A stretch of DNA of 60,577 nucleotides from assembly GCA_020832415.1 (NCBI GenBank), contig JAFIES010000052.1, forward strand, positions 1 to 60,577, written 5' to 3'. This DNA is from Balneolaceae bacterium. Its GTDB lineage: Bacteria > Bacteroidota > Rhodothermia > Balneolales > Balneolaceae. The notes beneath the pieces were generated by a model. The model did not search any database and was not told where the DNA came from. It saw only the letters and a program-made list of their open reading frames with translations. Shown here in pieces: positions 1 through 60,577 of the stretch. The first letter of the stretch is position 1. Each line of letters opens with the position of its first letter. The position numbers were made by a program, and so were the translations under genes.

Positions 1-942
1 CAGGGCGGATTGATGTTGCTGATTGCCCTGTTGATTACCGTTCTATTCTTTCTGGGTACCGGAACTGAAGACGGAGGGGCTGCGGGAATTAATGCTGCCA
101 TCGGTGCGCAAGATTCGTCCCTCACATGGGATAATTATTTCTCACCGGGAGACCCGATTTTCGGAAGCCTCTGGCTTGTTATACTGATGTTTATCGCGCA
201 TCTACCCTTTGCCATGAATCCGCATATTGGAAATAAAGCGTTTGCACTTAAAGATTCGGCTCAGCTTCGCAAATTTCTCATCATGGCCATTCCAATTGGC
301 TCAATACTTGGCTTTGCAGTGTTGGGTGGCCTGCATGCAAGGGCTGTAATTGGCCCCGAATTGCGGCCAGATGCAGCAATACCGGCGCTTTTTGTTGAAC
401 TCTTTCCGCCGGCTTTGGCAGGTTTTCTGGGCATTGCTATACTATCTGCGATTATTTCCACGGCAGATGGCCTTTTTGTATCGATCGCTGTGATTTTTAG
501 TAACGACCTCTACCGAAAAACGTTTTCTCATAAAATTCACCCCAATAAATCTCAGAAAGAGATCGAGAAAACAGCACTGAACATCTCGCGTGTTGCCACG
601 GTTGTCACTGTATTTGCAGCTATGTGGCTTGCGTGGAACCCGCCGGACTTTTTAGCCGTGCTGCTATGGATTGGTGTGGGCGGCATTATGAGTGGTGCTG
701 CTGGTCCGCTTGTTATTGGCTCGATCTGGCGAAGGTCAACCAAGGCGGGTGCTATTGCTTCGTTTCTGGTGGGTGTTATCAGTTATGCTGCAATGTGGCT
801 GGTTATCGGCTGGCAAAATCCATTCGGCGCAGCCGGGGTTTGTGTGATACTTGCATCCGTTGTGATGGTAGTAGTTAGCCTGTTCACCAAACCAATGCCG
901 GAGGAAAAACTTAACGAAATCTTCTCGCCGGTTAGAAAATAA
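1..942 (+). CDS. Sodium:solute symporter (SSS family), 5' end cut by window edge
   Basis: The reading frame is open from base 1, so this is the C-terminal ~313 residues of a larger protein; SSS transporters are usually about 480-550 residues. It is strongly hydrophobic with about eight membrane segments. The stretch around 'LGIAILSAIISTADGLF' followed by 'NDLYRKTF' is typical of the SSS core helices and the cytoplasmic loop after them. The family couples solute uptake to sodium at the inner membrane. It sits 35 bases upstream of the next gene and heads a CoA-dependent catabolic operon, so uptake of that operon's organic acid is an inference. The substrate cannot be read from sequence. Confidence 0.85.
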   Translation, partial: QGGLMLLIALLITVLFFLGTGTEDGGAAGINAAIGAQDSSLTWDNYFSPGDPIFGSLWLVILMFIAHLPFAMNPHIGNKAFALKDSAQLRKFLIMAIPIGSILGFAVLGGLHARAVIGPELRPDAAIPALFVELFPPALAGFLGIAILSAIISTADGLFVSIAVIFSNDLYRKTFSHKIHPNKSQKEIEKTALNISRVATVVTVFAAMWLAWNPPDFLAVLLWIGVGGIMSGAAGPLVIGSIWRRSTKAGAIASFLVGVISYAAMWLVIGWQNPFGAAGVCVILASVVMVVVSLFTKPMPEEKLNEIFSPVRK

Positions 943-977
943 TATTCATCCAGTAAGGAGGCAGCCCTCCCGGAATC

Positions 978-1529
978 ATGATTCAAAAAGCAGTACATGC
1001 AGAGCTTAACGACAAGCAGATACAGTTTGGAATTAAGAGTGCGTATCCATTTCGAAGGTTTCTGCAGCGTTACGAAAAGGCCGGCTATATAGCAGTTTGG
1101 TATCCCTGGTTTTATGTTTCAGTTTCGGTTGAAATGGATACCTACCTGAAGAAAGGGATGATTTACAACGATTTGGTTGCAGTAGACTGCCTTCGTCCTG
1201 TTAAGGAGCGGGTTTCTTCATATCCTGAAGCACTATCATCTGATTTGACCGGGGACACAGTTTTAAAGAGTAAAATCGAAGAGAAAGAAGCCTCGGATGA
1301 AGCTGTAGATCTTATTAAAGGAATCGTGCTGAGCCGCAATAAACTGCTGAAAGATTATGAAGTTCAGGCAAAATCCTGCCGGTTATACTATCTGAAAACG
1401 TTTGTTGTGAAATTTAAAGACAGGTCGGTTAACGAGTGGATCTATATCGATGAACATTTTGAAGCGTCAGCAAAACTTCAGTCAAGGCCTGAGGTTTTAT
1501 CATACATTCAAAAATTAAATGTAGATTGA
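978..1529 (+). CDS. Unknown conserved-looking protein in the C5-acid operon
   Basis: I do not recognise this 183-residue protein. It has no signal peptide and no clear membrane helix. The N-terminal half has an aromatic-rich patch (about residues 35-60, 'GYIAVWYPWFYVSVSVEMD'), followed by a charged, probably helical region with many Lys and Glu. Two Cys are present (near 71 and 137) but form no metal motif. It lies 35 bases after the symporter and 3 bases before the CitE-like lyase, so it is almost certainly translated with them. Possible roles are an accessory to the symporter or to the CoA pathway; neither is supported directly. The ATG start follows 'AAGGAGGCAGCC', a good ribosome site at about -20. 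Confidence 0.75.
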   Translation: MIQKAVHAELNDKQIQFGIKSAYPFRRFLQRYEKAGYIAVWYPWFYVSVSVEMDTYLKKGMIYNDLVAVDCLRPVKERVSSYPEALSSDLTGDTVLKSKIEEKEASDEAVDLIKGIVLSRNKLLKDYEVQAKSCRLYYLKTFVVKFKDRSVNEWIYIDEHFEASAKLQSRPEVLSYIQKLNVD

Positions 1530-1532
1530 AAG

Positions 1533-2402
1533 ATGGAAGAGCAACTAAACATACAAAAACTTGCTGCGGTTCGAAGTTTGCTCTTTGTTCCTGCCGGTAA
1601 ACTGGATAAATGGGGAAAAGCTGAAGCATCCGGCGCGGATGTACTCTGTATCGATCTTGAAGACAGTGTTCCTCCCGATGAAAAGCTGGAAGCCAGATCT
1701 GAAGTATTCGCTTTTCTCGAGCATGGTACTCAAAATCATCCGCTGGTTATTCTTCGCATCAACTCAATCGAAACTGATTTTGGAAAGAGTGATTTAGAAA
1801 TGATCCGGGAGCTCAGCAACCCTGTTGGCGGACTCATGGTACCAAAACTTACCGAAGCGGGTTCGCTTGAAAAGCTATCGAAACAGCTCATCATGTTTGA
1901 ACGGAAAACCCAGCTGATTCCGCTCATCGAAACTGCACAGGCACTTGAGAATTGCAGGGCTATCATGAGCACCAATCTGGTAACCGGCGCCATCTTTGGC
2001 GGTCACGATCTTGCCATGGAACTCGGCTGCTCAAAGGATTGGGATGTTCTTTCGGCATATCGGTCAGAGTTTATTCGCAGTGCAGGCGGCTTGAATTTAT
2101 CACTGATCGATATGCCATGGTTTGGCCTCGATGATATTGAAGGTCTGCGCACAGAAACAAAGAATGCAAAACGATTTGGATTTACAGCGAAAGCGGCAAT
2201 TCATCCGGCACAGGCAGAACCCATTAACCGGGTATTTATGCCAACCCGTAAAGAGGCCGATGATGCTGCCGAAATGATAAAGGTTTTTGAAAAAGCAGGC
2301 GGGCACGCCGTGGCATGGAGAGGTACGGTATTGGAACCACCTGTTATCAATCAGGCAAAGCGCGTTCTGGAAAGAGCCAACTATTTTGAACAAAAAAGGT
2401 AA
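1533..2402 (+). CDS. CitE-like lyase (citramalyl-CoA / malyl-CoA lyase family)
   Basis: This 289-residue protein belongs to the HpcH/HpaI aldolase, CitE-like group, a TIM-barrel family that cleaves 3-hydroxy-acyl-CoA C-C bonds with Mg2+. Visible family features are 'RSLLFVPAG' near residue 14, 'CIDLEDSVPPDEK' near 39, Arg75 in 'LRIN', Glu133 in 'PLIET' and Asp159 in 'FGGHDLAMELG'; Glu and Asp are the expected metal ligands. It starts 3 bases after the unknown gene and precedes an acyl-CoA dehydrogenase, a class III CoA-transferase and a hydratase. In that setting (S)-citramalyl-CoA lyase, giving pyruvate and acetyl-CoA, is the likeliest role (inference). Malyl-CoA lyase is the alternative. 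Confidence 0.88.
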   Translation: MEEQLNIQKLAAVRSLLFVPAGKLDKWGKAEASGADVLCIDLEDSVPPDEKLEARSEVFAFLEHGTQNHPLVILRINSIETDFGKSDLEMIRELSNPVGGLMVPKLTEAGSLEKLSKQLIMFERKTQLIPLIETAQALENCRAIMSTNLVTGAIFGGHDLAMELGCSKDWDVLSAYRSEFIRSAGGLNLSLIDMPWFGLDDIEGLRTETKNAKRFGFTAKAAIHPAQAEPINRVFMPTRKEADDAAEMIKVFEKAGGHAVAWRGTVLEPPVINQAKRVLERANYFEQKR

Positions 2403-2431
2403 AGATCAGTCGATCAAAGAGGTACGAAGTA

Positions 2432-3595
2432 ATGAATATAGATCTGAATGAGACCCACGAAGAACTAAGGCAGCGGGTTCGGGAAATCACCAAAAAATAT
2501 CCGGATGCCTACTGGCAGGATCTGGATGAGAACAGAAAATATCCATCAGAATTTGTGGATGAACTCAGCAAAAGCGGTCTGTTATCGGTGCTAATTCCGA
2601 AGGAGTATGGCGGTGAAGGCCGGTCGTTAACCGAGGCTACAGTAGTGATGGAAGAGATCCAGGCCAATGGATGTAACGGTGGTGTTTGCCATGCACAAAT
2701 GTATATAATGGGAACTCTGCTAAAGCATGGAAATGAGGATCAGAAGCAGCGTTTTTTGCCGAAAATTGCATCCGGTGAGCTGCGGCTTCAGGTTTTTGGA
2801 GTTACCGAAAAACACACCGGCAGCGACACCACAAAGCTACGTACGTTTGCAAAGAAAGTGGATGGCGGGTACCTGGTGAATGGACATAAATTTTACATCG
2901 GGCGGGGACAATACTCCGATCTGATGCTTCTTCTTGCCCGCACAACCCCCATTGATGAGGTTGAAAAGAAAGTAGACGGACTCTCCACGTTTCTGGTGGA
3001 TATGCGGAAGGAGAAAGGAAAGTCGCTGGATATTCGCCCTATCCGCACTATGATGAACCACTCTCTCACTGAGATCTATATCAATGATCTCTTTATCCCC
3101 GACGAAAATCTGGTTGGAGAACTGGGCAAAGGTTTTCGATACATATTGGATGGTATGAACGCTGAGCGGCTTTTGATCGCATCGGAGTGTGTGGGTGATG
3201 CAAAATGGTTCATCAATCGTTCGGTTGAGTGGGCAAACCAGCGGGAGCTTTTTGAGCGGCCAATCGGGCAAAATCAGGGAATCCAGTATCCGATTGCCCG
3301 TGCATATGCATCGATGCTGGCAGCCGAGATGATGGTGAAAAAGGGTTGTGCAGTTTTTGAAGCGGGAAAAAGTTGTGGCGAAGAAGCGAACACCTCGCTC
3401 CTTCTGGCATCTGAGGCATCGTGGGAGGCAGCCAATGTTGCAATGCAAACGTATGGCGGACGTGGTTTTGATGCGAACTTTGCCATTGAACGAAAATTCC
3501 GTGAAACCCGGCTCTACCAGGTTGCTCCAATCTCGAAAAATCTCATTTTGGCATACCTTTCTGAACATGTATTGGGGCTGCCAAGGTCCTATTAA
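2432..3595 (+). CDS. Acyl-CoA dehydrogenase family flavoprotein
   Basis: At 387 residues this is a normal-length acyl-CoA dehydrogenase: helical N-domain, middle domain with 'FGVTEKHTGSDTT' near 122-134 (FAD/substrate segment) and C-terminal helical domain with 'TYGGRGFDANFAIERKFRE'. The C-terminal position that holds the catalytic Glu in medium-chain enzymes ('YEGT') reads 'YQVAPIS' here. Instead Glu245 in 'GMNAERLL' falls where isovaleryl-CoA-type enzymes carry their base. The enzyme should therefore still be active, on a short or branched acyl-CoA. The operon context suggests a C5-dicarboxyl-CoA such as methylsuccinyl-CoA, but this is inference. The gaps to both neighbours are about 30 bases. 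Confidence 0.9.
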   Translation: MNIDLNETHEELRQRVREITKKYPDAYWQDLDENRKYPSEFVDELSKSGLLSVLIPKEYGGEGRSLTEATVVMEEIQANGCNGGVCHAQMYIMGTLLKHGNEDQKQRFLPKIASGELRLQVFGVTEKHTGSDTTKLRTFAKKVDGGYLVNGHKFYIGRGQYSDLMLLLARTTPIDEVEKKVDGLSTFLVDMRKEKGKSLDIRPIRTMMNHSLTEIYINDLFIPDENLVGELGKGFRYILDGMNAERLLIASECVGDAKWFINRSVEWANQRELFERPIGQNQGIQYPIARAYASMLAAEMMVKKGCAVFEAGKSCGEEANTSLLLASEASWEAANVAMQTYGGRGFDANFAIERKFRETRLYQVAPISKNLILAYLSEHVLGLPRSY

Positions 3596-3628
3596 ACAGA
3601 AGATTTATCCTGTAAAAGAGTTGAGTTT

Positions 3629-4759
3629 ATGAACTTTCATCCGCTGAAAAATATAACCATTGTTAGTATTGAACAGGCCGTATCAGCGCCATTTGCGAGC
3701 TGCCGGCTGGCTGATGCCGGGGCAAGGGTTATCAAAGTTGAAAGAGAAGGAACCGGCGATTTTGCCCGCCAGTACGATGAAGTGGTGAAAGGCCAGAGCA
3801 CCTATTTTACGTGGCTGAACCGTGGTAAAGAGTCAGTTCGTGTGGATATAAAATCGGATGAAGGCAGAGAGCTTTTCCTGGCAATGATTGCGAAAGCTGA
3901 TGTTTTTATTCAGAATCTGGCTCCGGGCGCACTCAAAAAACTTGATCTGCACAGCGAAAAGCTGAGGGAAATATCACCCCAGCTGATAACCTGTGACATC
4001 AGCGGCTATGGCGAAGAAGGGGATTATGCTGAGATGAAAGCGTATGATAATCTCGTACAGGCCGAAACAGGCCTGATTGATGTGACCGGTGATGGTGAGA
4101 TGCGCGCCAAAACAGGAATTTCCATAGCAGATATCAGTACCGGAATGCACGCATATGCTGCCATCCTCGAAGCGATTCTCAATCGAAAGGAGACAGGTAA
4201 AGGTGTGGCAATAAAAATATCTATGTTCGATTCCATGGCCGATTGGATGATGGTTCCCTGGCTGCATCAAAAGTATGGAGGTAAAGCTCCGGCACGAACC
4301 GGTGTCCATCATGCAGCAATCGCACCATATGGGCCGTTTAAAACCAAATCGGGTCGGGAGGTTATGATTGGTATACAGAATGAACGCGAATGGGTTCGGT
4401 TTTGCAATGATGTGATGGATGGTTCGATAGATCCGGAAGATGATCGGTTCAGCCGAAACTCGCTCCGGGTTGAAAACAGGAATCAGCTGAACGAGCTGAT
4501 CCAACGGAAGTTTGGTGAAATAAGTTATAATGATGTAATGGAAAGGTTGAAGAAGCAAAAAATTGCGTATGCCAATCTGAACAGCATGGCAGAATTTGTG
4601 GATCACCCGCAGCTGCGTTTAACGAAAGTTGACTCGGAAGCCGGTCATATAGAGATGGCAGATCGCCCGGCCATTTTTGCCGGGTTTGAAACAGGCTTTG
4701 GACCTGTACCGGCACTGGGCCAGCATGATGAAAAAATTAAAAAGGAGTTTGGAATATGA
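3629..4759 (+). CDS. CaiB/BaiF (class III) CoA-transferase
   Basis: This 376-residue protein is a family III CoA-transferase, which moves CoA between carboxylic acids through an aspartyl-CoA intermediate. The N-terminus has the family pattern 'SIEQAVSAPFASCRLADAGARVIKVE', split here at residues 13-24 and 25-39. Asp168 in 'KTGISIADISTG' aligns with the catalytic Asp of formyl-CoA transferase. It would activate the pathway acid to its CoA ester; itaconate or mesaconate with succinyl-CoA as donor is the inference from its neighbours. The stop overlaps the next start as ATGA (4756-4759), pointing to translational coupling with the hydratase. Confidence 0.9.
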   Translation: MNFHPLKNITIVSIEQAVSAPFASCRLADAGARVIKVEREGTGDFARQYDEVVKGQSTYFTWLNRGKESVRVDIKSDEGRELFLAMIAKADVFIQNLAPGALKKLDLHSEKLREISPQLITCDISGYGEEGDYAEMKAYDNLVQAETGLIDVTGDGEMRAKTGISIADISTGMHAYAAILEAILNRKETGKGVAIKISMFDSMADWMMVPWLHQKYGGKAPARTGVHHAAIAPYGPFKTKSGREVMIGIQNEREWVRFCNDVMDGSIDPEDDRFSRNSLRVENRNQLNELIQRKFGEISYNDVMERLKKQKIAYANLNSMAEFVDHPQLRLTKVDSEAGHIEMADRPAIFAGFETGFGPVPALGQHDEKIKKEFGI

Positions 4760-5607
4760 ATTATGACAAATGGATTGGTACATCGAAAGATCAGAGTGAT
4801 TCAATGGCACCCGAACAGCTCCGGCGGTTTGAGGCCATGATGGACAGGAACCCTTCTGAAGTGCAGGCAGGTACTGTTCTGCCGCCATGCGCACACTGGG
4901 TCTATTTTACACCAATGGAGAGGCAATCGGATATCGCGGCCGACGGGCATGCAAAAAAAGGCAGCTTTCTGCCACCGGTTGATCTTCCTAAAAGAATGTG
5001 GGCCGGAGGAAAGATTCTATTCAAAAAACCTCTTAAAACCGGCATCCCTGCCGATAAAAAATCGACCATTGTAAAGATTGAGGAGAAAGAGGGCTCGAGC
5101 GGTAAACTCTGTTTTGTAACCGTTCGCCACCAGATCAGTGCGTCAGGATCCGTTGCCATTGATGAAGAACAGCAGATTGTTTACAGAGAATCATCAGATG
5201 AGGGTGCACACCCGATCAGAACCAAACCGATGGATATCGATTTCGACTGGAAAAAGAGCCGGGTTCTTACCTCAACAGAACTCTTTCGGTATTCAGCCTT
5301 AACCTTTAACGGGCACAAAATTCATTACGACTTTCCCTACGCTACCGATGAGGAAGGGTATCCAAACCTGGTGGTACACGGCCCGTTACTTTTGACTCTG
5401 TTGCTGAATGCTTTCAAATCAAAATCTGATGGCAAGGTGATTGAAGAGGTTGAGTATAAATCAGTCGGGCCGATCTATCTTGGTGAAGAGCTCACCATTA
5501 CCAGCAAAGATGTGGATAACACAAAGGTTGAATTGAGGGTTTTGGGGCCGGACAATAAAATAGCGATGATGGCAAGCGTTAAGTGGATCTATTCATGGAA
5601 TCAATAA
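4756..5607 (+). CDS. FAS1-like/MaoC-type hydratase (mesaconyl-C4-CoA / itaconyl-CoA hydratase-like)
   Basis: This 283-residue protein is a double hot-dog enzyme of the HTD2/FAS1-like dehydratase group. The C-terminal half carries the diagnostic run 'SALTFNGHKIHYD' (N185, H187, H190) and 'GYPNLVVHGPLL' (H208), the same signature as mesaconyl-C4-CoA hydratases. The expected reaction is addition of water to a C5 enoyl-CoA to give citramalyl-CoA, the substrate of the CitE-like lyase upstream. It overlaps the CoA-transferase by 4 bases and the MmgE/PrpD gene by about 13. Whether itaconyl-CoA or mesaconyl-CoA is preferred cannot be read from sequence. Confidence 0.85.
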   Translation: MNYDKWIGTSKDQSDSMAPEQLRRFEAMMDRNPSEVQAGTVLPPCAHWVYFTPMERQSDIAADGHAKKGSFLPPVDLPKRMWAGGKILFKKPLKTGIPADKKSTIVKIEEKEGSSGKLCFVTVRHQISASGSVAIDEEQQIVYRESSDEGAHPIRTKPMDIDFDWKKSRVLTSTELFRYSALTFNGHKIHYDFPYATDEEGYPNLVVHGPLLLTLLLNAFKSKSDGKVIEEVEYKSVGPIYLGEELTITSKDVDNTKVELRVLGPDNKIAMMASVKWIYSWNQ

Positions 5608-6902
5608 GCCGGCAGTTATATCGGTTACTTCAAAATAAGCCTGTTTCAAAGGATGCCCTGAAAGATACCCGGCTTTTTATGCTCGATTGGGCCGGGTGTT
5701 TCGCAGGTGGTAAGGCTACACATCAGGGTGAAATTCTGAGTACCTATCATACAAAATGGGCCGGTGAAGGGTTGTTGCAGAGCGTTTTTCTGATGGCAGC
5801 ACAATCACACATCACCGAGACAGATGATCTTCACAGGGGATCGGTTACGCACCCTGCCTGCGTGGTTTTTCCGGTTGCATGGCAGCTTTCATTATTTTTG
5901 AAAAAAAACCTTCACGATTGCCTGATTGCATCATTGCAGGGGTATGAGGTGATGTGCCGGGTGGGCGAAGCTGTGGGGCCGGGCCACTATAAGATTTTTC
6001 ATAATACCGCCACAGCCGGGGTTTATGGAGCTGCGGCTGCTGCATCGGTTCTACTTCAATTGAGTGAAGATCAGTTTGTTTGGGCGATGGGAAATGCCGG
6101 AACCCAGGCTGCCGGACTCTGGCAGTTTAATGAAGATGCTTCCATGAGCAAACACCTCCATGCCGGGCATGCAGCCGAGGCAGGACTGAAAGCAGCCCTG
6201 ATGGCCGCTGAAAATTTCACCGGCACAGAAAAAATATTTGAAGGTGAAAAAGGCTTTTTTACAGCATTCTGTTCCGACCCGGCTCCGCTCGCAGTTACAA
6301 AACCATCAGATGGCTGGAAATTGAGTGAGACATCCATCAAGCCATATCCATCCTGCAGGCATACACACCCGGCCATAGATGCAGCACTGCAAATCAGGGG
6401 TCAGATGAAATCGGCAGGCGTTCAACCCGAATCAGTAGAAGCAATTGAAATAGTTACGTATGAAACCGCCCTTCGGTTTACCGATAACCCCGGGCCGGAA
6501 TCAACGTTTGCAGCAAAATTCAGCATTCAATACTGTGTATGCCTGGCACTTGAAAAAGGGTTTCCCATGCTGCCACACTTTGAAGGTGATGAACTCCGTG
6601 AAAACCGATCTTCAATATTGATATCAAAAACTCTTGTTCGGTCTGAAGAGCGTTTCAATAAGTCCTATCCAAAAAACTGGGGGGCTCACGTATTGGTGAA
6701 AACAGCCGGAAGTACGTTCGAGGCGGAGATCGAATCGGCCAAGGGTGATCCTGAAAATCCGCTATCAAATGAAGAGATGCTTAAAAAATATGCCGGACTT
6801 ATGGCATATGCGGGCATAAAGAAGAGTATTTCTGAAGATCTCTCAATATGGATTTTAGAAGCTGATGATAGTACGCTTATACCGGAATTAAATATTAAAT
6901 AA
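5595..6902 (+). CDS. MmgE/PrpD family protein
   Basis: About 435 residues from the ATG at 5595; a GTG at 5583 would add four residues. The family includes 2-methylcitrate dehydratase and cis-aconitate decarboxylase. Visible features are 'DLHRGSVTHPACVVFPVAW' near the start of the helical domain, 'GYEVMCRVGEAVGPGHY', 'MSKHLHAGHAAEAGLKAAL' and 'IKPYPSCRHTHPAIDAAL' (the conserved K-Y-S-C-H segment of the lid domain). It overlaps the hydratase gene and is followed after 11 bases by an aldehyde dehydrogenase. MmgE/PrpD genes also occur in known itaconate-degradation clusters, such as that of Pseudomonas aeruginosa, without a settled role. Dehydratase, isomerase or decarboxylase on a C5/C6 acid are all possible. 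Confidence 0.87.
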   Translation: MESISRQLYRLLQNKPVSKDALKDTRLFMLDWAGCFAGGKATHQGEILSTYHTKWAGEGLLQSVFLMAAQSHITETDDLHRGSVTHPACVVFPVAWQLSLFLKKNLHDCLIASLQGYEVMCRVGEAVGPGHYKIFHNTATAGVYGAAAAASVLLQLSEDQFVWAMGNAGTQAAGLWQFNEDASMSKHLHAGHAAEAGLKAALMAAENFTGTEKIFEGEKGFFTAFCSDPAPLAVTKPSDGWKLSETSIKPYPSCRHTHPAIDAALQIRGQMKSAGVQPESVEAIEIVTYETALRFTDNPGPESTFAAKFSIQYCVCLALEKGFPMLPHFEGDELRENRSSILISKTLVRSEERFNKSYPKNWGAHVLVKTAGSTFEAEIESAKGDPENPLSNEEMLKKYAGLMAYAGIKKSISEDLSIWILEADDSTLIPELNIK

Positions 6903-6913
6903 ACCACAATACC

Positions 6914-8341
6914 ATGACGAAAGCACAAAATTTCATAAACGGAAAGTGGGTGGATGGCTCACTCGGAAAACTGGATATGTTAAACCCCTCGTACGACACA
7001 AAAGCCGGTGAAATTGCCCGAAGCGGAAAGGAGGACGTGGATGCTGCGGTGAAGGCTGCAAGGGCTGTTTTTGAGGGGAAGTGGGGAAAGACATCCGCCG
7101 AAGATCGTGGCCGTTTACTCTATAAAGCTGCGCAGATTTTACTGGACCACGTAGATGAACTGGCCGAGCTGGAATCGAAGGATACAGGCAAGCCGATGAA
7201 ACAGGCCAAAACAGACGCCACCCTGATAGCCCGCTATTTTGAGTTTTATGCCGGCGGCGCTGATAAATTTCACGGCGACACTATTCCGTTTAAAGATGGT
7301 TATACAGTCTATACCCAGCGGGTTCCGCTTGGGGTTACCGGCCATATTATTCCATGGAATTATCCCCTGCAGATGACAGGGCGAACGCTCGCTCCTGCAC
7401 TTGCTGCCGGAAACGCCGTTGTTTTTAAGCCGGCTGAAGATGCTTGCCTTGCCGTTGTAAGAGCATTTGAATTGATTTCGCAGCTGGATTTCCCGGCCGG
7501 TGCCCTGAACCTGGTAACAGGTCTCGGGCAGGAAGCCGGCGCTGCCTTGGCCAACCACCCTGGAATTGATCACATGGCGTTTACCGGTTCACCTGAAGTG
7601 GGTATTGAGATCATGAAGAATTCAGCCGATCATATTCGTCCGGTATTGCTGGAGTTGGGCGGGAAATCTCCGCAGGTGATCTTTAATGATGCCGATCTGG
7701 ATGCTGCCCTGCCTGTAGTGGTAAATGCCATCATTCAAAATGCGGGACAAACATGTTCGGCAGGCTCAAGACTGGTTATTCAGGAGGATATTCACGACGA
7801 TTTTGTTGATAAACTGATTGAACGCTTCAAGAAAATTAAAGTGGGTCCGGCAGATTCCGATCCCGATATTGGCCCAATCATCAACAAAAAACAGCTTAAA
7901 CGTGTAGAAGATTTTGTGAAACGCGCTGAGGAGTCCGGTGCCACCATTCTTGCACAGGCTGAAAAACCGGAAGGGAACGGTTATTTCTATCCACCCACCC
8001 TGATGGGACGCGTAAACAACGACAGTTACATCGCACAAAATGAAGTTTTTGGCCCTGTTTTGGCGGTGATTCCATTCAAAGATGAAGCCGATGCCATCCG
8101 CATAGCAAATGATGTGGAATATGGTTTGATTGCCGCAGTATGGACCAAAGATAACGGACGTGCTCACCGGGTTACCAATGCCATCCATGCAGGGCAGGTT
8201 TACGTGAATGGTTATGGAGCAGGTGGTGGTGTAGAGCTACCGTTTGGCGGTATGAAGAAGAGTGGTTTTGGCCGCGAAAAAGGGTTTGAAGCCCTTTATG
8301 ATGTAACGGCAGTTAAAACAGTTGTTATTAATCACGGGTAA
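6914..8341 (+). CDS. NAD(P)-dependent aldehyde dehydrogenase
   Basis: A full-length 475-residue ALDH superfamily enzyme oxidising an aldehyde to its acid. Visible active-site residues are Asn149 ('PWNYP'), Glu247 ('LLELGGKS') and the nucleophile Cys281 ('NAGQTCSAGSR'). The cofactor region 'FKPAEDACL' and 'FTGSPEVGIEIM' and the 'FGPV' and 'GGMKKSGFGRE' blocks are intact. It is 11 bases after the MmgE/PrpD gene and 29 before an alcohol dehydrogenase. The pair could feed an alcohol or aldehyde precursor into the acid pathway (inference). The sequence class is the general betaine-/aromatic-aldehyde type, and the substrate is unknown. Confidence 0.93.
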   Translation: MTKAQNFINGKWVDGSLGKLDMLNPSYDTKAGEIARSGKEDVDAAVKAARAVFEGKWGKTSAEDRGRLLYKAAQILLDHVDELAELESKDTGKPMKQAKTDATLIARYFEFYAGGADKFHGDTIPFKDGYTVYTQRVPLGVTGHIIPWNYPLQMTGRTLAPALAAGNAVVFKPAEDACLAVVRAFELISQLDFPAGALNLVTGLGQEAGAALANHPGIDHMAFTGSPEVGIEIMKNSADHIRPVLLELGGKSPQVIFNDADLDAALPVVVNAIIQNAGQTCSAGSRLVIQEDIHDDFVDKLIERFKKIKVGPADSDPDIGPIINKKQLKRVEDFVKRAEESGATILAQAEKPEGNGYFYPPTLMGRVNNDSYIAQNEVFGPVLAVIPFKDEADAIRIANDVEYGLIAAVWTKDNGRAHRVTNAIHAGQVYVNGYGAGGGVELPFGGMKKSGFGREKGFEALYDVTAVKTVVINHG

Positions 8342-8370
8342 TTTTTAATCAGAAATCGATAAACATCATC

Positions 8371-9426
8371 ATGAAAAGCTTACAGTTGGCCGAATTTGGC
8401 AAACCACTGCAATGGGCAGAAACAGAAACTCCGGTACCAAAAGGAAAAGAAGTACTCTTAAAAGTTGATGCCTGCGGGGTTTGTCATTCCGATCTGCACA
8501 TCTGGGAAGGATACTACGAACTTGGCAACGATGAACGGATGTACATTGCCGAACGTGGGGTAGATCTTCCCCTTACGCTGGGTCACGAAGTGGTAGGGAC
8601 GGTAGTACAAGCCGGTGAAGATGTAACTGAGGTTAAAAAAGGTGATCGCCGCCTGATCTATCCCTGGGTGGGATGCGGAGAGTGCAAATATTGCAGAACC
8701 GACCGAATGCACATGTGTTTGTCACCCGGATCCATCGGTGTATTTCAGGATGGCGGATACAGCGATTACATCCTGATTCCTCATGAGCAGTACCTGGTGG
8801 ATATAGATGGTTTGAAACCCGAAAATGCCTGTTCATACGCTTGCGCAGGTTTAACCGCATACAGTGCCCTCAAAAAGATGATGCCGCTTGAGGATGACGA
8901 AACCATGGTAATCGTTGGTGCAGGCGGACTTGGCTTGATGGCTATGCAAGTGGTTCGTGAACTCACATCGGCTAAAGTTATCGTGATTGATGTGGACAAC
9001 GAAAAGCTGAAAGCTGCCGGGGAACTTGGAAATTTTACCACCATCAATTCAAAAAGTGAAAACCCGGTTGATCGTGTAATGGAATTGACGGATGGAAAAG
9101 GCGCATCCGCAATCGTTGATTTTGTGAACAATCAGGCAACATCAACGGCAGCATTTAATATGCTTCAAAAGAATGGAATAATGGTGATGGTGGGCTTGTT
9201 TGGCGGCAAACTCACATTTTCAAACCCTGTTGCTACACTTAAAAATCTTACAATTCGCGGCTCCTATACGGGAGGTCTGTCTGAATTGCGAGAGCTCATC
9301 GATATTGTACGCGACAAAAAACTGAAATCCATCCCGGTAAAAACCTACAAACTGGATGCTGCTGACGAACTTCTTAAGAAAGTAAAGAATGGTGAGATAA
9401 CAGGCCGTGCCGTGGTTGCTCCATGA
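8371..9426 (+). CDS. Zinc-dependent alcohol dehydrogenase
   Basis: A 351-residue medium-chain dehydrogenase. The catalytic zinc site is Cys38 ('CGVCHSD'), His72-Glu73 ('LGHEVVG') and probably Cys158 ('SYACAGLTAYSAL'). The structural zinc site is Cys102, Cys105, Cys108 and Cys116 (C-x2-C-x2-C-x7-C). The NAD-binding turn 'GAGGLG' is at 183-188. It has an unusual insertion between the two zinc-site blocks ('YYELGNDERMYIAERGVDLP'). It is the last gene of the operon, with 142 bases to the next gene. Together with the preceding ALDH it could take a primary alcohol to an acid; the substrate is not known. Confidence 0.93.
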   Translation: MKSLQLAEFGKPLQWAETETPVPKGKEVLLKVDACGVCHSDLHIWEGYYELGNDERMYIAERGVDLPLTLGHEVVGTVVQAGEDVTEVKKGDRRLIYPWVGCGECKYCRTDRMHMCLSPGSIGVFQDGGYSDYILIPHEQYLVDIDGLKPENACSYACAGLTAYSALKKMMPLEDDETMVIVGAGGLGLMAMQVVRELTSAKVIVIDVDNEKLKAAGELGNFTTINSKSENPVDRVMELTDGKGASAIVDFVNNQATSTAAFNMLQKNGIMVMVGLFGGKLTFSNPVATLKNLTIRGSYTGGLSELRELIDIVRDKKLKSIPVKTYKLDAADELLKKVKNGEITGRAVVAP

Positions 9427-9568
9427 TTTATGTTCCATTAATGTTTGCCATAAAGCATAATCAGGTCGCTTCTTAATTTTACCTCCACGCTTATTTGTTT
9501 TGCAAACAGTGATGGAATAACTATGTTCATTCAGTTTTTAATTAACCAAAAACCAATAATACAGATCT

Positions 9569-10873
9569 ATGAAACTTGTATTCAAAACTGTGCTGATTCT
9601 GCTTTTTATATCGGCCAACCTGTTGGCTCAGGAGCGCCCTCATGTATTTGAAGGTGCAGAAATCATCACCATTACCGGAGAAACCATTGAAAATGGTGTT
9701 CTGGTTGTGGAAAATGGAGTAATTACTGCAGTTGGAGCATCCGGAGATGTTACCATTCCGCAAAATGCCGAACGTGTAGATGTAACCGGTAAGGTAATTA
9801 TGCCGGGTATTGTGGACACACACTCCCATATTGGTGAAGGAGACGGTGGTGATCGCTCTGCTGCTCTGCACCCCGACGTACGAATTCTCGATACCATCGA
9901 CCCGAGAAGTAAAACATTCCGAAAAGCGGCTTCAGGTGGTGTAACGTCAGTGAATATTATGCCCGGTTCTGGCCTTCTGATGAGCGGCCAAACCGTATAT
10001 GTAAAAACCAAACCTGCAAACACCATCGAAGAGATGCTGATTGTGGTTGATGAAGAGACCGGAATTTATGGCGGCCTGAAAATGGCAAACGGAACCAACC
10101 CGCTGCGGGCTGACGGTTCTCCGGGAACACGTGCGAAATCGGCCGCACTGGCACGCGAACTTTTTGTAAAGGCACAGGAATACAAAGCTAAAGTAGATGC
10201 TGCAAATGGCAATCCGGATGAAATGCCATCACGTGACCTGCAGATGGAAACCCTCGTTGAAGTTCTGGAAGGTAAGCGGATCGTACACAATCACACACAC
10301 CGCCATGACGATATTTTAACAGCTATTCGCCTTGCCGAAGAGTTTGGATACAGAATGGTTTTGCAGCATGTAAGTGAGGGTTGGAAAGTAGCCGAAGAGA
10401 TTGCAAATGCTCCGATTTTAGGCTCATCCATTATTACACTCGATTCGCCGGGCGGTAAGCTGGAAGCGATCAATTTACTGAATATTAACGGACGTGAACT
10501 TGAAAAGGCAGGTGCACTGGTCGCATTCCATTCAGATGACCCGATTGTGGATTCCCGGTTTTTGATTCGCTCGGCTGCACAGGCAGTTCGCGAAGGTATG
10601 AGCCGCGAAAAAGCACTTGAAGCACTCACAATTGCCGGTGCAAAAATGATGGATATTGAAGACCGGGTGGGGTCACTTGAACCCGGCAAAGATGCCGATT
10701 TTCTGATTCTGTCCGGAGATCCCTTCAGCGTCTATACACATGTGGAGCAGACCTGGATAGAAGGTGAAAAAATCTGGGATCGTGACAATCCGGAGGACCG
10801 CATTTATGCGATTGGCGGATATGAAATTTTCCGCGCTTCGGCCAACTATCATATTCACATGGAGGGCCACTAA
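9569..10873 (+). CDS. Secreted metal-dependent amidohydrolase
   Basis: A 434-residue amidohydrolase-superfamily protein of the imidazolonepropionase/dihydroorotase-like type, with an N-terminal signal peptide (residues 1 to about 21, ending 'ANLLAQ'). The metal site is present: His85 and His87 in 'VDTHSHIGEGD', His240/242/244 in 'VHNHTHRHDD', His267 in 'VLQHVSE' and the 'HSDD' block (H321, D323). The C-terminus has the family ending 'VGSLEPGKDADFLILSGDP'. It hydrolyses amide or similar bonds, presumably in the periplasm or at the surface; the substrate is unknown. It is 2 bases from a tandem paralogue. Confidence 0.88.
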   Translation: MKLVFKTVLILLFISANLLAQERPHVFEGAEIITITGETIENGVLVVENGVITAVGASGDVTIPQNAERVDVTGKVIMPGIVDTHSHIGEGDGGDRSAALHPDVRILDTIDPRSKTFRKAASGGVTSVNIMPGSGLLMSGQTVYVKTKPANTIEEMLIVVDEETGIYGGLKMANGTNPLRADGSPGTRAKSAALARELFVKAQEYKAKVDAANGNPDEMPSRDLQMETLVEVLEGKRIVHNHTHRHDDILTAIRLAEEFGYRMVLQHVSEGWKVAEEIANAPILGSSIITLDSPGGKLEAINLLNINGRELEKAGALVAFHSDDPIVDSRFLIRSAAQAVREGMSREKALEALTIAGAKMMDIEDRVGSLEPGKDADFLILSGDPFSVYTHVEQTWIEGEKIWDRDNPEDRIYAIGGYEIFRASANYHIHMEGH

Positions 10874-10875
10874 TC

Positions 10876-12111
10876 ATGAAAAACAGACTCAATAAACTAC
10901 AGTTTATGCAACAATTTATTCTGCTCTCAGCAGCACTCTGCATGGTTACTGCATTCAGTTTTACCGTTCAGGCACAGATTGCCGTAAAAGGTGAAATGGT
11001 TTACACCATGGCAGGCGAACCCATTCCAAATGGGGTTGTTCTTATTAATAATGGTGTTATAGAACGTGTCGGCTCAGCCGATCGCATCGACATACCGGAT
11101 GCATACGAAGTTCACGAGGCGAAGATCGTAACTCCGGGATTAATCGATTCCCGAACCGTGGTTGGCCTTGCGGGATATTACAATCAGCCCCACGAGCAGG
11201 ATCAGCTGGAAACATCCAATGCTGTTCAGCCCGAACTGAGGGCGATCGACTCGTACAATGCCAGGGAGTTTCTGGTTGGCTATCTTCGCGGTGAAGGCAT
11301 CACAACGATGCATACAGGCCATGGGCCCGGCGCGGTTATAAGCGGGCAGACTATGATCGTAAAAACCACAGGGAGAACTGTTGATGAGGCACTTGTGGAT
11401 TCCACTACCATGCTGGCTGTAACCATGGGGCCAAGTGTGCGCAGCAATTTCAGCTCGCCCGGAACCCGTTCAAAGGCTGTGGCCGTGCTTCGCCAGGACC
11501 TGATCAGGGCGCAGGCGTATGCAGAAAACCGTGCATCGGGTGATGTGAGCAGCCGCGATCTCAAAATGGAAGCTCTGGCTGATCTGCTTGATGGAAAAAT
11601 CAAAGCACTCGTGTCAGCACACACCGCAAGTGATATAATGACTGCACTGCGAATCCAGCGGGAGTTTGGTTTCCAGATGGTACTTGAAGGTGCATCCGAA
11701 GCGTATCTTGTAATTGATGAGATAAAGGAAGCCGGAGTGCCGGTAGTAATCCATCCAAAAATGATTCGCCCGTTTGGTGAGGCTAAAAATTCCAGTTTCG
11801 AAACCGCAGCAAAACTGCACGAGGCGGGAATTCCCGTTGTCTTTCAAAGTGGCTTTGAAGGTTACGTGCCTAAAAGCCGGATAGCTAAATTCGAAGCTGC
11901 GATTGCTGCAGCCAACGGTCTTGGCATGGAAAACGCTCTCTATGCACTCACTATGGGTGCGGCTACGGTTCTGGAAATTGACGATCGTGTTGGCTCTCTT
12001 GAAATGGGTAAAGATGCAGATCTTGTTCTGTTTGATGGTGATCCGTTCGAGTATCTGACCAATGTAGAGGCTGTGATCATCAACGGAACGGTAGTTCACA
12101 CGAGGGATTAG
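10876..12111 (+). CDS. Amidohydrolase-like paralogue lacking metal ligands
   Basis: A 411-residue secreted protein (signal peptide to about residue 33, 'VQAQ') plainly homologous to the gene before it, with the same order of blocks and the ending 'VGSLEMGKDADLVLFDGDP'. At each position where the upstream paralogue has a metal ligand this one differs. 'DTHSH' is 'DSRTV' (91-95), 'VHNHTHRHDD' is 'LVSAHTASDI', 'VLQHVSE' is 'VLEGASE', and 'HSDD' is 'QSGFE'. It is therefore probably catalytically inactive in the usual sense and may act as a partner subunit or binding protein of the active enzyme. The start is 2 bases after the upstream stop, so the two are co-translated. A hairpin terminator follows. 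Confidence 0.85.
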   Translation: MKNRLNKLQFMQQFILLSAALCMVTAFSFTVQAQIAVKGEMVYTMAGEPIPNGVVLINNGVIERVGSADRIDIPDAYEVHEAKIVTPGLIDSRTVVGLAGYYNQPHEQDQLETSNAVQPELRAIDSYNAREFLVGYLRGEGITTMHTGHGPGAVISGQTMIVKTTGRTVDEALVDSTTMLAVTMGPSVRSNFSSPGTRSKAVAVLRQDLIRAQAYAENRASGDVSSRDLKMEALADLLDGKIKALVSAHTASDIMTALRIQREFGFQMVLEGASEAYLVIDEIKEAGVPVVIHPKMIRPFGEAKNSSFETAAKLHEAGIPVVFQSGFEGYVPKSRIAKFEAAIAAANGLGMENALYALTMGAATVLEIDDRVGSLEMGKDADLVLFDGDPFEYLTNVEAVIINGTVVHTRD

Positions 12112-12133
12112 CACCCGATCTTATTGAGCAATC

Positions 12134-12188
12134 AAAAACCTCTGCCGGTTGATCAACGATTTATTGTGAAACTGTCAGAGGTTTTTTT
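12134..12188. terminator. Bidirectional terminator between convergent genes
   Basis: An 11-base perfect inverted repeat: AAAAACCTCTG at 12134-12144 and CAGAGGTTTTT at 12176-12186, with a 31-base loop. T-runs lie on both strands (A5 at the left arm, T7 at the right). It lies between the amidohydrolase operon and the oppositely oriented desaturase gene, whose stop is at 12191, so it can serve both. Confidence 0.75.
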
Positions 12189-12190
12189 GT

Positions 12191-13012
12191 TTAGTCTTGT
12201 TTCTTAAGCGGAGTTTTAAACATCCCTTTCACGGTTTGATCCTCCTCTCTGTCAAATTGATCGAGCCCTAATTGAATGGTTTCCGGTTTAGGATTGATCC
12301 GAAACGTTCGTGCCAGCCGGTCCCAGAATGAAAAGAGAGAGCTGTAGTTGGAGTCAGTTTCAGGCTGCCAGCGGGAGTGATGAACCCGGTGCATATTAGG
12401 AGTCACGATTACGGTACGCAATATTCGGTCGTACTTTTCGGGCAGCCCTACATTTGCATGATGAAACTGTACCACAGCAAACATGACTATTTCATACAGC
12501 ACCAGCTCCCAGAGATAGACGCCAAAGAGGGCAATTAGTGGAATTCGAAACAGGGAGGAGAAGAATATTTCGCCGAGGTGAAAACGGCTGGCGGTGGTCA
12601 CATCCATTTTGTTATCGGAGTGATGCACACTGTGGAACCTCCAGAAGAACGGTATTTCATGATTCATCCGATGCCAGGTGTATGTCCAGAAGTCAAGAAG
12701 CAAGATTGCTCCCACAGCGTGCATCCAAACGGGGATTCCCAAGCCATCCTGAAGCCAGTGCATGATGCCGAAACGGGCCTCATCAGCCCAGACCGAAGCG
12801 GCCAGCCAGAGGCCGACAAACAGCAGACTGACCATCAGGCCATTAATGACCCCGACAACAAGATTCCGCAGAGCGTGTTTTCCGCGATCTTTAAATGAGC
12901 CGCTGAAATAGGCGTAAAACGGATGCAGCGACTCCCACATAAAGAGCAGCACCAAAATTGCAACCAGTGCAATCACCTGCGTCTCCTGTAGTGCTAAAAG
13001 TATGGGTTCCAT
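12191..13012 (-). CDS. Sterol desaturase / fatty-acid hydroxylase family membrane protein
   Basis: A 273-residue integral membrane di-iron enzyme family member. The histidine boxes are H114-RMN-H118, H127-SV-H130-H131, 'FHHANVG' and 'NMHRVHHSR', the set used to hold the two irons. About four hydrophobic helices surround them. The family hydroxylates or desaturates lipids, including sterols, carotenoids, fatty acids and ether lipids, and the target here cannot be told. It stands alone, convergent with the amidohydrolase operon and sharing its terminator. The region upstream holds two palindromic repeats. Confidence 0.88.
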   Translation of the reverse strand: MEPILLALQETQVIALVAILVLLFMWESLHPFYAYFSGSFKDRGKHALRNLVVGVINGLMVSLLFVGLWLAASVWADEARFGIMHWLQDGLGIPVWMHAVGAILLLDFWTYTWHRMNHEIPFFWRFHSVHHSDNKMDVTTASRFHLGEIFFSSLFRIPLIALFGVYLWELVLYEIVMFAVVQFHHANVGLPEKYDRILRTVIVTPNMHRVHHSRWQPETDSNYSSLFSFWDRLARTFRINPKPETIQLGLDQFDREEDQTVKGMFKTPLKKQD

Positions 13013-13097
13013 ATCTAATCAGTTGGTTTTTATGTTAAGCAAGTAATTTTTTTCCCAAATTCAGGGCAACACTATTTAAAAGGTTGCAGGCTTCAGA

Positions 13098-13165
13098 ATC
13101 CCCTCTTGAGAGGGGACACGTTCAAACGAACCGGCAAAGCCGGATGAGTTTAACGAGGGGTGTGT
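13098..13165 (+). repeat. Palindromic intergenic repeat, copy 1
   Basis: The element begins with the near-palindrome CCCCTCTTGAGAGGGG (13100-13115), continues 'ACACG', then has a second hairpin CCGGC-AAA-GCCGG (13131-13143), and ends GAGGGGTGTGT (13155-13165). A copy with the same order of parts lies on the other strand at 13217-13287, and a short relative is inside a gene at 29004. Repeats of this style are widespread in Bacteroidota genomes (general knowledge). No coding potential. Confidence 0.7.
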
Positions 13166-13216
13166 CCCGTGACTTTGATCGTGAACCGCAGTCTTTCCAG
13201 ATTCCTTGTCCTCGTG

Positions 13217-13287
13217 AACACACCCCTGATTCTTGAAAGGCTCGCTTCGCGATCTTTCTCAAATCTTTCCCCTCTCGAGAGGGGACT
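13217..13287 (-). repeat. Palindromic intergenic repeat, copy 2 (inverted)
   Basis: Read on the minus strand it has the perfect 16-base palindrome CCCCTCTCGAGAGGGG (13269-13284), then an inner hairpin TCGC-GAA-GCGA (13252-13242), then AGGGGTGTGTT (13227-13217). It is the same layout as copy 1 but reversed, so the two GTGTGT ends face each other across about 50 bases. Inner hairpins differ in sequence but keep their position, as expected of structure-conserved mobile repeats. Confidence 0.7.
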
Positions 13288-13337
13288 TATTTCAACCACC
13301 CACTACGTTATCATTGCCATTGTATTCATTTTAAAGC

Positions 13338-13694
13338 CTAAAACGTCATAACCTTATCACTCGTCGCAATCCATTCGGACAACTCTTTCATTGTACTCAG
13401 TTCAGCTCCTTTTACAAACTCAGCATTTTTGATGCCTCTGGCTGCTGCACATGTACCACAGATCTTTATTTGTGCACCTTTTGCCACGGATAGCATAAGC
13501 ATTCGTTCTATGTTGTAGTAGCCATCAGGGGTTTCCTGTCCGGCCAGTGCACAGGTTGCTGCATCGGCCATCAGAAAGATTCGCACTTCTATTTCATCTT
13601 AATAATCACGGCCAAGTTGATTGGCAATGCGTAGTGCATTATATGCTTTTTCTGTTCCGTATGGTGCGTCATTTATGATAATCAGTGTAGTCAT
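13338..13694 (-). pseudogene. DsrE-like sulfur-transfer protein, interrupted by an in-frame stop
   Basis: Reading from the ATG at 13694, the frame encodes 31 residues ('MTTLIIINDAPYGTEKAY...'), meets TAA at 13601-13599, and continues in the same frame with 'DEIEVRIFLMADAATCALAG' to the stop at 13338. Both halves match one DsrE/DsrF-like protein of about 118 residues. The second half keeps the 'KICGTCAAARGI' block with the likely sulfur-carrying cysteines. DsrE-like proteins accept persulfide sulfur in the cytoplasm. It is the last gene of an operon with an MFS transporter and an ArsR-rhodanese regulator. The stop could be a real mutation or a sequencing error; restart at the GTG at 13586 would miss the first strand-helix unit. 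Confidence 0.8.
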
Positions 13695-13726
13695 GGTTTT
13701 ATAATTTTAGTCGTAATCACGATTGA

Positions 13727-14974
13727 TCAACTAATTAGCTCTTTATTCACAACAGGCTTGTTCAATTTCTTCATCCTGACCATAATCCATAATGCAGAAA
13801 AAAGAACCAGGATGCCCGTTGCAATGATGGCGATTTTAATATCAAACATATCCGCAATCACTCCGGAGAAAATTGCTCCAATAGCGTAGCCGCCATCCCG
13901 CCACAGTCGAAATACCCCGATACTTTCTGCGCGATCATTTGGATGGGTAAGGTCTGCCACGGATGCTAAAAAAGTAGGGTAAACCATAGCGGTTCCTGTG
14001 CCAAGCAGGGCGGCAAGCAGAATAAAGGCTATATAGTGGTCCAGTAAAGCAAATATCAGTAGGCTGATGCCCTGCACCAACATACCCGCCCAAAGCATCT
14101 TCTTTCTGCCTGTATAATCAGAAACTTTTCCGGTAACTACCTGCAGAATCCCCCAGAATGCCGGGTAGACCGCCACCACAATTCCGATTTGAGTCATCGT
14201 TAAACCTGAGGCTGCCAGAAAGATGGGAAACGCACCCCACGCCATTCCATCCTTGAAGTTTGTCATCATTCCCGCCTGGGAAACTGCCTGGAGGTCTTTA
14301 TCGCCAAGGCTCACTTCAAAAAAAAGGTTCTTTTTAACCCTTTTTTCTTTCGAATTGTTTGCTTCATATTCCACAAACGGTGCTGTATCACGAATCAGAA
14401 ATATACTCATGAACAGCCCCAGTACGGCGAGGACAATCCCGATGTAGAATGGATAAGGCCGCAATCCAAATTCTGCAGCTATCCAGCCGGTCAGAAAAGC
14501 AACGATCGCCACCGCTACATATCCTGAAAATTCATTCAGCCCCATAGCCAGTCCGCGGTCTTTTTCTCCGGCCAGATCGATCTTCATGATCACATTCGCC
14601 GACCACGCCAGCCCCTGGTTAATACCAAGCAACACATTTGCACCTACAATCCAGCTCCAGTCAGGGGCGTACATCAGTATGAATGGAACCGGGAGGCCGA
14701 AGAGCCACCCAACGATCAACATCTTTTTTCTGCCGAAAGACTGGGCAAAACGTCCTGCAAAGTAGTTTGAGATCGCTTTGGTGATGCCAAAAACTACAAT
14801 AAAAGAGAAGATGGCTGATCTTGCGGCTATGCCGAAATCAGTCTCTGCGATTTCCGGAAGAATGGTTCTCTCCATTCCCACCATGCCACCAACAAAAGCG
14901 TTGATAAGCACAAGAAGGGAGAATTGCTTCCAGGTATTTTTCAGCCCGGGGACATTTGTTTGTGTGGTAGTCAT
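13727..14974 (-). CDS. MFS transporter, sulfur-linked operon
   Basis: A 415-residue major facilitator protein with twelve hydrophobic helices. The cytoplasmic loop between helices 2 and 3 has the family motif, here 'GRFAQSFGRKKMLIVGW', with a second copy in the C-terminal half ('GKVSDYTGRKKMLWAG'). It is preceded by the ArsR-rhodanese regulator (73-base gap) and followed after 32 bases by the DsrE-like pseudogene. That setting suggests export or uptake of a sulfur compound under control of the regulator (inference). No residue allows the substrate to be named. Confidence 0.88.
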   Translation of the reverse strand: MTTTQTNVPGLKNTWKQFSLLVLINAFVGGMVGMERTILPEIAETDFGIAARSAIFSFIVVFGITKAISNYFAGRFAQSFGRKKMLIVGWLFGLPVPFILMYAPDWSWIVGANVLLGINQGLAWSANVIMKIDLAGEKDRGLAMGLNEFSGYVAVAIVAFLTGWIAAEFGLRPYPFYIGIVLAVLGLFMSIFLIRDTAPFVEYEANNSKEKRVKKNLFFEVSLGDKDLQAVSQAGMMTNFKDGMAWGAFPIFLAASGLTMTQIGIVVAVYPAFWGILQVVTGKVSDYTGRKKMLWAGMLVQGISLLIFALLDHYIAFILLAALLGTGTAMVYPTFLASVADLTHPNDRAESIGVFRLWRDGGYAIGAIFSGVIADMFDIKIAIIATGILVLFSALWIMVRMKKLNKPVVNKELIS

Positions 14975-15047
14975 CGTTTGTTGTGAGCGGTTATCCGGGT
15001 ATTTCTACTTATGTATCTGTTTGTTTTGTTGACTTTTTTGGAAAACT

Positions 15048-15707
15048 CTATTGCTCAACCGGGAGGCCCTTTGATTTCCATTCGGGGAAGCCAGATTCGA
15101 GCCGTACAGCTTTGTATCCATGATTTATTAACATTTCAACGGCATTGTCTGCCATCGCACATAATGGTCCTCTGCAATAGGCAACAATCTCTTTGTTCCT
15201 GGGGAGCTCTTTCAGCTTTTCAATCAGTTCGTCCTGGGGGATGGAAAGAGCTGATGCGATGTGCCCGGATTTATACTCTTTGCGGGGCCTAACATCGAGA
15301 AGAAGGGATTTGCCCTGTTGAATTCGCTCAAGTAATTGCGAACAGGTTACAGATTCCAAATTGTGATGGGACTCACGAAACTCCTTCAATAGTTTCTCAA
15401 TCTCCGCATTCTGTGAAAAACCGAGATCCCTCATGGCATTCCACACCTCAAAAACTTTAATGCTGGCGAGTGAATAGTAACTGTACTTTCCTCTTCTTTT
15501 TGAAGTAACGAGTCGGGCCGATTTAAGTGTCTGCAGGTGCTGGGAGGCGTTTGCCACGGTGAGGCTTGTATTATCGACAATATATTCAACGGGGCAGGGG
15601 CCCTGGGCCAGAAGTTCGATAATTTCCAGCCGGTGAGGATTTGCCAGGGCTTTTGTGATGCCTGCCAGCTCTGCATAGATTTTGTTTTTAAAGTCTCTGA
15701 CGTTCAT
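15048..15707 (-). CDS. ArsR-type regulator fused to a rhodanese domain
   Basis: From the ATG at 15707 the protein has 219 residues; an upstream in-frame start at 15761 would add 18 and cover the operator. The N-terminal half is a winged helix of the ArsR/SmtB type ('ALANPHRLEIIELLAQGPCPVEYI', read here as 'ALANPHRLEIIELL' then 'AQGPCPVEYI', and 'NASQHLQTLKSARLV'). The C-terminal half is a rhodanese domain with 'LLLDVRPRKEYKSGHI' and the active loop 'AYCRGPLCAMA', whose first Cys is the persulfide site. It is first in an operon with an MFS transporter and a DsrE-like gene, and a matching palindrome lies upstream. A persulfide- or sulfur-responsive repressor is the likely role. Confidence 0.9.
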   Translation of the reverse strand: MNVRDFKNKIYAELAGITKALANPHRLEIIELLAQGPCPVEYIVDNTSLTVANASQHLQTLKSARLVTSKRRGKYSYYSLASIKVFEVWNAMRDLGFSQNAEIEKLLKEFRESHHNLESVTCSQLLERIQQGKSLLLDVRPRKEYKSGHIASALSIPQDELIEKLKELPRNKEIVAYCRGPLCAMADNAVEMLINHGYKAVRLESGFPEWKSKGLPVEQ

Positions 15708-15757
15708 AAGTCTCTGTTTAAATTTTAAGACGATTAAAAATAACACAACATATTCGC

Positions 15758-15781
15758 ACATTCAATATATTAATTGAATGT
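15758..15781. promoter_or_regulatory. Palindromic operator for the ArsR-rhodanese regulator
   Basis: ACATTCAAT (15758-15766), a 6-base spacer, then ATTGAATGT (15773-15781): 9-base perfect arms. ArsR-family repressors bind dyads of the ATTCAAT-N6-ATTGAAT kind. It lies 51 bases upstream of the regulator start at 15707, in the place expected for autorepression. Confidence 0.7.
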
Positions 15782-15940
15782 TGTGGTGTCTCAGCCACTA
15801 AATCTGCTATCGAGTGGTGGAATTCAGAGTTGAAGAAAATGTTGAGGCAGGCATTTCTTATGCAAGCGAATTGTAGTTCTCATTTTATATATTAAATCCA
15901 CAAATAGTTTTAACACTTTAAGTTCATAAAGTACACCCCC

Positions 15941-16660
15941 ATGATTATAGCACTAATCACCGGTTTAGTCATTTCAAGTTCACTTTTTGGTATAATGCAG
16001 ATCAGTTCAGATTCAGATAGCGAGAACGATGACGATTTGCTTACAGATGAAATCAGAGCAAACATGAAACCGGCTGAAATACTGCAAGCGTTTAAGGATG
16101 GTAATCAGCGATTTACGGAGGGCAACCTTCGAAGAAGAAAGTTTGTGAAAGAAGTTTCTGCAACATCAGAAAAGCAGACACCTTACGCGATAGTGCATAG
16201 CTGTATCGATAGCAGGGTTCCCGTAGAGACCATTTTTGATGCCCGTATCGGGGAGATCTTCAGCACACGCCTTGCAGGTAATGTGATCAACAGTGATGTG
16301 CTTGGAGGAATGGAATTTGCCACAAGTTTATCAGGGGCAAAACTGATTTTGGTGATGGGCCATACGCGGTGTGGCGCAGTAAAAGGTGCAGCAGATAGTG
16401 CAGAATTTGGTCATTTAACGGCCCTGGTTAATAAAATAAAAGTGGCTGAAGGTGAAGCAAAAAGTTCATTTAATGGAGATGCCGATCCGAACAATTATGC
16501 ATATGTAGATCACCTTGCAAAGGAGTATGTGAAACTTGCCATCAATCAAATTCGGAAAGAGAGTCCGGTACTGAAAGAGCTTGAAGAGAAAGAGGCTATT
16601 CTGATTGCCGGCGGAATGTACAACATCGGGACCGGAAAAGTGGATTTTTTTGAAGTATGA
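15941..16660 (+). CDS. Beta-class carbonic anhydrase, exported
   Basis: A 239-residue zinc enzyme interconverting CO2 and bicarbonate. Zinc ligands are Cys88 ('VHSCIDSRVP'), His141 and Cys144 ('MGHTRCGAVKGA'), and the Asp90-Arg92 dyad is present. The first ~20 residues are a hydrophobic signal or anchor ('MIIALITGLVISSSLFGIMQ') followed by an acidic linker ('DSDSENDDD'), so the enzyme should act in the periplasm. It is a single gene. The 3' side is convergent with a small membrane protein gene 25 bases away. A role in pH or CO2 handling at the envelope is inferred from location only. Confidence 0.92.
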   Translation: MIIALITGLVISSSLFGIMQISSDSDSENDDDLLTDEIRANMKPAEILQAFKDGNQRFTEGNLRRRKFVKEVSATSEKQTPYAIVHSCIDSRVPVETIFDARIGEIFSTRLAGNVINSDVLGGMEFATSLSGAKLILVMGHTRCGAVKGAADSAEFGHLTALVNKIKVAEGEAKSSFNGDADPNNYAYVDHLAKEYVKLAINQIRKESPVLKELEEKEAILIAGGMYNIGTGKVDFFEV

Positions 16661-16685
16661 AAATAGAGCAAATCTGAAATGTGGA

Positions 16686-16955
16686 TCAGAATGAATCAGA
16701 CTGTTCATTTCTGAAAAATTCCATGAATGCATAGATGGCAAGACTGCCGGTAAGCAAAGCACCTGAACCGAAAAGTATCCGGCCGGCAAAACTGTTTATC
16801 GCTTCAGGTAAGAAGAGTATACCGCCGCCAAACCCGTCTGCAAAGAGAGCTACATAAATTCCAAGCACAGAAAGAGCGAGGCAGATGATGCCACCCATCA
16901 AAGATGAAATTCTGCTGCTGTTTGTGCTTTCTCCAAATGAAATTTTTATTGCCAT
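16686..16955 (-). CDS. Small two-helix membrane protein, function unknown
   Basis: An 89-residue protein that I do not recognise. It has two hydrophobic spans, roughly residues 19-40 ('LMGGIICLALSVLGIYVALF') and 56-78 ('FAGRILFGSGALLTGSLAIY'), short charged ends and an ATG start at 16955. The hydrophobic pattern and Gly-rich helices suggest a real gene and not a chance frame. It converges on the carbonic anhydrase gene. Confidence 0.6.
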   Translation of the reverse strand: MAIKISFGESTNSSRISSLMGGIICLALSVLGIYVALFADGFGGGILFLPEAINSFAGRILFGSGALLTGSLAIYAFMEFFRNEQSDSF

Positions 16956-17309
16956 AAGCTATTCAATGTGGTGAATGTTCTGTCATCGAAATAATCAAAA
17001 CTTATTGAGATTAACAAACGACGAATCGAATGATCTGCACTAATCTAAAACAGCAGCCCAGAAAATAAATGGGCTGTAAATCGTCAGTAAAACTTCAGGC
17101 TGTTGACTGATTATTTGTTTTTGTTAGCTCTGGTTACATTTAAGTTTAATTGTGGCAGAGAACGTTGTCTATGGGGGTATTGTTTTAGAAACGTCATACC
17201 AGTACGAAGATTACCAAAAAACAAGACTTGCAACCTTTATAAAATCATCAAGTGCTAATCAGAACCATTCAGGAAAGAAAAAATAAAACTTAAATTAAGA
17301 GCTATTCTA
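16956..17309. other. Gene-free stretch with one hairpin
   Basis: These 354 bases separate two divergently oriented genes. One hairpin is visible, CAGCCCA (17054-17060), 9-base loop, TGGGCTG (17070-17076), with no T-run after it. An A/T-rich region near 17110-17150 ('TTTGTTTTTG' and 'TACATTTA') could hold the promoter of the barrel-like gene at 17310. Nothing else stands out. Confidence 0.5.
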
Positions 17310-17870
17310 ATGAATAAATTATTTACTACTGTAGTAATACTAGCCTTTTCACTTACATTTTTAATTGCCATAAATGAAAAATCTATGGCACAAGATTTAG
17401 AAGAGATAAATCTTTTTACAAATCCCGGGGATATAACTGTAGCAGCAGGCCTAACCCGTGGTACCAGTACAGGATTTTTGGGTAATGCAGAATTAGGCTT
17501 AACCGGACAGCTTTTATACACTGTTAATGAAGATATCAGAGCAGGCCTTGATTTCACGTATTACTTGATTGGTGAACGTCAACTTAGTGCGAATGAATTG
17601 AATTTTAATATTCACATGTTTGTGCGGAACAGAAATAATTTAACGTTGTACGGTCTCTCTGGTATAAATATTTCCAATACCTCCGGCAGTGACGAAATAT
17701 GGCGGGTGCAGAGAGAGTTAGGGAATCCAGATACACGCAGATATGGCCTTAATTTAGGCGCAGGACTTGAAGTACGGCTTGGTAATATTGTTTTATATGG
17801 GGAGCCAAAATTGACGCTGCTCGGCTGGAATCAACTTGCAATCACCGGCGGATTCAGATACATCCTTTGA
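17310..17870 (+). CDS. Small outer-membrane beta-barrel-like protein
   Basis: An unrecognised 186-residue protein with a signal peptide (about residues 1-27, ending 'SMAQD'). The rest alternates polar and non-polar residues in short strands ('AELGLTGQLLYTVNED', 'IRAGLDFTYYLIGE', 'YGLNLGAGLEVRLGNIVLYG'). It ends in an aromatic-hydrophobic strand 'GGFRYIL', as outer-membrane barrel proteins do. No catalytic motif is visible. It is flanked by long non-coding stretches and seems to be a single-gene unit. Confidence 0.72.
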   Translation: MNKLFTTVVILAFSLTFLIAINEKSMAQDLEEINLFTNPGDITVAAGLTRGTSTGFLGNAELGLTGQLLYTVNEDIRAGLDFTYYLIGERQLSANELNFNIHMFVRNRNNLTLYGLSGINISNTSGSDEIWRVQRELGNPDTRRYGLNLGAGLEVRLGNIVLYGEPKLTLLGWNQLAITGGFRYIL

Positions 17871-18077
17871 TAATTCTACAAACTTTCTTGAATCACGCTC
17901 AATACTGTTAGGTATATGCCACTTCTTAAAGTACAGTGTATGCTTTTCACAAGAGGGTTGATTTAGCTATGAACGCCTCCAACACTGCGTGTGTTCTTTC
18001 AGATCAAAACGTGAGAAAAAGCTCAATGGTTGCTCTCTTTTTTCGTATTTTGCTTGATTTGAAATCAGTCACTAAAC

Positions 18078-20900
18078 ATGCCCCAAACAGACGTACCTCC
18101 ATCAAAATCTGTTGATAAAAATGGTTCCCGAGCTGCCGGAAGGCCAATCGTTATTAAGGGTGCGCGTGTACACAATCTCAAGAACATTGATGTAGAAATT
18201 CCCCGAAACAAACTTACGGTTATTACCGGAGTTTCGGGTTCGGGTAAATCGAGCCTCGCATTCGACACTATTTACGCTGAGGGGCAGCGGCGTTATGTAG
18301 AGAGCCTCTCCAGTTATGCGCGGCAATTTCTTGAGCGAATGGACAAGCCCGATGTAGATCATATGCACGGTATCTCCCCTGCCATGGCCATTCAGCAGAA
18401 AACCACAGGTAGTAATCCGCGTTCAACGGTTGGTACATCCACTGAGATTTATGATTATGTGAGACTTCTGTTCGCCCGTATAGGGAGAACCATTTCTCCG
18501 GTTACGGGTAAAGTGGTGAAGAAAGATAACCCCGGCAGTATCATCAACGAGCTTTTTGAGCAATTTGAGGAGAAAACCCGATTCTATGTACTTTTTCCGC
18601 TGCAATTAAGGGATGGCAGAGATCCCGCCGAGCAGTTTGATGTGCTGAAAGAGAAGGGACTGACCCGCCTGCTGAATATTGAAAGCGAAAACATCACCGA
18701 TCTCACAAGAGATGAAATTGATCCTGAAAAGATCGATCCGGAAACATACAGGGTGTTGGTCGATCGCCTTGCCATCAAAAAAGATGAAGCCACCCGAAGC
18801 CGTATTGCTGAATCAATTGAGACAGCCTTTCGTGAGGGTAACGGCCGCTGCAGAATCAAAATACGAGATGGTGAAGAGCTGGCATTCAGCGAGCGTTTCG
18901 AAGAGAATGGGGTTGAATATCTCGAGCCGTCACCACAAATGTTCTCCTTCAATAATCCCTACGGAGCCTGCGATTCGTGCGAAGGGTTCGGCAAGGTTTC
19001 AGGAATTGATGAAGACCTGGTAATTCCCGATCACGATAAATCGATCCGTGCCGGTGCAGTAGCGCCGTTCGATTCGCCCAAGTTCAGCGGTTATCTTCGC
19101 GATTTTGTTCGTGTAGCCGCTAAAGAACAGATACCCATTGATGTACCCTACAAATCGCTGAGCAAAGAGGCCAAACGAATACTTTGGAAAGGAAAAGATG
19201 GGTATGCAGGTATACACGGATTTTTTGATGATATAAAAGATCAGTTCTACAAAGTTCATATGCGTGTGCTCTACTCCCGCTATCGTGGCTACAGCCGCTG
19301 TTCTGAATGTGAAGGCTATAGAGTACGGCGTGATGCACTCTTTGTAAAAATTGATGGCTTACACATTGGTGAAGTTACTGAAATGACCATCGGGTACGCC
19401 CGTGAATATTTTGACAATCTGAAGATCACGGAATTTGAAAAGTCAGTTGCCGGTCAGATTCTCTACGAAATACGCAAACGGCTTAAATACCTTGATGAAG
19501 TGGGACTCGATTATCTCACACTCGATCGGCTCACGAATACACTTAGTGGTGGTGAGTCTCAACGTATCAGCCTGGCGAATTCACTGGGGAGTTCACTCAT
19601 TGGCAGCCTCTATGTTCTGGATGAGCCAACCATCGGCCTGCATCCGCGTGATAACGACCGGCTGATCAATATCCTGAAATCACTACGGGATATCGGCAAC
19701 ACAGTACTGATTGTAGAGCACGATCCTGAAATGATGAAAGCGGCTGATAATATTATCGACATCGGCCCATTTGCCGGCACGCACGGCGGCGAGGTAGTTT
19801 TTACAGGCGCCTATCCAGATTTACTGAAGGCAAACACACTTACAGGAAAATATCTATCCGGACGGATGGAAATACCGGTTCCAAAGAAACGAAGAAAAGG
19901 CAATGATAAGTCGCTGCTTGTTGAGGGTGCATCAGAACACAACCTGAAAAATATTGATGTAGAATTTCCACTTGGTAAGCTGGTCTGTGTAACAGGGGTG
20001 TCGGGGTCAGGTAAGTCAACGCTGGTTCACGATACGCTGTATGCATCTATCCAGAAAAAAATAGGTACGTGGAAAGAGAAAGTTGGCCGAAACAAGGGGG
20101 TGAGCGGTATCCGAAATATCGAATCGGTTGAGATGGTAGATCAAAGCCCGATTGGCCGTTCCACCCGATCTAATGCGGCCACCTATACTAAGGCGTTTGA
20201 TGGTATCCGTGATCTGTTTGCGAATACACGCCAATCGAAGATTATGGGATATACTCCCGGCCACTTTTCATTTAATGTGCCCGGCGGGCGCTGCGAGGCG
20301 TGCCAGGGAGAGGGTGTGCAAAAAATTGAGATGCAATTCATGGCCGACATTGAACTGGTTTGCGAGGAGTGCGGTGGAACCCGGTTCAGAAAAGATATCC
20401 TTCAGGTAAAATATAGAGGCCAAAATATCCATGAAGTACTGGAGATGAACATCAGCGATGCGATTGAATTTTTTGTTGATGAATTAACCATCATAAAAAA
20501 ACTGCAGCCGATGGAAGATGTGGGGCTCGGCTATTTGCGGCTGGGACAGAGTGCAACTACACTTTCAGGCGGGGAGGCACAGCGGGTGAAACTGGCTAAA
20601 TTTCTTTCGAAAACCAATACCGAAAAAACTCTCTACTTTTTTGATGAACCCACAACCGGGCTCCACTTTGAAGACATTTCCAAACTTCTGAAATCATTCA
20701 ACGAACTGGTTGATAACGGGCATTCGGTGATTATTATCGAGCATAACCTGGATGTGATGAAATCGGCCGACTGGATTATCGATATTGGTCCGGAAGGCGG
20801 ATTCCGCGGCGGGCAAATCGTGGCAACCGGAACACCGGAAGATATTGCAGGTATTGAAGAGAGCCATACCGGCCGGTTTCTAAAAGAAGTTTTGGGCTGA
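18078..20900 (+). CDS. uvrA: Excinuclease ABC subunit A
   Basis: A full-length 940-residue UvrA, the damage-recognition ATPase of nucleotide excision repair. It has two ABC modules: Walker A '[14 protein letters not shown]' (from 51) and '[14 protein letters not shown]', signature '[16 protein letters not shown]' and '[15 protein letters not shown]', and Walker B '[13 protein letters not shown]' and '[13 protein letters not shown]'. Zinc modules 'CDSCEGFGK', 'CSECEGYRV', 'CEACQGEG' and 'CEECGGTRF' are visible. The N-terminus is about 20 residues longer than the usual start ('[16 protein letters not shown]'). It acts in the cytoplasm with UvrB and UvrC, which are not in the window. No LexA-type box was recognised upstream. 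Confidence 0.98.
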
Positions 20901-20944
20901 TGTTACACAAGCACAAAACTATCTGATTTTTTACTGATATTGTG

Positions 20945-21015
20945 AACGTGAGTTCGATATAAAAATGAACAATATAACTGACGATTCTTTCTATATGTTG
21001 TATCGAACTCACGTT
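20945..21015. repeat. 15-base perfect inverted repeat after uvrA
   Basis: AACGTGAGTTCGATA (20945-20959) and TATCGAACTCACGTT (21001-21015) are exact reverse complements separated by 41 bases. No T-run follows on either strand. It lies between the uvrA stop and the start of the barrel gene at 21056. It could be a hairpin in the leader of the next gene, a regulator dyad, or the ends of a tiny element. Confidence 0.65.
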
Positions 21016-21055
21016 ATGAGGTTAAAACGAAACGTTTTATTGATTTACAGAATTC

Positions 21056-22144
21056 ATGAAGTTTTATAGCAGAGTATTCAGTACAGCAATTCTTCTTTTG
21101 ATGGCGGGAGCCCTTACGGCGCAAGCTCAGACGGAGCTGCAGAGAATATCCACAACGGAGAGAGCCGACGGACAAGGTATTGTAGTGCGATATCATATGA
21201 CCCAGCTGCCCGACTCATTTCGCGTATCGCAGCCGGAAGTAAACCGAGTTGAGATGGTACTCTTTTCAATGGATCTGGATACTGAGAATTTGGTTCCAGT
21301 TTCAACCACACCCCATATTGCAGAATTGGATCTCTACAACCTTTTGAGCGGAATTGGTACCGATCTCTATATTGCTGAAGGTGTATTTTTTGTAGCTGAT
21401 GCCTACCCCGATGTAAACGGCAGGGATGTCTTGTTGTCACTTGTATTTGCCACTGAAGAAGAAGTTGCAGCACTGGCCGAAGTAGTAACAACCGATGTGC
21501 CATCAGGCGAGGATGCAGTGGAAGAAGTTCTGGAAGATGAACCCGAAATATCAGAGCCGGAACCTCCCCGGGTATCAGAACGGAGCAGGTTAGCGCTAAC
21601 TTTTGGCGTGCAGGGAGGCCTCAGTATTTCGGATGTGTTTAATGCTTCTTTTAATCGCGATGCCCGCACAGGTATGACGTTTGGACTCACGATTGACATT
21701 GGCCTGCCGTATCGGTTGCCGTACGATGTTAAGCCCTCCATTCAAACCGGATTGTACTACACCGAAAAAGGGTTTGATAATCCGAGCGCACGTTTCGACG
21801 GCGTATCCATTGAATTTGATTACATGGAGATTCCCATCCTGGCAAAATTTAATTATGATATGGCGTATGGCTTATCACCCTTTGTGGCACTGGGCCCTTA
21901 TGTAGCTTTTATGGTAAGTGCCGAGCGTGTTCGGCAAGATGACAGCCGGCGCGATCTGGATGATACTACCCGTGAAGTGGATTTTGGATTAATGGGCAGT
22001 ATAGGTACAGATTTTACAATTGGCACAACCACTTTGAATGCACAGGCAAGAGGGTCCTTTGCTTTTTCAGATGTTCAAAAGGGGGAGTTCAGTGAAGGAG
22101 AAAAACACTTTTATATGGCACTGGTACTTGGCTTTCGGTTCTAA
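21056..22144 (+). CDS. Outer-membrane beta-barrel protein
   Basis: A 362-residue protein with a signal peptide to about residue 24 ('GALTAQAQ'). Residues ~25-140 form a domain of unknown type. An acidic, Pro/Glu-rich linker follows at ~145-175 ('EDAVEEVLEDEPEISEPEPP'). The C-terminal ~185 residues look like an outer-membrane barrel ('LTFGVQGGLSISDVFN', 'KPSIQTGLYYTEKGF', 'YMEIPILAKFNYDM', 'LSPFVALGPYVAFMVS'), ending in 'FYMALVLGFRF', a barrel-type last strand. This pattern resembles the PorT-like/outer_membrane_beta-barrel families of Bacteroidota. It is 25 bases upstream of an ABC transporter permease, though a functional link is uncertain. Confidence 0.8.
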   Translation: MKFYSRVFSTAILLLMAGALTAQAQTELQRISTTERADGQGIVVRYHMTQLPDSFRVSQPEVNRVEMVLFSMDLDTENLVPVSTTPHIAELDLYNLLSGIGTDLYIAEGVFFVADAYPDVNGRDVLLSLVFATEEEVAALAEVVTTDVPSGEDAVEEVLEDEPEISEPEPPRVSERSRLALTFGVQGGLSISDVFNASFNRDARTGMTFGLTIDIGLPYRLPYDVKPSIQTGLYYTEKGFDNPSARFDGVSIEFDYMEIPILAKFNYDMAYGLSPFVALGPYVAFMVSAERVRQDDSRRDLDDTTREVDFGLMGSIGTDFTIGTTTLNAQARGSFAFSDVQKGEFSEGEKHFYMALVLGFRF

Positions 22145-22169
22145 ATAATCTTCATTACCCCATGGGGTT

Positions 22170-23699
22170 ATGCTTAAACAATTCGTAACGTTAAACGTAA
22201 AAATTTGGTGGCGCTCACTGGCGGGAGTGGAGATTGCGGCCATGATTTTCTATTCCGTTTTTCTGTTGCTGATACTGGGGCAGTTTCTTGGCGTAATTCT
22301 CATACTCATCTTCATGGATGACGTAGAGCAGGCCCGCCAGTTCTACTCATGGATAACTGAGGATATTCAGTTTACCGCTCATCTGCTTTTTTTGAATTCG
22401 CTGTTTTTTTCCCAAATATTTTTTGTAAAAATTAACCGTCTTCAGCTGAATGAAAACCGGAAACTGCTATCATTTGGAATGTCGGCAAACCGGCTTGCCT
22501 GGTATCTCAATCTGGCCGGATTTTTCCATCCGCTAAATGTAATCTTTCTCTTTGTATGGTTGATGTACCTCATCAGCATGGCCGGTTCAGCATCGCATAT
22601 AGCCATGGTAACAATTCTTGTGTTTGTCACCTATGGGGTGATCAGTTCACTCAAGTGGCGATTTCGAATTTTCTCGGCTGAGCGGTTTAAACATGTAAGC
22701 GCTGTAGTGGGCACATTTGTACTCTTTTTTATCCTTATTGCTGTATACCTTGATTTCACACCCTATATAAGCTCGCCCGATGTGGCTGCAGATTTTCTGA
22801 ATTCCTGGCTTATATATACGCCGGGTTATTTGTTCTATTATGCGGGAAATCTGCTCACAAGTACGGCCATTCACTACTTCCTCATCGGGCTGTTACTGTT
22901 TCTTTTTATGGTTGTAAACCGGGATATGATGCTAAACTCAAAAGCCGCTCTTTTAACACCTCCGCAATCATCTTCCGGTATCAAGAAAAAAAGCCAGCTC
23001 GCCCTGTTTATTAAATGGCTGGGCCACGAGGGCGGTAAATATTTTCATGCAGTATGGAGCCATAAATACAGTAAAATTCAGCTTTTAATAACGTATGTTT
23101 TTGTGATTCCCTATATTATATTTCTGGGTAATGACACCTATGTAATCGGGGTATTTCTCACGCTTATTCCCATCATTTTTCTGATGGTAATGCTTACCAA
23201 CATGTTTGGGTTTGAAAATCGTGAAATTCTGCTTTCTCTTCAGCTTCCCATTCCCATGGAAACCATTGTGAGGGAACGCATCAAAACTGCACTGCTTGTC
23301 TGTCTTGCCGGTTCAAGTATCGTGCTGATATTGGTTCCTGTTTTTATTGAATCAGTACCAGCTATGCTTCAGATTCACATGGGTATTATTATGATTTCAC
23401 TGGCATTTTTACACTACATTCTCAGGAGCAGTATAAACAATTACAAGAAGATTGAAGAAGTGAGTGTGATGTCTGTTTCAAACCCTGTGTTGCCGGCATC
23501 CATCACCTTTACATCGGTATTTATTGTGATGATTATAGGTGTCTTTACATTTTTCATTATTGAAAGTTTTGTTTGGTATCATATTGCTATTCTTGTATCA
23601 ATAAATCTTATTCTGTTCATTAGTTTCAGGCGAAAACTGGCTCGAATATCCGAACCATTTAACCAAAAGGTGATTCCCAAATTATGGAACGAGCTTTAA
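22170..23699 (+). CDS. ABC transporter permease-like membrane protein
   Basis: A 509-residue protein with about twelve hydrophobic helices and no large soluble domain. I do not recognise a named subfamily. Its 3' end overlaps the following ATPase gene by 16 bases (23684-23699), so the two make one transporter. The architecture of long permease plus single ATPase resembles ABC-2-type exporters of lipids, peptides or drugs (inference). The ATG at 22170 follows 'CATGGGGTT' with no strong ribosome site, as with many genes here. Confidence 0.8.
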   Translation: MLKQFVTLNVKIWWRSLAGVEIAAMIFYSVFLLLILGQFLGVILILIFMDDVEQARQFYSWITEDIQFTAHLLFLNSLFFSQIFFVKINRLQLNENRKLLSFGMSANRLAWYLNLAGFFHPLNVIFLFVWLMYLISMAGSASHIAMVTILVFVTYGVISSLKWRFRIFSAERFKHVSAVVGTFVLFFILIAVYLDFTPYISSPDVAADFLNSWLIYTPGYLFYYAGNLLTSTAIHYFLIGLLLFLFMVVNRDMMLNSKAALLTPPQSSSGIKKKSQLALFIKWLGHEGGKYFHAVWSHKYSKIQLLITYVFVIPYIIFLGNDTYVIGVFLTLIPIIFLMVMLTNMFGFENREILLSLQLPIPMETIVRERIKTALLVCLAGSSIVLILVPVFIESVPAMLQIHMGIIMISLAFLHYILRSSINNYKKIEEVSVMSVSNPVLPASITFTSVFIVMIIGVFTFFIIESFVWYHIAILVSINLILFISFRRKLARISEPFNQKVIPKLWNEL

Positions 23700-24445
23700 T
23701 CATCAGCAACCTTACAAAATCGTATGGAAAAGGGCCCGTTCTGAAAAGCCTGAACCTTGAGGTGCCGGCAGGTAATATTTTCGGGTTGATTGGCCCAAAC
23801 GGTGCAGGGAAAAGTACCTTGATCGGGATTCTTACCGGATTGCTTACCTACAGCGAGGGGCAAATTATCATCAACGATCTGGAACTGAAGAAAAGCAACG
23901 AAGTGGAGATCAAGAAAGATGTTTCATCTGTTTTACAGCCACCGCTTCTGTTCGAAAATTTCACGAGCATTGAATTTATACACTACATCTGCGAGATGTA
24001 TAAAGAAGTTCCGGATGACCTTGACAGCAAAATCGATTCGCTGTTCAGCTATTTTGAGATTGAGGAGTTTCGGCATGTTCAGGCAAAACAGCTATCATCC
24101 GGAAGCAGGAAGAAACTATCCTTTTGTGCGGCCATTCTTGTGAATCCCAAACTGCTCTTTTTGGATGAGCCGTTTGAAAGCGTGGATGTGATCTCCATTG
24201 GGCGGATGAAAACCATTATCCGGAAATTGAAAGAGCGCGGCACATCCATCTTCATTACAAGCCACATACTCGAAGTAGTGGAAAATCTCTGTGACGATAT
24301 TGCCATTCTTCACAACGGCAAAATTGTAGCCTACCTTGATTCGCTGTCCCGCAGAGAACTTCAAAAAGATTCATCACTCAGCGAAATTTTCGAGCAGTAT
24401 GTGGGAATCAGCAAAGCAAACGACGCTGAGATTGATTGGATATAG
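23684..24445 (+). CDS. ABC transporter ATP-binding protein
   Basis: A 253-residue ATPase. Walker A is 'GPNGAGKST' (37-45), Walker B 'LLFLDEPFESVD', the switch His is in 'FITSHILEVVE', and the signature is 'LSSGSRKKLS', a variant of LSGGQ common in ABC-2-type systems. It drives the permease encoded by the overlapping upstream gene. No second permease or binding protein is nearby, so an exporter is more likely than an importer. Confidence 0.93.
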   Translation: MERALIISNLTKSYGKGPVLKSLNLEVPAGNIFGLIGPNGAGKSTLIGILTGLLTYSEGQIIINDLELKKSNEVEIKKDVSSVLQPPLLFENFTSIEFIHYICEMYKEVPDDLDSKIDSLFSYFEIEEFRHVQAKQLSSGSRKKLSFCAAILVNPKLLFLDEPFESVDVISIGRMKTIIRKLKERGTSIFITSHILEVVENLCDDIAILHNGKIVAYLDSLSRRELQKDSSLSEIFEQYVGISKANDAEIDWI

Positions 24446-24850
24446 AATCGGTTCTTTACTGAAATTACTTTCAAAATAGCTTCTCCGACAGACACCAAAA
24501 AAGCATATAACTGCCGGCGCATATAGCCGGAAATTTTCATTAAGATGTAAACCTTTTAGGGACATTTCTAAGCAAAACAGCCCTTTATTTGCATTATATT
24601 TTATAAATATATTTGGATATAAAAATCTAAAATTATAGGTTGAAATAAGGCCCGATGTATGCGCTTGCTCATTTAATTTACATTCAACAGGGATGGGAGT
24701 AAGAAAAGTAATATCAGAGTCAACCTATCTATATCCGCTAAGAGTCAATAGCTTCTTAAAAAAAATAGCGTGTTTTTCCTCTTCCGTTCAATTTGCTGAT
24801 ACGTTTCGGGCTATTCATAATCAGTCTATTCCTAATAAAAATTTATTGCT
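24446..24850. other. A/T-rich leader region before the T9SS protein
   Basis: 405 bases without a gene. Near the left end is a weak hairpin CCGGC (24514-24518), 7-base loop, GCCGG (24526-24530), followed by AAATTTT; it may end the ABC transcript. The middle is very A/T rich and holds a promoter-like site listed separately. The remaining 230 bases would be an unusually long 5' leader. Confidence 0.5.
24588..24615 (+). promoter_or_regulatory. Bacteroidota-type promoter candidate
   Basis: TTTG (24588-24591) and TATATTTG (24608-24615) with a 16-base spacer resemble the Bacteroidota sigma factor consensus (TTTG near -33, TAnnTTTG near -7; literature spacing about 17-23). Start would be near 24620, leaving ~230 bases of leader before the ATG at 24851. 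Match by eye only. Confidence 0.35.
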
Positions 24851-27800
24851 ATGAGACGACCGGAAACCAATCCAAAGGGCCTTTGTATATACGTAATGTT
24901 TGCACTGTTTTTTCTACTTGCTTCAGCCATGCCGGAACAGATATATGCGCAATTTACTGTAACTGAAGGAAGCACTTACAACGGAGCTGTTGAAAACGGG
25001 GATGCGCCGTTCACCTTAATACAGGAGCCATCCTATGGTACGCTAACGTTCAATTCAGATGGGTCCTTTACCTATACAGCGCACAGACAACCAACGGCTG
25101 GGTTTCAGGATACCGATTCATTCGAGTATAAATCAAATGATCAGGAAGAAAGTGATGATCCTTATGTGGTTTCTATAACCATTACTCCTGTAAATGATGC
25201 ACCCGTTGCGCAATCAAAATCTTTTACAGTTGATCTTGGCGACACTCATAGCGGACAGGTTACTGCAACAGATGTGGATGGTGATGCGCTTACTTACGCT
25301 TTACAAACAGGTCCTGATAACGGAACATTGGTATTCAACACGAATGGCAGTTTTTCTTATACGGCAAATAGTTATGGTGATGGGACAGATTCATTTACAT
25401 TTGTTGCAAATGATGGGTGGGCCAACTCTGAGCCGGCAACGGTAAGCATTAATATAAGCAGTGCTTTTTGCGGCGGCAGCGGTACCGAAGCCGAACCCTA
25501 CCTGATATGTACGGCCGATCAACTGAACAACGTACGCGAAGATCTAAGTGCCTACTATAAATTAGCTAACGATATAGACATGGATGTGGCGCCTTATAAT
25601 GAAGGTGAAGGCTGGGAGCCGATAGGAAAGGTTGGAAGTGCATTTACAGGTACATTTGACGGCGCAATTTACACTATCAACAATCTATTTATAGATCGGT
25701 CCGAGGAAACTCACATTGGATTATTCGGATTAGTGAATAATGCATTTATAGAAAATGTAGGATTGGAAGATGTAAATATTACCGGAAATCGGTTTACAGG
25801 CGGTTTGATGGGGTATAATGGCAATAACGGAACCATCATCGAATCATATTTTATCGGCTCTGTAACCGGTACAGATAATTATACTGGCGGCCTGGTAGGG
25901 TTTAATGAGGGGGGTGACATTATTGACTCTCATGCAACCGGCACAGTAAATGGCACAGGTTGGAGAGTCGGGGGGTTGGTGGGAAGAACCACTTCAGGAT
26001 CAATAATTGGTTCATTCGCTAACTGCCAAGTTAATGGCCATAATTCTGTTGGGGGCCTGGTGGGAGAAAGCTGGAACAGCTCCATAATCAGTTCCTATGC
26101 AACTGGTGACGTAAGTGGTGGTTATTCCGTAGGTGGATTGGTGGGGACTGCCAGTGGAATCGTCAGCATCATCACTGACTCTTATGCTTCAGGTGTTGTT
26201 AGCGCTACTGAAGATAGAGTTGGTGGTCTGGTGGGCATTTTGAGTGATAATTCTTCGGTCAAAAGATCTTATGCTGTTGGTGAAGTCGTTGGTATTGTTG
26301 ACAATATTGGTGGCCTGTTAGGTCGTCTGGATAATTCGACAGTTGAAGATTCCTACTATGACAAAGAAACCACCGGCCAATCAGATGACGAAGGTAAGGG
26401 TACGCCCAAAACCATGGCTGAAATGAAGCAAATCACCACCTTTTCTGCCTGGGATATTGCTTTAACCGACACAGAATTAAACGACGGATACCCCTTCCTC
26501 GCCTGGCAGGACGACAATGAAGATTCAGTCTGGTTAATTACCGGAGAGGAACTCTTCTGCGGCGGAAGCGGCGACGAACACGATCCCTACTTGATCTGCA
26601 CTGCGGATGAACTGAACAACATCCGCGAAGACCTCACTGCCCATTACAAATTAGCTAATGATATTGATCTGGACATAGCACCCTATAATGAAGGGGAGGG
26701 ATGGGAGCCGATTGGTTCGCACACGGACCGTTTCATCGGAAGTTTTGATGGGGAATCATTTGTTATTATGAATCTCTACGTTAACCGGCCCGAGACCTTT
26801 AACATTGGTCTTTTTGGATATACAGAAAATGCTAATATTACAAATGTCCGCCTGGAAGGGTTAGAAGTTACTGGTGGCAGTCTTAATGTTGGAGGCCTGA
26901 TTGGCCGCACCCGAACCACAGATGTTTCCAACTCATATGTAAATGGAAATGTAACCGGCGGAAATATGACCGGAGGTTTGGTTGGTATGCATTCAGATAA
27001 TTCAACCATCACAAATTCATATGCAACCGGGATGGTAGGAAGCATAGCGGATACTGAAAATCATGGCGGTTTAGTAGGCCAGGTTGATAATTCAACCATT
27101 ACAAACTCTTATACTGTAAGTACAGTGGAGGGTAATATAAGTGTGGGTGGTTTGGTGGGAAAGAGTCACCGTGGAATCGTCATTAATTCCTATGCAATAA
27201 ATAATGTTCATGGAAATGATCGGGTTGGCGGTTTAATTGGGAACAATCATGGTACAGAAACGCACGGACATTCAGAAGCAGAATTAACTGAGTCTTATGC
27301 CGCCGGTACAGTAAATGGTAGTACTAATGTTGGTGGTCTTGTTGGAGAAAATACTGGTTCGGTAACCAACTCTTTCTACGACCGCGATACCAGTGGTCAG
27401 GAAGATGACGACGGTCGTGGCACGCCAAAAACCACGGCCGAGATGAAACAGCAAAGCACCTTTACAACTGCAGGGGCAGACTGGGATTTCACAAATCTCT
27501 GGGCGATTGAGTCGGGCGATTACATCTCCTACCCCTACTTTGGCAATAGCGACGAGGCGCCCGAGCAAGATCCGCCTCCGGGACTGGTGAGAGTTGCCGG
27601 GTTTGATGAAGCCCCGAGGCTGTTTGCCGCAGCCGGCAAAGAAGTCCCGGTTACCACTCAGCATATTCTGTTTGAAGGTGGCGAGAGCGTAACCATCACG
27701 CAGCTTCCGGTTCAGGGAACCCTCCTTCTGGATGGAACGGCTGTAGAGAATAATGATGTGATACACAAAGGTGATGTGGAAGCCGGGAAACTGGGTTATA

Positions 27801-29395
27801 TACCTGAGAAGGGTATTCCTGCAACAGTTTATGTATATGGTTATGATCAGTTCATCTACGAAAATTCTGAGGAGCAGCGTACCCTTCCGGTCGATCTTGC
27901 GGCTCAAGCCATGCCGTATGAGTTTACCGAAGGCTGGTTCCTGTTCTCATCTCCCGGAGACGGGCAGACCGTGGGCGAGCTGCTTGGCAATATCCGCACT
28001 GATGGATATCCGGGTTCTACCAATCCGGGAGCATCGTTCCCGACGGTCTATACGCTGGATCAGGACGCCTATCAATGGGCGGCTGTGACAAGCAGTGACC
28101 AGGTGCTGGTGCAAGGCGCTGGATTGCTGGTTTATGTATTTGAGGAAGATACACCGGCAGAAGATCTGCTCTTCTCCGAAGGCCCGTGGGCGCCGCTGGA
28201 TGGCAGTTTCACGTTCGATCATATGCTTTGGTACGATCCTGACCAGGGACCGCAGGGCGACAGCCACTTTTTGATTGGCAACCCGCACCCGGTAGCCATT
28301 AACATCTGTAACATGATTATGGAAGGCACCAATATGGCGAATTCACTCGACATCTGGGCGCCATGGGAAAATGACGGGCACGGAGGGTATATAAACTTCT
28401 CATGTGAGATAACTCCGAGGAAAGTACAAACACAGGCAAACTCCGATGAGTTGCAGCAGGGAGAAATACTATTTGAAGGGTACGTACCGCCATTTATCGG
28501 CTTCTGGGTACGCACCACTGCAGACAACCCAAGCTTGGCAATCACTGAAAATGATTATGTTGGTATGCCCCGGCGTAAACAAACCGAGGCGAAACCCGAG
28601 CCGGTTACCCTGGTTCTGAGCCATGAGGAGCGAAACTACGCCAACACGGTGAATATTCTGTTCTCAGACCGAGGCAGTGATGGGCTGGATGAGATCGATG
28701 CCATCAAGCTGAGCTCAGCCGGGCTGGCCAAGCGATACCTCTCCTTCTTTGCGATGGATGAGGAGGGCCGCAAATACGCCCTTCGAAGCCTGCCAACGCT
28801 GATGCAAGATGAAGTCACCATTCCGCTGGGCATCGAAACCACCGAAGAAGGAAGTTACACCCTGACGTGGAGCCTGCCGGATGCCGGACTTACCGGTGCT
28901 AACTACTACCTGCGAGACCATCACGCCGGAACAACTGTGCAGCTTCGCGATGGGCAGAGCTACCGCTTTGATTTAGAGGCGACAACTGCTGCCAAAGCCA
29001 TAGATCCCCCCCTATTAAGGGGGGACGCAAAGGGGGTGTTTAGTGCCCGGATAGCCGAACACGAATCCACCCCGCGCTTCGAGCTGATCGTTACCACCGG
29101 CGAGTTAAAAGACGGTGGAAGCGAACTGCCTGCTGAAATTGTGCTGAACCAGAACTATCCGAATCCGTTCAATCCGGCCACCATTATCAGCTACGAACTG
29201 CCCGAGCAGGTTCACGTGCGCCTGGATGTGTATGATATGACAGGCCGCCATGTGGCTGAGCTGGTGAATGAGCAGATAAATGCAGGCCAACATCGTGTAA
29301 CATTCAACGCAATGAATCTGTCCAGTGGTGTTTATATCTACCGCTTACAGGCAGGCAACGAGATACAGACCAGAAAATTAACCATCATAAAATAG
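24851..29395 (+). CDS. Giant secreted protein: cadherin-like, GLUG repeats, T9SS tail
   Basis: A 1514-residue protein exported by Sec (signal peptide ~1-33) and then by type IX secretion. Domain order: two Ig/cadherin-like tandem repeats (~35-205, 'VNDAPVAQSKSF', 'NDGWANSEPATVSI'); a first GLUG module (~205-505) opening 'FCGGSGTEAEPYLIC' with many 'GGLVG' repeats; a second, clearly duplicated module (~567-870) opening 'FCGGSGDEHDPYLIC'; a ~500-residue beta-rich region; and a sorting tail from ~1430 ('NQNYPNPFNPATIISYEL' to 'GVYIYRLQAG'). GLUG repeats occur in bacterial surface adhesins and peptidases. A short palindromic repeat codes residues ~1385-1398. A surface adhesin is likely (inference). 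Confidence 0.9.
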   Translation: MRRPETNPKGLCIYVMFALFFLLASAMPEQIYAQFTVTEGSTYNGAVENGDAPFTLIQEPSYGTLTFNSDGSFTYTAHRQPTAGFQDTDSFEYKSNDQEESDDPYVVSITITPVNDAPVAQSKSFTVDLGDTHSGQVTATDVDGDALTYALQTGPDNGTLVFNTNGSFSYTANSYGDGTDSFTFVANDGWANSEPATVSINISSAFCGGSGTEAEPYLICTADQLNNVREDLSAYYKLANDIDMDVAPYNEGEGWEPIGKVGSAFTGTFDGAIYTINNLFIDRSEETHIGLFGLVNNAFIENVGLEDVNITGNRFTGGLMGYNGNNGTIIESYFIGSVTGTDNYTGGLVGFNEGGDIIDSHATGTVNGTGWRVGGLVGRTTSGSIIGSFANCQVNGHNSVGGLVGESWNSSIISSYATGDVSGGYSVGGLVGTASGIVSIITDSYASGVVSATEDRVGGLVGILSDNSSVKRSYAVGEVVGIVDNIGGLLGRLDNSTVEDSYYDKETTGQSDDEGKGTPKTMAEMKQITTFSAWDIALTDTELNDGYPFLAWQDDNEDSVWLITGEELFCGGSGDEHDPYLICTADELNNIREDLTAHYKLANDIDLDIAPYNEGEGWEPIGSHTDRFIGSFDGESFVIMNLYVNRPETFNIGLFGYTENANITNVRLEGLEVTGGSLNVGGLIGRTRTTDVSNSYVNGNVTGGNMTGGLVGMHSDNSTITNSYATGMVGSIADTENHGGLVGQVDNSTITNSYTVSTVEGNISVGGLVGKSHRGIVINSYAINNVHGNDRVGGLIGNNHGTETHGHSEAELTESYAAGTVNGSTNVGGLVGENTGSVTNSFYDRDTSGQEDDDGRGTPKTTAEMKQQSTFTTAGADWDFTNLWAIESGDYISYPYFGNSDEAPEQDPPPGLVRVAGFDEAPRLFAAAGKEVPVTTQHILFEGGESVTITQLPVQGTLLLDGTAVENNDVIHKGDVEAGKLGYIPEKGIPATVYVYGYDQFIYENSEEQRTLPVDLAAQAMPYEFTEGWFLFSSPGDGQTVGELLGNIRTDGYPGSTNPGASFPTVYTLDQDAYQWAAVTSSDQVLVQGAGLLVYVFEEDTPAEDLLFSEGPWAPLDGSFTFDHMLWYDPDQGPQGDSHFLIGNPHPVAINICNMIMEGTNMANSLDIWAPWENDGHGGYINFSCEITPRKVQTQANSDELQQGEILFEGYVPPFIGFWVRTTADNPSLAITENDYVGMPRRKQTEAKPEPVTLVLSHEERNYANTVNILFSDRGSDGLDEIDAIKLSSAGLAKRYLSFFAMDEEGRKYALRSLPTLMQDEVTIPLGIETTEEGSYTLTWSLPDAGLTGANYYLRDHHAGTTVQLRDGQSYRFDLEATTAAKAIDPPLLRGDAKGVFSARIAEHESTPRFELIVTTGELKDGGSELPAEIVLNQNYPNPFNPATIISYELPEQVHVRLDVYDMTGRHVAELVNEQINAGQHRVTFNAMNLSSGVYIYRLQAGNEIQTRKLTIIK
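29004..29045 (+). repeat. Palindromic repeat inside the T9SS gene
   Basis: CCCCCC-TATTAA-GGGGGG (29007-29024) followed by ACGCAAAGGGGGTGTT. This has the same plan as the repeats at 13.1-13.3 kb (C-rich/G-rich palindrome, 'GGGGAC', then 'GGGGTGT'). It is read in frame as 'DPPLLRGDAKGVFS' and does not disturb the reading frame. Confidence 0.6.
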
Positions 29396-29407
29396 AAGAT
29401 GGTAGAT

Positions 29408-29436
29408 GATAAAAAGTGCCGGTTTTCTCCGGCACT
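29408..29436 (-). terminator. Terminator of the RND efflux operon
   Basis: AGTGCCGG (29415-29422), loop TTTTCT, CCGGCACT (29429-29436): an 8-base GC-rich stem. On the minus strand it is followed by TTTTT (29415-29411), the classic intrinsic form, so it should stop transcripts coming from 29644 leftward. On the plus strand it may also serve the T9SS gene, though the tail is weaker (AAATTT). Confidence 0.7.
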
Positions 29437-29468
29437 AAATTTCCTGAACGTTAAAAATATGAGTAAAA

Positions 29469-29612
29469 ATGAAGAAAGTAATTGATTTCATGCCCCAAAA
29501 AGCAGAGGAAAATAGGAAAGAATGGATACGTCCGGAGATTACAAATCTGCTGATCAAGGAAACAGAGCAACTGTTACCTCCGGAAGATACAGATGGCCCG
29601 CCACTGTCATAA
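29469..29612 (+). CDS. 47-residue RiPP-precursor-like small protein
   Basis: ATG at 29469, TAA at 29610. The first half is charged ('MKKVIDFMPQKAEENRKEW'), followed by 'EWIRPEITNLLIKET', which resembles the W/Y-x2-P-x-(I/L)-x3-L-x3-T leader pattern seen in lasso-peptide and related RiPP precursors. The tail is short and Pro/Asp rich ('LLPPEDTDGPPLS'). No cyclase, PqqD-like or protease gene is adjacent, and the ribosome site is weak. It could also be a plain small protein. It lies between the T9SS gene (74 bases after its stop) and the convergent efflux operon. Confidence 0.5.
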   Translation: MKKVIDFMPQKAEENRKEWIRPEITNLLIKETEQLLPPEDTDGPPLS

Positions 29613-29643
29613 TAGGTTCAAAAACAAAAAGAAGTTTGTACAA

Positions 29644-32600
29644 TTATGCCATCGCCTTCTTGATAGACTTTCTTCGCTTTTTGGAGATGCCGATTGCTAC
29701 AGCCGGAACTACAAACAGGGTTAATATGGTTGCGAATGCAAGGCCGCCAATTACGGAACGGGCAAGCGGACTCCAGGTTTCTGATCCGGCTCCCAGCTCG
29801 AGTGCAAGGGGAATCATGGAGCAGATTGTGGTTAAAGCGGTTAGTAAAATAGGGCGCATTCTTCGCTTGCACGCTTCGAGAAATTGCTCAAGGTAGTCGA
29901 TGTCGCCCGTACTGTTTTTTGTGTTTTGATGGATAAAATCGAGAAGTACAATTCCGTTGTTTACCACAATACCTATCAAAATAACAATACCGATGTAAGC
30001 CGGTACACTAAGGGTAGTTCCGGTGATAAAAAGGAACAAGAGTGATCCAAAAAAGGCCAGAGGTACCGACATCATCACAATAAACGGATCGCGAAGATTT
30101 TCAAAAAGTGATGCCATTACCATGTACGTAAGAAGTAGTACAAGTATAAGTGCAATCAGTATTTCGGCGCCGCTCTCTTGCTGTGCAAATACAGAGCCTC
30201 CAAACTCGTATCGATATCCATCGGGCAGTACAACTTCATTATCTGCAAACATCTGTTCAATTCGGTTTTGATACTCTTCCAGATCACCCCGAACCATCAC
30301 ATTCACATCAAGCAGTGTTTCCCTGTCGCGGCGGGTAATGTTATTGAGAGCCTCATTTACAGTGAAATTGCCAAGGCCAAGTACCGGTATTCGTTGATCC
30401 TCATATTGAGCAAGCTCAAGAGCGAAAAGATCCGCTCGGTTTTGAAACTGATCACGCACATTTCGAACCTGTATTGGTATTTCCCGACCTTCTTCGCGAT
30501 AAAACCCGGCACGTGTGCCTCTTGCCTGTGTACCAAGTTCTGTTGCAATTGCTGACGATGCAATTCCTGTTCGGCTAATCTGATTACGGTCGAGCTCATA
30601 AACCAATTCCGGTCCGGGTCGATTGCGCATGTTACTCACAGATAGCACCTGTGGATCACCAATCAATGCCTCTTCAATTTGCAGTGTGAGCAATTGAAGC
30701 ACCTCCACATCCGGCCCGATTAAACTCACTCGGATTCCGCGCCCGCCCCAGCCACCACGGCCCATTGGAATGCCTCCGCTTCCGCCAAGATTGGCAATCT
30801 CTACACTGGTATCGTCATCGCGCAGATTATTTTGCAGGCGTGCAGCCACTTCCGATGTAGGGTTGTCTCGGTATCGGTCATCAACAAGCGTAATACTTAA
30901 TGTACCGGCATTTGTAGCAGTGCTTCGCCCCGATCGGCCAATATTTGTGATAACAGTTTGCACATCAGAATCATCAAGCAGTACCTGAGTGAATTCCCGA
31001 AGTGTGGTAGTGGTATTTGCGAGATTGGTACCGGCCGGTAGCTCAATCCGCAGATCGAAAGTGCCTTCATCCGTTTCAGGGAAAAACTCTTTTTCGATAT
31101 TCCCAAAGAGATAATTGGCGCCAAAGATAATACCGATTATTGCGATAGTTACAATATATTTTCTCGCCAGAATCCACTCCAGAATGGAGATGTAATTGGT
31201 TTCGAGTGATTTGATCCAGTTGAGAGTGTAATTTCTTTTGAGGAATTCCTCACGTTTCAAAATGAGAGATGCCAGAACCGGAATAAGTATAATCGATGCA
31301 AGAAATGAAAACCCGATGGAGATGGAGATGGTGATGGCAAGATCTTTGGCAACGGTACCTGCAAAGCCTGTAAGTGTTAAAATGGGGATGAACACCGCAA
31401 TTGTGGTGAGTGTAGAACCGAGTAGTGCACCGCCCACTTCGTTGGTGCCGTCGAGAGCAGCCTGGAACCTGTTTTTCCCTTTTTCAAGCTGGTTGGCAAT
31501 ACTTTCTGAAACCACAATGGAGTTATCAACCAGCAAACCGATGGCAAGTGCAAGGCCTGTAATGGAAATAATATTCAACGTGATATCGAGGGCATACATC
31601 GCGGCAAATGTAGCCGTGAGGGATACCGGAATACTCATGGCTACTACAAATGCAATGCGCCAGCCACCCATGAAAATCAACAGAATGAGTACCACAACAA
31701 TAAGTGCAATCAGTGCTGATTGAGCCAGGTTTGAGATGGAATCCTCAATAAACTGCCCCTCATTACTGAGGATCTGCATGGTAACACTCGATGGCAGATT
31801 TGGCTGGAATTCCTGCATGGTCTGTACAATCTGGTGTGTAACCTCGAGGGTATTTGCATCTGATTGTTTCTGGATATCTACGGTAACACTGTTCCGTCCG
31901 TTAATCTCAACAAGGCTCCGTATCTCTTCGTAATCATCCCGTACGATGGCTACATCCCGTACCCGAACGGGCATGTCGCCATTCATAGCCACAATGGTTT
32001 CGGATATCTGATCCACACTGTTATACATCGACTGTGCGCGGATGCTGTAGCTTGTGCGATCTGCCACAAGACTGCCAATTGGCTGCTGAACGTTGTTGTT
32101 TCTGATGCTGGATACCACCTGACCGGGAAGCAGGTTGTGCCTGGCAAGCGCTTCAGGCAGCAGATCTACATAAATATTTCGTGTGAGTCCGCCGCGTGTT
32201 TCGGCAGATGCAACACCCTGAATACGTTCAAAACGGGGCTCAATAAATTCAACCGAAAGCTGGCGAAGCTCATCCAGACCCAGCACGTCTGACTCAACAC
32301 TTACACGCATTACAGGGGCACGGTCTGGGTCGAACTGGAAGATGAATGGTTCATTCGCTTCGGAAGGTAAATTCGGCCGGATACGCTCAACCGCTTCACG
32401 CACCTTTTGTTCGGTAACCATAATGCTGGTTCCCGGTTTAAGTCTCAAAATCAAAAATGCACCACCCTGCCGTACGTTGGAATCGAGCGATTCAATTCCC
32501 TCAACACCCATCACGGCCGCTTCTATCGGTTCCACCACAAGCCGGAGCATATCGTCCGGTGCTACGTTGGAGTAGTTCACGGAAATTCCCATCACAGGAA

Positions 32601-32733
32601 TATTGAATGTTGGATAGAGTGTGACCTTGAGGTTAGTCAGCGAAAAGATGCCAAATCCTATAACCAGCAACGACATCATTATGGCCGTTACCGGCCTTTT
32701 AAGGATTTTTTCTGTGATGGTTATTTTTTTCAT
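29644..32733 (-). CDS. RND efflux permease, second of pair
   Basis: A 1029-residue RND (HAE1/AcrB-like) proton-driven exporter. It has the usual plan: a first helix ('MMSLLVIGFGIFSLTNLKV'), two large periplasmic loops and two blocks of six helices. Family blocks seen are 'ALAIGLLVDNSIVVSESI' in helix 4, 'GGALLGSTLTTIAVFIPIL', and near the C-terminus 'RRMRPILLTALTTICSMIPL'. It is translated 37 bases after the other permease and belongs to one operon with a lipoprotein adaptor. Having two different permeases suggests a mixed trimer as in MdtBC (inference). The substrate is unknown. Confidence 0.95.
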   Translation of the reverse strand: MKKITITEKILKRPVTAIMMSLLVIGFGIFSLTNLKVTLYPTFNIPVMGISVNYSNVAPDDMLRLVVEPIEAAVMGVEGIESLDSNVRQGGAFLILRLKPGTSIMVTEQKVREAVERIRPNLPSEANEPFIFQFDPDRAPVMRVSVESDVLGLDELRQLSVEFIEPRFERIQGVASAETRGGLTRNIYVDLLPEALARHNLLPGQVVSSIRNNNVQQPIGSLVADRTSYSIRAQSMYNSVDQISETIVAMNGDMPVRVRDVAIVRDDYEEIRSLVEINGRNSVTVDIQKQSDANTLEVTHQIVQTMQEFQPNLPSSVTMQILSNEGQFIEDSISNLAQSALIALIVVVLILLIFMGGWRIAFVVAMSIPVSLTATFAAMYALDITLNIISITGLALAIGLLVDNSIVVSESIANQLEKGKNRFQAALDGTNEVGGALLGSTLTTIAVFIPILTLTGFAGTVAKDLAITISISIGFSFLASIILIPVLASLILKREEFLKRNYTLNWIKSLETNYISILEWILARKYIVTIAIIGIIFGANYLFGNIEKEFFPETDEGTFDLRIELPAGTNLANTTTTLREFTQVLLDDSDVQTVITNIGRSGRSTATNAGTLSITLVDDRYRDNPTSEVAARLQNNLRDDDTSVEIANLGGSGGIPMGRGGWGGRGIRVSLIGPDVEVLQLLTLQIEEALIGDPQVLSVSNMRNRPGPELVYELDRNQISRTGIASSAIATELGTQARGTRAGFYREEGREIPIQVRNVRDQFQNRADLFALELAQYEDQRIPVLGLGNFTVNEALNNITRRDRETLLDVNVMVRGDLEEYQNRIEQMFADNEVVLPDGYRYEFGGSVFAQQESGAEILIALILVLLLTYMVMASLFENLRDPFIVMMSVPLAFFGSLLFLFITGTTLSVPAYIGIVILIGIVVNNGIVLLDFIHQNTKNSTGDIDYLEQFLEACKRRMRPILLTALTTICSMIPLALELGAGSETWSPLARSVIGGLAFATILTLFVVPAVAIGISKKRRKSIKKAMA

Positions 32734-32770
32734 TTCAACATGTTGAGTGTTTCCGGGTGGATGTTCATCA

Positions 32771-35700
32771 TCAGGCCTGTTCGGCTAAAGGATCCTCTTT
32801 ATGTACGGCATCAAATCCTGCTTTTTCAACGAGTGAATTGATCAGGTAATACATACATGGTACGGCAAAAAGCATCAGCAGTGTCGACATGGATAGTCCG
32901 CCAATTACCGCACGCGCCATCGGGCTCCAGGTTTCGGCACCGGCACCCAGTTGCAGAGCAAGTGGTACCATGGCCAGGATCGTGGTGAACGCAGTCATCA
33001 AAATTGGTCGCAACCTGCGTCCGGCTCCATTTACAATGGCATCATGCCGGTTTTGCCCGCGCGACTGCAAAATTTTGATGTAATCAATCATAACAATACC
33101 GTTATTTACTACAATACCGGTTAACAGTACCAGCCCAACCATGGCGGTTACACTCACCGGGGTTGATGTAAAAAGTAGCATCAGCAGAACACCGGTTAGG
33201 GCGAGTGGTATTGTTACAATGATGATGAATGGCTCAACCAAACTTTCAAACTGCGAGGCCATTACCATATAGGTTAAAATTCCGGCTATCATGAAGGCAA
33301 TGAGCAGAAAATAGAAGGACTCCTGCTGCTCTTCTGCCGAGCCGCCCAGTTCGTACCGATAGCCTTCGGGCCAGTCGATTGCAGCGAGACGCTGCCTGGC
33401 GAGTTCAGTTGCTGTACGCAGATCGAGATTGCCGAGATCGGCTTCTACCTCAACCATGCGTTCCTGGTTAACACGTAAAATATTTGAAGGGCCGGTATAT
33501 CGGGTAATATTTGCCAGATTTCGAAGCGGCATCCACTCACCACCCGGTGTTTGTATCTGTAAATCCTGCAGGGATGTTGATTGTGCACGATCAATGGGAT
33601 CAACTTCCACAAGTACTTCAAATTCTATGCCCTGGTCAACGAATGTTGTGGCAACGGAGCCCTGTACTGAATTACTTAAAGCTGTTGCAACCTGAGATGT
33701 AGTCATTCCCACTCGGGCAATTCGTTCACGGTCCATTTCCACACGAAGCTCAGGCCGGCCCTGATCTGCAGAGCTGAATACGCTTACGATTCCATCAATG
33801 GAGCCCAGTTCCTGCATGGCAATATCCGCGAGAAAAGCCTTGATATCCTGGTCAAAACCATAAATTTGTACAATCAGTCCTGTCTCGCCGTCGGGGCTGA
33901 GCGGATCTTCGCGAACCTGACGAATGTTCGCGCCCGGAACTACCTGTAATCGTTCGAGAATGTCAGCGGTAATTTCCATTTGAGATCGGGACCTGTCAGA
34001 AATTGGCACAAGTTCAACCCGAACCCTGCCCTGGTTTCCACCGGGGTTATCGGCTCCTTCAATACCGGTTTTGTCGCCGTAATCAGATACAACAAGGCGT
34101 GCTTCGGGGATGGCTTCATTTACAATGTTTTCAACCTGCATGATGGTGCGCTCAAGCTCGAGAAGGCTCACGCCGGGTTCTCTCTGCACATCGAGTATGA
34201 TGAAGTTTTCATCAACCTGCGGGAAAAACTCTCCGCCAAGCAGATAAAAAATTGGCAGTGAAGCGAACAGAAGAGCGAATGCACCGAGTGTTACCCAGCC
34301 ACTTACTTTCAGTGCTTTATCCAGCACTCTTCTGTAACTGTTTTCGAGACGGTCGAACTGTCGTCCCAGCCAGGGGCCGAGATTATCGGAGAAGAATGTT
34401 TTGCTGCTTTTCGCAAGAAATGCGTAGATTTTTAAAAATGGCCACGCGATTACATAGAGCAGGAAAAGAGGGATGGAGAATAGTCGTGTAAATACATTTT
34501 GCCGCCGCCATACTAACAATTTATGCAGCAGATTTCTGGCGGGGTCTTTTTTGTCGGCGGTGATCAGTTCTGCTTCGAATAGACGGGAGCTTAGCACAGG
34601 TATCAGTGTAATTGCCACAAGCACCGAAACAATCATTGCGAACGAGATGGTGAGTGCCATATCACGGAAGAGCAGGCCGGCGATTCCGGGCACAAAAAGT
34701 ATCGGCAGAAAAACTACTAATGTGGTAAGTGTAGATACAATTACGGGAGTGGCTACTTCCTGCGCACCCGATGTAGCCGAGGTTTTGCCATCATGGCCAT
34801 CTTCTCTGAACCTGAAGATATTTTCAAGCACCACTACGGCATTATCCACCACAAGGCCAACAGCCAGTGTAAGGCCTGATAGTGAGATGATATTAAGGCT
34901 CACATCCGTAAAATCCATGATGCTGAATGTGGCAATAATGGAGATTGGAATGGTAATAGCCACGATTAGTGCCGAGCGGCCGCTACGCAGGAATAACAAC
35001 AGCATGATGATTACAAGTATTACTGCCTGTAGGCCTGTGAAGACCAGATTTTTGATAGAAAGACTAATAAAGTCTGCACGGTTCGTGAGAATTTCAAGAC
35101 TTACATCGGAGGGGAGAATGGATCTTATATCATCCAGGGCAGCAACCACTCCGCCGGCTGCATTTACAATATTACTATCGCTCTGTTTATAGATGTTCAT
35201 GATAACACCATCGTTACCCTGAACGCGCACATTTCCGATCGGCTGGGCGATTCCATCTTCCACCCAGGCAACATCTTTCAGGTAGACTGGGCTTCCTTCA
35301 TCTGTTACCGAAACAATACTGTTTCTGATCTGATCAATGTTCCTGAAATCACCGATGGTCCGAAGTGAGAATACGGTTTCGCCCTCGGTTAACTGGCCTG
35401 CGGGCACCTGCACATTCTCCTGTCGCAATCGGTTCGAAATATCAGCTACATCAAGGTTGTAGGTTCTCATCTGGGCATTGCTCAGCCGAACATTAATCTG
35501 CCGGTCAAAGCCACCTGCAGTTTCGGCTGATGCTATCCCTTCAATACGCTCAATACGCTGCTCAATTTGCCGGGTGGCAAGTGTACGTAGTTCTCTTGGA
35601 CTTCGGGTGTTTGATGTGAGGGCGAGGACTAGAACGGGTTCATCATTGGGATCGTACGAGAAAACGATTGGCTGGTCTACATCATCAGGCAGCGCGCGTC

Positions 35701-36049
35701 TGATCATATCGAGCCGCTTCCGAACCTCGGTTTCAGCCACAAATAGATCGGTACCCCAGTTAAAATTTAACTTTACAACCGATGCGCCCTGGCTGGAGAG
35801 TGAACGAACACGCCGAACACCGGAAATACTTCCAACCTGTTCCTCAATCTGCCGAGTTATCAAGGCTTCGATATCTTCAGGAGCTACTCCATCGTAGGTG
35901 CTGTAAACTGTAATGGTTGGAAATGAGACGTCCGGGTAGAGATTCAGCCGGAGGTTATTGAGGCCGTACAGCCCAAACCCGATCAGAATAATGCTGATCA
36001 TCATAAAAGTGATTGGGCGGGTTACGGCTAATTTTGGGAGATTTTTCAT
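32771..36049 (-). CDS. RND efflux permease, first of pair
   Basis: A 1092-residue RND permease of the same family as the next gene but clearly distinct in sequence. Typical blocks are 'MMISIILIGFGLYGLNNLRL' at the N-terminus, 'LAVGLVVDNAVVVLENIF' in helix 4 and 'GRRLRPILMTAFTTILAMVP' near the end. A longer cytoplasmic segment between helices 6 and 7 (~510-575, 'NLLHKLLVWRRQNVFTRLFS') sets it apart from its partner. It starts 14 bases after the adaptor gene stop. No outer-membrane TolC-like factor is encoded in the operon, so one must be supplied from elsewhere. Confidence 0.95.
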   Translation of the reverse strand: MKNLPKLAVTRPITFMMISIILIGFGLYGLNNLRLNLYPDVSFPTITVYSTYDGVAPEDIEALITRQIEEQVGSISGVRRVRSLSSQGASVVKLNFNWGTDLFVAETEVRKRLDMIRRALPDDVDQPIVFSYDPNDEPVLVLALTSNTRSPRELRTLATRQIEQRIERIEGIASAETAGGFDRQINVRLSNAQMRTYNLDVADISNRLRQENVQVPAGQLTEGETVFSLRTIGDFRNIDQIRNSIVSVTDEGSPVYLKDVAWVEDGIAQPIGNVRVQGNDGVIMNIYKQSDSNIVNAAGGVVAALDDIRSILPSDVSLEILTNRADFISLSIKNLVFTGLQAVILVIIMLLLFLRSGRSALIVAITIPISIIATFSIMDFTDVSLNIISLSGLTLAVGLVVDNAVVVLENIFRFREDGHDGKTSATSGAQEVATPVIVSTLTTLVVFLPILFVPGIAGLLFRDMALTISFAMIVSVLVAITLIPVLSSRLFEAELITADKKDPARNLLHKLLVWRRQNVFTRLFSIPLFLLYVIAWPFLKIYAFLAKSSKTFFSDNLGPWLGRQFDRLENSYRRVLDKALKVSGWVTLGAFALLFASLPIFYLLGGEFFPQVDENFIILDVQREPGVSLLELERTIMQVENIVNEAIPEARLVVSDYGDKTGIEGADNPGGNQGRVRVELVPISDRSRSQMEITADILERLQVVPGANIRQVREDPLSPDGETGLIVQIYGFDQDIKAFLADIAMQELGSIDGIVSVFSSADQGRPELRVEMDRERIARVGMTTSQVATALSNSVQGSVATTFVDQGIEFEVLVEVDPIDRAQSTSLQDLQIQTPGGEWMPLRNLANITRYTGPSNILRVNQERMVEVEADLGNLDLRTATELARQRLAAIDWPEGYRYELGGSAEEQQESFYFLLIAFMIAGILTYMVMASQFESLVEPFIIIVTIPLALTGVLLMLLFTSTPVSVTAMVGLVLLTGIVVNNGIVMIDYIKILQSRGQNRHDAIVNGAGRRLRPILMTAFTTILAMVPLALQLGAGAETWSPMARAVIGGLSMSTLLMLFAVPCMYYLINSLVEKAGFDAVHKEDPLAEQA

Positions 36050-36063
36050 AGAAAGCGTCCCAA

Positions 36064-37347
36064 TTAGTTATTTCCTGATGCTTGCCGGCCTTGGCCGCCA
36101 CCTTGTTGTTGCCGGCGCTGCCTCATCTGTTCGATCTGTTCGGGGGTAAGGTTTCTCATCTGTTCGGCACGCTGATCATCAGCAGAGGCAGCTGTGCCTG
36201 CCCGCTCACTTCCGGCTACCCGAATTCTGGAGCCATCCTCCAGGTTTCTGTGCCCGGTAATGATGAGTCCATCACCCGGTTGCAGTCCTTCAATTACTTC
36301 AATTCTGTCGCCCTGCTCAATTCCAAGAACCAGGTCGCGCCTTACTGCTGTGGTATCTCCCTGTGATACAAATGCGGAGTATGAGCGTTCAAGTTCAATG
36401 GTTCCTGTTTCAGGCTCTATAAAGGTGTCTACCTTCTCAATCATTGCTGAACGTGGTATAATTACAACATTTTCTCTTGTTTGCAGATTGATTTGTGCCT
36501 GTACAAGTGCTCCCTGATATACATTAGAAGCTGCATCGGTTAGGGTTATCACAATTTCGCCGAGTCCTGTAGTTGCATTAAGCTGCGGACTTTTTCGCGA
36601 TACAACACCTGTTGCCACTTCTGCGCTTCGGCTGGAAAGCGACATGCTCACGGTCTGGCCAATTTGTACATCTTCCCAATCTCTCAAAGGGAGAAATACG
36701 CGGGTTTCAAACCCTATGAGATTGGCTATTTCAAATACTGCCTGCCCTGTTGTGGCTACATCACCTTCGGCAATCATTCGGTTCAGAACCACACCATCAA
36801 CGGGAGATTTGATCCTGGTATTCTCCAGATTTTCACGGCTTTGTGTGAGTGCTGCCTGTGCAGATTCATACTGGGCAAGGCTGTTCAGGTAGGATGTACG
36901 AACATCATCAAACTCTGCCCGGCTGATTAAATCGCGTTCAAACAGTTCACTGTTTCGTGAGAGTTGTGTGCTGTCGCGCTCGAGTGTAGCACGTGCCTGC
37001 CGAATTTGTGCCTGGGCTTGTTCAACGGCATCGCGGAAAGGTACATCATGAATCTCTGCAAGTACCTGGCCTTGAGAAACATTGTCACCCAAATCTGCAA
37101 GTATTCGCGTAACCCTGTTTGATACCTGTGGTGTTACGGTAACAACATCCTGTGCACGAATGGTACCATATGCACGAACCTGCTCGGAAATACTACCTGC
37201 CTGTACAGGTGTAACTTCAACACTTGTAGGCTGGCCTCCTCTGAAGTTGCCAAAACCGGGGCCATCTGCCTGGTTGTTATCGCCGCCGCATGCTGAAATA
37301 AACAGCAGGCTGAGTATGATGAATGAACTGTATTTTAAAGTCTTCAA
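36064..37347 (-). CDS. RND periplasmic adaptor (MFP) lipoprotein
   Basis: A 427-residue membrane-fusion protein. The start is TTG at 37347; a stop codon lies directly upstream in frame and no ATG fits. The signal peptide ends with a lipobox, 'LLFISAC', giving an acylated Cys20. A barrel-sandwich hybrid half ('ILADLGDNVSQGQVLAEI') precedes a coiled-coil hairpin (~95-180, 'RATLERDSTQLSRNSELFER'). The second lipoyl half follows ('IKSPVDGVVLNRMIAEGD'), then beta-barrel domains and a Gln/Arg-rich tail ('EQIEQMRQRRQQQGGGQG'). It links the two RND permeases to an outer-membrane channel and is first in the operon. Confidence 0.93.
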   Translation of the reverse strand: MKTLKYSSFIILSLLFISACGGDNNQADGPGFGNFRGGQPTSVEVTPVQAGSISEQVRAYGTIRAQDVVTVTPQVSNRVTRILADLGDNVSQGQVLAEIHDVPFRDAVEQAQAQIRQARATLERDSTQLSRNSELFERDLISRAEFDDVRTSYLNSLAQYESAQAALTQSRENLENTRIKSPVDGVVLNRMIAEGDVATTGQAVFEIANLIGFETRVFLPLRDWEDVQIGQTVSMSLSSRSAEVATGVVSRKSPQLNATTGLGEIVITLTDAASNVYQGALVQAQINLQTRENVVIIPRSAMIEKVDTFIEPETGTIELERSYSAFVSQGDTTAVRRDLVLGIEQGDRIEVIEGLQPGDGLIITGHRNLEDGSRIRVAGSERAGTAASADDQRAEQMRNLTPEQIEQMRQRRQQQGGGQGRQASGNN

Positions 37348-37687
37348 TTATATGATGTTTTTAAATTTGAACGTAAACTGGTAAACAAATCCGCCTGAAG
37401 GGCGATGAAATTACACAGAGTTGTGGCACTTACATATAGCCGGGAACAATTTTTGATATTTTTAATGAGTTTTTTAAAAACTTATTACATCTGTAAAACG
37501 TTTCAGTATCACGAACTTAGACGAAAGGAAGAATGGATAGTTTGTGCTAAATAATCAATTTCTCAGCCATTTTACGTCTTTTAACGCAACCACCTCTCAT
37601 GCATAATCTCCAAAGTGGCTCTGATCGTTCAGAATTGCAGAAAGTACCCTGTTTGATTGCGCTTGGTATTCACTGATATCAGAGATG
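37348..37687. other. Gene-free stretch upstream of the efflux operon
   Basis: 340 bases without a credible gene; no tetR- or marR-like regulator is encoded beside the efflux operon. The region is A/T rich near 37440-37500, where the efflux promoter would be expected. I see no strong palindrome or T-run hairpin. Confidence 0.5.
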
Positions 37688-38143
37688 TTAAAAGATTCTG
37701 CTGAGATTTTGGCAGATCTCCTCGCACAAAACTTTTAACTCGTCTGTTATGGCATCTTTCGTGTGAGAATCGATATCCAGCTCACCAACAAAAGTACCTC
37801 CTTTCATAATGGGTACAACAATTTCAGATTTAACATCCACACTACAGGCCAGATAGTTTGATGCTTCACTCACATCCTGCACAACAAATGTATCCAGTGT
37901 TTCGGCTGCCTGCCCGCATATCCCCGTTCCGAAAGGTATACGGATGTGATCGGTATCCTCACCCACATATGGGCCAAGTTCCAGCATTCTCTCTTCAGTT
38001 TTTGAGGCAAGGTAGAAACCGGTCCAGTTAAAAACATCAACTTTGCGGTCAAGAAGTTGGCAAATGGCCAGAAGTTTATCATCTCTGTCGGCATCAGAAT
38101 CGATGATTTGAATAGTTTGATCGAGTATTTCTTTGGTATTCAT
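37688..38143 (-). CDS. GAF-domain free methionine-(R)-sulfoxide reductase-like
   Basis: A 151-residue single GAF domain matching fRMsr (MsrC type), which reduces free methionine-R-sulfoxide in the cytoplasm. Family blocks are 'FNWTGFYL' (38-45), 'HIRIPFGTGICGQAAET' (66-82), 'VVQDVSEASNYLAC' and 'SEIVVPI'. Of the three active-site cysteines known in E. coli, two are here (Cys76 and Cys100); the third position, next to 'IRIPFG', is His66. The enzyme may therefore use another resolving route or reductant. It is a single gene divergent from marC-like. Confidence 0.82.
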   Translation of the reverse strand: MNTKEILDQTIQIIDSDADRDDKLLAICQLLDRKVDVFNWTGFYLASKTEERMLELGPYVGEDTDHIRIPFGTGICGQAAETLDTFVVQDVSEASNYLACSVDVKSEIVVPIMKGGTFVGELDIDSHTKDAITDELKVLCEEICQNLSRIF

Positions 38144-38239
38144 TTCGGTAAAAATATATTCTGAAGTTCAGGGGGAAACAAAGGTACAAATAATTTCAAA
38201 GCTTCATTCGGGTGAAATTAGGCATTCAAAATTGCTGAA

Positions 38240-38950
38240 ATGATCTCTATCTTTAGCACTATGTTTGAATTAATTTCAGAAGCAGTTCCCGAACATACAA
38301 TTTCGATAATCGGGGTTGCCGGTTTACTCTTCGCAAGTTTTACATCTCTGTTTTCCGTGGTTAATCCGCTTGCTGCAATGCCTCTCTTTCTCTCACTGAC
38401 AGATCGGTTTAGTGAAAGAGAACGTATTCAAACTGCAAAAAAAGCCAGTTTATATATGTTTGGCATATTAATCACCTTTCTGTTGATTGGTACATACATC
38501 CTCAGCTTTTTTGGAATTTCCCTTGCGGGAATCAGGATAGCGGGTGGTTTGATTATTATGAGGGCAGCTTATTCTATGCTGAATCCTGAAACGGGCGGTA
38601 AAAAACTTACGGATGAAGATCAGGCCGCAGCTATGGAGAAAGAGGATATTTCATTCAGCCCGATGGCCTTACCGCTGCTTTCCGGGCCCGGCAGTATTGC
38701 GGTTGTGATTGGTTTTGCAACACAGGCAACAGGCCCCACAGATTATATGATTAATGCAGCTTCTATTGTTCTGGTGGTAATATTGACATATGGAATTTTA
38801 CGGCTGGCACCTATTTCAGCCCGGTACATCGGCCCGGCTGGATTAAATGTAATGACACGCCTGATGGGCTTTATCGCACTGGCAATCAGCGTTCAATTTA
38901 TTCTGAGTGGTATTTCGCGCTACTTCGGAATTGGCATTGCGGGGATGTAA
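38240..38950 (+). CDS. MarC family membrane protein
   Basis: A 236-residue inner-membrane protein with about six helices and the family core 'FTSLFSVVNPLAAMPLFLSL' (~34-53) and 'LSGPGSIAVVIGFA'. MarC/UPF0056 proteins are of uncertain function; the old link to multidrug resistance is not supported and some are thought to carry amino acids. The N-terminus could instead start at the Met at 38261. The stop is 2 bases before the DinB-like gene, so the two are likely cotranscribed. Confidence 0.88.
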   Translation: MISIFSTMFELISEAVPEHTISIIGVAGLLFASFTSLFSVVNPLAAMPLFLSLTDRFSERERIQTAKKASLYMFGILITFLLIGTYILSFFGISLAGIRIAGGLIIMRAAYSMLNPETGGKKLTDEDQAAAMEKEDISFSPMALPLLSGPGSIAVVIGFATQATGPTDYMINAASIVLVVILTYGILRLAPISARYIGPAGLNVMTRLMGFIALAISVQFILSGISRYFGIGIAGM

Positions 38951-38952
38951 TA

Positions 38953-39444
38953 ATGACTGAAAGACAAAAACTTCAGCACCTGTTTATGTTCGATTTGTGG
39001 TGCACACGAAAACTCACAGACTTAATAAACAATGAGGCCCCTTTTAAAGACGATGTTGCCTGCGCAGCATTTCTTTCTCATATCATCAATGCGCAAAAAA
39101 TTTGGTGGAATCGCGTTATTCGAATGCCAAAAAATGATGACCCCGATATTTGGGAAGAGTACGAAACGGCCGACATCAAACGAGAGGCAAGACAGACTAC
39201 ACAAAGCTGGCTCGATCTTATTGCCGACCATGAGGTTGAGCTCGGCAGTATGATTCAATACACAAACTCCCAGGGGATTAGCTATACAAATTCTTTATGG
39301 CAAATTTGCAACCATTTAATTATTCATGGGCAGCATCATCGGGCTCAGATTTCACTTTTCCTCAGAAATTCTGATATTAAGCCGCCGGCAATAGACTATA
39401 TTCACTATTCCCGTTCCGAATTTTCGAACAAAAATATGAACTAA
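38953..39444 (+). CDS. DinB-family protein
   Basis: A 163-residue four-helix protein of the DinB/YfiT metal-binding superfamily. The likely metal ligands are His43 ('AFLSHIINAQKIWWNR') and the pair in 'CNHLIIHGQHHRAQI' (around 125-139), the usual H...HxxxH arrangement. Members bind Zn or Ni; many are thiol transferases (bacillithiol or mycothiol dependent) and others have no known role. It is 2 bases after marC-like. The next gene (sodium:alanine-type symporter) continues in the same reading frame just after this stop. Confidence 0.85.
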   Translation: MTERQKLQHLFMFDLWCTRKLTDLINNEAPFKDDVACAAFLSHIINAQKIWWNRVIRMPKNDDPDIWEEYETADIKREARQTTQSWLDLIADHEVELGSMIQYTNSQGISYTNSLWQICNHLIIHGQHHRAQISLFLRNSDIKPPAIDYIHYSRSEFSNKNMN

Positions 39445-39507
39445 ACTCCTGCCACTCTGGAAACGTTAGAACAGATTATTGTTGCATTCGCTAACCACGC
39501 CTGGGGG

Positions 39508-40881
39508 ATGCCTCTTCTTGTGCTGCTCGTGGGCGGTGGTATTTTCTTTCTCTTCTACAGTCGGTTCATGCCGTACCGGAATTTTAAACACGGTATCGAG
39601 GTACTCTCTGGTAAGTACGAGGACCCTACTGCTCCGGGTGATATCAATCATTTTCAGGCACTTTCAAGTACACTTGCAGCAACTGTAGGAATGGGCAATA
39701 TCAGCGGTGTGGCAATTGCTCTTGGTGTGGGTGGTCCCGGGGCTATTTTCTGGATGTGGATTACAGCCATTGTAGGCATGGCTACCAAATTTTTTACCTG
39801 TACACTGGCGATTATGTATCGCGGCGAAGATTCAAGCGGTAAAATTCAGGGTGGCCCCATGTACTACATTACAGAAGGCCTTGGTAAAAAATGGAAGCCG
39901 CTCGCCATTTTCTTTAGTGTAGCCGGTTTAATTGGCTGTACGCCTATGTTTCAATCCAATCAGCTAACACAAATTATCCGGGATACAATGCTCGCTGAGA
40001 ATGGTCTGCTTGGATACAACACGATGATTCTTGCCGATTCTTTTATCACGGAAACAGGTTTCAGGCTGTCTGATATCATTATCGGGCTGGTACTTGTGGG
40101 GCTGGTCTCATCTGTAATCTTCGGTGGAATTAAGCGAATCGGGCATGTGGCAGCTCGCCTTGTACCTTTGATGGTTTTGATCTACATCTTAACGGTGGTT
40201 TACATCATCATCAACAATATTGTAGATGTGCCTTACTACTTCTGGCTGATTGTAACCGATGCATTTACCGGTCAGGCTGCCGCAGGTGGCGCGGTTGGCG
40301 TGGTGATCTCAAACGGCATACGGCGGGGAGCATTTTCGAATGAAGCGGGAATTGGTACAGAGGCAATGGCGCACGGTGCGGCCAAAACCCGTGAACCAGT
40401 GCGCGAAGGGCTTGTTGGCATGCTTGAGCCGGCCATTGATACACTTTTGATTTGCTCAATGACAGCAATGGCCCTGCTGATGACCGGTGCCTGGTTAGAT
40501 ACATCTGTGGATGGAATAACAATGACAGCCGTGGCTTTCGAAACGGGTATACCTGTTGTAGGCCCTTACCTGTTGATAGTGTGTGTGCTTATTTTCAGCA
40601 TCACCACGATGTTTACTTACTCCTATTATGGCACAAAATGCCTCAACTTTTTGGGAGGAGCGCATAACAAGCACTACTACAACTACTTCTACATCTTCAG
40701 CATTTTTGTGGGCTCTATTACAACCATCGATATGGTAATCAATCTAATTGACGGAATGTTTGCTATGATGGCCATTCCTACTATGATAGGCACCATTTTA
40801 CTGGCGCCAAAAGTGATAGAAGCGAGCAAAGATTACTTCATGCGTAAAAAGAGAGGGGATTTCGACTCTTTAAGTAAATAA
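39508..40881 (+). CDS. Alanine/glycine:cation symporter (AGCS family)
   Basis: 457 residues from the ATG at 39508. The family core is present: 'TLAATVGMGNISGVAIALG', 'GGPGAIFWMW', 'FSNEAGIGTEAMAHGAAKT' and about eleven helices. It imports small neutral amino acids with sodium. The frame stays open back to the DinB stop at 39442. The upstream codons read 'LETLEQIIVAFANHAWG', a typical AGCS N-terminus, beginning with CTG at 39457. The real start may therefore be CTG, giving 474 residues, or an ATG mutated or misread there. The ATG at 39508 still includes the first helix. Confidence 0.92.
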   Translation: MPLLVLLVGGGIFFLFYSRFMPYRNFKHGIEVLSGKYEDPTAPGDINHFQALSSTLAATVGMGNISGVAIALGVGGPGAIFWMWITAIVGMATKFFTCTLAIMYRGEDSSGKIQGGPMYYITEGLGKKWKPLAIFFSVAGLIGCTPMFQSNQLTQIIRDTMLAENGLLGYNTMILADSFITETGFRLSDIIIGLVLVGLVSSVIFGGIKRIGHVAARLVPLMVLIYILTVVYIIINNIVDVPYYFWLIVTDAFTGQAAAGGAVGVVISNGIRRGAFSNEAGIGTEAMAHGAAKTREPVREGLVGMLEPAIDTLLICSMTAMALLMTGAWLDTSVDGITMTAVAFETGIPVVGPYLLIVCVLIFSITTMFTYSYYGTKCLNFLGGAHNKHYYNYFYIFSIFVGSITTIDMVINLIDGMFAMMAIPTMIGTILLAPKVIEASKDYFMRKKRGDFDSLSK

Positions 40882-41055
40882 TGCTTTACGATTTGAAGCG
40901 CATTAGAGGTGCAGGCCAATTTTAACAGCAAATTTATAAATCTTCTGTAGATTCCTTACCTTATAACGCTGTTGAAGAAAGGGTTGGCACACCCGGAAAG
41001 GAGAGCTGAACCCCACTAAAATTGAATATAATTAACTAAAGTAAAAGAACTCATC

Positions 41056-42474
41056 ATGGCAAAAGAATTTGATGTTTGTGTAATTGGAACCGGCCCGGGC
41101 GGCTATGCAGCTGCTATCAGGGCTTCTCAGCTTGGCTTTAAAACAGCTGTGGTTGAGAAACGTTTTTTAGGGGGAGTTTGCCTGAATATTGGTTGTATTC
41201 CAACCAAAGCCCTGCTTCGGTCAGCCGAGGTTTTTGAATCGATCTCTCACGCTTCTGATTATGGCGTGGATGTAAAAGAGTTTTCTGCAAACTTTGATGG
41301 TATGGTAAAGCGCAGCCGCGGCGTTGCCGATAAAATGAGCAAAGGCGTGCAGTTTTTGATGAAAGCCAACAAAATTGAGGTGATTAATGGTACCGGTGTG
41401 TTTAAATCATCCAAAGAGCTTTCCATACAGGATGATGCCGGCAAAGAGCAGGATACTGTTAAAGCCAAGCATTTTATTATTGCAACAGGTGCACGGCCAC
41501 GCCAGCTTCCCGGTCTGGAGATTGATGGTAAAATGATTATCGATTCCGAGAAAGCGATGCAGCTTGAAAAACAGCCCAAAAAGCTTGTGATTATCGGTGC
41601 AGGAGCAATTGGTGTTGAGTTTGCCTATTTCTACCACACAATCGGTACAGAAGTAACCATTGTCGAACTACAAAAAACACTTGTACCTGTTGAAGACGAA
41701 GATATAGGTAAAGAGCTTGGTAAAATCTACAAGAAGAAGGGTATGAATGTACTCACTGAAAGCACTGTAGAAAAAGTTGAGAAGAAAGGAAAAGGTGTAA
41801 AAGTTACCGTGAAAACCAAAAAAGGCGAAGAAGTAATTGAAGCTGACATGGTTCTTTCTGCCGTGGGTGTAACCGGTAATATCGAAAACATTGGCCTTGA
41901 TAAGGCCGGTGTGGAAACCGAAAAAGGTGCCATTAAAGTAGACACGAAAACCTACAAAACCTCTGCCGATAATATCTACGCAATCGGCGATGTAATTGGC
42001 GCACCCTGGCTGGCTCATAAAGCTTCCCACGAAGCTGTTGTGCTTGCAGAGCAGCTAGCCGGACAAAGCCCAAAGCCTATAAATTATGACAACATACCCG
42101 GCTGTACATATTGTGAACCACAGGTTGCATCTGTTGGTTTGACCGAGAAGCAAGCCAAAGAAGAAGGATACGATATCAAAGTTGGAAAATTTCCTTTTTC
42201 AGCAAGTGGTAAGGCTACAGGCCTTGGCCATGAAGAAGGTTTTGTGAAGGTTATTTTTGATGCCAAATATGGTGAATGGCTTGGTTGCCACATGATTGGC
42301 TCCCACGTAACCGAACTGATAGCAGAAGCTGTAGTAGCAAGAGATTTGGAGACTACAGGCCATGAGATTATCAGTGCTGTGCACCCGCACCCAACCATGA
42401 GCGAAGCAGTTATGGAAGCAGCGGCAGAGGCGTATGGTGAAGGGATCCACCTGGGAAGCAAGCCGAAAAAATGA
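41056..42474 (+). CDS. lpdA: Dihydrolipoamide dehydrogenase (E3)
   Basis: A 472-residue flavoprotein disulfide reductase that reoxidises lipoyl groups of the 2-oxo acid dehydrogenase complexes and the glycine system. FAD turn 'GTGPGG' (11-16), redox pair Cys42 and Cys47 ('GVCLNIGCIPTKALL'), NAD turn 'GAGAIGVEFA' and the C-terminal His-Glu site 'AVHPHPTMSEAVME' are all present. The cytoplasmic partner E1 and E2 genes are not in the window, but the lipoate genes lipB and lipA follow within 2 kb. A strong terminator ends the unit. Confidence 0.96.
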   Translation: MAKEFDVCVIGTGPGGYAAAIRASQLGFKTAVVEKRFLGGVCLNIGCIPTKALLRSAEVFESISHASDYGVDVKEFSANFDGMVKRSRGVADKMSKGVQFLMKANKIEVINGTGVFKSSKELSIQDDAGKEQDTVKAKHFIIATGARPRQLPGLEIDGKMIIDSEKAMQLEKQPKKLVIIGAGAIGVEFAYFYHTIGTEVTIVELQKTLVPVEDEDIGKELGKIYKKKGMNVLTESTVEKVEKKGKGVKVTVKTKKGEEVIEADMVLSAVGVTGNIENIGLDKAGVETEKGAIKVDTKTYKTSADNIYAIGDVIGAPWLAHKASHEAVVLAEQLAGQSPKPINYDNIPGCTYCEPQVASVGLTEKQAKEEGYDIKVGKFPFSASGKATGLGHEEGFVKVIFDAKYGEWLGCHMIGSHVTELIAEAVVARDLETTGHEIISAVHPHPTMSEAVMEAAAEAYGEGIHLGSKPKK

Positions 42475-42500
42475 CCCACTATCTTCTATGGAAGAAAACC

Positions 42501-42530
42501 AAAGCGGGCCCTTAAAAGCCCGCTTTTTTT
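42501..42530 (+). terminator. Intrinsic terminator after lpdA
   Basis: AAAGCGGGC (42501-42509), 8-base loop, GCCCGCTTT (42518-42526), continuing as TTTT to 42530: nine-base stem with T-run. It sits 27 bases after the lpdA stop. Confidence 0.9.
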
Positions 42531-42678
42531 ATCTCTTACTCTAATTATAGATTAAAAGATAAAAAAAGATTAAATACTCATGCAAAATTAATATTTGGGT
42601 CTTATATTGATTATAGAGAGGTAAATTAAAGTCTCCCTTTAACATGCAAACTACTAAATAACAGAGAGGTGAGAGATC

Positions 42679-43368
42679 ATGAAAGACCATAGACTCAAAC
42701 CAAATTACGAGATAAAGAGAAAGCCTGAAGCAAACCTTCGCAACTACTATACAGTACTACTCGAAACCGGATTAATCCTGACTTTAATTATTTTGACAAT
42801 ACTTGTCAGAATTGATTTCAGAACTACCGAATCAGAGATTATTATTGTTGATGAGCAGGAAATTGTAGAGATGGAGGAGATCGTGCAAACACAACAAGAC
42901 CGAACAGTTCCTCCCCCACCCAGACAGCCGGTTCCCGTAGCGGTACCAAATCATGAAATTATCGAAGATATCGATATTATGATTGATGCTGAGATGGATC
43001 TTGGCAGTTTTCTGGATATGCCACCCCCACCGCCACAGGAAGAAGCTGCTGAAGAACCCGAAGAAGACTTCTTTATTCTGGTAGAGCAGATGCCTGAACT
43101 AATTGGCGGATTGCAGGAGCTTCAGAGGCAAGTACGATATCCCGAAAGGGCACTTCGCGCCCAAATCCAGGGAAGAGTTTACATCCAGTTTATTGTAAAC
43201 GAGCGCGGTGAAGTTGAGAATCCACGGGTAATCAGAGGGATTGGCGGCGGATGTGATGAAGAGGCATTAAGAGTTGTAAGCAATGCAAAGTTTGTACCCG
43301 GAATGCAAAGAGGGCGTCCGGTTAGGGTACAGTACAGTTTACCAGTTGTGTTTATGATTAGGAGTTAA
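42679..43368 (+). CDS. TonB-family energy transducer
   Basis: 229 residues. One N-terminal membrane helix (~29-45, 'LLETGLILTLIILTILVRI') is followed by a periplasmic Pro- and acid-rich stretch ('TVPPPPRQPVPVAVP', 'MPPPPPQEEAAEEPEEDF') and a C-terminal TonB domain ('YPERALRAQIQGRVYIQFIV', 'VRVQYSLPVVFMI'). TonB transmits proton-motive force to outer-membrane receptors. ExbB, ExbD and a receptor are not adjacent. A ribosome site (AGAGAGGTGAGAG) precedes the ATG by 4 bases, one of the clearest in the window. Upstream of it is a 150-base A/T-rich promoter region, downstream a terminator. Confidence 0.9.
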   Translation: MKDHRLKPNYEIKRKPEANLRNYYTVLLETGLILTLIILTILVRIDFRTTESEIIIVDEQEIVEMEEIVQTQQDRTVPPPPRQPVPVAVPNHEIIEDIDIMIDAEMDLGSFLDMPPPPPQEEAAEEPEEDFFILVEQMPELIGGLQELQRQVRYPERALRAQIQGRVYIQFIVNERGEVENPRVIRGIGGGCDEEALRVVSNAKFVPGMQRGRPVRVQYSLPVVFMIRS

Positions 43369-43431
43369 TAAAAATCAGGAAAGAAAACGAAAGATAAACT
43401 TTAGTAGTTGAAGGAGACAGGACACGTGAGG

Positions 43432-43466
43432 TGGGCTCAGGAATGGGCCCACTTTCCCCTTTTTTG
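43432..43466 (+). terminator. Intrinsic terminator after the TonB-family gene
   Basis: GTGGGC (43432-43437), 10-base loop, GCCCAC (43448-43453), then TTTCCCCTTTTTT: six-base GC-rich stem and interrupted T-run, 64 bases after the stop and just before lipB. Confidence 0.7.
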
Positions 43467-43480
43467 ATTATCTTGTCTCC

Positions 43481-44206
43481 ATGAAACGAATCATCGAAAT
43501 TTATGATCTTGGTTTGGTCCCCTACAGAAAAATGTGGGATCTCCAAAAATCAGCACAGCAAAAACTGATTGATCAGAAGAAAAAAATCCGCGATGGAGAA
43601 AACATAGAGCAGATCAGCAATGATGTGCTCTTTTTTGTGGAGCATCCGCATGTTTATACACTTGGTAAAAGTGGTGATTCAACACACTTGTTGAAAGGAA
43701 TTTCAGAGCTTACTGATATTGATGCAGAGTATATAGAGATCGATCGCGGCGGGGATATTACCTACCACGGACCCGGCCAGATAGTTGGCTACCCCATTCT
43801 TGATCTGGACCGATATTTTACAGACATCCACAAATATCTGCGTCTGCTTGAAGAGGTTGTTATAAAAACCTGCAGCGAATACGGGATTGAAGCAGGCAGA
43901 AAAGAGGGATTAACCGGCGTTTGGGTTGGCGAAGAAAAAATCTGCGCAATGGGTATTCGCTGTTCCAGATGGGTAACCATGCACGGTTTTGCGTTTAACA
44001 TTAATACAGATCTAAGCTATTTCAATCATATAGTGCCATGCGGAATTGAAAATAAATCTGTAACAAGCTTATCAAAAATAATCGGGCAATTCATCGAACC
44101 TTCAAACGTAAAGAGTAAATTAGCAGACCATTTTGCTGAGATATTTGATGCAGAGATGATCAGTGCCAATACTGCTGAACCCAAGCTTCAAAATTCGTAC
44201 CTTTAG
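43481..44206 (+). CDS. lipB: Octanoyltransferase
   Basis: 241 residues. LipB transfers octanoyl from acyl carrier protein to lipoyl domains, the first step of lipoate assembly. Family blocks are 'FFVEHPHVYTLGK' (51-63), 'DRGGDITYHGPGQIVGYPI' (88-106), the lysine of 'GEEKICAMGIR' (K153) and the catalytic Cys187 in 'HIVPCGIENKSV'. It is followed by lipA (37-base gap) in one unit. Downstream target proteins belong to the 2-oxo acid dehydrogenase complexes whose E3 is encoded by the gene at 41056. Confidence 0.96.
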   Translation: MKRIIEIYDLGLVPYRKMWDLQKSAQQKLIDQKKKIRDGENIEQISNDVLFFVEHPHVYTLGKSGDSTHLLKGISELTDIDAEYIEIDRGGDITYHGPGQIVGYPILDLDRYFTDIHKYLRLLEEVVIKTCSEYGIEAGRKEGLTGVWVGEEKICAMGIRCSRWVTMHGFAFNINTDLSYFNHIVPCGIENKSVTSLSKIIGQFIEPSNVKSKLADHFAEIFDAEMISANTAEPKLQNSYL

Positions 44207-44243
44207 CATCCTAAAAAATAATGCACCCTTTTAAGGCATAGAA

Positions 44244-45122
44244 ATGATTAAAGAACTTGATGTAATCGAAAAACAGAGTCCCATAGATCGCAGGCCAGAC
44301 TGGCTCAGAGTAAAACTTCCATCAGGAGAAAAATTCAAGGAAGTTTCCGAAACCATTCGAAAGAATAATCTGAATACTGTCTGCTCTGAAGCCCGCTGCC
44401 CGAATATGGGAGAGTGCTGGGGTGCAGGTACAGCTACATTTATGATTTTAGGGGATGTTTGCACGCGTTCCTGTTCGTTCTGTGCAATTAAAACAGGCCG
44501 CCCTGTTCAGGGCCTCGACTGGGATGAGCCCCGCCGTGTAGCAGATGCAGCATCAAAGATGAAACTGAAGCACGTAGTGTTAACTTCCGTTAATCGTGAT
44601 GAGCGTAAAGATGGTGGTGCACCAATTTTTGCAGAGTGCCACAAAGTATTGCGTGAAACCATTGAAGGTGTAACGATTGAATCTCTCATTCCGGATTTCA
44701 GGGGAGTTTGGGATGCACTGCAAACAGTAATTGATACACCTCCGGATGTATTAAGCCACAATCTCGAAACAGTACCAAGGCTATACAGAACGGTACGTCC
44801 ACAGGCTAAATATGAGCGCTCACTCGAGCTTCTTCTTCGATGTAAAGATCAGGAACTTCGCACAAAAACCGGAATAATGGTTGGGCTTGGTGAAACTCGT
44901 GAAGAGGTGATTGAGCTGATGCAGGATTGTGTGGATCATAAAGTAGATGTGCTCACCATAGGTCAGTATATGCAGCCAACAAAGATGCACCACCCTGTTG
45001 TGGAATGGGTTCATCCGGATCTTTTTGCTGAATATAAAGAGATTGGCGAAGCACTCGGTTTAGAACATGTTGAGAGTGGTCCGCTTGTGCGTTCATCATA
45101 TCACGCAGAGCGACACGTCTGA
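44244..45122 (+). CDS. lipA: Lipoyl synthase
   Basis: 292 residues, radical SAM enzyme inserting two sulfurs into the octanoyl chain. Auxiliary cluster cysteines 47, 52 and 58 ('[12 protein letters not shown]'), SAM-cluster cysteines 73, 77 and 80 ('CTRSCSFC') and the C-terminal serine ligand in 'RSSYHAE' (283-289) are all present. It acts on the product of LipB, encoded just upstream. Length is normal for bacterial LipA (around 290-320). Confidence 0.97.
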
Positions 45123-45204
45123 TAAAAAATAGCGCTCAGGTTCGGTTCTGCCTTTAGGTTTTACTATTTTAGCAACAAAGAAACCTTGAAAGGAAACGCT
45201 TCCA

Positions 45205-45900
45205 ATGCTGGCTATTATCGTCGTTGTTTTTATCAGTTATCTCATCGGTGCCATCCCAAGTTCTCTGTGGATGGGAAAGCTTTTCTTTAAAGTTGATATA
45301 CGTGAACACGGCAGCGGAAACGCTGGGGCAACCAATACTTTCCGGATTTTAGGATGGAAAGCAGGTTCTATCGTACTGTTGTTTGATTTTGGAAAAGGTT
45401 TACTTTGTACAACAGTTGTCAGCCGGCTTGCATGGCATATTGGCAGCGGCCCGGTTACACTTTATGGCAACTGGGAAGTAGATTCCATGATTTTAATTTT
45501 ATGTGGTGTTGCTGCTGTAGTTGGCCATATGTTTCCCGTCTATGCAAATTTTAGTGGCGGAAAAGGAGCCGCCACAGCATGCGGCATGTTGTACGGAATT
45601 GAGCCGGTATCTATAAGTATTTCTCTGGCGGTTTTTCTCATCGTGATGTTTACAACGCGGTATGTTTCTTTGGGATCTATTACATCTGCATTTATTTACC
45701 CCTTTTCACAGTTAATTTTACGATATGGTTTTAACTGGGATATCGACGGAAGTATCATCGTATTCAGCAGTGTAATTGCGGCCGGGATTATCATCAAACA
45801 TAAAGGAAATATTAAACGCCTTCTGGAAGGGAATGAGAACAGGGTAAAATCATTCAAACCATCAAAAGGCAGATTACATAACGAACAGTCAGCAGCGTGA
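45205..45900 (+). CDS. plsY: Acyl-phosphate:glycerol-3-phosphate acyltransferase
   Basis: 231 residues, integral membrane enzyme with about five helices that acylates glycerol-3-phosphate from acyl phosphate at the start of phospholipid synthesis. The three catalytic loops are visible: 'EHGSGNAGATNTFR', 'NFSGGKGAATACG' and the region after 'TTRYVSLGSI'. It overlaps gpsA by 4 bases (GTGA), coupling the enzyme that makes glycerol-3-phosphate to the one that uses it. Confidence 0.95.
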   Translation: MLAIIVVVFISYLIGAIPSSLWMGKLFFKVDIREHGSGNAGATNTFRILGWKAGSIVLLFDFGKGLLCTTVVSRLAWHIGSGPVTLYGNWEVDSMILILCGVAAVVGHMFPVYANFSGGKGAATACGMLYGIEPVSISISLAVFLIVMFTTRYVSLGSITSAFIYPFSQLILRYGFNWDIDGSIIVFSSVIAAGIIIKHKGNIKRLLEGNENRVKSFKPSKGRLHNEQSAA

Positions 45901-46907
45901 AGAAAATCAGCATAATTGGGGCAGGCAGCTTTGGTACAGCTATTGCAATGGTATCAGCGTCGAACAGGCACTCTGTATCAATCTGGGCAAGAGAACGTGA
46001 GGTAGTGGATGGAATTAATCAAAACCACATCAATCCCTCCTATCTTTCCAATATAAAATTACCTGAACAAATAAAAGCATATTACAGCCTTGAAGAAGCA
46101 TTAAAAGGTGCTGAAATGGTTGTATTTGCAACGCCAACTCATGCTATGCGGGAAGTAAGCGGCAAGGCAAAAAACTTTTTATCAGGTGATGAAATCATCA
46201 TCTCGGTTGCCAAAGGTATAGAGCAGGATAGTTTGTTAACACCGTCTCAAATACTTGTGAATGTGCTTGACGGAATTGTACTGGAAGATCAGATAGGCGT
46301 GCTTACAGGCCCCAGCCATGCTGAAGAGGTAGGCTTGCATAAAGCAACTACTGTGGTTGCAACGGCATACTCCAAGAGAGTTGCACGAATAATCCAGGAG
46401 ACATTTATGACTACTATGTTTCGTGTATATCTCAACCAGGATATCATTGGTGCAGAAATTGGCGGTGCACTGAAAAACATCATGGCCATTGCTGCCGGGA
46501 TTGTGGATGGCGCTGAACTGGGCGATAATGCAAAGGCTGCCCTGATGACACGCGGCCTGCACGAGATGAAACGAATGGGTAGTGCACTTGGCGCATCACA
46601 GGATACGTTTTCGGGCCTCACAGGCATGGGGGATTTAATTGTTACCTGCACAAGCACTCACAGCCGGAACCGTTATGTAGGGTATAATATCGGGAAAGGG
46701 AAAACGATGGATGAAATTACATCGGGCATGAATATGGTGGCTGAAGGTGTAAAAACTGCACGATCTGTTCACCAGTGGTCGAAAAAGAATAATGTTGAAA
46801 TGCCCATCACGGAAGCTGTTTACAAAGTACTTTTTAAAAATATGGATCCTAAAGATGCCGTAAATGAACTGATGACACGGAATGCCAAAGATGAAATAAT
46901 GATTTAA
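45897..46907 (+). CDS. gpsA: Glycerol-3-phosphate dehydrogenase [NAD(P)+]
   Basis: 336 residues from a GTG start inside the plsY stop (GTGA). The enzyme reduces dihydroxyacetone phosphate for phospholipid synthesis. NAD turn 'GAGSFGTAIA' (8-17), 'LTGPSHAEEVG' (136-146) and the catalytic Lys193 in 'GGALKNIMAIAAG' are visible; the C-terminal half has the usual helical domain 'GLTGMGDLIVTCTSTHSRNR'. Co-located with plsY, which consumes its product. Confidence 0.96.
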   Translation: MKKISIIGAGSFGTAIAMVSASNRHSVSIWAREREVVDGINQNHINPSYLSNIKLPEQIKAYYSLEEALKGAEMVVFATPTHAMREVSGKAKNFLSGDEIIISVAKGIEQDSLLTPSQILVNVLDGIVLEDQIGVLTGPSHAEEVGLHKATTVVATAYSKRVARIIQETFMTTMFRVYLNQDIIGAEIGGALKNIMAIAAGIVDGAELGDNAKAALMTRGLHEMKRMGSALGASQDTFSGLTGMGDLIVTCTSTHSRNRYVGYNIGKGKTMDEITSGMNMVAEGVKTARSVHQWSKKNNVEMPITEAVYKVLFKNMDPKDAVNELMTRNAKDEIMI

Positions 46908-46917
46908 GCATACAAGT

Positions 46918-46945
46918 TGAGTGATTTATTGACGTTTATCACTCA
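46918..46945 (+). terminator. Hairpin after gpsA
   Basis: TGAGTGAT (46918-46925), 12-base loop, ATCACTCA (46938-46945): perfect eight-base stem 11 bases after the gpsA stop. Only a short T-run follows (CTTT), so termination is likely but not certain. Confidence 0.45.
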
Positions 46946-47013
46946 CAGACTTTAAAAGAATTCATAATCGGTTTATAGAAATCCATTACCTTCGGCGAAA
47001 GCAAATTGAAAAT

Positions 47014-47691
47014 ATGATGCTCCCCAACGGCGAAATTAACATCTCCAGCATGAGTTCTTCGGATTTGAAGTATCTCATACAGACCGGAGAAGGAACATAT
47101 CTCGAGTTCAAAAAAACCACTCCATCACCCGAAAAAATTGCCCGTGAGATAGCAGCCTTTGCAAACACCGGCGGCGGAACCATTCTGATTGGTGTGGATG
47201 ACTATAAGAATGTTACAGGCATTAGCGGGTATTTTGAAGAGGAGTTTATTCTGCATAAGGCCGCATACGATCACTGCGTACCCTCCGTACCAATAGAGAT
47301 TGAACTTGTACATTACGGACCTTACGACGTGATGGTGGTTAGGGTTCCTGAATCGGAGAATAAGCCGGTTTATAATAAAGGAAAAAAGAAACGGCTGGTT
47401 TTTGTGAGGGAATCGGATGAAAGTATTCTGGCAAGTGATGAGCAGGCCGAAGTTCTTAAATACAAGCATTCGGGCAACGGAGTAACATTTGAGTATGGAA
47501 AAAATGAGCAGATGTTGTTCCGCTTTTTGAATGAATATGGTGAGATAACCGTTTCGAAATATTCGCAGGTTGCCAATATAACAAGCTTCCGTGCTTCCAA
47601 AATTCTGGTTAATTTAGTGAGCGCCGGAATCCTGAATCTTTTCAGGCGATCGGATACGGATTACTACTCATTTGCAAACGTAACAAAATAA
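47014..47691 (+). CDS. AlbA_2 (Schlafen-like) domain protein
   Basis: 225 residues. The N-terminal ~120 residues match the AlbA_2/Schlafen-type putative nucleic-acid-binding domain: 'GEGTYLEFKKTTPSPEKIAR', 'EIAAFANTGGGTILIGVDD' and 'GPYDVMVVRVPESENKPV'. The C-terminal ~70 residues look like a winged helix ('YGEITVSKYSQVANITSFRA', 'LVNLVSAGILNLFRRSD'). Such proteins are often called ATP-binding or transcriptional regulators without firm evidence. It is 15 bases upstream of the IscA-type gene and may be in its operon. Biological role unknown. Confidence 0.82.
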   Translation: MMLPNGEINISSMSSSDLKYLIQTGEGTYLEFKKTTPSPEKIAREIAAFANTGGGTILIGVDDYKNVTGISGYFEEEFILHKAAYDHCVPSVPIEIELVHYGPYDVMVVRVPESENKPVYNKGKKKRLVFVRESDESILASDEQAEVLKYKHSGNGVTFEYGKNEQMLFRFLNEYGEITVSKYSQVANITSFRASKILVNLVSAGILNLFRRSDTDYYSFANVTK

Positions 47692-47706
47692 ATCAAACGG
47701 GCATTA

Positions 47707-48141
47707 ATGGCTGTTCAAGAAGAAAATTTAGACGATGTAATTGCTTCCCTGATTGATTTGGATCCGGATGAAGATTCGGAAATTCAGGAAGAACCTGTAG
47801 TCAATTCCGATACAGATCCTGTAATTCTAACACAACGAGCTGCCAAACAGGTTCTCAAGATCAAAGAAAAAGAGAACCTTGATGATGAACTCTATCTTAG
47901 GGTAGCTGTGGAAGGCGGCGGTTGTTCCGGACTGAGTTATAAACTGGGCTTTGATATCAGAACGGATGAGGATGAAGTTGTAACCAGTCAAGGGCTCGAA
48001 ATAATCATCGATCCGAAGCATCTGATGTACCTGAACGGTATCGAAATTGATTTCCCTGACGGACTCGATGCCCGGGGATTTACTTTCGATAATCCCAACG
48101 CCAGTGAATCGTGTGGATGCGGCTCCTCTTTTGCGGTTTAA
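47707..48141 (+). CDS. HesB/IscA-type iron-sulfur carrier
   Basis: 144 residues. The C-terminal ~105 residues form the A-type carrier fold with the three cluster-binding cysteines Cys73 ('GGGCSGLSY'), Cys136 and Cys138 ('SCGCGSSF'). An acidic N-terminal extension of about 36 residues ('DDVIASLIDLDPDEDSEIQE') is not part of the usual family. It delivers Fe-S clusters to target proteins in the cytoplasm. LipA, which needs two clusters, is encoded nearby, though that link is only positional. It is convergent with the NDH-2 gene. Confidence 0.93.
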   Translation: MAVQEENLDDVIASLIDLDPDEDSEIQEEPVVNSDTDPVILTQRAAKQVLKIKEKENLDDELYLRVAVEGGGCSGLSYKLGFDIRTDEDEVVTSQGLEIIIDPKHLMYLNGIEIDFPDGLDARGFTFDNPNASESCGCGSSFAV

Positions 48142-48156
48142 GAATTGACCGGGAAT

Positions 48157-49422
48157 TTAATTCTCAGTTGTACTTTTTTGTCTGTTTGTAATCAGTCTCA
48201 CTCCTCTCTTGAATGTAATGTAGTGCCACATCCACTCAGCAAAAACTCTGAATCGGTTACGGTATCCAATTAAAAAGAAGATGTGTATTACAGACCACAT
48301 CATCCAGGCGATAAATCCGGTCAGTTTAAAACCTTTAATATCGGCTACGGCTTTTGCTCTTCCTATTGTGGCCATAGTTCCTTTATCCACATAAGAAAAT
48401 GGCTTGTTTGGGCGGCCTGACTCACGATTTTTAATGTGAGATGCAACATATTTTCCCTGCTGTAAAGCAACTGGTGCCAGAGCGGGCAGTGGTTTATTAT
48501 TGCTGTCTTCAAGATAAGCTGCATCACCAATCACAAATATGTTTTTAAATCCGGGAATGGTAAGGTCTGAATTTACTTTTGCACGCCCCATTTTGTCGTA
48601 ATCACAATTAAGCGACTGTAAAACGGAAGAGGCTGTAACACCAGCCGCCCAAATGATGTTGTGTGAATGGATGAATCTTTCTCCAAGTTCAACTCCATGC
48701 TCTTCAATTCCGGTTACCGGTTTTCCAAGACTTACTTCAACGCCCATTTTTTCAAGATCTTTTTTTGCTTTGAGTGACAGATCTTCCGGGTATCCGTTAA
48801 GTACTCTTGGTCCGGCTTCAACCAACACTACCCGGGTTTCGGCCGGTGAAATGTTCTTGAAATCTCTCATCATATTACGCTTGGCAATTTCAGAAATAGC
48901 CCCTGCCATTTCAACACCGGTAGGACCCGCACCTATTACAACATAGGTTAGATAGGGTTGCCTTTTTTCACTCTCTTTTATTTGGTCGGCTTTTTCAAGC
49001 GAGATAAGCAGGTTTTCTCGTATTTCTAGTGCATTATCAAGAGTTTTTAAGCCCGGTGCATTTTTCTTCCAGTCGCTGTTTCCAAAATAATTATATACTG
49101 TGCCGGGTGCTGCGATCAGATAATCAAAATCTATTTTTTCACCCGAATCTAAAATCAGGTTGTTATCACGTGGTTTTATTTCTGAAACCTCAGCGAGAAT
49201 AGTTCTGATATTTTTGTCTCTGCTGAAGATTGCCCGTATGGGCATGGCAATATCGCCCGGGGAGAGGGCAGCAGTGGCTACTTGATAGAGCAGAGGCTGA
49301 AAGAGATGGTGATTCTTTTTATCAATGATGGTAATGTTGAAATTGTTTCGTCGCAGTTTTTTCGCCGCAGAAATGCCGCCAAATCCACCCCCGATGATTA
49401 CAACTTCTTTGGGAGTATCCAT
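48157..49422 (-). CDS. Type II NADH dehydrogenase (NDH-2)-like
   Basis: 421 residues from the ATG at 49422, whose A is shared with the stop of the Hsp33 gene (TAATG). FAD turn 'VVIIGGGFGGISAAKKL' at the N-terminus, NAD turn 'VVIGAGPTGVEMAGAI', 'IWAAGVTAS', 'IPGFKNIFVIGDAAY' and a C-terminal membrane-anchoring hydrophobic helix ('FIAWMMWSVIHIFFLIGYRN') match NDH-2. It transfers electrons from NADH to quinone without pumping. A longer start at 49506 would overlap Hsp33 by 85 bases and is less likely. The link to Hsp33 suggests redox-related co-expression. Confidence 0.93.
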   Translation of the reverse strand: MDTPKEVVIIGGGFGGISAAKKLRRNNFNITIIDKKNHHLFQPLLYQVATAALSPGDIAMPIRAIFSRDKNIRTILAEVSEIKPRDNNLILDSGEKIDFDYLIAAPGTVYNYFGNSDWKKNAPGLKTLDNALEIRENLLISLEKADQIKESEKRQPYLTYVVIGAGPTGVEMAGAISEIAKRNMMRDFKNISPAETRVVLVEAGPRVLNGYPEDLSLKAKKDLEKMGVEVSLGKPVTGIEEHGVELGERFIHSHNIIWAAGVTASSVLQSLNCDYDKMGRAKVNSDLTIPGFKNIFVIGDAAYLEDSNNKPLPALAPVALQQGKYVASHIKNRESGRPNKPFSYVDKGTMATIGRAKAVADIKGFKLTGFIAWMMWSVIHIFFLIGYRNRFRVFAEWMWHYITFKRGVRLITNRQKSTTEN

Positions 49423-50330
49423 TAATTCATTTTGATTTTTACGGACTCTAAAATTTTTCTCATCTCTTTTTCTGTTACCGTTGTTCTCTTTCCACAGTAG
49501 TGACAAACCATCTCCTGATTTTCACCCTGCATCTCTTTCAAGTCGTCGTAACTGAGCAGTGCAAGGGCATTTTTAAATCTCTCAGGGCTGCATCTGCAGA
49601 AGAAGTGTACAGGCTGCCGTGTCAACTCTTTGATAGTATATGGCGAACCGGCAAGCTGCATGATGGTATCGATATACATCTCATCTGCGAGTAATTCAGA
49701 AACCGGCGGAAGTTTCTTCACGGTTTTTTCGAGTGTTTCCATAATGGAATCATCGGCGCCGGGCATTCGCTGGATAAGTATCCCGCCTGCATGGCCAACA
49801 TCTCCGTTATCCTTCAGGCTTACATCAAGCAGCACTGCCGAAGGTACCTGCTCTGACTGAACCAGAAAATGAGCCACATCCGATAGTATATCTCCGCGGG
49901 CAATCTCAATAGTACTGGTTCTGGGTTCGGCTTCATTATAAAGTGTTTTTGATATTGTAAGCAGCCCCAAACCAATACCTTTGCCAATCTCAGTTTCGCC
50001 GCTTTCGTAATCCAGTTCTGCGGTCGGATTCTGAACAAATCCTCTTATTTCCCCAACACGATTGGCTTCTGCCTGAATTAATCCCACGGGACCGTTACCC
50101 TCAAAACGCATTGTAATTCGCTCTTCACCTTTAAGTTCGGAGGCAAGGAGCATTGCAGCTGTAAGCGTACGGCCAAGCAGTACCGTGTTAAGCAGAGATA
50201 GGCCGTGATTCTCTCTGGCAGTCTGTACCACCTCTGTGGTTTTTACAACACTGATTTTAAAACGCCCGTCTTTTTCAATTCCTTTAATGAGACGATCTTT
50301 AAACTTGAACTCTTTTTTTTGTAATGACAT
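49422..50330 (-). CDS. hslO: Redox-regulated chaperone Hsp33
   Basis: 302 residues from the ATG at 50330 ('MSLQKKEFKFKDRL'); an upstream start at 50387 gives an atypical N-terminus. Hsp33 is a cytoplasmic holdase switched on by oxidation. The C-terminal zinc switch is present: C-x-C in 'HFFCRCSPERF' and C-x2-C in 'MVCHYCGKRTTV'. The core has 'LSLLNTVLLGRTLTAAMLLA' and 'GNGPVGLIQAEANRVGEIRG'. It is translationally coupled to the NDH-2 gene through TAATG, an uncommon pairing. Confidence 0.95.
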   Translation of the reverse strand: MSLQKKEFKFKDRLIKGIEKDGRFKISVVKTTEVVQTARENHGLSLLNTVLLGRTLTAAMLLASELKGEERITMRFEGNGPVGLIQAEANRVGEIRGFVQNPTAELDYESGETEIGKGIGLGLLTISKTLYNEAEPRTSTIEIARGDILSDVAHFLVQSEQVPSAVLLDVSLKDNGDVGHAGGILIQRMPGADDSIMETLEKTVKKLPPVSELLADEMYIDTIMQLAGSPYTIKELTRQPVHFFCRCSPERFKNALALLSYDDLKEMQGENQEMVCHYCGKRTTVTEKEMRKILESVKIKMN

Positions 50331-50457
50331 GGATAAACAAAATGTGATATTAGAATATTCCAGCTGAAAATGAATAACGATTTTCACTGCAAATTTCGTT
50401 GCAAATGTACGGATAAACGAATCCGGGGAAAAGTGATCAGCTTTTATATGTGATTGA

Positions 50458-51171
50458 TTAGTTCAGCAAAACGGGATCCATGTACGAACGGATGCGATCA
50501 GCCCAAAGATTGTATCCGTCTTCGTTCAGATGCAGTTGATCATCAAGAAAGAGCACAGGAATCGGTTTGCCATGACTGTCCAGAAAAAGATCGGAAGTAG
50601 GTATAAAAACAACATTTTCATGCTGGTCGCAAAGCATGGCAATATGAGCATTGGCTTCTCTTGTATTGGGCCAAACATCCCATCGGCTGTTTGTTGGTGT
50701 AATTTCAATAATAAATATTGGAGCATTACTGTTAAAATCCCGAATTGTATAGATGAACTCTTCAAAAAGACTCCTCAATTCTTCAGGTGCCAAGTCTTCA
50801 TTAACATTTCCGGTAATATCGTTGGCAACAAAAAGTACAAGTGCACGAAAATCATGCACGCCAATATACCGGTCAGCAAAGTGCAGAATATCGCGGATAT
50901 TGGAGCCGCCAAATCCACGCTGAATCACGGAATAAGGCTGCATATCCTCATCCAGTATACTCCACATACGGATGCTTGAGCTTCCTGTAAAAAAGATCGA
51001 TTCAGGAGGGTAGTTGTTTTCACTATCAAGTCGTTCAAATTCCTGCATTACCGTTTCCCAGCGGTCAAAATTCTGTGCAACTGATGGTGTAACTGCCAAG
51101 AAACAGAGGCATGTTGCCACACTTACAGAAAGGATAAGGTTATAATATTTTGCAAAATTAAGGGATGCCAT
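50458..51171 (-). CDS. Secreted SGNH/GDSL hydrolase
   Basis: 237 residues from the ATG at 51171, with a signal peptide ('YYNLILSVSVATCLCFLAVT', cleaved after 'VAQ'). SGNH blocks: the nucleophile Ser in 'IFFTGSSSIRMW', Gly in 'RGFGGSNIRDI', Asn in 'LFVANDITGN' and the Asp-His pair in 'LDDQLHLNEDGY'. Esterases of this class remove acyl or acetyl groups from sugars, lipids or peptidoglycan; the substrate is unknown. It is a single gene upstream (in transcription) of Hsp33. Confidence 0.88.
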   Translation of the reverse strand: MASLNFAKYYNLILSVSVATCLCFLAVTPSVAQNFDRWETVMQEFERLDSENNYPPESIFFTGSSSIRMWSILDEDMQPYSVIQRGFGGSNIRDILHFADRYIGVHDFRALVLFVANDITGNVNEDLAPEELRSLFEEFIYTIRDFNSNAPIFIIEITPTNSRWDVWPNTREANAHIAMLCDQHENVVFIPTSDLFLDSHGKPIPVLFLDDQLHLNEDGYNLWADRIRSYMDPVLLN

Positions 51172-51249
51172 GCAGATCAATTAAAAGATTTTCCGGAGAA
51201 GCGATAACTTCAATGAATATAGAGATCCATCTACAGGTTGCCAATACGA

Positions 51250-51283
51250 AAAAAAAGCAACCTGCGATTAAACAGGCTGCTTT
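51250..51283 (-). terminator. Terminator of the leucine dehydrogenase gene
   Basis: AAAGCA-A-CCTG (51254-51264), loop CGATTAAA, CAGG-C-TGCTTT (51273-51283): stem of 4 plus 6 base pairs around one mismatch. On the minus strand a run of eight T follows, so it ends transcripts coming from 51307. Confidence 0.75.
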
Positions 51284-51306
51284 ATTGTGAACCATCAGGG
51301 TATGCT

Positions 51307-52479
51307 TTAGGCTCGGTCTCTCAAATACATTTCGCCCATTCGCTTCGAAAAGTGGCTCTTGGAGGAATAAATTGTACCAAGACGGCCAACTCCTTCTATT
51401 CTTCGTTCAGCGAGAATATTAGAAGCGGCATTGGTTGTGATACCGTGTTCTTCGGCAAATTTGAAGATCTCTAAGGCGGTATCATAAATGCGGGATGTTT
51501 TTTCGAGGGCGTGCTGTTCGTTGTATCCCTCCATTTCACTGGCGATATTGATAATTCCACCAGCATTTATCACATAATCGGGTGCATAAAGAATGCCTCT
51601 CTCCCTTAATAGTGCACCATGTTTTGCTTCTTCATCAAGAATGTTATTTGCCCCGCCGGCAATAATGTTACAATTCAGGTGATCGATGGTATCATCATTC
51701 ACAACACCGCCAAGAGCACAGGGGCTGAAAATATCAACATTCAGTGTGTAGATTTCATCGGCAGTTACCACAGTGGCGCCAACTTCAGCGGCGAGACGTT
51801 CTGCTTTTTCAGCAAAAATATCTGACAGAAAAAGTTCGGCATTTTCATTTTTCAGGTGGCGCACCAGATGCGAAGCTACAGAACCTGCACCCTGTACGGC
51901 AATACGTTTCCCTTCAAGTGAATCACTTCCAAATGCCTGTTTTGCAGCCGCTTTAATGCCCATGTAAACACCATACGCAGTAACCGGTGATGGATTGCCA
52001 CTGCCACCGAGTGATTTTGGAATACCGGTCACATATTTGGTTTCAGCAAAAATCCACTCCATCTCTTTTTCGGTCATTCCCACGTCCTCAGCGGTTATAT
52101 AACGCCCGGCAAGTCCGTCAACAAATCGCCCAAAAGCCCGGAAGAGTTGTTCATTTTTGTCTGTCTGGGGATCGCCAATAATTACTGCTTTCCCACCGCC
52201 AAGATTCAGGCCGGAAATGGCGGCTTTGTAGGTCATCCCGCGAGAGAGGCGAAGCACATCTTTTACTGCATCTGCTTCTGATTTATAATTCCACATTCGT
52301 GTACCGCCAAGCGCGGGCCCCAATGTAGTATTGTGAATGGCAATAATTGCCTTCAGGCCAACCTCAGGCCTTGAGCAAAATACAATCTGTTCATGTTCAA
52401 GGTTTGCGAGCTCTCCGAATAGCGGAAAATCTTTCTCCGATGTTTTTTCTATTTTAGGAATAAGTAGTGAATCTTGCAT
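51307..52479 (-). CDS. Leucine/valine/phenylalanine-type amino acid dehydrogenase
   Basis: 390 residues of the Glu/Leu/Phe/Val dehydrogenase family. Active-site lysines are Lys85 ('GMTYKAAISG') and Lys97 ('NLGGGKAVIIGDP'), with 'GPALGGTRMW' (54-63) before them and the NAD turn 'GAGSVASHLV' in the second domain. The short first domain and 'GGTRMW' favour leucine/branched-chain dehydrogenase over glutamate dehydrogenase. The N-terminus is about 25-30 residues longer than in Bacillus leucine dehydrogenase. Likely role: NAD-dependent deamination of branched-chain amino acids in the cytoplasm, linking to acyl-CoA metabolism. Confidence 0.92.
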   Translation of the reverse strand: MQDSLLIPKIEKTSEKDFPLFGELANLEHEQIVFCSRPEVGLKAIIAIHNTTLGPALGGTRMWNYKSEADAVKDVLRLSRGMTYKAAISGLNLGGGKAVIIGDPQTDKNEQLFRAFGRFVDGLAGRYITAEDVGMTEKEMEWIFAETKYVTGIPKSLGGSGNPSPVTAYGVYMGIKAAAKQAFGSDSLEGKRIAVQGAGSVASHLVRHLKNENAELFLSDIFAEKAERLAAEVGATVVTADEIYTLNVDIFSPCALGGVVNDDTIDHLNCNIIAGGANNILDEEAKHGALLRERGILYAPDYVINAGGIINIASEMEGYNEQHALEKTSRIYDTALEIFKFAEEHGITTNAASNILAERRIEGVGRLGTIYSSKSHFSKRMGEMYLRDRA

Positions 52480-52721
52480 TTCAATTAATTCTAAATGTTG
52501 CGTCTCAGGCTTAAAAAAGCGCTTCCATAAGATAAATAAAATTCCTGAGTGTTTACAGTTTAATTGTTAGAAACGGCAGATTTATTTTATCAGAAAAGTG
52601 ATGTAACCGAATGTATGCGAGTGGATTATAAATGTAAAAGGAAATGAAATTCAGATTTTCGTAGAATCATAGTTCGAATAATTTCATTTTTAAAACCAAA
52701 AATGTCTATTAAAATAGAGTG

Positions 52722-53486
52722 ATGAAAATCAGACAACTACGTACAACAATTACACTTAGTCTCGCGTGCATTTTCGCCACAACAATTCAACCGTATACAT
52801 TATATGGACAGCAAATATCCATCGATGCAGAAACTGGTGGATTATGGTACAGCCGTAACGATGTTCGCATACCCAATGATGGCGGCACGACGTTTGATAT
52901 GATTAACCTGATCGGGAATGATATTGAACCCTATCTTCGGCTCAGATTAAATGTAACTTTTGGAGAGAGGCATACCATTAGAGCTCTTTATGCTCCCATT
53001 CGAAGTTCAGACAGTGGTTTTTTTGCTGAAGATATCATTTTTGAAAACTCAACGTACGAAGCTGTCACAGCCATTGATGGAACATACCAGTTTAACACCT
53101 ATCGCCTCACATACAGGTACACTTTTTATGATCGTTTTGGCTGGACCCTTGGTGCCGGTGCGGCTGCGCTAATTCGAGATGCAAAAGTTCAGCTTGTTCA
53201 AAATAATATCAGTGAAGAGAATACGGATGTAGGGTTTGTGCCTCTTCTGCATTTTTATGCAGAGAGGAGAATCTATTCCGATCTTTCTGCGATTTTTGAT
53301 GTGGAGAGCCTGGCAGCTTCTCAAGGACGGGCAACGGATGCTTCCTTACAACTCAACTACAGAATAAATAATAATCTGAATCTCTTAATAGGCTACAGAT
53401 TACTCGAAGGTGGCGCAGATGTGGATGAAGTGTATAATTTTTCCTGGATTAACTTTGGCTCTGCTACATTAAGGCTGCATTTGTAG
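52722..53486 (+). CDS. Outer-membrane beta-barrel-like protein
   Basis: 254 residues from the ATG at 52722 (a GTG directly before it adds one). Signal peptide 'MKIRQLRTTITLSLACIFAT', cleaved near 'LYGQQ'. The mature part is a series of short amphipathic strands ('YLRLRLNVTFGERHTIRALY', 'YQFNTYRLTYRYTFYDRFGW', 'TLGAGAAALIRDAKVQL') ending 'NFGSATLRLHL', as in small outer-membrane barrels. No family motif is recognised. It is flanked by long intergenic DNA upstream and a convergent gene 17 bases downstream. Confidence 0.72.
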   Translation: MKIRQLRTTITLSLACIFATTIQPYTLYGQQISIDAETGGLWYSRNDVRIPNDGGTTFDMINLIGNDIEPYLRLRLNVTFGERHTIRALYAPIRSSDSGFFAEDIIFENSTYEAVTAIDGTYQFNTYRLTYRYTFYDRFGWTLGAGAAALIRDAKVQLVQNNISEENTDVGFVPLLHFYAERRIYSDLSAIFDVESLAASQGRATDASLQLNYRINNNLNLLIGYRLLEGGADVDEVYNFSWINFGSATLRLHL

Positions 53487-53503
53487 CTAATTACAGTGTA
53501 AAA

Positions 53504-54091
53504 TTATTTAGGCACAACCGTTAATTCCTGAACGTAAATCCAGTCGCCAAAGGCCGAATCATCATCATTTCCGGCATTTGCAGCAACGTTAAACACAACT
53601 TTTTGATCACTTTTATGATTCGGGGAGTTCCAGAAAAATGTCCAGGTTACCTCTCTGTCGCCTGTTGGCCGGGTACCTGTTTCCGAGTGTTGAAGGTAGT
53701 AAACCTCATCACTTATCGATGGCGTTAGCATTACATGGTTACCATCCCAGTTAAACTCTCCTGCCTGTGTTCCATCTTGAAAGCGCGAAGTCATCTGGAA
53801 GCCACCGTTTTCAAGATGGTCACTTTTGATGGACACAGTTATTTCGTACGATTTGCCGCGTTCAAAGGAATCTTTAAGGCCTTCTACTTTTAACCTGCCA
53901 CCATCCATGTTTAAATCGTAATCGAAATGGCAGCTGTGGCAGGTAAGTTCCCCAAACCCACCGGTGAACGGCCCGTCCAGGTGATCAGGGTTAATGATCT
54001 CCATTATAACCGGGGATTTTTTGATGGGCATGGAGAGTCCTACGATAAATGGAAACAGAACGATGGATAGTAGTTTAATGAGAAGTTTCAT
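53504..54091 (-). CDS. Exported protein with CXXCH haem motif and Reeler-like domain
   Basis: 195 residues, signal peptide at the start ('LLIKLLSIVLFPFIVGLSM'). Residues ~45-57 'GGFGELTCHSCHFDYD' hold a c-type haem motif (C-H-S-C-H). The remainder ('GKSYEITVSIKSDHLENGGF', 'QMTSRFQDGTQAGEF', 'FFWNSPNHKSDQKVVFNVA') has the pattern of Reeler/choice-of-anchor V domains found in envelope proteins of Bacteroidota. One haem and an Ig-like domain suggest an electron-transfer or surface role outside the inner membrane. It is 65 bases downstream of a Vgb-like propeller gene on the same strand. Confidence 0.8.
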   Translation of the reverse strand: MKLLIKLLSIVLFPFIVGLSMPIKKSPVIMEIINPDHLDGPFTGGFGELTCHSCHFDYDLNMDGGRLKVEGLKDSFERGKSYEITVSIKSDHLENGGFQMTSRFQDGTQAGEFNWDGNHVMLTPSISDEVYYLQHSETGTRPTGDREVTWTFFWNSPNHKSDQKVVFNVAANAGNDDDSAFGDWIYVQELTVVPK

Positions 54092-54156
54092 TCAGAAGAG
54101 ATAAGTAATAAGAAAAGAGTTCAGATTAACGTAGCTGAACTCCTTTATGGGCTGAA

Positions 54157-55179
54157 TCAATTTACAACCAGACGAACAATATGGCCGGTATCGGTTCCGA
54201 ACCAAAGTGAATTTGTGCGTTCGTCAAAATCCATGTGACGTATTGAGCCTCTGGCAGTTGGGATTTCAACAGATGCCACGAACTCTTCTGTTCTTGTGTC
54301 GAAAGCTACCATTTTGTTTGGCTCAAGTCCGGTTGCAGAAAACCATACTCTGTCTTTATGATCTTTTAGTACTGCATATGGCCTTGATGCATCACCATCG
54401 GGCATCTCATATTCGGTAATTTCACCGGTTGAGGGAATATAGCGCCCAATATAACCTGATGAAAAATCTCCATACCAAACATTGCCATCGGTGGTAACAT
54501 CGAGCCTGCGGGTAAGTGTTGATTCCCTCGGGAGCTCAATCATTTCCAGCTCATAGGTAGCCGGATCAACAGTTGCGATATGATTGGTGCCCATAAATGA
54601 AATCCAGGGTCTCTCATTGTCCGGCGCCATTCTTATTCCGTACGGCCGTGCACGTTCTACGGGAACAGGAATTACCTCAGTTTCTCCAGTGGAGATATTA
54701 AAATGGCCAATACCATTTCCACCCTGCGCTGTAAACCAAATGTTACCATCCTTATCAAAAGCGAAAGTGTGGGGATCACGCAGATAATCGCTCTCCATCA
54801 TATACTTCGTAATTTCTCCGGTTTCCGGATCCATTTTGCCAATATGTCTGGCTCGGTTACCGGCATACCATACGGTGCCATCATCCGCTACAACAACTGT
54901 ATGCGGTCCGGCACCATCCTCGAGTGGGAGGTGTCTGAACTCTCCCGTTTCGGGGTTAAAATGCCCTACATAGTGCTCCCGCTGTCCCGCAAAAAATACG
55001 GTGCCATCAGGGGCTACAAACGGGTCGCGTGTTCGGGTTTCATCAAATGGTACGTCCCACTCGTCAATGGAAACAATCACATCAGATACTCTTTCAGTAT
55101 CGGCCGATATATTTTCATCATTCAGGCTTATAAATCCTGCAAAGGCCAAAAGAGTGATAAAAGATAAAAGTACTTTCAT
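54157..55179 (-). CDS. Exported virginiamycin-B-lyase-like beta-propeller
   Basis: 340 residues from the ATG at 55179 with signal peptide 'KVLLSFITLLAFAGFISL'; longer frames back to 55302 lack one. The body is a repeated propeller blade of the Vgb/SMP-30 type, with blocks like 'FVAPDGTVFFAGQREHYVGH', 'VVADDGTVWYAGNRARHIGK', 'AFDKDGNIWFTAQGGNGIGH' and 'DVTTDGNVWYGDFSSGYIGR'. At least six blades are visible, and each has the D/N-G-(T/N)-(V/I)-W core. True Vgb cleaves streptogramin B, but most family members have other, unknown substrates. Paired with the haem/Reeler protein downstream. Confidence 0.86.
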   Translation of the reverse strand: MKVLLSFITLLAFAGFISLNDENISADTERVSDVIVSIDEWDVPFDETRTRDPFVAPDGTVFFAGQREHYVGHFNPETGEFRHLPLEDGAGPHTVVVADDGTVWYAGNRARHIGKMDPETGEITKYMMESDYLRDPHTFAFDKDGNIWFTAQGGNGIGHFNISTGETEVIPVPVERARPYGIRMAPDNERPWISFMGTNHIATVDPATYELEMIELPRESTLTRRLDVTTDGNVWYGDFSSGYIGRYIPSTGEITEYEMPDGDASRPYAVLKDHKDRVWFSATGLEPNKMVAFDTRTEEFVASVEIPTARGSIRHMDFDERTNSLWFGTDTGHIVRLVVN

Positions 55180-55270
55180 AACAAGGTTTATTTTAATTTC
55201 AAAGATCAGAATTATACGAATAAACGCTTCAGAGTCAAGGATTCTGTTAATATATAATGTAAAATTAATT

Positions 55271-57253
55271 TCATTTGACATGCTCTTCAAACCAATCAAC
55301 AACCCGATTCATGAAATCGAGTTGATGGGCTCTTTCCGTTAAACCGTGTGGCTGTCTCGGGTAGAGAATCAGGCCGGTTGGAATATTTTTCATTTCAAGA
55401 AACTGGTGGAGTTGAATCGATTGCTCGGGATGTACGCGGTCATCAGCCAGACCATGTGCAACAAGAAGCGGCGTATTGGCTTGATTTAGCCAGGCAACGG
55501 GTGAACGCTCCCAGTTTTGGCCGGGATTGTCGAACCAGTAGAGATCCCAGTGAACAACACTCATTTCATGGGGAATATCGGTGGTGCCCATAAAAGAGAT
55601 CCAGTTTGAAAGCCCTGCAAACGTAATTCCTGCAGCAAAACGATCGCTGTAGCGGGTGGCGGCCCAGGCAGCAAAATAACCTCCGTAAGAGGTTCCGCTG
55701 ATTCCCACTTTATCAGGGTCAATCAGGCCTTGTTCATCAAGATGATCGATGGCGAGCAGTACATCTTCAAACTCTTTCCCTCCTAGATCTCTGTGATTGG
55801 CTGAGGCAAACCCGGTTCCGCGTCCGCCGCTGCCTCTGTAATTTGGTTTGAGAACAACATAACCCTCATTTGCAAGAAGATGAGTTGGATATAGCGGACG
55901 TGTATTCCAGCCGTTCATACTGATGCCTTCAGGCCCACCATGCGGAAGGATTGCAAGCGGGTAGCGAACTCCTTCTTGGTAATTAACCGGTTTTACCAGA
56001 ATACCTTCAATTTCAAGGCCATCAGCTCCTTGCCATGTTATGGAAGTTTGCTCTCCAAGCTGCCGGTCAGAAATCCACTGATTGTGGTGTGTTAACCGCT
56101 GAAGCTCGCCTCTTCTAACATCACCTGCATAAACTTCACCGGGATGATCTTTGGTGTTAACAGATGCAGCAAATGCCCTTCTGTTGGCATCCATACTTAC
56201 ACTTCTGAAAATTTCGTCGCCTCCTCCAGCAATACGGGTTTTGGTACCACGCGTAAGCTGAAGATTGTAGAGGTATGTAGTGGAGCGTTCAACAGCAGTG
56301 AAGAACAGGGTTTGAGAATCCATCCAGCCTACGGTTTCAACCGTGCCTTCCCAGTTATCCGGGGTAATATCCCGGTTACCGCTTCCATCGGCTTCTAGTA
56401 CCCAAAGGCGTTGCGGGAGCGGATCGCTGTAGACTTTACCTGCTACAACAGCGAGTTTTGTGCCATCCGGGCTCCAGCTCATAGCAGCTTTTTTCTTTGG
56501 AGCATCCATCAGGGTGGATAAACCGGAACCGTCTCTGTTTAAAACAGCATATCGCGTGAACATCTGTTCAACATCTGCGCCGGGAGTATCACTAATACGG
56601 ATGGCAAGACGCTCGCTATCAGGTGCCCAGGAGAAGTCCCATACATAGATATCACCGGACGTAACTACCTCAGCATCACCATCTCTCGGCTGTACCCAAA
56701 GGCGCATATATCGGAGGTTTTCGCCGGCTACGATCATATCATACCCCTTCTCTTCCTGAGCACGGCGCTCATCCGATACAGGATCCATCGCCATATATGC
56801 AAGTGTTGATCCATCTGCACTCCAGGAAAAGCTACCTAATCCATGCTCAGAATCAGTATGCTTTTGAAAATCTTCACCCGATCGGTTCACAGAATAGACC
56901 TGCACCTGATTGTGGTGATCGGTGATTCGGGCTGTAAAATAGAGACGGCCATCACTGCCCCATTGCGGTGAACCTGCACTTTGTGGTTTTTGAATAACCG
57001 GTGTTGCTTCACCGCCGCTTACCGGCAGCAGGTAGAGTTCGGAATAATTTCGGCCAACGGATTCACTCTCAGTTCTGGGAACTGATAGTGTGTAGGCAAT
57101 CATCTCGCTATCGGGGCTCATGGTAACAGCACCAACCGTTTCGATGGAGACAACATCCTCAGCTGTTAGTCCTTGAGAATGGGCCAGGCCGGTGATGGAT
57201 ATTGTTAAGATGATGCATAGAAAAAATGCATGAACAGGTTTATTAAAATTCAT
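55271..57253 (-). CDS. Secreted S9-family prolyl oligopeptidase-like peptidase
   Basis: 660 residues, signal peptide 'VHAFFLCIILTISITGLAHS'. Residues ~30-390 form a beta-propeller with blocks such as 'SFSWSADGSTLAYMAMDP' and 'AMSWSPDGTKLAVVAGKV'. The catalytic alpha/beta-hydrolase domain (~400-660) has Ser522 in 'GTSYGGYFAAW', Asp604 in 'AHGLADDRVHPEQS' and His636 in 'PRQPHGLTE'. It resembles acylaminoacyl/dipeptidyl peptidases (S9C/S9B) and should cleave small peptides in the periplasm or outside. It reads towards the Vgb-like gene on the same strand, with a 91-base gap to that gene's start. Confidence 0.92.
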   Translation of the reverse strand: MNFNKPVHAFFLCIILTISITGLAHSQGLTAEDVVSIETVGAVTMSPDSEMIAYTLSVPRTESESVGRNYSELYLLPVSGGEATPVIQKPQSAGSPQWGSDGRLYFTARITDHHNQVQVYSVNRSGEDFQKHTDSEHGLGSFSWSADGSTLAYMAMDPVSDERRAQEEKGYDMIVAGENLRYMRLWVQPRDGDAEVVTSGDIYVWDFSWAPDSERLAIRISDTPGADVEQMFTRYAVLNRDGSGLSTLMDAPKKKAAMSWSPDGTKLAVVAGKVYSDPLPQRLWVLEADGSGNRDITPDNWEGTVETVGWMDSQTLFFTAVERSTTYLYNLQLTRGTKTRIAGGGDEIFRSVSMDANRRAFAASVNTKDHPGEVYAGDVRRGELQRLTHHNQWISDRQLGEQTSITWQGADGLEIEGILVKPVNYQEGVRYPLAILPHGGPEGISMNGWNTRPLYPTHLLANEGYVVLKPNYRGSGGRGTGFASANHRDLGGKEFEDVLLAIDHLDEQGLIDPDKVGISGTSYGGYFAAWAATRYSDRFAAGITFAGLSNWISFMGTTDIPHEMSVVHWDLYWFDNPGQNWERSPVAWLNQANTPLLVAHGLADDRVHPEQSIQLHQFLEMKNIPTGLILYPRQPHGLTERAHQLDFMNRVVDWFEEHVK

Positions 57254-57427
57254 GGCAGATCGATTTAGAATTAAAAATGATGTGTATATCTCTGCAATAT
57301 AAACCTTGAAAGCAGATTAGAAAATGATTCAGGTGATTTTGATTAAAGATACTATTTAAGTTCTTTTCATCAGCTTTACATTCAAAAAATCGGATGCTGG
57401 CTTTCCCGAAAAAACTTATGCAGTTAA

Positions 57428-57823
57428 TCAGTTTTTGTAATACGCTTTCATTACACCAATACCGGCCATAAGAGCAAGAACACCCGCAAAAATCTGCCCA
57501 AAAAAGTAGGTTATTAAAATGGGTATCGATTCGTCAAAAAGTATCAGTGAGTCTATCATAAAGCCGGAATAAGTTGTATAACTGCCAATTACCCCGGTCA
57601 GCAGAAAAAGGTTTACGTTTCGATACTTTACAGAGCGTTTGCTGAGCAGGGTAAAAAACAGGCCAATCAGAAAACTGCCAACGATATTTTCGATGGATGT
57701 GGCAATGAAAAAGAACTCTTCACCCATAATGCTGAATACAAACTGATTGGTACCATGCCTCATGCTCGCACCAACTGCTCCCCCGCAGGCCACCCATAAG
57801 ATTTCGTAAAGAAGCTTTTTCAT
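57428..57823 (-). CDS. crcB: CrcB/Fluc fluoride channel subunit B
   Basis: 131 residues from the ATG at 57823, one base after the stop of the first subunit (TAG-T-ATG). Four membrane helices with 'CGGAVGASMRH' (helix 1), 'SIENIVGSFLIGL' (helix 2, with the Asn of the pore motif) and 'GSYTTYSGFMID' (helix 3 break). Fluoride exporters form dimers of antiparallel subunits; here two different genes likely make a heterodimer. The TTYSGF block differs from the TTFSTF in its partner. Confidence 0.9.
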   Translation of the reverse strand: MKKLLYEILWVACGGAVGASMRHGTNQFVFSIMGEEFFFIATSIENIVGSFLIGLFFTLLSKRSVKYRNVNLFLLTGVIGSYTTYSGFMIDSLILFDESIPILITYFFGQIFAGVLALMAGIGVMKAYYKN

Positions 57824-57824
57824 A

Positions 57825-58208
57825 CTAAACACTATTTAAGAAATGGATGAACCCGTAGCCGGTAATGGTTGCCAGAAGTGCAACGACAAGCTGCAAAAAA
57901 AGATAAATCAGAAGTCTTGGGGTGGATTCTCTTCCGATCTGATACGCTTCAAGGATAAAGGTAGAGAATGTGGTGAGAGAGCCAAGAATACCGACGGTTA
58001 AAAAAAGTATGGAAGTCTGATTCAGAAGCTGCTCGACAGATACAAGGCCAAGAAGTGTGCCGGCAAACAGGCAGCCGGCTATGTTTGCAAAAACTGTTCC
58101 GGTTAAAACGTCATTCTTGCCAAAGAGTTTACTCGCAGCTATACCGGATAAAAATCGAAGGCTTGCACCAATGGCTCCTCCAAGGGTAATAAGCAGCAGG
58201 TTGATCAT
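57825..58208 (-). CDS. crcB: CrcB/Fluc fluoride channel subunit A
   Basis: 127 residues, four helices: 'LGGAIGASLRFLSGI', 'TGTVFANIAGCLFAGTLLGL' and 'GSLTTFSTFILEA'. These match the Fluc pore and sodium-site motifs (Arg near the start, Asn of helix 2, T-T-F-S-T-F break). The protein exports fluoride across the inner membrane. Its start (ATG at 58208) directly follows a TAA of the upstream degraded gene, and its stop is one base before the second subunit, so all three are in one unit. No fluoride riboswitch-like fold was seen. Confidence 0.92.
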   Translation of the reverse strand: MINLLLITLGGAIGASLRFLSGIAASKLFGKNDVLTGTVFANIAGCLFAGTLLGLVSVEQLLNQTSILFLTVGILGSLTTFSTFILEAYQIGRESTPRLLIYLFLQLVVALLATITGYGFIHFLNSV

Positions 58209-59022
58209 TTATTCAGGCCAGTTCAGGTTATTGAAATACTCTTCCACAAGATTGTAAATCCTCTCATCATTCAAAAATGGCTCGTTGTTAAGGAGTGCTC
58301 TTTTTGGTTATTGTAAGCATACCACAGCCGGTCTGGTGTAAAGGCAATCCCGATATTAAAACCGGGTGCTGTTTCCATTCGGCGAAAGCCCTCGCCGTAG
58401 GTAATATCCATTTCGAGAAGGTCGGGGATTATAGATATTCGGAGGCCGCCCTGGTAGAAGAAGTCACCGAAGTTGGCTGCAGCAACTTCAGAAAGAATGG
58501 TAAAGCGCTCGTTTATGCCGAAATCTCCGCGTATTCCAGTTATGATTTCGTACTCCCAATCTTCCTCCTGAACGGCTTCAAATCCCGCATTGATATGCAG
58601 AACCGAGCTCTCGTTGAAAATCATCCGGCTGTAGGGGATGTAGGCAAAAATCTCTTCAATATCGCCATCAAGATCATAGAGAAGGCCTGCTACACCGCCA
58701 ATGGCCCAGCCTTTTTCCTCAAAATCAACGGCCGCGAATTTGGCTTCAAAATCCAGTTAGTAGGATCGAATCCATCACGGGAATCAAACCCGAGGCCTGT
58801 TCCCAACTCCAGGCCGCGAACAGGGCTTATTGCGGTTAAAAACCATGATTCTCTCGATCCGTACCAGGTTTCAATTTGAAAAGATCGGTAGGTGGTTACT
58901 TCTGCATCATCCACAAACATTTGCTGAGCGTCTGCTTTTTGATGAAAAATTGCCAGTATAAATATCAGTAGTATTGTTCCTGCTTTTAGAAGGGGCAGTG
59001 TGTAATTGTTTTTCTTTAGCAT
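58209..59022 (-). pseudogene. Outer-membrane beta-barrel protein broken by two single-base deletions
   Basis: From the ATG at 59022 the frame gives a signal peptide ('LLIFILAIFHQKADAQQ') and 'LELGTGLGFDSRDGFDPTNW', then goes out of frame. Continuing one base back near 58756 restores 'LDFEAKFAAVDFEEKGWAI', then 'GGVAGLLYDLDG' and the rest of the barrel strands to 'DRLWYAYNNQ'. A second one-base shift in the A-run at 58305-58301 restores 'RALLNNEPFLNDERIYNLVE' and then 'EYFNNLNWPE', ending at a TAA (58211-58209) that abuts the crcB ATG. Reassembled, it is about 271 residues. Both shifts look like lost bases, one in a homopolymer, so sequencing error is possible. Family unknown. Confidence 0.72.
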
Positions 59023-59118
59023 GAGGGTCACCTTTATAAGAGGTATAGCTTTACGTAAATAAACATATCATACCGAACATAACAGCTGCTATGCAGATTT
59101 CATTTCATGGTAAATTTC

Positions 59119-59141
59119 AACGTATTGTCTGGCAATACGTT
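59119..59141. repeat. Perfect hairpin, nine-base stem
   Basis: AACGTATTG (59119-59127), loop TCTGG, CAATACGTT (59133-59141). No T-run follows on either strand, so a protein-binding dyad or RNA structure is as likely as a terminator. Confidence 0.5.
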
Positions 59142-59218
59142 ACGGGTAATAAAATACGATTTTGAATAAAATTTGCACCGCAGAAGAGCGTCCGGTGCAT
59201 TGCCTGATAATGAGGGAA

Positions 59219-59287
59219 GCCCGGGCCTACTCTCCAGCGATTGCTGTAGGTTCAGCAGTGTTCAATATGCAACTACTACCGGGTTCG
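59219..59287 (-). other. 5S-rRNA-like fragment (3' two-thirds only)
   Basis: Read on the minus strand from 59287, the segment begins CGAACCCGGTAGT, as in 5S rRNA loop C ('CGAACYCGGTAGTTAAG'). It contains CTGGAGAGTAGG, as in the 5S loop E/helix IV region ('TGGGAGAGTAGG'), and ends CCCGGGC. The spacing from CGAAC to GAGAGTAGG is 53 bases, against 55 in E. coli 5S. The 5' third of a 5S gene is not present beside it. This is a likely decayed copy or a mimic, not a working gene. Match made by eye. Confidence 0.35.
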
Positions 59288-59477
59288 TCCATTTTTGGTT
59301 GGAATTTAATTTAAGTTGAATGCTCTGAATCAGAGCAACGCAATGATAGGAATAATTTTTTAAAAGGGATAATTTTTTTGAATAGGTTCAAGATCTTACA
59401 TCTAATTTTGAGATTAGATGGAGGGGTGTATTCTTTTTCTTATCATTGAGTTCTAAATTTTTCACAGACTCTAACCC

Positions 59478-60413
59478 ATGCCATCAAAAGACCCCGTAAA
59501 AAAAGCACTGCTCATCAGTCTGATTGTTTCGTCAGTCAGTCTATCGATAAAAATCGGGGCTTTTGTTGTGACGGGTTCAACTGCGGCACTGTCGGATGCA
59601 GCCGAATCGGTTGTTCATTTTTTTGCGGTGATGTTTGTGGTTTACGGATACTATCTCAGTCTCAAACCGGCCGATGATGAACATCACTATGGCCACGAAC
59701 GGGTTGAGTTTTTATCGGTAGGAGCTGAAGGGGCCATCATCATTGTGGCGGGGCTCACCATTATTTACCATGCAGTGATGAGTGCCATTACCGGGATTGA
59801 AATCACCAACATGGATACCGGTATTATTATGCTGATAATTGCCGCTCTGATCAACTTTTTCCTCGGCAGATATGTGATCCGCGTTGGCAGGGAACACAAT
59901 AACATGATCGCCATCAGCAATGGAAAGCACACGCTAACTGATGTGTGGACCAGTGGCGGTGTGGTAACTGCATTGCTGTTGATTCATTTCACCGGATGGC
60001 TTTTTGTGGATATCGTGGTGAGTATGCTGATGGCTTCTTACATCATGCATGAGGGGTATAAACTTCTCCGGTTTTCAGTTCGCGGGCTGATGGATACCCG
60101 AAATCCAGAGGTTGACAAGGCACTTGTTCAGGTTCTGGAAAATCGACTGCCCGAAACCATTAAAGACTGGCACCATCTGCGCCATCGCACTTCAGGCAAT
60201 ACAACATGGGTAGAACTCCACCTGGTATTTGATGATGATATCAATCTGAAAAAAGCCCATCTTGATGCAACCATCGTTGAACGAAGATTGATCGATGCAT
60301 TGAAAACCGATGCCATTATTACAATTCATCTTGAGCCGGAAGAGCACCACGATGAAGCCCACAATCTGCTGGATGGCGCCAACAAGGCAAAAGGTCTGGA
60401 TGAGTTTGCGTGA
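59478..60413 (+). CDS. Cation diffusion facilitator metal exporter
   Basis: 311 residues of the CDF family, which exports Zn, Fe, Mn or similar ions using protons. Six helices in the first ~210 residues. Likely transport-site residues are Asp40, Glu43 and His47 ('LSDAAESVVHFF', a D-x2-E-x3-H variant) in helix 2 and His151/Asp155 ('GKHTLTDVWTS') in helix 5. 'DDEHHYGHERVEFLS' lies in the first loop. The C-terminal ~90 residues form the cytoplasmic ferredoxin-like domain with 'HHLRHRTSGNTTWVELHLVF' and end in a His/Glu-rich tail ('IHLEPEEHHDEAHN'). The metal is not settled by sequence. Confidence 0.92.
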   Translation: MPSKDPVKKALLISLIVSSVSLSIKIGAFVVTGSTAALSDAAESVVHFFAVMFVVYGYYLSLKPADDEHHYGHERVEFLSVGAEGAIIIVAGLTIIYHAVMSAITGIEITNMDTGIIMLIIAALINFFLGRYVIRVGREHNNMIAISNGKHTLTDVWTSGGVVTALLLIHFTGWLFVDIVVSMLMASYIMHEGYKLLRFSVRGLMDTRNPEVDKALVQVLENRLPETIKDWHHLRHRTSGNTTWVELHLVFDDDINLKKAHLDATIVERRLIDALKTDAIITIHLEPEEHHDEAHNLLDGANKAKGLDEFA

Positions 60414-60459
60414 TCTAAGGCGAGAAATTCCAAAATCTAAATTTCAAGCACCAAACTAA

Positions 60460-60577
60460 TGTACCGACCCCCTATAAACTGGACAAAACAGATTGGTTAT
60501 AGTTATAGGTTAAATTTGAATTAAAGTTACTTTCTTTGCAAACCATTTCTTCAGGTGAAGGTAGGTTTTTTCCATGT
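60460..60577 (-). mobile_element. Possible end of an IS3-family element, cut by window edge
   Basis: TGTACCGACCCCC followed by TATAAACTGGACA (from 60460) resembles the terminal inverted repeat of IS3-family elements (TG...ACTGACCCC...TGGACA style). On the minus strand a frame is open from the window edge to a TAG at 60474-60472, inside this end, as transposases of that family often stop near or in the repeat. The encoded tail ('LPSPEEMVCKESNF') is not recognisable. Only sequence beyond the window can confirm. Confidence 0.4.

Follow-up and report, generated by a model that had tools for sequence, protein, structure and literature searches.

What does the gene cluster at the start of a Balneolaceae contig degrade, and with which compound does its pathway begin? 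The window, the whole stretch of DNA analyzed, comprises 60,577 nt from the first base of contig JAFIES010000052.1 (C53; Balneolaceae bacterium, GCA_020832415.1). A first-pass annotation had described a tightly spaced or overlapping nine-gene operon within positions 1-9426, and the ORF list and Pfam searches confirmed all nine plus-strand ORFs in the places it had assigned (Table 1). The genes are co-directional, with intergenic gaps of 3-35 nt or otherwise overlaps, and those of the transferase and the hydratase share 4 nt. The start of the MmgE/PrpD gene is probably the ATG rather than the upstream GTG at 5583, because the orthologue begins with MESL.

Table 1. Features of the operon in the window
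Feature	Position	Strand	Basis or remark
SSS symporter, C-terminal 313 residues (189-501)	1-942	+	Pfam SSF; 5' end open
183-aa ORF	978-1529	+	Operon-restricted; without Pfam or NCBIfam match
CitE-like C-C lyase, predicted (S)-citramalyl-CoA lyase	1533-2402	+	RipC-leaning (NCBIfam, PDB, tree)
Acyl-CoA dehydrogenase, predicted (RS)-methylsuccinyl-C4-CoA dehydrogenase (Mcd)	2432-3595	+	Mcd clade, motifs
Class III CoA-transferase, predicted itaconate/(R)-methylsuccinate CoA-transferase (Ict)	3629-4759	+	PF02515, 325 bits; Ict clade
Itaconyl-CoA/mesaconyl-C4-CoA hydratase (Ich)	4756-5607	+	PDB 8khg, E 2.3e-58
MmgE/PrpD, predicted (S)-(R)-methylsuccinate isomerase (Msi)	5595-6902 (ORF from 5583)	+	Tree, catalytic residues
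NAD(P)-dependent ALDH, predicted methylsuccinate-semialdehyde dehydrogenase	6914-8341	+	PF00171, 552 bits; GQTC and LELGG motifs
Zinc ADH, predicted omega-hydroxy-acid dehydrogenase	8371-9426	+	Pfam ADH_N/ADH_zinc_N

A synteny comparison recovered the same nine genes in identical order in a second family of the order (L020, L021), and genomes of the same genus repeat this order, either completely or until the contig ends. Since it recurs in this way, the operon is not a chance arrangement. The dN/dS ratio was 0.005-0.12 wherever computable (0.09-0.10 for the 183-aa gene). Promoter and terminator scans gave counts close to the shuffled expectation. On the 3' side of the operon, two successive amidohydrolase-like genes with signal-peptide-like starts occupy window positions 9569-12111; the pair also follows the operon in the close relatives L115, L117 and L118, is absent there in L014 and L021, and is probably unrelated.

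The C5-dicarboxylate role first proposed for the transferase and the hydratase held up in phylogenetic trees. The transferase, the single class III CoA-transferase of the genome, fell inside the Ict clade with support of 100/100, the clade being made up of class III transferases encoded beside Ich and Mcd elsewhere, and it has the Asp of the ADISTG motif. Assignment as Mct, the mesaconyl-CoA isomerase of the 3-hydroxypropionate bicycle, was rejected at only 41 bits against a cut-off of 725. The hydratase is 41% identical over 242 aa to the structurally characterized itaconyl-CoA hydratase of P. aeruginosa and retains the NGHKIHYD and VVHGPL motifs. The acyl-CoA dehydrogenase, for which a function on methylsuccinyl-CoA had been suggested, was indeed placed inside the Mcd clade (99/97). 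It carries the NAER and FRETRLYQVAPIS motifs common to this clade, the latter being nearly invariant. The Glu of NAER presumably occupies the position known from isovaleryl-CoA dehydrogenase. ETF genes, for Mcd, are present on contig C8 of the genome.

In a tree with several long branches the MmgE/PrpD protein grouped as sister to the Msi clade of proteobacteria (95/92), at a distance from IDS epimerase, B. subtilis IRG1 and cis-aconitate decarboxylase. All catalytic residues proposed for Msi (H, D, H, Y, H, K, K; PMC12290011) and the CRHTHP motif are present. On an Msi profile that we built from proteobacterial members, which themselves score 671-866 bits, the protein reached 283 bits, and the MmgE proteins of the Aminobacter and Deinococcus Mcd clusters reached 278 and 314 bits. 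The published Msi cut-off of 550 bits belongs to another profile (PMC12290011); a survey with such a high cut-off on the published profile would probably miss these proteins.

Judged by trees and catalytic residues, Ict, Ich and Mcd belong to the methylsuccinate/itaconate set published for Pseudomonas, Cupriavidus and Paraburkholderia; placement of the MmgE/PrpD protein in this set as Msi is less firm. The functions of the dehydrogenase and the MmgE protein are not new, since Gonner et al. (2025) showed in proteobacteria that Mcd converts methylsuccinyl-C4-CoA to mesaconyl-C4-CoA and that the MmgE protein interconverts (S)- and (R)-methylsuccinate as an isomerase (PMC12290011). The genetics of the pathway had been shown earlier by De Witt et al. 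(2023; PMC9875883), and Ict and Ich orthologues are active on itaconate (PMC12290011).

The lyase proved to be CitE-like as initially described, but not of the Pseudomonas Ccl type. It is only 31% identical to the P. aeruginosa Ccl structure sequence and lies outside the PA0883 Ccl clade, whereas most proteobacterial cluster-borne lyases are 37-66% identical to P. aeruginosa Ccl. In the PDB it matched Yersinia RipC (3qll) with 159 bits and P. aeruginosa Ccl with 91 bits. The NCBIfam family RipC_Ccl (NF038242, cut-off 375) scored 215 bits for this lyase, 464 for Yersinia RipC and 158 for P. aeruginosa Ccl. These scores, together with a grouping with RipC at 91/86, lean toward a closer relationship to the Yersinia enzyme; because the tree held a single RipC, a hybrid of the Yersinia and Pseudomonas pathways is kept as a leaning only. 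A malyl-CoA/beta-methylmalyl-CoA lyase was rejected (40 bits, cut-off 500). The predicted citramalyl-CoA lyase activity follows from gene context, not from orthology.

The start of the operon lies upstream of window position 1. In relatives, the gene preceding the symporter encodes a metallo-beta-lactamase fold protein of about 285 aa with an HxHxDH motif and, as judged by eye, a signal-peptide-like start. From these relatives we predicted such a gene at some contig end, and it was found on contig C38 of the same genome (ca. 727-1584, minus strand, 94% identity to a relative), with the lactonase end facing the contig of the window. Symporter residues 1-175 are encoded at the very end of C38, and residue 189 is the first in the window; the two pieces match the orthologue, read as split over the two contigs, with 96.5% and 96.6% identity. 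An assembly gap of some 39 nt therefore interrupts the operon. The full array thus comprises ten genes, in the order lactonase, SSS symporter, 183-aa gene, lyase, Mcd, Ict, Ich, Msi, ALDH and ADH, and wherever an intact copy lies on a contig that extends far enough, the lactonase adjoins the symporter.

AttM (NF045700) was the best of all NCBIfam families for this tenth protein (218 bits, below the cut-off of 390), and its best PDB matches were N-acylhomoserine lactonases. The di-zinc site HxHxDH...H...D...H and the Tyr following the Asp are present, with HFHLDH or HLHLDH in all copies; the C38 sequence (L130) has GHT, DAAY and LGHS. We predict an AttM/BlcC-like metallo-lactonase that looks exported, at a score below the equivalog cut-off. 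Its structural matches would suit a quorum-quenching enzyme for acylhomoserine lactones that stands beside the operon incidentally. AttM itself, however, is a catabolic enzyme for butyrolactone, the lactonase strictly co-occurs with Mcd, and a LuxI family search of the genome, run without a positive control, gave no match, so that a role in quorum quenching seems very improbable.

Several other genes occur upstream of the lactonase. An FG-GAP/ASPIC-UnbV protein is encoded there in L130 (C38, 2527-10739), L117 and L118, as are a SusD-like protein and a SusC/TonB-type receptor, these two identified by eye, a possible outer-membrane uptake partner. A sulfatase-like gene precedes the lactonase in L116. 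In the loci of the second family a GntR-family regulator gene, a candidate regulator of the operon, lies 5' of the lactonase. A metallo-beta-lactamase gene near Ich in an Acidobacteriota locus (L046) has a different gene context and was dismissed.

The ADH and ALDH had originally been thought to feed the pathway from a free alcohol or aldehyde. Entry through an alcohol group was retained, but the upstream lactonase shifts the predicted substrate to a lactone. Homologues elsewhere occur in related settings. In Aminobacter, Sinorhizobium, Sphingobium and Deinococcus, Mcd clusters have neighboring ALDHs of the window type (40-42% identity). Close relatives of the ADH on plasmids of Pseudosulfitobacter, Rhodococcus and Pseudomonas are accompanied by an alpha/beta hydrolase, an FAD-dependent oxidoreductase and an SSADH-type ALDH. 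In Novosphingobium an alpha/beta hydrolase accompanies the ADH relative and an ALDH lies further off; the context in Neorhizobium is unlike the others. The size and context of the FAD-dependent oxidoreductase suggest a Baeyer-Villiger type, and such clusters resemble those for lactone degradation. Orthologues of Mcd (53%) and Ich (37%) also occur in the Pseudosulfitobacter cluster. On a Thermus plasmid, an ADH and an SSADH are encoded close to Mcd. The promiscuity of the ALDH and ADH families counts against the lactone reading. In the Mcd/Ict clusters of a Deinococcus (L142) and a Thermus plasmid (L143), small MaoC hydratases replace Ich, and L143 also has a class I fumarase-like pair; these Deinococcota clusters are further variants of the route.

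Among 129 genomes of the order, orthologues of Mcd, the lactonase and the ADH were found in 12 genomes each. Allowing for contig-edge truncations and one incomplete genome, the three sets are the same 13 genomes, which carry the array and belong to two genera in two families. One genome (G415) has only the first 72 residues of Mcd and another (G448) only the last 51 of the lactonase, both at contig edges, and the ADH mismatch concerns one genome that is 84% complete. No further genome among the 129 passed the thresholds for any of the three. This co-occurrence is strong evidence for linked function, short of statistical proof because there are few independent gains (two genera).

These data bear on whether the operon simply serves growth on methylsuccinate and itaconate, with the symporter importing the diacid and the lactonase, ALDH and ADH being accessory or separate, for instance in detoxification of aldehydes or lactones. 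The five core genes do suffice for growth on both diacids in Pseudomonas and Cupriavidus (PMC12290011), and several Balneolaceae retain Ict with Ich, or Ich with ALDH, without the other genes. Such a division of labor is nevertheless unlikely given that the lactonase and ADH share both genome set and array with Mcd and that ADH and ALDH lie within the tight co-directional array in two genera. The reduced Balneolaceae loci (L013, L015-L019, L023) carry intact Ich alone, with Ict, or with ALDH, and mostly occupy one site, flanked by a 120-aa gene and a Usp gene. Mcd and the lyase were absent from the checked Balneolaceae genomes that have these loci. Since these Ich genes are intact and diverged, they suggest a separate use of the enzyme, possibly itaconate detoxification, or perhaps the itaconate-to-citramalate conversion with Ict plus Ich discussed in PMC12290011.

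We consider it fairly probable that the ten-gene array serves the catabolism of a methyl-branched C5 lactone, ending in acetyl-CoA and pyruvate. This reading is based on gene content, synteny, co-occurrence, clade placement and catalytic residues. The exported lactonase would open alpha- or beta-methyl-gamma-butyrolactone, or an unsaturated analogue, outside the cytoplasm, and the symporter would take up the resulting 4-hydroxy-methylbutanoate. The ADH would oxidize the hydroxy acid to the semialdehyde and the ALDH would produce methylsuccinate, the (S)- and (R)-forms of which may be equilibrated by Msi. Activation by Ict with succinyl-CoA would yield (R)-methylsuccinyl-C4-CoA, which Mcd would convert to mesaconyl-C4-CoA with electrons passing to ETF. 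Hydration by Ich would give (S)-citramalyl-CoA, to be cleaved by the lyase to acetyl-CoA and pyruvate. The point of entry for itaconate would be Ict. The reactions of Ict, Mcd, Ich and Msi are taken from the literature on orthologues. We infer the lactone substrate, hydroxy-acid transport, the steps assigned to ADH and ALDH, and the compound that the lyase cleaves; sequence alone does not tell where the methyl group of the lactone sits or whether the ring is saturated.

Alternatively, alpha-methylene-gamma-butyrolactone or a methyl-butenolide could enter, in which case ADH and ALDH would form itaconate or mesaconate/citraconate, leaving Mcd and Msi as a side entry. Lactonases of the AttM/AiiA group tolerate diverse lactones and the Ict and Ich orthologues handle itaconate (PMC12290011). 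Of the enzymes, however, Mcd is conserved best (80% across families), and Msi is retained in every full array; methylsuccinate is therefore favored over the unsaturated diacids, and entry of an unsaturated lactone appears improbable.

The scheme with a methyl-branched lactone assigns no part to the 183-aa protein, which counts against the scheme. Pfam and NCBIfam searches gave no matches. Among 395 genomes of the phylum, the profile of the protein matched 4, each of which carries the operon, and no homologue was found in 79 other Ich loci, nearly all proteobacterial. With an AlphaFold model of pLDDT 87.7, Foldseek and VIA-align, like a sequence search of the PDB, gave nothing convincing; the best VIA-align match, PurS (Z 5.1 over 57 residues), is unconvincing. 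We tentatively put at slightly under even the chances of the more far-reaching proposal that the operon is a complete and previously undescribed methyl-branched gamma-butyrolactone route, which starts with hydrolysis outside the cytoplasm and sodium-coupled uptake and leads to pyruvate and acetyl-CoA, in which the 183-aa protein, new and lineage-specific, is a working part and which supplies methylsuccinate besides itaconate reduction.

Compared with the ich, mcd, msi, ict and ccl genes of P. aeruginosa (PA0878-PA0883) and C. necator (E6A55_22580-22600), the operon shares Ich, Mcd, Ict, an Msi-sister MmgE/PrpD protein and a CitE-type lyase, but the gene order differs and the lyase is of another CitE lineage. 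The lactonase, SSS symporter, ADH, ALDH and 183-aa gene are added, and a TRAP transporter and a PA0880-type 2-hydroxyparaconate lactonase are missing. The blc operon of Agrobacterium (blcABC, attKLM), which degrades gamma-butyrolactone (PMC5924552) and encodes an SSADH, an iron ADH and AttM, follows a similar logic, in that an AttM-like lactonase, an ADH and a (semi)aldehyde dehydrogenase convert a gamma-lactone to a dicarboxylate. The ADH here is of the zinc MDR type instead of the iron type, the lactonase has a signal-peptide-like start, and the products would feed the methylsuccinate pathway rather than succinate directly. Yersinia ripABC provides the nearest relative of the lyase among solved structures, RipC, but its CoA-transferase and hydratase are non-homologous or only distantly homologous (PMC12290011) and it lacks Mcd and Msi. 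Plasmid pSMR1-4 of Pseudosulfitobacter pseudonitzschiae (NZ_CP022419.1, L137) similarly places its Mcd and Ich orthologues by an ALDH, a 43%-identical ADH and a hydrolase; there, an alpha/beta hydrolase and an FAD oxidoreductase replace the metallo-lactonase. Its CoA-transferase gene (L137:3710-4465) lacks the middle part, some 150 central residues; otherwise the Mcd/Ich/ALDH/ADH cluster is complete.

The suggestion in the first-pass annotation that such an operon would widen the range beyond proteobacteria did not stand as a novelty. Clusters of this kind are already known there (PMC12290011; Deinococcus and Thermus plasmids), with non-proteobacteria contributing 3.8% of Msi in a survey (PMC12290011), and the range extension alone is thus modest. 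What is most likely new is that the operon joins lactone-opening and Ict/Mcd/Ich modules, known so far only apart in the literature found. In open-licence literature we found no paper joining methylsuccinate with lactone or butyrolactone catabolism and none naming itaconate with Balneolaceae, which is weak evidence since only open-licence papers were covered. The operon offers enzymes for bio-derived methyl-butyrolactone monomers and gives a defined, testable role to a lactonase that automatic annotation would label as quorum quenching. Before its formation by itaconate reduction in gut bacteria was found, it was unclear where methylsuccinate in the environment comes from (PMC12290011). A lactone-fed front end, if true, would be a second source of methylsuccinate, would show that lactone opening of the blc type can be combined with the Ict/Mcd/Ich core, and would help account for the recurrence of the cluster with ADH and ALDH genes in unrelated bacteria.
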